Positions 1 to 13,150 of a stretch of 13,150 nucleotides of DNA are shown here, in pieces; the stretch's first letter is position 1; every line of letters starts with the position of its first letter. Source of the DNA: Pseudomonadota bacterium (GTDB lineage Bacteria > Pseudomonadota > Gammaproteobacteria > Burkholderiales > Thiobacillaceae); assembly GCA_021802595.1 (NCBI GenBank), contig JAJZRT010000033.1:1-13150 (forward strand). Direction: 5' to 3'. The translations under genes and the position numbers were made by a program. The notes beneath the pieces are model-generated. The model had not been told where the DNA came from, searched no databases, and saw only the letters and a program-made list of their open reading frames with translations.

Positions 1-760
1 ACGTCCGCGGCCGGATGACGACGTCCGCATCCTCCAGCTGGTAGTGGCTGATGGCATGACCCATGATGGCGAAGGTCTGCAGCAGCACGTCCATCGTGCT
101 GGCGAGCTTCTCCCTGCGGTTCACGTTGGAGATGTCCACCGCGATGACGAAGTCCGCGCCCATGGCCCGCGCGGCCTGCGCCGGCACCGGCGACGTGAGG
201 CCGCCATCCACGTAATCCCGGCCGTTGATATTGACCGGCTGGAACACCCCCGGCACGGCGCTGGAGGCACGGACCGCCATGCCGGTATTGCCCTGGCGGA
301 AGAGCACCATCTCGCCGCTTTGCAGGTCAGTGGCCACCACCCCCAGGGGCTTCGGCAACTTCTGGATCGGCAGGTTGCGCACCTTCTGGTTGATGAAATC
401 CTGCAGCGCCTCGCCCTTCAGCACGCCGCGGTTGGGCAGCGTCCAGTCCGCCACCATGTCCTCCTGCATCCACAGAGCCAGCTGCTGCAGCTCGAACCCG
501 CTCATGCCCGATGCGTAGAGCGCGCCCACCACCGACCCCGCGCTGGTGCCCACCACCATGCTGGGTTCGATACCCTGCGCCTCCAGCGCCTTGATCACGC
601 CGATGTGGGCGAAGCCGCGCGCCGCGCCTCCTCCAAGGACCAGGGCGATTTTAAGCGGCGGCTTCGGCGTGGGCGGGGGGACGGGGGGCGTCGGCGGGGG
701 TGGGGTGACTGCACAGGCGGACAGCAGGGCGGCGAGCAGGAACAGGGTGAGACGGCGCAT
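1..760 (-). CDS. Patatin-like phospholipase lipoprotein, 3' end cut by window edge
   Basis: Read on the minus strand from ATG at 760, the frame stays open to base 1, giving 253 codons without a stop. The N-terminus is a lipoprotein signal with lipobox LSAC (Cys16), followed by a Pro/Thr-rich linker (residues 19-35). The patatin hydrolase core begins near residue 37. It shows the oxyanion-hole loop GGGAARG (43-49), the nucleophile elbow GTSAG (Ser73) and the DGG motif with the catalytic Asp185, so both members of the Ser-Asp dyad are present. The family (RssA/NTE-like) hydrolyses lipid acyl esters. The lipobox places this one at the membrane facing the periplasm. No convincing Shine-Dalgarno sequence precedes the ATG, but the lipobox supports the start. 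It lies 212 nt downstream of trxC on the same strand. A CCCCATAAT stretch (RC of 789-797) ahead of it could be a -10 element, so it may have its own promoter. Substrate unknown. Confidence 0.93.
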   Translation of the reverse strand, partial: MRRLTLFLLAALLSACAVTPPPPTPPVPPPTPKPPLKIALVLGGGAARGFAHIGVIKALEAQGIEPSMVVGTSAGSVVGALYASGMSGFELQQLALWMQEDMVADWTLPNRGVLKGEALQDFINQKVRNLPIQKLPKPLGVVATDLQSGEMVLFRQGNTGMAVRASSAVPGVFQPVNINGRDYVDGGLTSPVPAQAARAMGADFVIAVDISNVNRREKLASTMDVLLQTFAIMGHAISHYQLEDADVVIRPRT

Positions 761-939
761 GAATAAAACCAGGCTTTTTGGAAGCCGGATTATGGGGGAT
801 GGCGACCGAAGCGGGTAGCTCGACGGTGGCCGGTGGCACCCATGCGTCGGGTGTTGCTTGGGAGCCCGGGATCGGTGGGTCACGGACGGCCGGGAACGGA
901 CGTTTGGCTTGATGGGGACGTCGCATCCTTGCCATTACA

Positions 940-958
940 GGCGCGCACTTCGCACGCC
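940..958 (-). other. Stem-loop just downstream of trxC
   Basis: Seven-base arms (940-946 and 952-958, one G-U pair) close a five-base loop, starting 15 nt after the trxC stop codon. No T-run follows, so it is not a classical intrinsic terminator. It could slow 3' exonucleases at the end of the proteostasis operon or partly attenuate read-through into the patatin gene. Its role is inference only. Confidence 0.3.
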
Positions 959-972
959 AATTGCACCCTGGA

Positions 973-1410
973 TCAGTCCAGATGGGCCTGCACCCAGCGC
1001 ACGATTTCCTGCGCGCCCATGGCGCCGGGCTGGCGCGCGATCTCGCGCCCGCCCGAGAACAGCGCCAGGGTCGGGATGCTGCGGATGCCGAACTGGGCGC
1101 CGAGCTGCTGCTCGGCCTCGGTGTCGACCTTGGCGAGCCGCACCCCGGGTTCGAGCAGGCGCGCCGCCTGCTCGAACTGCGGCGCCATCATCTTGCACGG
1201 CCCGCACCACGGGGCCCAGAAATCCACCAGCACCGGGATGTCGCTGCGCTGGATGTGTTTGCCGAACGTGGCGGCGGTGAGCGCCACCGGATGGCCGCTG
1301 AACAGCGGCTGGTGGCACTGGCCGCACCTGGGGTCCTGCGCCAGCCGGTCGGCGGGAACGCGGTTCACCGCGTGGCAGTGGGGACAGACGATGTGGCGTG
1401 AATCGCTCAT
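973..1410 (-). CDS. trxC: Thioredoxin 2 (TrxC type) with N-terminal zinc motif
   Basis: A 145-residue cytoplasmic thioredoxin. The N-terminal extension has two CxxC pairs (Cys9/Cys12 and Cys29/Cys32), the zinc-binding hallmark that separates TrxC from TrxA. The thioredoxin fold follows, with active site WCGPC (Cys69/Cys72) and the cis-proline segment SIPT. There is no signal peptide. The family reduces protein disulfides using electrons from thioredoxin reductase, and in E. coli TrxC is linked to oxidative stress. The start is set by GGAG eight bases upstream of the ATG. It is the last gene of the tight minus-strand run, 32 nt after ftsH, so it is probably co-transcribed with the chaperone and protease genes. 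A thioredoxin is also a recurrent member of heat-resistance islands, which suits this context. Confidence 0.95.
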   Translation of the reverse strand: MSDSRHIVCPHCHAVNRVPADRLAQDPRCGQCHQPLFSGHPVALTAATFGKHIQRSDIPVLVDFWAPWCGPCKMMAPQFEQAARLLEPGVRLAKVDTEAEQQLGAQFGIRSIPTLALFSGGREIARQPGAMGAQEIVRWVQAHLD

Positions 1411-1442
1411 GGTGTTCTCCGTGAAACGGGTTGCGTTGCGCT

Positions 1443-3290
1443 CTATGTGGGGCTGGATTCGCCGCTGCCAAGCGCGGGCCTGCGCAAATCCCGGGTCAGC
1501 TCGCGGATAGCGTTTTCGTCCAGGGTTTCGCGGGCGAGCAGTTCGCGCGCGCAGCGCTCGAGCACCGCGCGGTTGTCCTCGAGCAGACCCGAGGCGCGGT
1601 TGAACACCTTCATGACGATGCCGCGCACGGCCCCGTCGATGCGGGCCTGGGTCGATTCCGCCACGCGGCAGCCGCCGGCGACCATGTCGGGCACGTCGAG
1701 GAAGCGCGGGCGCTGCGCGTCATAGGCGATGTAGCCGAGATCCTCGTCCATGCCGTAGCGGGTGATCATGTCGCGGGCGATGTCGGTGGCTTTCGCCAGG
1801 TCGTCGGCCGCGCCGGTGGTGAGCTCGCCGAACACCAGCTTTTCCGCGGCGCGCCCGCCGAGCAGCACGGCGATCTTGTTCTCCAGTTCCTGCCGCGTCA
1901 TCAGGTAGCGGTCCTCGGTGGGGCGCTGGATGGTGTAGCCGAGCGCGCCGATGCCGCGCGGGATGATCGAGACCTTGTGCACCGGGTCGGTGCCGGGCAG
2001 CGCCAGCGCCACCAGCGCGTGGCCCATTTCGTGGTAGGCCACGGTCTCGCGTTCCTTGTCGTTGAGGATGCGGTTCTTCTTTTCCAGGCCGGCGACGATG
2101 CGCTCGACCGCGGCGGTGAAGTCGGCCAGCGTCACCGCGTCGGCCTTGCGGCGCGTCGCCATCAGCGCCGCCTCGTTCGCCAGGTTGGCGAGATCGGCGC
2201 CGGAAAAGCCGGTGGTGAGCGCGGCCACCTGTTCCAGGTCGACCTCGGGCGCGAGCTTGATCTTCCTGACATGCACCTTGAGGATGGCCAGCCGGCCCTG
2301 CTTGTCGGGGCGGTCGACCAGCACCTGGCGGTCGAAGCGGCCGGCGCGCAACAGCGCGGGGTCGAGGATCTCCGGCCGGTTGGTGGCGGCGAGGATGATC
2401 AGCCCCACCGAGCTGTCGAAGCCGTCCATTTCGGTGAGCAGCTGGTTCAAGGTCTGCTCGCGCTCGTCGTGGCCGCCGATGGGCCCGGCCGCGCCGCGCG
2501 CGCGGCCCAGGGCGTCGAGCTCGTCGATGAAGATGATGGCCGGCGCCTTCCCGCGCGCCTGCTCGAACAGGTCGCGCACGCGCGCCGCGCCGACGCCGAC
2601 GAACATTTCCACGAACTCGGAACCGGAGATGGAGAAGAAGGGCACCGCCGCCTCGCCGGCCACCGCCTTGGCCAGCAGCGTCTTGCCGGTGCCGGGCGGG
2701 CCCACCAGCAGCACGCCCTTGGGGATGCGCGCGCCGAGCCGGCCGTATTCCTGCGGATTCTTCAGGAAATCCACCACCTCGGCGAGTTCCGCCTTGGCCT
2801 CGTCCACGCCGGCGACGTCGGCGAAGGTGACGCCGGTGTCCTTCTCCACGTAGACCTTGGCGCGGCTCTTGCCGAGGGTCATGAAGCCGCCCATGCCCTG
2901 CTTCTCGGCAAAGCGGCGGAACAGGAAGAACCATACCGCGAAGAAGGCCACCGCCGGCAGCACCCACGACAGCAGATCGCGCAGGAAGGTGCTCTCGATC
3001 ACGCGCGCGTAGGGCACGCCGTACTGCGACAGGCGCGCGGCGAGATCGGGCTCGACGCGGGTGGCGACGATCACCGTCTTGCCCTTCGCGTCGGGGTTTT
3101 TCAGCTTGCCGGTGAGCGTCTTGTCCGACACCAGCACCTCGGCCACGCGGCCCTCCTTCAGCGCCTGCTCGAATTCGCTGTACGGCACCGGCTCCACGCT
3201 GCTTGCCGCCTGCCACCAGTTTTGCAGCGTCAACAGCAGCATGATGGCGATCAGCCAGTAGGTGAGATTCCATTGGGTTTTCTGTTCCAT
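1443..3290 (-). CDS. ftsH: FtsH-family membrane AAA+ zinc metalloprotease
   Basis: A 615-residue ATP-dependent protease anchored in the inner membrane. Transmembrane helices lie at about 10-22 and 107-124, with a small periplasmic domain between them. The AAA+ module has Walker A GPPGTGKT (197-204), pore loop FVGVG (230-234), Walker B IIFIDE (252-257) and the second region of homology with Arg315 and Arg318. The peptidase has zinc motif HEMGH (420-424) and a probable third ligand Asp497. The zinc motif differs from the usual HEAGH by Ala to Met, which keeps both histidines and the glutamate. At 615 residues it is a little shorter than E. coli FtsH (644), mainly at the C-terminus. The family degrades misassembled membrane proteins and some cytosolic regulators, including sigma-32 in E. 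coli. Its setting in a chaperone operon, rather than beside rrmJ/ftsJ and folP, suggests an accessory stress paralogue; that is inference. It starts 15 nt after the M48 gene. Confidence 0.96.
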
Positions 3291-3305
3291 GCATGTCCCT
3301 CGCGA

Positions 3306-4250
3306 CTAGCGCCAGATGCCGCCGGGATGCCAGCGCGGCACGCCGCGGGCAGGCGGCGCGGCAGCGGGTGTGTCGGCCGCCACCTGCCAGGCATCGGGCG
3401 TGGCCGGCTGCGCCAGCGACAGCAGGCGGCGGATGCGTTCCTCGGTCGCGGGATGGGTGCGCAGCCAGGAGGGTTCGGGGTTGCCCCATCCCGGCAGCAG
3501 CCAGCCCCGCCAGCTGCCCGACACCCGCTCGATCTTGGCCAGCGCCGAGGCCAGCGCCTGCGGGTCGCCGGTGAGGCGCGCGGCGGCGAGGTCGGCATCG
3601 AACTCGCGCACCCGCGACAGTCCGAGTTGCGCGAGCAGGGCGAGATGCGGCGAGAAGGCGAGCACCAAAAGGCCCAGCCAGGGCACGTCGGCCTCGCCCG
3701 CCAGCCAGCCCGGCAACAGCAGGATCAGGAAGGCCTGCCCCGCCAATGCGAACACGCCGGTCAAGCGGCTGACGTAGTCGGCGAGGTTCATCACCTTGAG
3801 ATCGTCATGGGCGATGTGGGCGATTTCGTGGGCCAGCACGCCCGCCAGCTCGCGCGGGCCGAGGCTGGCGAGCAGACCGTCAGTGAGCGCGATTGCCGAC
3901 TGCCGCCGGTTGCCGACGGCGAAGGCGTTGACCACGGGGCTGGGAACGAAATGCGGCGCGGGCACTGCAGGCAGTCCCGCGCGCGCGGCCAGCCCCTGCA
4001 GCGTGCGCCAGAGCTGCGGCGCCTCGGCCGGATCGATCGGACGCGCCCGGTACAACGCGAGGGTGAGCCGGGTGGCCGCCAGCGGCTCCACCACCAGGGT
4101 GGCGAGCGTGGCGGCCAGCGCCAGCCACAGGCCGCTCTCGCCGAACAGGACGTACCCGGCCAGGCCGCCGATGGCGAACAGTGCGACGACCAGCAGCAGC
4201 GTCTGCAGGCGGTTGGCGGCGTCATGCCCGGACAGGGCCACGCGGTTCAT
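3306..4250 (-). CDS. M48-family (HtpX-like) membrane metalloprotease
   Basis: A 314-residue integral membrane zinc protease. Hydrophobic segments lie near 16-38, 42-60, 165-185 and 190-210. The HEXXH motif is HEIAH (141-145), preceded by GVLA, and the third zinc ligand is Glu216 in REFDAD. A THP motif (265-267) with following arginines matches the conserved C-terminal part of M48B proteases (THPATEERI). The active site should face the cytoplasm, as in HtpX, where it cooperates with FtsH in removing damaged membrane proteins. Placement directly between cbpM and ftsH fits that partnership. The start is 4 nt past the cbpM stop, with only a weak purine-rich ribosome site, so translation is probably coupled. 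The C-terminal tail (281-314) is proline- and alanine-rich. I call it HtpX-like rather than htpX because the overall match cannot be measured here. Confidence 0.92.
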   Translation of the reverse strand: MNRVALSGHDAANRLQTLLLVVALFAIGGLAGYVLFGESGLWLALAATLATLVVEPLAATRLTLALYRARPIDPAEAPQLWRTLQGLAARAGLPAVPAPHFVPSPVVNAFAVGNRRQSAIALTDGLLASLGPRELAGVLAHEIAHIAHDDLKVMNLADYVSRLTGVFALAGQAFLILLLPGWLAGEADVPWLGLLVLAFSPHLALLAQLGLSRVREFDADLAAARLTGDPQALASALAKIERVSGSWRGWLLPGWGNPEPSWLRTHPATEERIRRLLSLAQPATPDAWQVAADTPAAAPPARGVPRWHPGGIWR

Positions 4251-4254
4251 CGCT

Positions 4255-4560
4255 TCATCCGCCGAGCCGGTGCACGCGGGTGCGCAACGCGTCCAGTTCC
4301 TCCAGCAGGTCGGCCACCAGCGCCGCGAGTTCGGGCACGGCGTCGAAATCGCGCTCCAGTTCGCGCATGCGCTGGGCGTGGACGAGCGCCGCGCCGGAAA
4401 AACGCCACACCCCGGCGACGCTTTCGGCGTGCGGAATCAGTCCTTCTTCCAGATGCCGGACGAGCCAGTCCGGCTCGACGGCGCACGCGGCGGCCATCTG
4501 CTCCAGCGTCAGCCAGCTGTCCTCCATCAGGGTGCCGATCAGGATGTCGTCGTCACGCAT
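4255..4560 (-). CDS. cbpM: CbpM-type chaperone modulator (MerR-like fold)
   Basis: A 101-residue protein with an N-terminal helix-turn-helix-like segment (residues about 16-60, including LTLEQMAAACAVEP and the wing-like GVWRFSGAAL). A charged C-terminal helix follows (61-98). This is the CbpM/MerR_2 pattern. CbpM proteins bind the J-domain of CbpA and stop it from stimulating DnaK. The assignment rests on the pattern plus the position immediately after cbpA, the standard pairing. Only 3 nt separate the cbpA stop from this ATG. Its ribosome site AAGGGAG lies inside the end of cbpA, so the two are translationally coupled and probably made in fixed ratio. Confidence 0.88.
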   Translation of the reverse strand: MRDDDILIGTLMEDSWLTLEQMAAACAVEPDWLVRHLEEGLIPHAESVAGVWRFSGAALVHAQRMRELERDFDAVPELAALVADLLEELDALRTRVHRLGG

Positions 4561-4563
4561 GAC

Positions 4564-5520
4564 TCATCTCCCTTGCCGTGGATCGAAGGCGAATTCCTTC
4601 GCCATCTGTTCATAGAATTCTCGCGCGCGCGGCGTGTCGGCTGGCGGCAGCACGACCTCGACGGTCAGCAGGAGATCGCCCGGCGGTTCGCCGGGAATGC
4701 CCTTGCCGCGCACCCGCAACTGGCGGCCGGACTGCGCGCCCTCGGGGATGCGCACCTTCACGGGGCCGCCCGGCAGGTCGACGCTGACGACCGCGCCCAG
4801 CGCCGCTTCCCAGGGCGCCACCGGCAGCGTCATGTAAAGGTCACGCCCCTCCACGCGAAAACGCGGATGCGGCTTGAACTGCACCTCCAGCAGCAGGTCG
4901 CCGGGCGCCCCGCCCTGGAACCCCGGCGCGCCCTGGCCGGCGAGGCGGATCACCTGGCCGGCCTTGATGCCCTTGGGAATCTTCACGTTGAGCGTGCGCG
5001 ACTCCAGCGTCACCCGGCCCTGGGCGTCCATCTTGGGCGCGCGCAGCGAGATCTGCCGGGTGGCGCCGGTGAAGGCATCCTCCAGGTCGAGCAGCACCTT
5101 GGCGTGATGGTCCTCGCCCTGCATGCGACCGCCGCCGCGGCCGGCATGGGCCTGGCCGAAGTCGCGCCCGCCCATGCCGGCGCGACCGAAGATCTGCTCG
5201 AAGAAATCGGAAAAGCCCGCCGCCTCGTCCGGGCGGTAGCCGTGGCCGGAAAACTCGAAGCCGGCGTCCCAGTCGGGCGGCGGCCGGAAGTCCTTCCCCG
5301 GTTGGTAGCCCTTGCCCAGCTGGTCGTAGGCCACGCGCTTCTCCGGATCGGACAGCACCGCGTAGGCCTCGTTGACGTCCTTCATGCGCGCCTCGGCGTC
5401 CTTTTCCTTGGACACGTCCGGGTGGTACTTGCGCGCCAGCTTGCGGAAGGCCTTCTTGATGTCGTCTGCCGTGGCGTCGCGCGGCACGCCCAGCACCTCG
5501 TAGTAGTCCCTGAATTGCAT
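4564..5520 (-). CDS. cbpA: CbpA/DnaJ-class J-domain co-chaperone
   Basis: A 318-residue co-chaperone. The J-domain spans residues 4-70 and carries the HPD signature (33-35) needed to stimulate the ATPase of DnaK/Hsp70. A Gly/Phe-rich region follows (about 86-135). The two C-terminal substrate-binding subdomains (about 140-305) contain the repeated IPKG...G and IPEG...G signatures (181-200 and 258-275). There is no cysteine zinc-finger domain, so it is a class II (CbpA) J-protein rather than DnaJ. It is the first gene of the minus-strand operon and has a sigma-32-like promoter about 50-75 nt upstream. The ribosome site (AAGAAG) is modest. It is followed immediately by its modulator gene cbpM. 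Confidence 0.95.
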
Positions 5521-5570
5521 GGCGATCTTCTTGTCGGATGGAAGGGTTGGTTATGGTCGGCCTGTTTTTT

Positions 5571-5597
5571 ATGGGTGTTCGCCGGCGCGTTTTCAAG
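5571..5597 (-). promoter_or_regulatory. Sigma-32 (RpoH)-type promoter of the cbpA operon
   Basis: On the minus strand a perfect CTTGAA (RC of 5592-5597) and ACCCAT followed by AA (RC of 5571-5576) are separated by 15 nt. The RpoH consensus is CTTGAA, 13-15 nt, then CCCCAT, so only one core base differs. The predicted transcript start falls about 40 nt before the cbpA ATG. All five downstream genes are proteostasis genes, which supports heat-shock control. Confidence 0.72.
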
Positions 5598-5802
5598 GCG
5601 TTGAAATTTATTCTTCGGCTACCAAATAAAACACAGGAACGGCTGCTATGTTTTGTATGCAGGGCCAGATGACGTTTTCATCGTAGCGCATGCGAGCAGG
5701 TTCGTCGTGACAAGACGTGCGCGGCATGAAAACCCCGGCCGGAAGGAAGACACCCGTTCCACCGCCCCCGGCACGCAAGCGTCCGGATTTCATTGTCAAT
5801 GA

Positions 5803-5808
5803 AAGGAG
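5803..5808 (+). promoter_or_regulatory. Ribosome binding site that fixes the dsrC-like start
   Basis: AAGGAG sits 7 nt before the ATG at 5816. The open frame extends upstream to 5717, but the extra 33 residues are proline- and basic-rich, have no family match and no comparable ribosome site. The 5816 start is therefore preferred. Confidence 0.75.
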
Positions 5809-5815
5809 TGAATCG

Positions 5816-6196
5816 ATGGTCAACCCCGTACCCATTCCCATACTCGCCGCGATTCAGGGCAAGCAAATGATCCGCAACCACTGGGGCGACCTGGTGGAAA
5901 TCGACGAGTGGTCGCACGACATCGCACGCAAGCTGGCGGCAGAGGCGGGCATCGAACTGACCGATGCGCACCTGGAAGTGCTGGACTACCTGCGCGACTA
6001 CGTGATCAACCAGGGCGGCAGCGAGGAGGATGCCCACAAGATCCTGCTCGCCCTGGAACACCGTTTCGCCGACCAGGGCGGCAGCCGCTGGCTCTATACG
6101 CTGTTTCCCGGCGGGCCGGTGACCCAGGGCATGAAGATTGCCGGCCTGCCGGAGGCCCCGCACGCAGTCGACCGCTCCTTCGGAACGGCCCGGTAA
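5816..6196 (+). CDS. DsrC/TusE-family protein lacking all cysteines
   Basis: A 126-residue protein recognisable as DsrC/TusE family. It has the EIDEWSHDIARKLAAEAGIELT block (29-49), LEVLDYLRDY (53-62), and the C-terminal signature LYTLFPGGPVTQ...KIAGLP (93-112). In DsrC the C-terminal arm carries two redox cysteines, and TusE keeps only the penultimate one. Here the first position (QACK in DsrC) is Met106 and the second is Ala117. The protein has no cysteine at all and runs on for nine residues past that position (to DRSFGTAR). It therefore cannot carry persulfide or form the trisulfide that DsrC passes to sulfite reductase or that TusE uses in tRNA thiolation. Cysteine-free family members have been suggested to be regulatory. 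It is divergent from the cbpA operon (296 nt between starts) and 144 nt upstream of hsp20 on the same strand, with no clear terminator between them. A stress-linked binding or regulatory role is inference. Confidence 0.85.
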   Translation: MVNPVPIPILAAIQGKQMIRNHWGDLVEIDEWSHDIARKLAAEAGIELTDAHLEVLDYLRDYVINQGGSEEDAHKILLALEHRFADQGGSRWLYTLFPGGPVTQGMKIAGLPEAPHAVDRSFGTAR

Positions 6197-6340
6197 GGAT
6201 GTGCCGTGGCCGGTACCGATTGGCGACAATAAACGGATATGGCGATCTTGAATGTTGAAAAATTTCGCCTAAGCTTGAGGAGCGCCCCCAGACAGCGCGA
6301 GAACCGAATCCATCAACCAACCCATCAGTGAGGAACGATC

Positions 6341-6784
6341 ATGGCCAACATCACCCGTTACGACCCCTTCAACCTGATCAGCAGCGATCCGTTCGGCGAT
6401 CTCGACGAGTTGTTCAAGGGTTTCTTTGTACGCCCCGCCCTGCTGGAGGGCCAGACCAAGATGCAGATCAAGATGGACGTCAAGGAGGACGACAAGGCCT
6501 ATACCGTCCATGCCGACGTCCCGGGCGTGAAGAAGGAGGATATCCAGGTCAGCATCGACGGCAACCAGGTCTCGATCAGCGCCGAGACCAAGGCGGAAAA
6601 GGAAGAGAAAAAAGGCGAGAAAGTGCTGCGCGCCGAGCGCTACTACGGCAAGGTGGAACGCAGCTTCACCCTGCCGCATGAGGTGGACGAGGCTCGCGCC
6701 CAGGCCAAATATACCGATGGCGTCCTGGAACTGACGCTGCCGAAAAAAGCCCCTGCCACGGTCAAGAAGCTCGCGATCCAGTAA
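6341..6784 (+). CDS. hsp20: Small heat-shock protein, Hsp20/alpha-crystallin family
   Basis: A 147-residue ATP-independent holdase. A short N-terminal arm (1-40) precedes the alpha-crystallin domain (about 42-138), which includes DVPGVKKEDIQVSIDG and the signature GVLELTLPK (127-135). The C-terminal tail ends KKLAIQ, which supplies the L-x-I anchor (144-146) used in oligomer assembly. The family binds unfolding proteins and hands them to DnaK/ClpB-type refolding machines. The start is supported by TGAGGA seven bases upstream. A CTTGAA at 6247-6252 would suit a sigma-32 -35 box, but no good -10 follows at the right distance. It is the last gene of the rightward pair and is closed by a strong terminator. 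Confidence 0.96.
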   Translation: MANITRYDPFNLISSDPFGDLDELFKGFFVRPALLEGQTKMQIKMDVKEDDKAYTVHADVPGVKKEDIQVSIDGNQVSISAETKAEKEEKKGEKVLRAERYYGKVERSFTLPHEVDEARAQAKYTDGVLELTLPKKAPATVKKLAIQ

Positions 6785-6802
6785 CTTCCGGAAAAACGGT
6801 CC

Positions 6803-6837
6803 AAGGCGGCGCCACGACATGGGCCGCCGCTTTTTTT
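6803..6837 (+). terminator. Rho-independent terminator after hsp20
   Basis: A GC-rich stem (GCGGCG at 6806-6811 with CGCCGC at 6825-6830, extended by CC/GG past a one-base bulge) closes an 8-base loop. Seven T residues follow directly (6831-6837). It lies 19 nt after the hsp20 stop codon. Confidence 0.9.
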
Positions 6838-6838
6838 G

Positions 6839-7126
6839 TTGATTGCGCTCATCGGGCCTTCAGGCCTGCAACGCGCCCACTTGACGGTGCGCGTTGTCCG
6901 GCCTCGATGCGTGCTTCGCGATTCGCAGATGATTCCCCCTGCCGTGACATTCGGGGAATCGCGTTCAACAGCAGCCGATTGGTCGATCAGGACACGCTGA
7001 CGTCGCGATGACCATTCGACCCTGCCACGCCGATAGACATCCGGTCTCGACAACATTGCGGTCGTTGACAGATCAAAGCGCCAGCGTCGCTTTTGTCAGG
7101 CTGACTGACTGCAATCGATAGTGCAT
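6839..7126. other. Gene-free spacer between hsp20 and the palindromic element
   Basis: I see no supportable gene on either strand here. Open frames crossing it lack ribosome sites and recognisable domains. It holds two inverted repeats: one at 6931-6960, and AAAGCG/CGCTTT at 7075-7093 with a 7-nt loop, outer GACA/TGTC and TTTT on the plus side. It may be decayed sequence or a regulatory spacer; neither can be shown from the sequence. Confidence 0.5.
6931..6960. repeat. Perfect 8-bp inverted repeat, 14-nt loop
   Basis: GATTCCCC at 6931-6938 is exactly complementary to GGGGAATC at 6953-6960. The second arm continues as GGGGAATCGCG, and CGCGATTC just upstream of the first arm offers an alternative pairing with GAATCGCG. 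There is no T-run on either side, so it is not a terminator. It could be a protein-binding dyad or a structured RNA remnant. Confidence 0.45.
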
Positions 7127-7130
7127 TTAG

Positions 7131-7240
7131 GGAAGCGCTGAACAAGTTGATTCCGCTCATGGTTCGACAAGCTCACCACGAACGGAATCAACAAGTTGCC
7201 GTTCGTCCTGAGCTTGTCGAAGGACTTGTTCAGCGCTTCC
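7131..7240. repeat. REP-like nested palindrome with 17-bp terminal inverted repeats
   Basis: GGAAGCGCTGAACAAGT at 7131-7147 is perfectly repeated in inverted form at 7224-7240. Inside it, 7163-7184 (beginning TTCGACAAGCTCA) and 7200-7221 are inverted copies with 20 of 22 matches. GTTGATTCCG (7146-7155) pairs with CGGAATCAAC (7183-7192). The TTCGACAAGCTCA...GAACG core is a well-known interspersed repeat type in beta- and gammaproteobacteria. TTAG stands directly outside both ends (7127-7130 and 7241-7244), as a short target duplication would. It encodes nothing. It may be a non-autonomous element moved by a RAYT or other transposase encoded elsewhere. Confidence 0.82.
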
Positions 7241-7330
7241 TTAGTCGATATTTAAGCGTCTGCTCAGCATCCCGGCTGGGTGTTGATCGGGGGCAAGCGC
7301 AGCAGCCATTCCCGCAGCGGGCCCCGCCCC

Positions 7331-7891
7331 CTATTTCTTCTTCCGGTAATACCCCACCAGTTCGGCCTGCGCCAGGATGTGTCCCTGCATCGCCTTTTCC
7401 AGCGCAGCCTTGGTCGCCGGCTGCAGAACCGGCAGCACGGTATCGAGCGCGTACAGCTTGTGAAAATAGCGATGGCGGCCAATGGGCGGACAGGGGCCGC
7501 CGTAGCCGGTGCGCTGCCAGTCGTTGAGGCCCTCGCGCGTGCCGGCCGGCAAGGCCGCAGGCGGCACGCCGGCCGCGAAGCCGGTGGTGGCGGGCGGGAT
7601 GTTGTACAGCACCCAGTGCACCCAGGTCATCTTCGGGGCGGCCGGGTCGGGGGCGTCGGGATCGTCGACGATCAGCGCCAGGCTCTTCGTCCCGGCCGGC
7701 ACGCCGGACCACGCCAGCGGCGGCGACTGGTCGCGGCCCTCGCAGGTGTGCAGGCTGGGGATGTCGGCGTTCGAGGCGAATGCGCTCGATGTCAGTTCCA
7801 TGTTCGTGCTCCTTTCCGCGGCATTGGCGATCCCGCCCGCCAGGGCGAGTGCGATGCCGGTTCCGATCAGCGTGCGTGCTGCATTCCGCAT
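7331..7891 (-). CDS. PEBP family (YbhB/YbcL-like) protein with signal peptide
   Basis: A 186-residue protein from ATG at 7891, supported by GAGGAAG five bases upstream. Residues 1-24 form a Sec signal peptide (hydrophobic ALALAGG, cleavage near ANA). The phosphatidylethanolamine-binding fold shows the ligand-pocket motif DDPDAPDP (76-83), TWVHWVLYNIP (89-99) and the second conserved motif GRHRYFHKLYALD (138-150). Cys50 and Cys134 could form a disulfide after export. Bacterial members bind small anionic ligands; their physiological role is poorly known. A second strong ribosome site inside the gene precedes Met31 (position 7801), where cytoplasmic YbhB-type proteins normally begin, so two forms may be made. 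It lies 181 nt downstream of the proton-ATPase gene on the same strand. Confidence 0.93.
   Translation of the reverse strand: MRNAARTLIGTGIALALAGGIANAAERSTNMELTSSAFASNADIPSLHTCEGRDQSPPLAWSGVPAGTKSLALIVDDPDAPDPAAPKMTWVHWVLYNIPPATTGFAAGVPPAALPAGTREGLNDWQRTGYGGPCPPIGRHRYFHKLYALDTVLPVLQPATKAALEKAMQGHILAQAELVGYYRKKK
7809..7814 (-). promoter_or_regulatory. Internal ribosome binding site for a cytoplasmic PEBP form
   Basis: On the minus strand AAGGAG lies 7 nt ahead of the in-frame ATG at 7801 (Met31 of the exported form). This is a better site than the one serving the signal-peptide start. Translation from here would yield a 156-residue protein without the signal peptide. Confidence 0.55.
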
Positions 7892-8072
7892 GCATGCTTC
7901 CTCTGTTCGGCTTGAAATATAGACCGCCTTGCGGACGGCGCGCGGGGCTGTCCTTCGACGTGCGAAGGGCGAACGGACCGGGATGGTCTGCGCCTGGGTG
8001 GAGTCGTCGATGGGTTTGGCACTGAGTACTCCATTCACCGTCCTGCCGAACCCCATTCCGATCATGTCCGGG

Positions 8073-10517
8073 TCAGGCGGCTGCCGGGACACGCCATTTG
8101 ATCAGCGCCACTTTCAGGGCGTCGTTCACGACCAGGCAGGCCACCAGCGCATACGCGAAAATCGCGAACGTCTGCCCCCACGGCAGCGGCCTCAGTCCGG
8201 GCAGGCCGACGAGCGTCAGGGCGGTGCCCGCGAGCGCCCCGCCGAGCAGGGACACGACAAAAGCCTTGCTGGGCATCGTCGCCCAGAACCATTTGCGCTC
8301 TCGCACCGACACGATGGAAAACACGCAGAAATACAGCAGCGTCAGGAAGCTGAAGGTATCGAGCGCGTTGGCGTCCGTGGCCAGGCCGAAGCGCGGCCAG
8401 CCGAACCACAACAGGAGGAGCGTTTCAGCCACCATCACTATGCCGAGGACCACGGACACCATGATGAAGCCGCCGATTGCCCACGTCTCCGGGTTCCTGG
8501 ATGGGCGAACGCGGTCGGTGGCCAGGGCGATCGTCGCGAAGTCCATGACGAAGACGAGCAGCAGCATCGCGAAGGCGGAGACGACGAACTGGCCGGTAGC
8601 CACGAAGGCGATGGACACGAAGGCCGCCTTCAGGATCGTGCGGCTGATCTTGTTGATGATCCAGGTCAGGATGCGCTGGTAGATCGTCCGCCCCTGCTCG
8701 ACCAGCGCCACGATGTTGGTGAGGCCCGGTTCGGTCAGGACGACGCTGGCCGCCCCCTTGGCGACGTCGGTCGCGCTGCTGACGGCGATGCCGACTTCGG
8801 CCTGGCGCAGCGCGGGGGCGTCGTTGACGCCGTCGCCGGTCATGCCGGTCACGTGGCCGGCAGCCTGCAGGTGCTGCACCACGATGTACTTGTCCTCGGG
8901 GTAGACCTCGGCGAAGCCGTCGGCGTCCGCCAGCAGGTCGACCGCCTCGTTGCCGGGCTGGGCGGCCGCCGCCTTGAGATCGGCCACACGCCGGATGTTG
9001 GGCAGGCCGACACCGTGCGCGATTTCGCGCGCGACGGCCACGGCATCGCCGGTGAGCATCTTCACCGCCACGCCGAGGTCGCGCAGGGTGGCGATGAGTT
9101 GCGCGGCGTCCGGACGCGGCGGGTCGACCAGGCTCACCAGACCGAGCAATGTGGGCGTGCCCGTTTCGGGACCGCGCGCGACCGCCAGGGTGCGGTAGCC
9201 CTTCGAGGCCGATTTGCTGGCCCGCGCCTCCAGCACCTCGATGTCCGGCGGCGGCATCCCGCAGGCAGTAGCGAGGGTGCGCACGGCGCCTTTCATCACG
9301 CGCAGCCGCTGGCCGTTCTGTTCGACCACGGCCTCGGTGTGCCGGGTCTGCGCATCGAACGGTGCGAAGGAGACGGGCGTGGCCGCGCCGACGCCGTCGA
9401 AGACGTGCCGCGCGTCGGCCGCGGCGAGAAAGGCCAGGTCGATCGGGTCCTGGTTGGCCGCCTGCGACGCCAGCGCGCCGGCGGACAGCACGTCGGCTTC
9501 CGTCGCCGTTCCCAGCGGGATCACGCCGGTGACGGCCAGCTGGTTGAGGGTGATCGTGCCGGTCTTGTCCACGCACAGCACGTCCATCGTCGCGGCATCC
9601 TCGGCGGCGCTGAGACGGGTGACGAGCACGCCGCGCTTCGCCAGTTCCTTCGAACCGAGCGCCATGCTGACCGTGAACATGACCGGCAGGGCGACCGGCA
9701 CCGCGCTCATCAGCAGTACGAGCAGCAGGGGCGCCATTTCGAGGAAGGGCACGCCGTGCATCAGCGACAGCACGAAGACCACGGCGAGCAGGCTGCTGAC
9801 GATCACGAAGAGCCCGCGCACCACCTTGGCCACCACGGCTTCGATGTGCAGCTGCGGACGCGCCCGCTGCACGAGTTCGGTGGTGCGGCCGAAGTAGGTC
9901 TGCGTGCCGGTCAGCATCACCACGCCGTTGCCTTCGCCATGGCGGACGACGGAGCCTGACGACAGCGCGTCGCCGGGGGCCTTGTCGACCTCCTGCGATT
10001 CGCCGGTGAGGGCCGACTGATCGACGCTCAGGGCGCCGTCGAGGAGCTTCACGTCGGCCGGGACGAGGTCGCCGGCACGCACGCGGACGATGTCGCCCGG
10101 CACCAGCTCACGGGCGGGAATCACCTGCCAGATGGCCTCGCGCAGGACGCGTGCATTGACCTGCAGGCGCTGCCGCAGGGTTTCGACCACGCCGGCCGCG
10201 CGGCGCTCCTGCAGGAAACCCAGCACGGCATTGACGACCAGCAGCGCGCTCACCACGGCGAGATCGGAATATTTCCCGAGCAGGGCCGACAAGGCCATGA
10301 TCAGTTCGAGCATCCACGCCGACACGCCCCAGAACTTGGCGAGAAACTGGCGGACCGGGTGAGACCTCCGTTCGGCCACCTCGTTGTAGCCGTGCGCCTG
10401 CCGGCGGACATTCACCTCGGCAGCGGTGAGCCCCGTGGCGGGATTCACGCCGAGCGCGGCAAGCGCATCGGGCAGCGAGGCGGTGGCGAGATCAGGTGTC
10501 TGGGCAGGCGCGGGCAT
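8073..10517 (-). CDS. P-type ATPase, type IIIA (proton-pump-like)
   Basis: An 814-residue cation pump with all P-type signatures. These are the actuator TGES (171-174), phosphorylation site DKTGT (Asp317), MLTGD (487-491) and hinge TGDGVNDAP (560-568). Helices are visible at about 66-80 (M1), 86-101 (M2), 235-255 (M3), 262-285 (M4, with PVALP), and six in the C-terminal half (about 625-805). In M6, Asp659 aligns with the proton-binding Asp of plant and fungal plasma-membrane proton pumps, and the following DRVRPS matches their DRVKPS. The N-terminal heavy-metal domains of type I pumps are absent, as is the long C-terminal autoinhibitory tail of plant pumps. It should export protons at the cost of ATP, supporting cytoplasmic pH control. 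No good ribosome site precedes the ATG. The universal stress gene lies 110 nt upstream and PEBP downstream, all on one strand, suggesting joint stress expression. Substrate is inferred from motifs. Confidence 0.93.
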   Translation of the reverse strand: MPAPAQTPDLATASLPDALAALGVNPATGLTAAEVNVRRQAHGYNEVAERRSHPVRQFLAKFWGVSAWMLELIMALSALLGKYSDLAVVSALLVVNAVLGFLQERRAAGVVETLRQRLQVNARVLREAIWQVIPARELVPGDIVRVRAGDLVPADVKLLDGALSVDQSALTGESQEVDKAPGDALSSGSVVRHGEGNGVVMLTGTQTYFGRTTELVQRARPQLHIEAVVAKVVRGLFVIVSSLLAVVFVLSLMHGVPFLEMAPLLLVLLMSAVPVALPVMFTVSMALGSKELAKRGVLVTRLSAAEDAATMDVLCVDKTGTITLNQLAVTGVIPLGTATEADVLSAGALASQAANQDPIDLAFLAAADARHVFDGVGAATPVSFAPFDAQTRHTEAVVEQNGQRLRVMKGAVRTLATACGMPPPDIEVLEARASKSASKGYRTLAVARGPETGTPTLLGLVSLVDPPRPDAAQLIATLRDLGVAVKMLTGDAVAVAREIAHGVGLPNIRRVADLKAAAAQPGNEAVDLLADADGFAEVYPEDKYIVVQHLQAAGHVTGMTGDGVNDAPALRQAEVGIAVSSATDVAKGAASVVLTEPGLTNIVALVEQGRTIYQRILTWIINKISRTILKAAFVSIAFVATGQFVVSAFAMLLLVFVMDFATIALATDRVRPSRNPETWAIGGFIMVSVVLGIVMVAETLLLLWFGWPRFGLATDANALDTFSFLTLLYFCVFSIVSVRERKWFWATMPSKAFVVSLLGGALAGTALTLVGLPGLRPLPWGQTFAIFAYALVACLVVNDALKVALIKWRVPAAA

Positions 10518-10627
10518 CGCACGGGCAGTCAGGGTTCTGGGTCGAAATCATGCGCGGCTCCGGGCGTGGCGCATGCCTGTTGCGCTGACCCGCCTGGGCG
10601 ACGTCCGTTCCCTGGCGCCGCGCCGCG

Positions 10628-11074
10628 TCACTTGCCGCGGATCAGCAATACCGGTTTGGTGGCGACGCGCACCACGCCCTCGGCCACGCTGCCGAGCAGC
10701 AGGTGGCTCAGCCCACGGCGTCCGTGGGTGCCGATGACGATCAGGTCGGCCGGCCAGGTATCGGCGTCGGTCGCGATCATTTCCGGGATGCGGTGGCCGA
10801 GCGTGTCGATCTCGATCAGCCCGGTCTCCGTCGCGACCCCGGCGGCGCTCGCCACCGACGCGGCCTTGTGGAGGATGGTCTGTCCCCCCTTGATCATGGC
10901 ATCCCAGATCTCGGACGGATTGGGAAATTCCGCGCTCAGGTTGAGATTGACGTTATCCACCACATGCACGATCCGCAGCTGGGCCTGCACTTCGCCCGCC
11001 AGCTTGATCGCTTCCTGCAATGCCAGTTCCGCGGTGTGGCTTCCATCCACGGCCACCAGGATACGTTTGAACAT
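10628..11074 (-). CDS. Universal stress protein (UspA family), ATP-binding type
   Basis: A single 148-residue Usp domain. It starts with the beta-strand and acidic residue [12 protein letters not shown] (Asp10) and ends with the nucleotide-binding motif G-x2-G-x9-G-S (Gly115, Gly118, Gly128, Ser129). That motif marks the ATP-binding subgroup rather than the UspA type that lacks it. The start is set by AAGGAGG six bases upstream of the ATG. It lies 110 nt upstream of the proton-ATPase gene on the same strand. Usp proteins promote survival under energy, acid and oxidative stress, and the pairing with a proton pump is consistent with that. No specific partner is known. Confidence 0.94.
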
Positions 11075-11153
11075 CGTGCCTCCTTGATCGGGTTTCTCTG
11101 TGCCATCCCATCCATTTCTTATCCAAGCATATGGCCGGGATGAACGCTACTGT

Positions 11154-11197
11154 GAAAACAAAGTCCCCCCGGCAGACCCGAAACGAAGTCGCCGGGG
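11154..11197 (-). terminator. Probable terminator after the YajG-like lipoprotein gene
   Basis: On the minus strand CCCCGGC (RC of 11191-11197) pairs perfectly with GCCGGGG (RC of 11167-11173) across a 17-nt loop, starting 8 nt after the lipoprotein stop codon. The tail GGACTTTGTTTTC is T-rich but interrupted, so it is a moderate candidate. It separates the lipoprotein gene from the usp gene. Confidence 0.45.
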
Positions 11198-11205
11198 TGA
11201 AGGCG

Positions 11206-11826
11206 TCATTTCGCAGCCGAAGGAGAGCCTGAGGCTGCGAGCAGGGCGGACACGAAGGCCGGATCATCGAACAGCATTTTCATGCCGTTTCCGAGCGCCT
11301 GCTCGAGCGCGAGTTTGGCATTATTGCCGCTCGCGAGTTGGGTGTTCGCTTCCTTGCCCTGGGCAATGATCTGCTTCGAGAATAGCAACTGTCCGCTCTT
11401 CGATTTCACGATGACCGACATGTTCAGGTCGGCCACGGCGTCGCCGGCAAAGAAGCCCATCTTGTGATCGTTGTAGAAGCGGGTCACGTCGGCGGTGACC
11501 CTGACCAGCGCTGCATCCGAGCCGAGCGGGAAGCCGCGTGCCTGGAGCTCCTTCTCGATGGCCTTGCGGACCGTTGCGGCCACATCCTCGGCGGCGGTGA
11601 TGGGTGCCATCTCCATGCCGTAGCCGTTCTTCTTGCTGCTGACCTTGCTCTTGTCCAGCCGCTGGTCGGCGACCTGCACGTTCACGGACACATTCTCGGC
11701 ACCTGCGACTTTGGCGACACCGGTTTGCTGGGTGTAATTGAGTTCGATCTGCTCGGTGGTAAGCGCGCAGCCCGACAGGCTGGCCACGGCCACGCAGCAT
11801 GCGAAGGCCAGTACTTTTGCTTGCAT
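11206..11826 (-). CDS. YajG-like putative lipoprotein
   Basis: A 206-residue protein with a lipoprotein signal ending in lipobox LSGC (Cys20). The mature part resembles the YajG family in layout. It has a strand VSVNVQVADQR (46-56) like YajG's VSINGADQR, an amphipathic helix with KAIEKELQARGF (88-99), then strands LVRVTADVTRFYND and ADLNMSVIVK. A helical C-terminus follows. YajG has no established function beyond being an envelope lipoprotein. The ribosome site GGGAG lies ten bases before the ATG. It is 69 nt downstream of the three-helix membrane protein gene on the same strand, so the two may form a transcription unit. Family assignment is by eye and only moderately certain; that it is a lipoprotein is much surer. 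Confidence 0.8.
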   Translation of the reverse strand: MQAKVLAFACCVAVASLSGCALTTEQIELNYTQQTGVAKVAGAENVSVNVQVADQRLDKSKVSSKKNGYGMEMAPITAAEDVAATVRKAIEKELQARGFPLGSDAALVRVTADVTRFYNDHKMGFFAGDAVADLNMSVIVKSKSGQLLFSKQIIAQGKEANTQLASGNNAKLALEQALGNGMKMLFDDPAFVSALLAASGSPSAAK

Positions 11827-11856
11827 TGTCTTGTTTCTCCCTGAGGTATGAACGAT

Positions 11857-11873
11857 GCTGAACCCTGTTCAGC
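11857..11873. other. Small stem-loop between the membrane-protein and lipoprotein genes
   Basis: GCTGAA (11857-11862) pairs with TTCAGC (11868-11873) over a five-base loop. It sits 31-47 nt before the lipoprotein start, in its leader if the two genes are co-transcribed. There is no T-run. It could tune mRNA stability, but this is speculative. Confidence 0.35.
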
Positions 11874-11895
11874 GTGGCCATTATGCTGGGACGGC

Positions 11896-12414
11896 TCAGA
11901 ATGGCCAAAGCTTGCAGATCACGCACAGGCTTTTGAGCGGTCCCCTGTTGTCGTTCAGAATGGCCAGCCCGGCGCCGACACAGTAGATGACGGCGAATGC
12001 CCCCGGCACGATGGGCAGGCCCATGAGCACGATGAGGCGCTCCCTGGGGACAGCGAGGCCCGTGACGCCCTGGAGCTGCCCAACCCGGTAAAGATGCTTG
12101 AAATACTGGGCTGCGGCAGCACACATGCTCGCAACGAGTGCGGTAATCGATATCCAGGCCAGCACGCCGCCCAGCATGTGATACGTCAGGGTATAAGTGC
12201 GGACAGGGGGGGCGGGAAGCGCATTGAAGATGCCGACGATCACCGAAAGACAGAAGGCGATCAGGGCGATGAGGAAATGGATGGTGGTGCGGTAGGGGTC
12301 GTAGCTTTTCTGGTTTGCGTCCTGGATGGCTTTCTGCACGATTCCCGCGAGGGCGCTGCTGACCCGTGCATCTTGTATGGCCGTTACGACCGTATCGTGG
12401 ATCCGGTTTGTCAT
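11896..12414 (-). CDS. Unrecognised membrane protein with three helices
   Basis: A 172-residue protein that I cannot place in a family. Residues 1-43 are soluble and amphipathic (about 44 residues, with QDARVSSALAGIVQKAIQDA suggesting a helix). Three hydrophobic segments follow at about 44-64, 79-103 and 127-153. The loop between helices 2 and 3 is basic (KHLYRVGQLQ, RER), so it probably faces the cytoplasm. The tail 154-172 has two cysteines (CVIC, residues 164 and 167) near the end. The start is supported by GGGAG eight bases upstream. Gene structure, ribosome site and membrane pattern make it a real gene. Co-transcription with the YajG-like lipoprotein is likely. A 7-bp dyad lies 39 nt upstream of the start. 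Confidence 0.82.
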   Translation of the reverse strand: MTNRIHDTVVTAIQDARVSSALAGIVQKAIQDANQKSYDPYRTTIHFLIALIAFCLSVIVGIFNALPAPPVRTYTLTYHMLGGVLAWISITALVASMCAAAAQYFKHLYRVGQLQGVTGLAVPRERLIVLMGLPIVPGAFAVIYCVGAGLAILNDNRGPLKSLCVICKLWPF

Positions 12415-12452
12415 GGGGTTCTCCCTGCGTGCGCTTCCTTGGTATAGCCAGT

Positions 12453-12475
12453 AATCGCCAGGATGGTGGGCGATT
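12453..12475. promoter_or_regulatory. 7-bp dyad, possible operator
   Basis: AATCGCC (12453-12459) and GGCGATT (12469-12475) are perfect inverted copies 9 nt apart, so the centres are about 16 bp apart. This spacing suits a dimeric regulator. It lies in the 201-nt region between the leftward membrane-protein gene and the rightward lipoprotein gene, closer to the former. No regulator gene for it is visible. Confidence 0.35.
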
Positions 12476-12538
12476 CCTGTTGCGACGCCGGATAATGCGG
12501 GGGCTGGCCGGGGCGGGAGAAAAATTTTTCAGTGCGGA

Positions 12539-12566
12539 GGAATAAACCGGGACGCGCCGGTGTTTA
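12539..12566 (+). promoter_or_regulatory. Candidate ECF-type promoter for the lipoprotein-sigma pair
   Basis: GGAATA (12539-12544) resembles the GGAA-type -35 box of many ECF sigma factors, and TGTTTA (12561-12566) stands 16 nt downstream where a -10 would lie. It is 50 nt before the lipoprotein ATG. ECF sigma factors often autoregulate, and one is encoded two genes on. A 12-bp A/T palindrome (12519-12530) lies just upstream. The exact -10 cannot be assigned by eye. Confidence 0.42.
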
Positions 12567-12615
12567 CGTCCCTGCAGGCCGACTGCGTTCCCTCCATTCA
12601 CGAAAAGGACCTCCC

Positions 12616-12993
12616 ATGAAAATCGCGCTGACCTCCACCCTGGCGGGCCTCGCCCTGCTCGCCGCCTGTGCCACGCCCTACGTCGCTGCGCCGGCGAACA
12701 CGCGATCGGGCGTGCTGACCGACTCCGCCGGCATGACGCTGTATGTGTTCGACAAGGATGCCGCCGGTGCCGGCAAGAGCGCCTGCAACGGCGATTGCGC
12801 GACGAACTGGCCGCCGCTGATGGCCGCCGCCGGCGACCAGGCGAGCGGCGACTACAGCATCGTCACCCGCGACGACGGCAGCCGGCAGTGGGCCTACAAG
12901 GGCAAGCCGCTGTATCGCTGGGCCAAGGACCAGAAGCCGGGCGATACCACTGGCGATGGCGTCAAGAACGTGTGGCATGCGGCCAGGCCCTAA
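12616..12993 (+). CDS. Small lipoprotein of the COG4315 / secreted-repeat type
   Basis: A 125-residue protein with a lipoprotein signal (LLAAC, Cys18). The mature part has the pattern of the COG4315 / Lipoprotein_15 repeat. It has a first unit with GMTLYVFDKD (39-48) and CNGDCATNWPPL (57-68, with Cys57 and Cys61 able to bridge), and a second unit with QWAYKGKPLYRWAKDQKPGDTTGD (91-114). Function of this family is unknown; members sit in the envelope. The start is ATG at 12616 with AAAGGA seven bases before it; the frame is open further upstream, but no lipobox would then fit. The 3' end overlaps the start of the ECF sigma gene by 17 nt, so the two are translationally linked. It may be part of, or a reporter target of, that sigma system. 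Confidence 0.9.
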   Translation: MKIALTSTLAGLALLAACATPYVAAPANTRSGVLTDSAGMTLYVFDKDAAGAGKSACNGDCATNWPPLMAAAGDQASGDYSIVTRDDGSRQWAYKGKPLYRWAKDQKPGDTTGDGVKNVWHAARP

Positions 12994-13150
12994 GCCGGAT
13001 CTGGTCGAGCATCTGCCCCGCCTGCGCCGCTACGCCCGGGCGCTGACGGGCGATGCCGCGCGCGCCGACGACCTGGTGCAGGACACGCTCGAGCGCGCGC
13101 TGGGCAAGCTCGACCTGTGGCAGCCGGGCAGCGATCTGCGCGCCTGGCTG
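12977..13150 (+). CDS. ECF-family RNA polymerase sigma factor, N-terminal part
   Basis: Fifty-eight codons are visible before the window ends. The N-terminal region 2 of an ECF sigma factor is clear. LPRLRRYARALTGD (13-26) and ADDLVQDTLERAL (30-42) form the region 2.1-2.2 core-binding helices, followed by DLRAWL (53-58) leading into the -10 recognition part. ATG at 12977 lies inside the end of the lipoprotein gene in another frame (17-nt overlap), with no strong ribosome site, so translation is probably coupled to that gene. An anti-sigma factor would be expected downstream, outside the window. The stimulus is unknown. Confidence 0.92.
   Translation, partial: MRPGPKPDLVEHLPRLRRYARALTGDAARADDLVQDTLERALGKLDLWQPGSDLRAWL

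Follow-up and report, generated by a model that had tools for sequence, protein, structure and literature searches.

The established role of DsrC is to carry sulfur, and its cysteines are the whole point of the protein. TusE, a component of the tRNA 2-thiouridine sulfur relay, needs its penultimate cysteine. RspA is a cysteine-independent, DsrC-like regulatory protein reportedly described by Venceslau et al. in 2014. In the accessible text of the respective sources, DsrC is persulfurated only at the penultimate cysteine (PMC3397948), a putative regulatory role of DsrC is mentioned by a citing paper (PMC7787665), and phage DsrC-like proteins without one or both cysteines are described (PMC4164917, PMC8190135). 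The core genes of the tLST island are given as dna-hsp20-clpG in the accessible text of PMC8290217.

The window, i.e. the whole stretch of 13,150 nt that was analysed, encodes a cysteine-free member of the DsrC superfamily in a chaperone gene cluster. As far as a literature search shows, the clade of relatives sharing its D-x-S-F-G-[ST] tail (the tail clade), the tie of this clade to dsrA and the constant position of one branch next to hsp20 within a tLST-like block appear to be new. In this search, which covered mostly papers available without subscription, no DsrC-like protein was described near hsp20 or in a tLST context. The preceding sequence-only reading had seen here the best candidate for something undescribed; it is less new than that, since cysteine-free DsrC-like proteins are already a category (RspA). 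The labels dsrCx and hsp20a, hsp20b, hsp20m and hsp20n were coined in this analysis.

The dsrCx protein and its cysteine-free relatives

The product of the dsrCx reading frame is 126 aa long and contains 0 cysteines by translation. The gene and its distinctive part are:

5816..6196, + strand: dsrCx, a dsrC-like gene for a cysteine-free DsrC-fold protein (PF04358; tail AGLPEAPHAVDRSFGTAR; predicted model matches DsrC structures)
6116..6193, + strand: C-terminal arm and tail of dsrCx, residues 101-126, from alignments (Met106, Ala117, His116, new tail DRSFGTAR)

Superfamily membership is indicated by the Pfam DsrC profile PF04358 (73.6 bits, cut-off 24.9) and by NCBIfam TIGR03342 (70.7 bits, cut-off 53.5), and the predicted model agrees with DsrC structures, which points to a DsrC fold. 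The score against the TusE equivalog NF008562 is below its cut-off (62.4 bits, cut-off 191). The motifs LFPGGP and KIAGLP lie at residues 96-101 and 107-112. Met106 stands at the first arm cysteine position (Cys-A) in an alignment with DsrC-family chains, and Ala117 at the second (Cys-B) by counting onward from AGLP. The two redox cysteines in the C-terminal arm that mark DsrC sensu stricto are thus missing, as is the penultimate cysteine of TusE, where Ala117 is followed by nine residues. Translation, profiles and alignment confirm the sequence-only reading of a cysteine-free DsrC/TusE homologue with both positions replaced. Of the nine extra C-terminal residues that it had counted, all nine do follow Ala117, but canonical DsrC has one residue at this place, so that the true extension amounts to eight. 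Residues 118-126 have a pLDDT <50 in the model, and the new tail is predicted to be disordered there.

Compared with DsrC (PF04358, TIGR03342), dsrCx shares the fold, the arm core ..LFP.GP..Q..KIAGLP.. and the presence of family members in the same genomes, but it lacks Cys-A and Cys-B, carries the eight-residue tail extension and lies in a chaperone cluster, not in a dsr cluster. The likeness to TusE consists of the fold and of 37.4% identity over residues 9-113 to a plasmid-borne E. coli TusE, in which the penultimate cysteine corresponds to Ala117 of dsrCx. Like RspA as reported, dsrCx may be a member of the DsrC superfamily that works independently of the conserved cysteines; it is itself cysteine-free. 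An RspA-type regulator, i.e. cysteine-free DsrC-like control of the transcription of island or dsr genes, is unlikely. The acidic charge of dsrCx was discarded as an argument against DNA binding; it is too weak because canonical DsrC is acidic as well.

Since DsrC is persulfurated at the penultimate cysteine (PMC3397948, accessible text), the known chemistry does not allow dsrCx to carry sulfur, and the earlier judgement that its arm is unfit for DsrC/TusE sulfur transfer is borne out, both cysteines being replaced. A sulfur relay in which some other residue or a ligand held by the protein takes the place of cysteine would fit the distribution of the clade among sulfur oxidisers and the invariant His116 beside the lost Cys-B position (33 of 33 members), but with no cysteine anywhere in dsrCx and persulfuration of DsrC reported only at the penultimate cysteine in the accessible text of PMC3397948, it is very improbable.

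A protein search returned 148 relatives at E <= 0.001, 120 of them among the matches listed. Cysteine is absent from dsrCx and from its 35 closest relatives among the matches listed (P0001-P0036; 121 sequences examined; P0029, a fragment, lacks the arm), and a local mutation as the source of the cysteine loss was thereby ruled out. Relatives from 10 genomes form, together with the window, the island clade, in which all members are cysteine-free and the tail is conserved. In a midpoint-rooted tree of 151 DsrC-family proteins, which has few alignment columns and long branches according to a warning of the program, the 11 island members constitute a clade (support 100/99) nested in a clade of 86 members (98/95). 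The [FY]-G-[ST] tail ends 86 of the 151 sequences. Among the 84 tail sequences with a pattern-readable arm, the Cys-B position is never cysteine, whereas the residue at Cys-A is Cys (40 sequences), Ser (26), Met (11), Thr (4), Gly (2) or Leu (1); the island clade therefore looks like a cysteine-free twig of a larger branch that lacks Cys-B. In 33 aligned members, G105, A109, L111, P112, H116 and G123 are invariant and the Cys-A position holds M, T, A or S. Other cysteine-free arm types without the dsrCx-type tail are present in the same genomes.

The Thiobacillus-family genomes hold 5-10 DsrC-family genes each (11 genomes; L005-L016, L117-L156) with at least eight different kinds of arm ending, including a Cys-A-only type (ACKIAGM.RPRAWSTG) and the cysteine-free types KPFGKGGY and KTKGEH. 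In L073 and L081, the tail-clade gene has two partners: another DsrC-like gene, which is strongly diverged, and a gene that by eye may encode a formylglycine-enzyme-like protein.

Within the family to which the nearest relative, L001, belongs, 8 of 117 genomes carry the island clade (176-238 bits), and it is absent at E<=1e-35 from the other 109. Two further carriers, G150 and G194, come from an order sample of 399 genomes, and in a class sample of 369 only G001 scored above 118 bits. This patchy occurrence, together with the variation of the surrounding genes between loci, is what a duplicate in decay, kept only because the genes next to it are useful, might produce. Such decay is already disfavoured and the least probable of the readings weighed here: the reading frame is intact at 11 of 11 loci, the tail is conserved, and dN/dS is 0.045-0.167 in the five pairs given (a rough estimate in two of them, where dS is >1.2). 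By these comparisons, dsrCx is kept by purifying selection.

Phage DsrC-like proteins resemble dsrCx in family and cysteine loss (accessible text of PMC4164917 and PMC8190135), but they are phage-borne. A pattern scan of viral contigs yielded no dsrCx relative, and phage records gave two matches at 31-37% identity, one annotated TusE and one without annotation; a phage origin of dsrCx was rejected.

Chaperone neighbourhood and candidate heat-shock control

The surroundings of dsrCx in the window include:

4255..4560, - strand: small cbpM-like protein of the MerR type (PF13591, 36.3 bits)
4564..5520, - strand: cbpA, a DnaJ-type co-chaperone, divergent from dsrCx (PF00226, PF01556)
6341..6784, + strand: hsp20b, a small heat-shock protein, next gene downstream of dsrCx (PF00011, 89.3 bits)

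An hsp20 gene adjoins dsrCx at all 11 loci (the window and 10 genomes), and cbpA is divergent from the dsrCx operon at nine of them. At 9 of the 11 loci the same gene, hsp20a, is encoded 11-39 nt upstream of dsrCx on the same strand. The window and L001 have no hsp20a upstream of dsrCx and a different hsp20 downstream; the hsp20a of the L001 genome is located on another contig, and a remnant of it in the cbpA-dsrCx gap of the window was dismissed, blastn giving just short weak matches. In L054, one strand carries grpE (named by eye), dnaK, three hsp20 genes, dsrCx and dnaJ, with psiE opposite. Part of the gene calls were made by a custom codon-usage script. The hsp20/cbpA setting noticed in the sequence-only reading is thus conserved in relatives. 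That reading had allowed for homologues beside hsp20 that retain the cysteines, and for absence of the gene from other cbpA/hsp20 neighbourhoods; the homologues there proved cysteine-free too, and dsrCx recurs in such neighbourhoods.

The presence of an Hsp20 neighbour at every locus, the tight same-strand spacing to hsp20a (9 of 9) and the position between dnaK and dnaJ in L054 all speak for a dedicated small-Hsp helper, in which dsrCx would bind Hsp20a or DnaJ and tune substrate release without any link to sulfur. This reading, close to the earlier one, is possible, though on the unlikely side. Against it, dsrCx is missing from 12 of the 20 family genomes in which a close hsp20a (>=64% identity) occurs, so that hsp20a works without it; no hsp20 or cbpA relative was found at 34 non-island tail-clade loci, nor at 10 of 14 class tail-clade loci examined with flanks of about 1.5 kb; and the tail clade tracks dsrA, as described below. 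A strict dependence of dsrCx on hsp20a was dropped on the same 12 genomes.

Further downstream of hsp20b, at 7331-11074, the window encodes a member of the PEBP family, what by eye looks like a P-type ATPase, and a universal stress protein. After its hsp20, L001 instead carries a DnaJ with four zinc-finger motifs. A patatin-like phospholipase with a lipoprotein-type start (PF01734) lies at 1-760 on the reverse strand of the window.

Upstream regions were scanned with the sigma32 consensus. Candidates in the window are:

5569..5597, - strand: sigma32-like promoter candidate before cbpA (CTTGAAA, 14 nt, ACCCATAA); 0 of 200 random sequences score equally high
5600..5629, + strand: sigma32-like promoter candidate before dsrCx (GTTGAAA, 15 nt, CCAAATAA); p 0.085, not significant
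6247..6275, + strand: sigma32-like promoter candidate before hsp20b (CTTGAAT, 14 nt, CCTAAGCT); p 0.29 in the window

The p-values derive from 200 first-order random sequences each and are uncorrected for the 19 regions. Sites with p <= 0.04 precede 6 of the 11 operons and, among the five cbpA upstream regions scanned, occur in three; the remaining five operon regions, including that of the window, gave no significant sigma32-like site. The candidate before hsp20b recurs at equal distance in L001 and L002, and with p 0.23-0.33 at the three loci it is not significant alone. An RNA thermometer near dsrCx was discarded, an Rfam search of 5300-6500 giving one sub-threshold match. Judged from these sites, heat-shock control of the dsrCx operon is plausible, and the earlier reading is supported to that extent.

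The tLST-like block

At 973-4250, the window contains a block of genes of the tLST type:

973..1410, - strand: thioredoxin, tLST type (Trx-GI; PF00085, PF21352; 71.5% identity to an annotated trx-GI)
1443..3290, - strand: FtsH, tLST type (TIGR01241; 85.4% identity to an ftsH near clpK on an E. coli plasmid)
3306..4250, - strand: HtpX-like M48 metalloprotease, tLST type (PF01435; 65.0% identity to plasmid HtpX)

All three genes are present at 7 of the 11 island loci. L049 ends in ftsH at the contig end, L070 (a 6.7-kb contig) shows htpX alone, and L051 and L054 have no trx, ftsH or htpX in the 16 kb examined. No relatives of clpG/clpK, yfdX or hdeD were found within the examined sequence of the window and the 10 related loci. 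These identities, up to 85.4%, to proteins of heat-resistance plasmids link the block to tLST/LHR/TLPQC, a mobile island that confers stress tolerance; the window block differs by the addition of cbpA-cbpM and dsrCx. Of the further tLST modules, the window has trx, ftsH and htpX, and psiE, kefB or degP are seen in the loci of several relatives only. The window has an hsp20 and no clpK match, so that the block is a relative of tLST and not a member under the core definition in the accessible text of PMC8290217.

Five of 11 genomes with a full-length tLST-type htpX (>=60%; the partial match G087 is excluded) are without dsrCx, which was not seen in the fetched stretch of those five htpX loci (L176-L180) either; a strict dependence of dsrCx on htpX was dropped. 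One of these loci, L179 (G027:C6) of the same family, has the run clpK-cls-ftsH-psiE-htpX-degP, a tLST-like island without dsrCx. Carriage of dsrCx by plasmid islands was also rejected: 14 of 72,556 plasmid records match, all at <=37.4% identity, eight being annotated tusE and six without annotation. L048 (134-912 and 1409-2194) shows a kefB broken into three frames and, between trx and ftsH, an additional zinc-ribbon ORF that by eye may encode a transposase. The origin of the tLST island is called unresolved in the accessible text of PMC8290217; the trx-ftsH-htpX block (973-4250), as a tLST relative in Thiobacillus-like bacteria, may offer a lead on it.

Co-occurrence with dsrA and a putative docking role

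The dsrA gene is present in all 34 tail-clade carrier genomes of the order sample (A3-profile match at E <= 1e-25, all reaching the tail; dsrA in 87 of 399 genomes at E <= 1e-30). In the class sample it accompanies 26 of 31 genomes with a tail-reaching match (E <= 1e-20, matches ending before model position 121 not counted; dsrA in 119 of 369). This count leaves out two internal-stop matches, G606 and G700, both in genomes with dsrA; the five exceptions are G571, G597, G772, G787 and G801. Fisher p-values for the co-occurrence are 8e-26 (order) and 8e-10 (class), overstated by shared ancestry, and the tie belongs to the whole tail clade, not to the island member alone. A two-cysteine DsrC and further paralogues are likewise encoded in all 8 family genomes that carry the island clade. 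One other tail-clade branch adjoins soxA, a probable soxB (named by eye, Pfam showing just a 5'-nucleotidase domain) and flavocytochrome c; further branches, read by eye, lie between housekeeping genes.

Given the dsrA tie, a role confined to chaperoning, with no connection to sulfur, is not favoured. The earlier proposal of protein quality control or stress sensing "rather than sulfur trafficking" is therefore not upheld: the tail clade follows dsrA, and one branch lies beside sox/flavocytochrome c sulfur genes.

The kept arm core, the new conserved tail, the Dsr-pathway hosts and the chaperone neighbours favour a different reading, tentatively and with less than even confidence, that dsrCx is a redox-dead DsrC-fold docking protein for the partners of DsrC. 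Dsr-type sulfur oxidisers responding to heat shock would make it together with the small heat-shock proteins, a heat induction that we infer. The protein keeps the predicted fold and the arm core by which DsrC reaches into its partners, both sulfur-carrying cysteines having been exchanged and the conserved D-x-S-F-G-T tail added. Its putative partners would most likely be at least one of DsrEFH, DsrAB, DsrL/DsrMK or a Tus/MnmA-type protein, from which no sulfur would be accepted. Under heat or oxidative stress, dsrCx may brake or shield this DsrC-partner machinery and perhaps pass it on to Hsp20/DnaJ, the chaperones encoded in its operon. Counting against this docking reading are the five genomes without dsrA, the fact that the dsrA tie belongs to the tail clade as a whole, the 12 genomes in which hsp20a occurs without dsrCx, the five operons with no significant sigma32-like site and the predicted disorder of the tail; sister branches also lie in other gene contexts, so that operon neighbours need not be partners.

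A more specific version of the docking reading, unlikely as it stands, is a pathway-specific chaperone adaptor: the dsrCx arm would plug the DsrC site of sulfur-oxidation enzymes and deliver these enzymes to Hsp20a/DnaJ, which would stop sulfur flux and protect the enzymes until the stress ends. The D-x-S-F-G-[ST] tail clade would then comprise DsrC modules for docking without chemistry, with a different operon served by each.

The preservation of an intact, cysteine-free DsrC relative beside heat-shock chaperone genes in a small group of sulfur-oxidising bacteria suggests that the DsrC shape is put to a second use under stress, for docking without chemistry. If true, the DsrC fold would be used purely for docking, and protein quality control would be linked to sulfur energy metabolism. 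Such a use may also bear on the question why there are 5-10 DsrC-family genes in these sulfur oxidisers.
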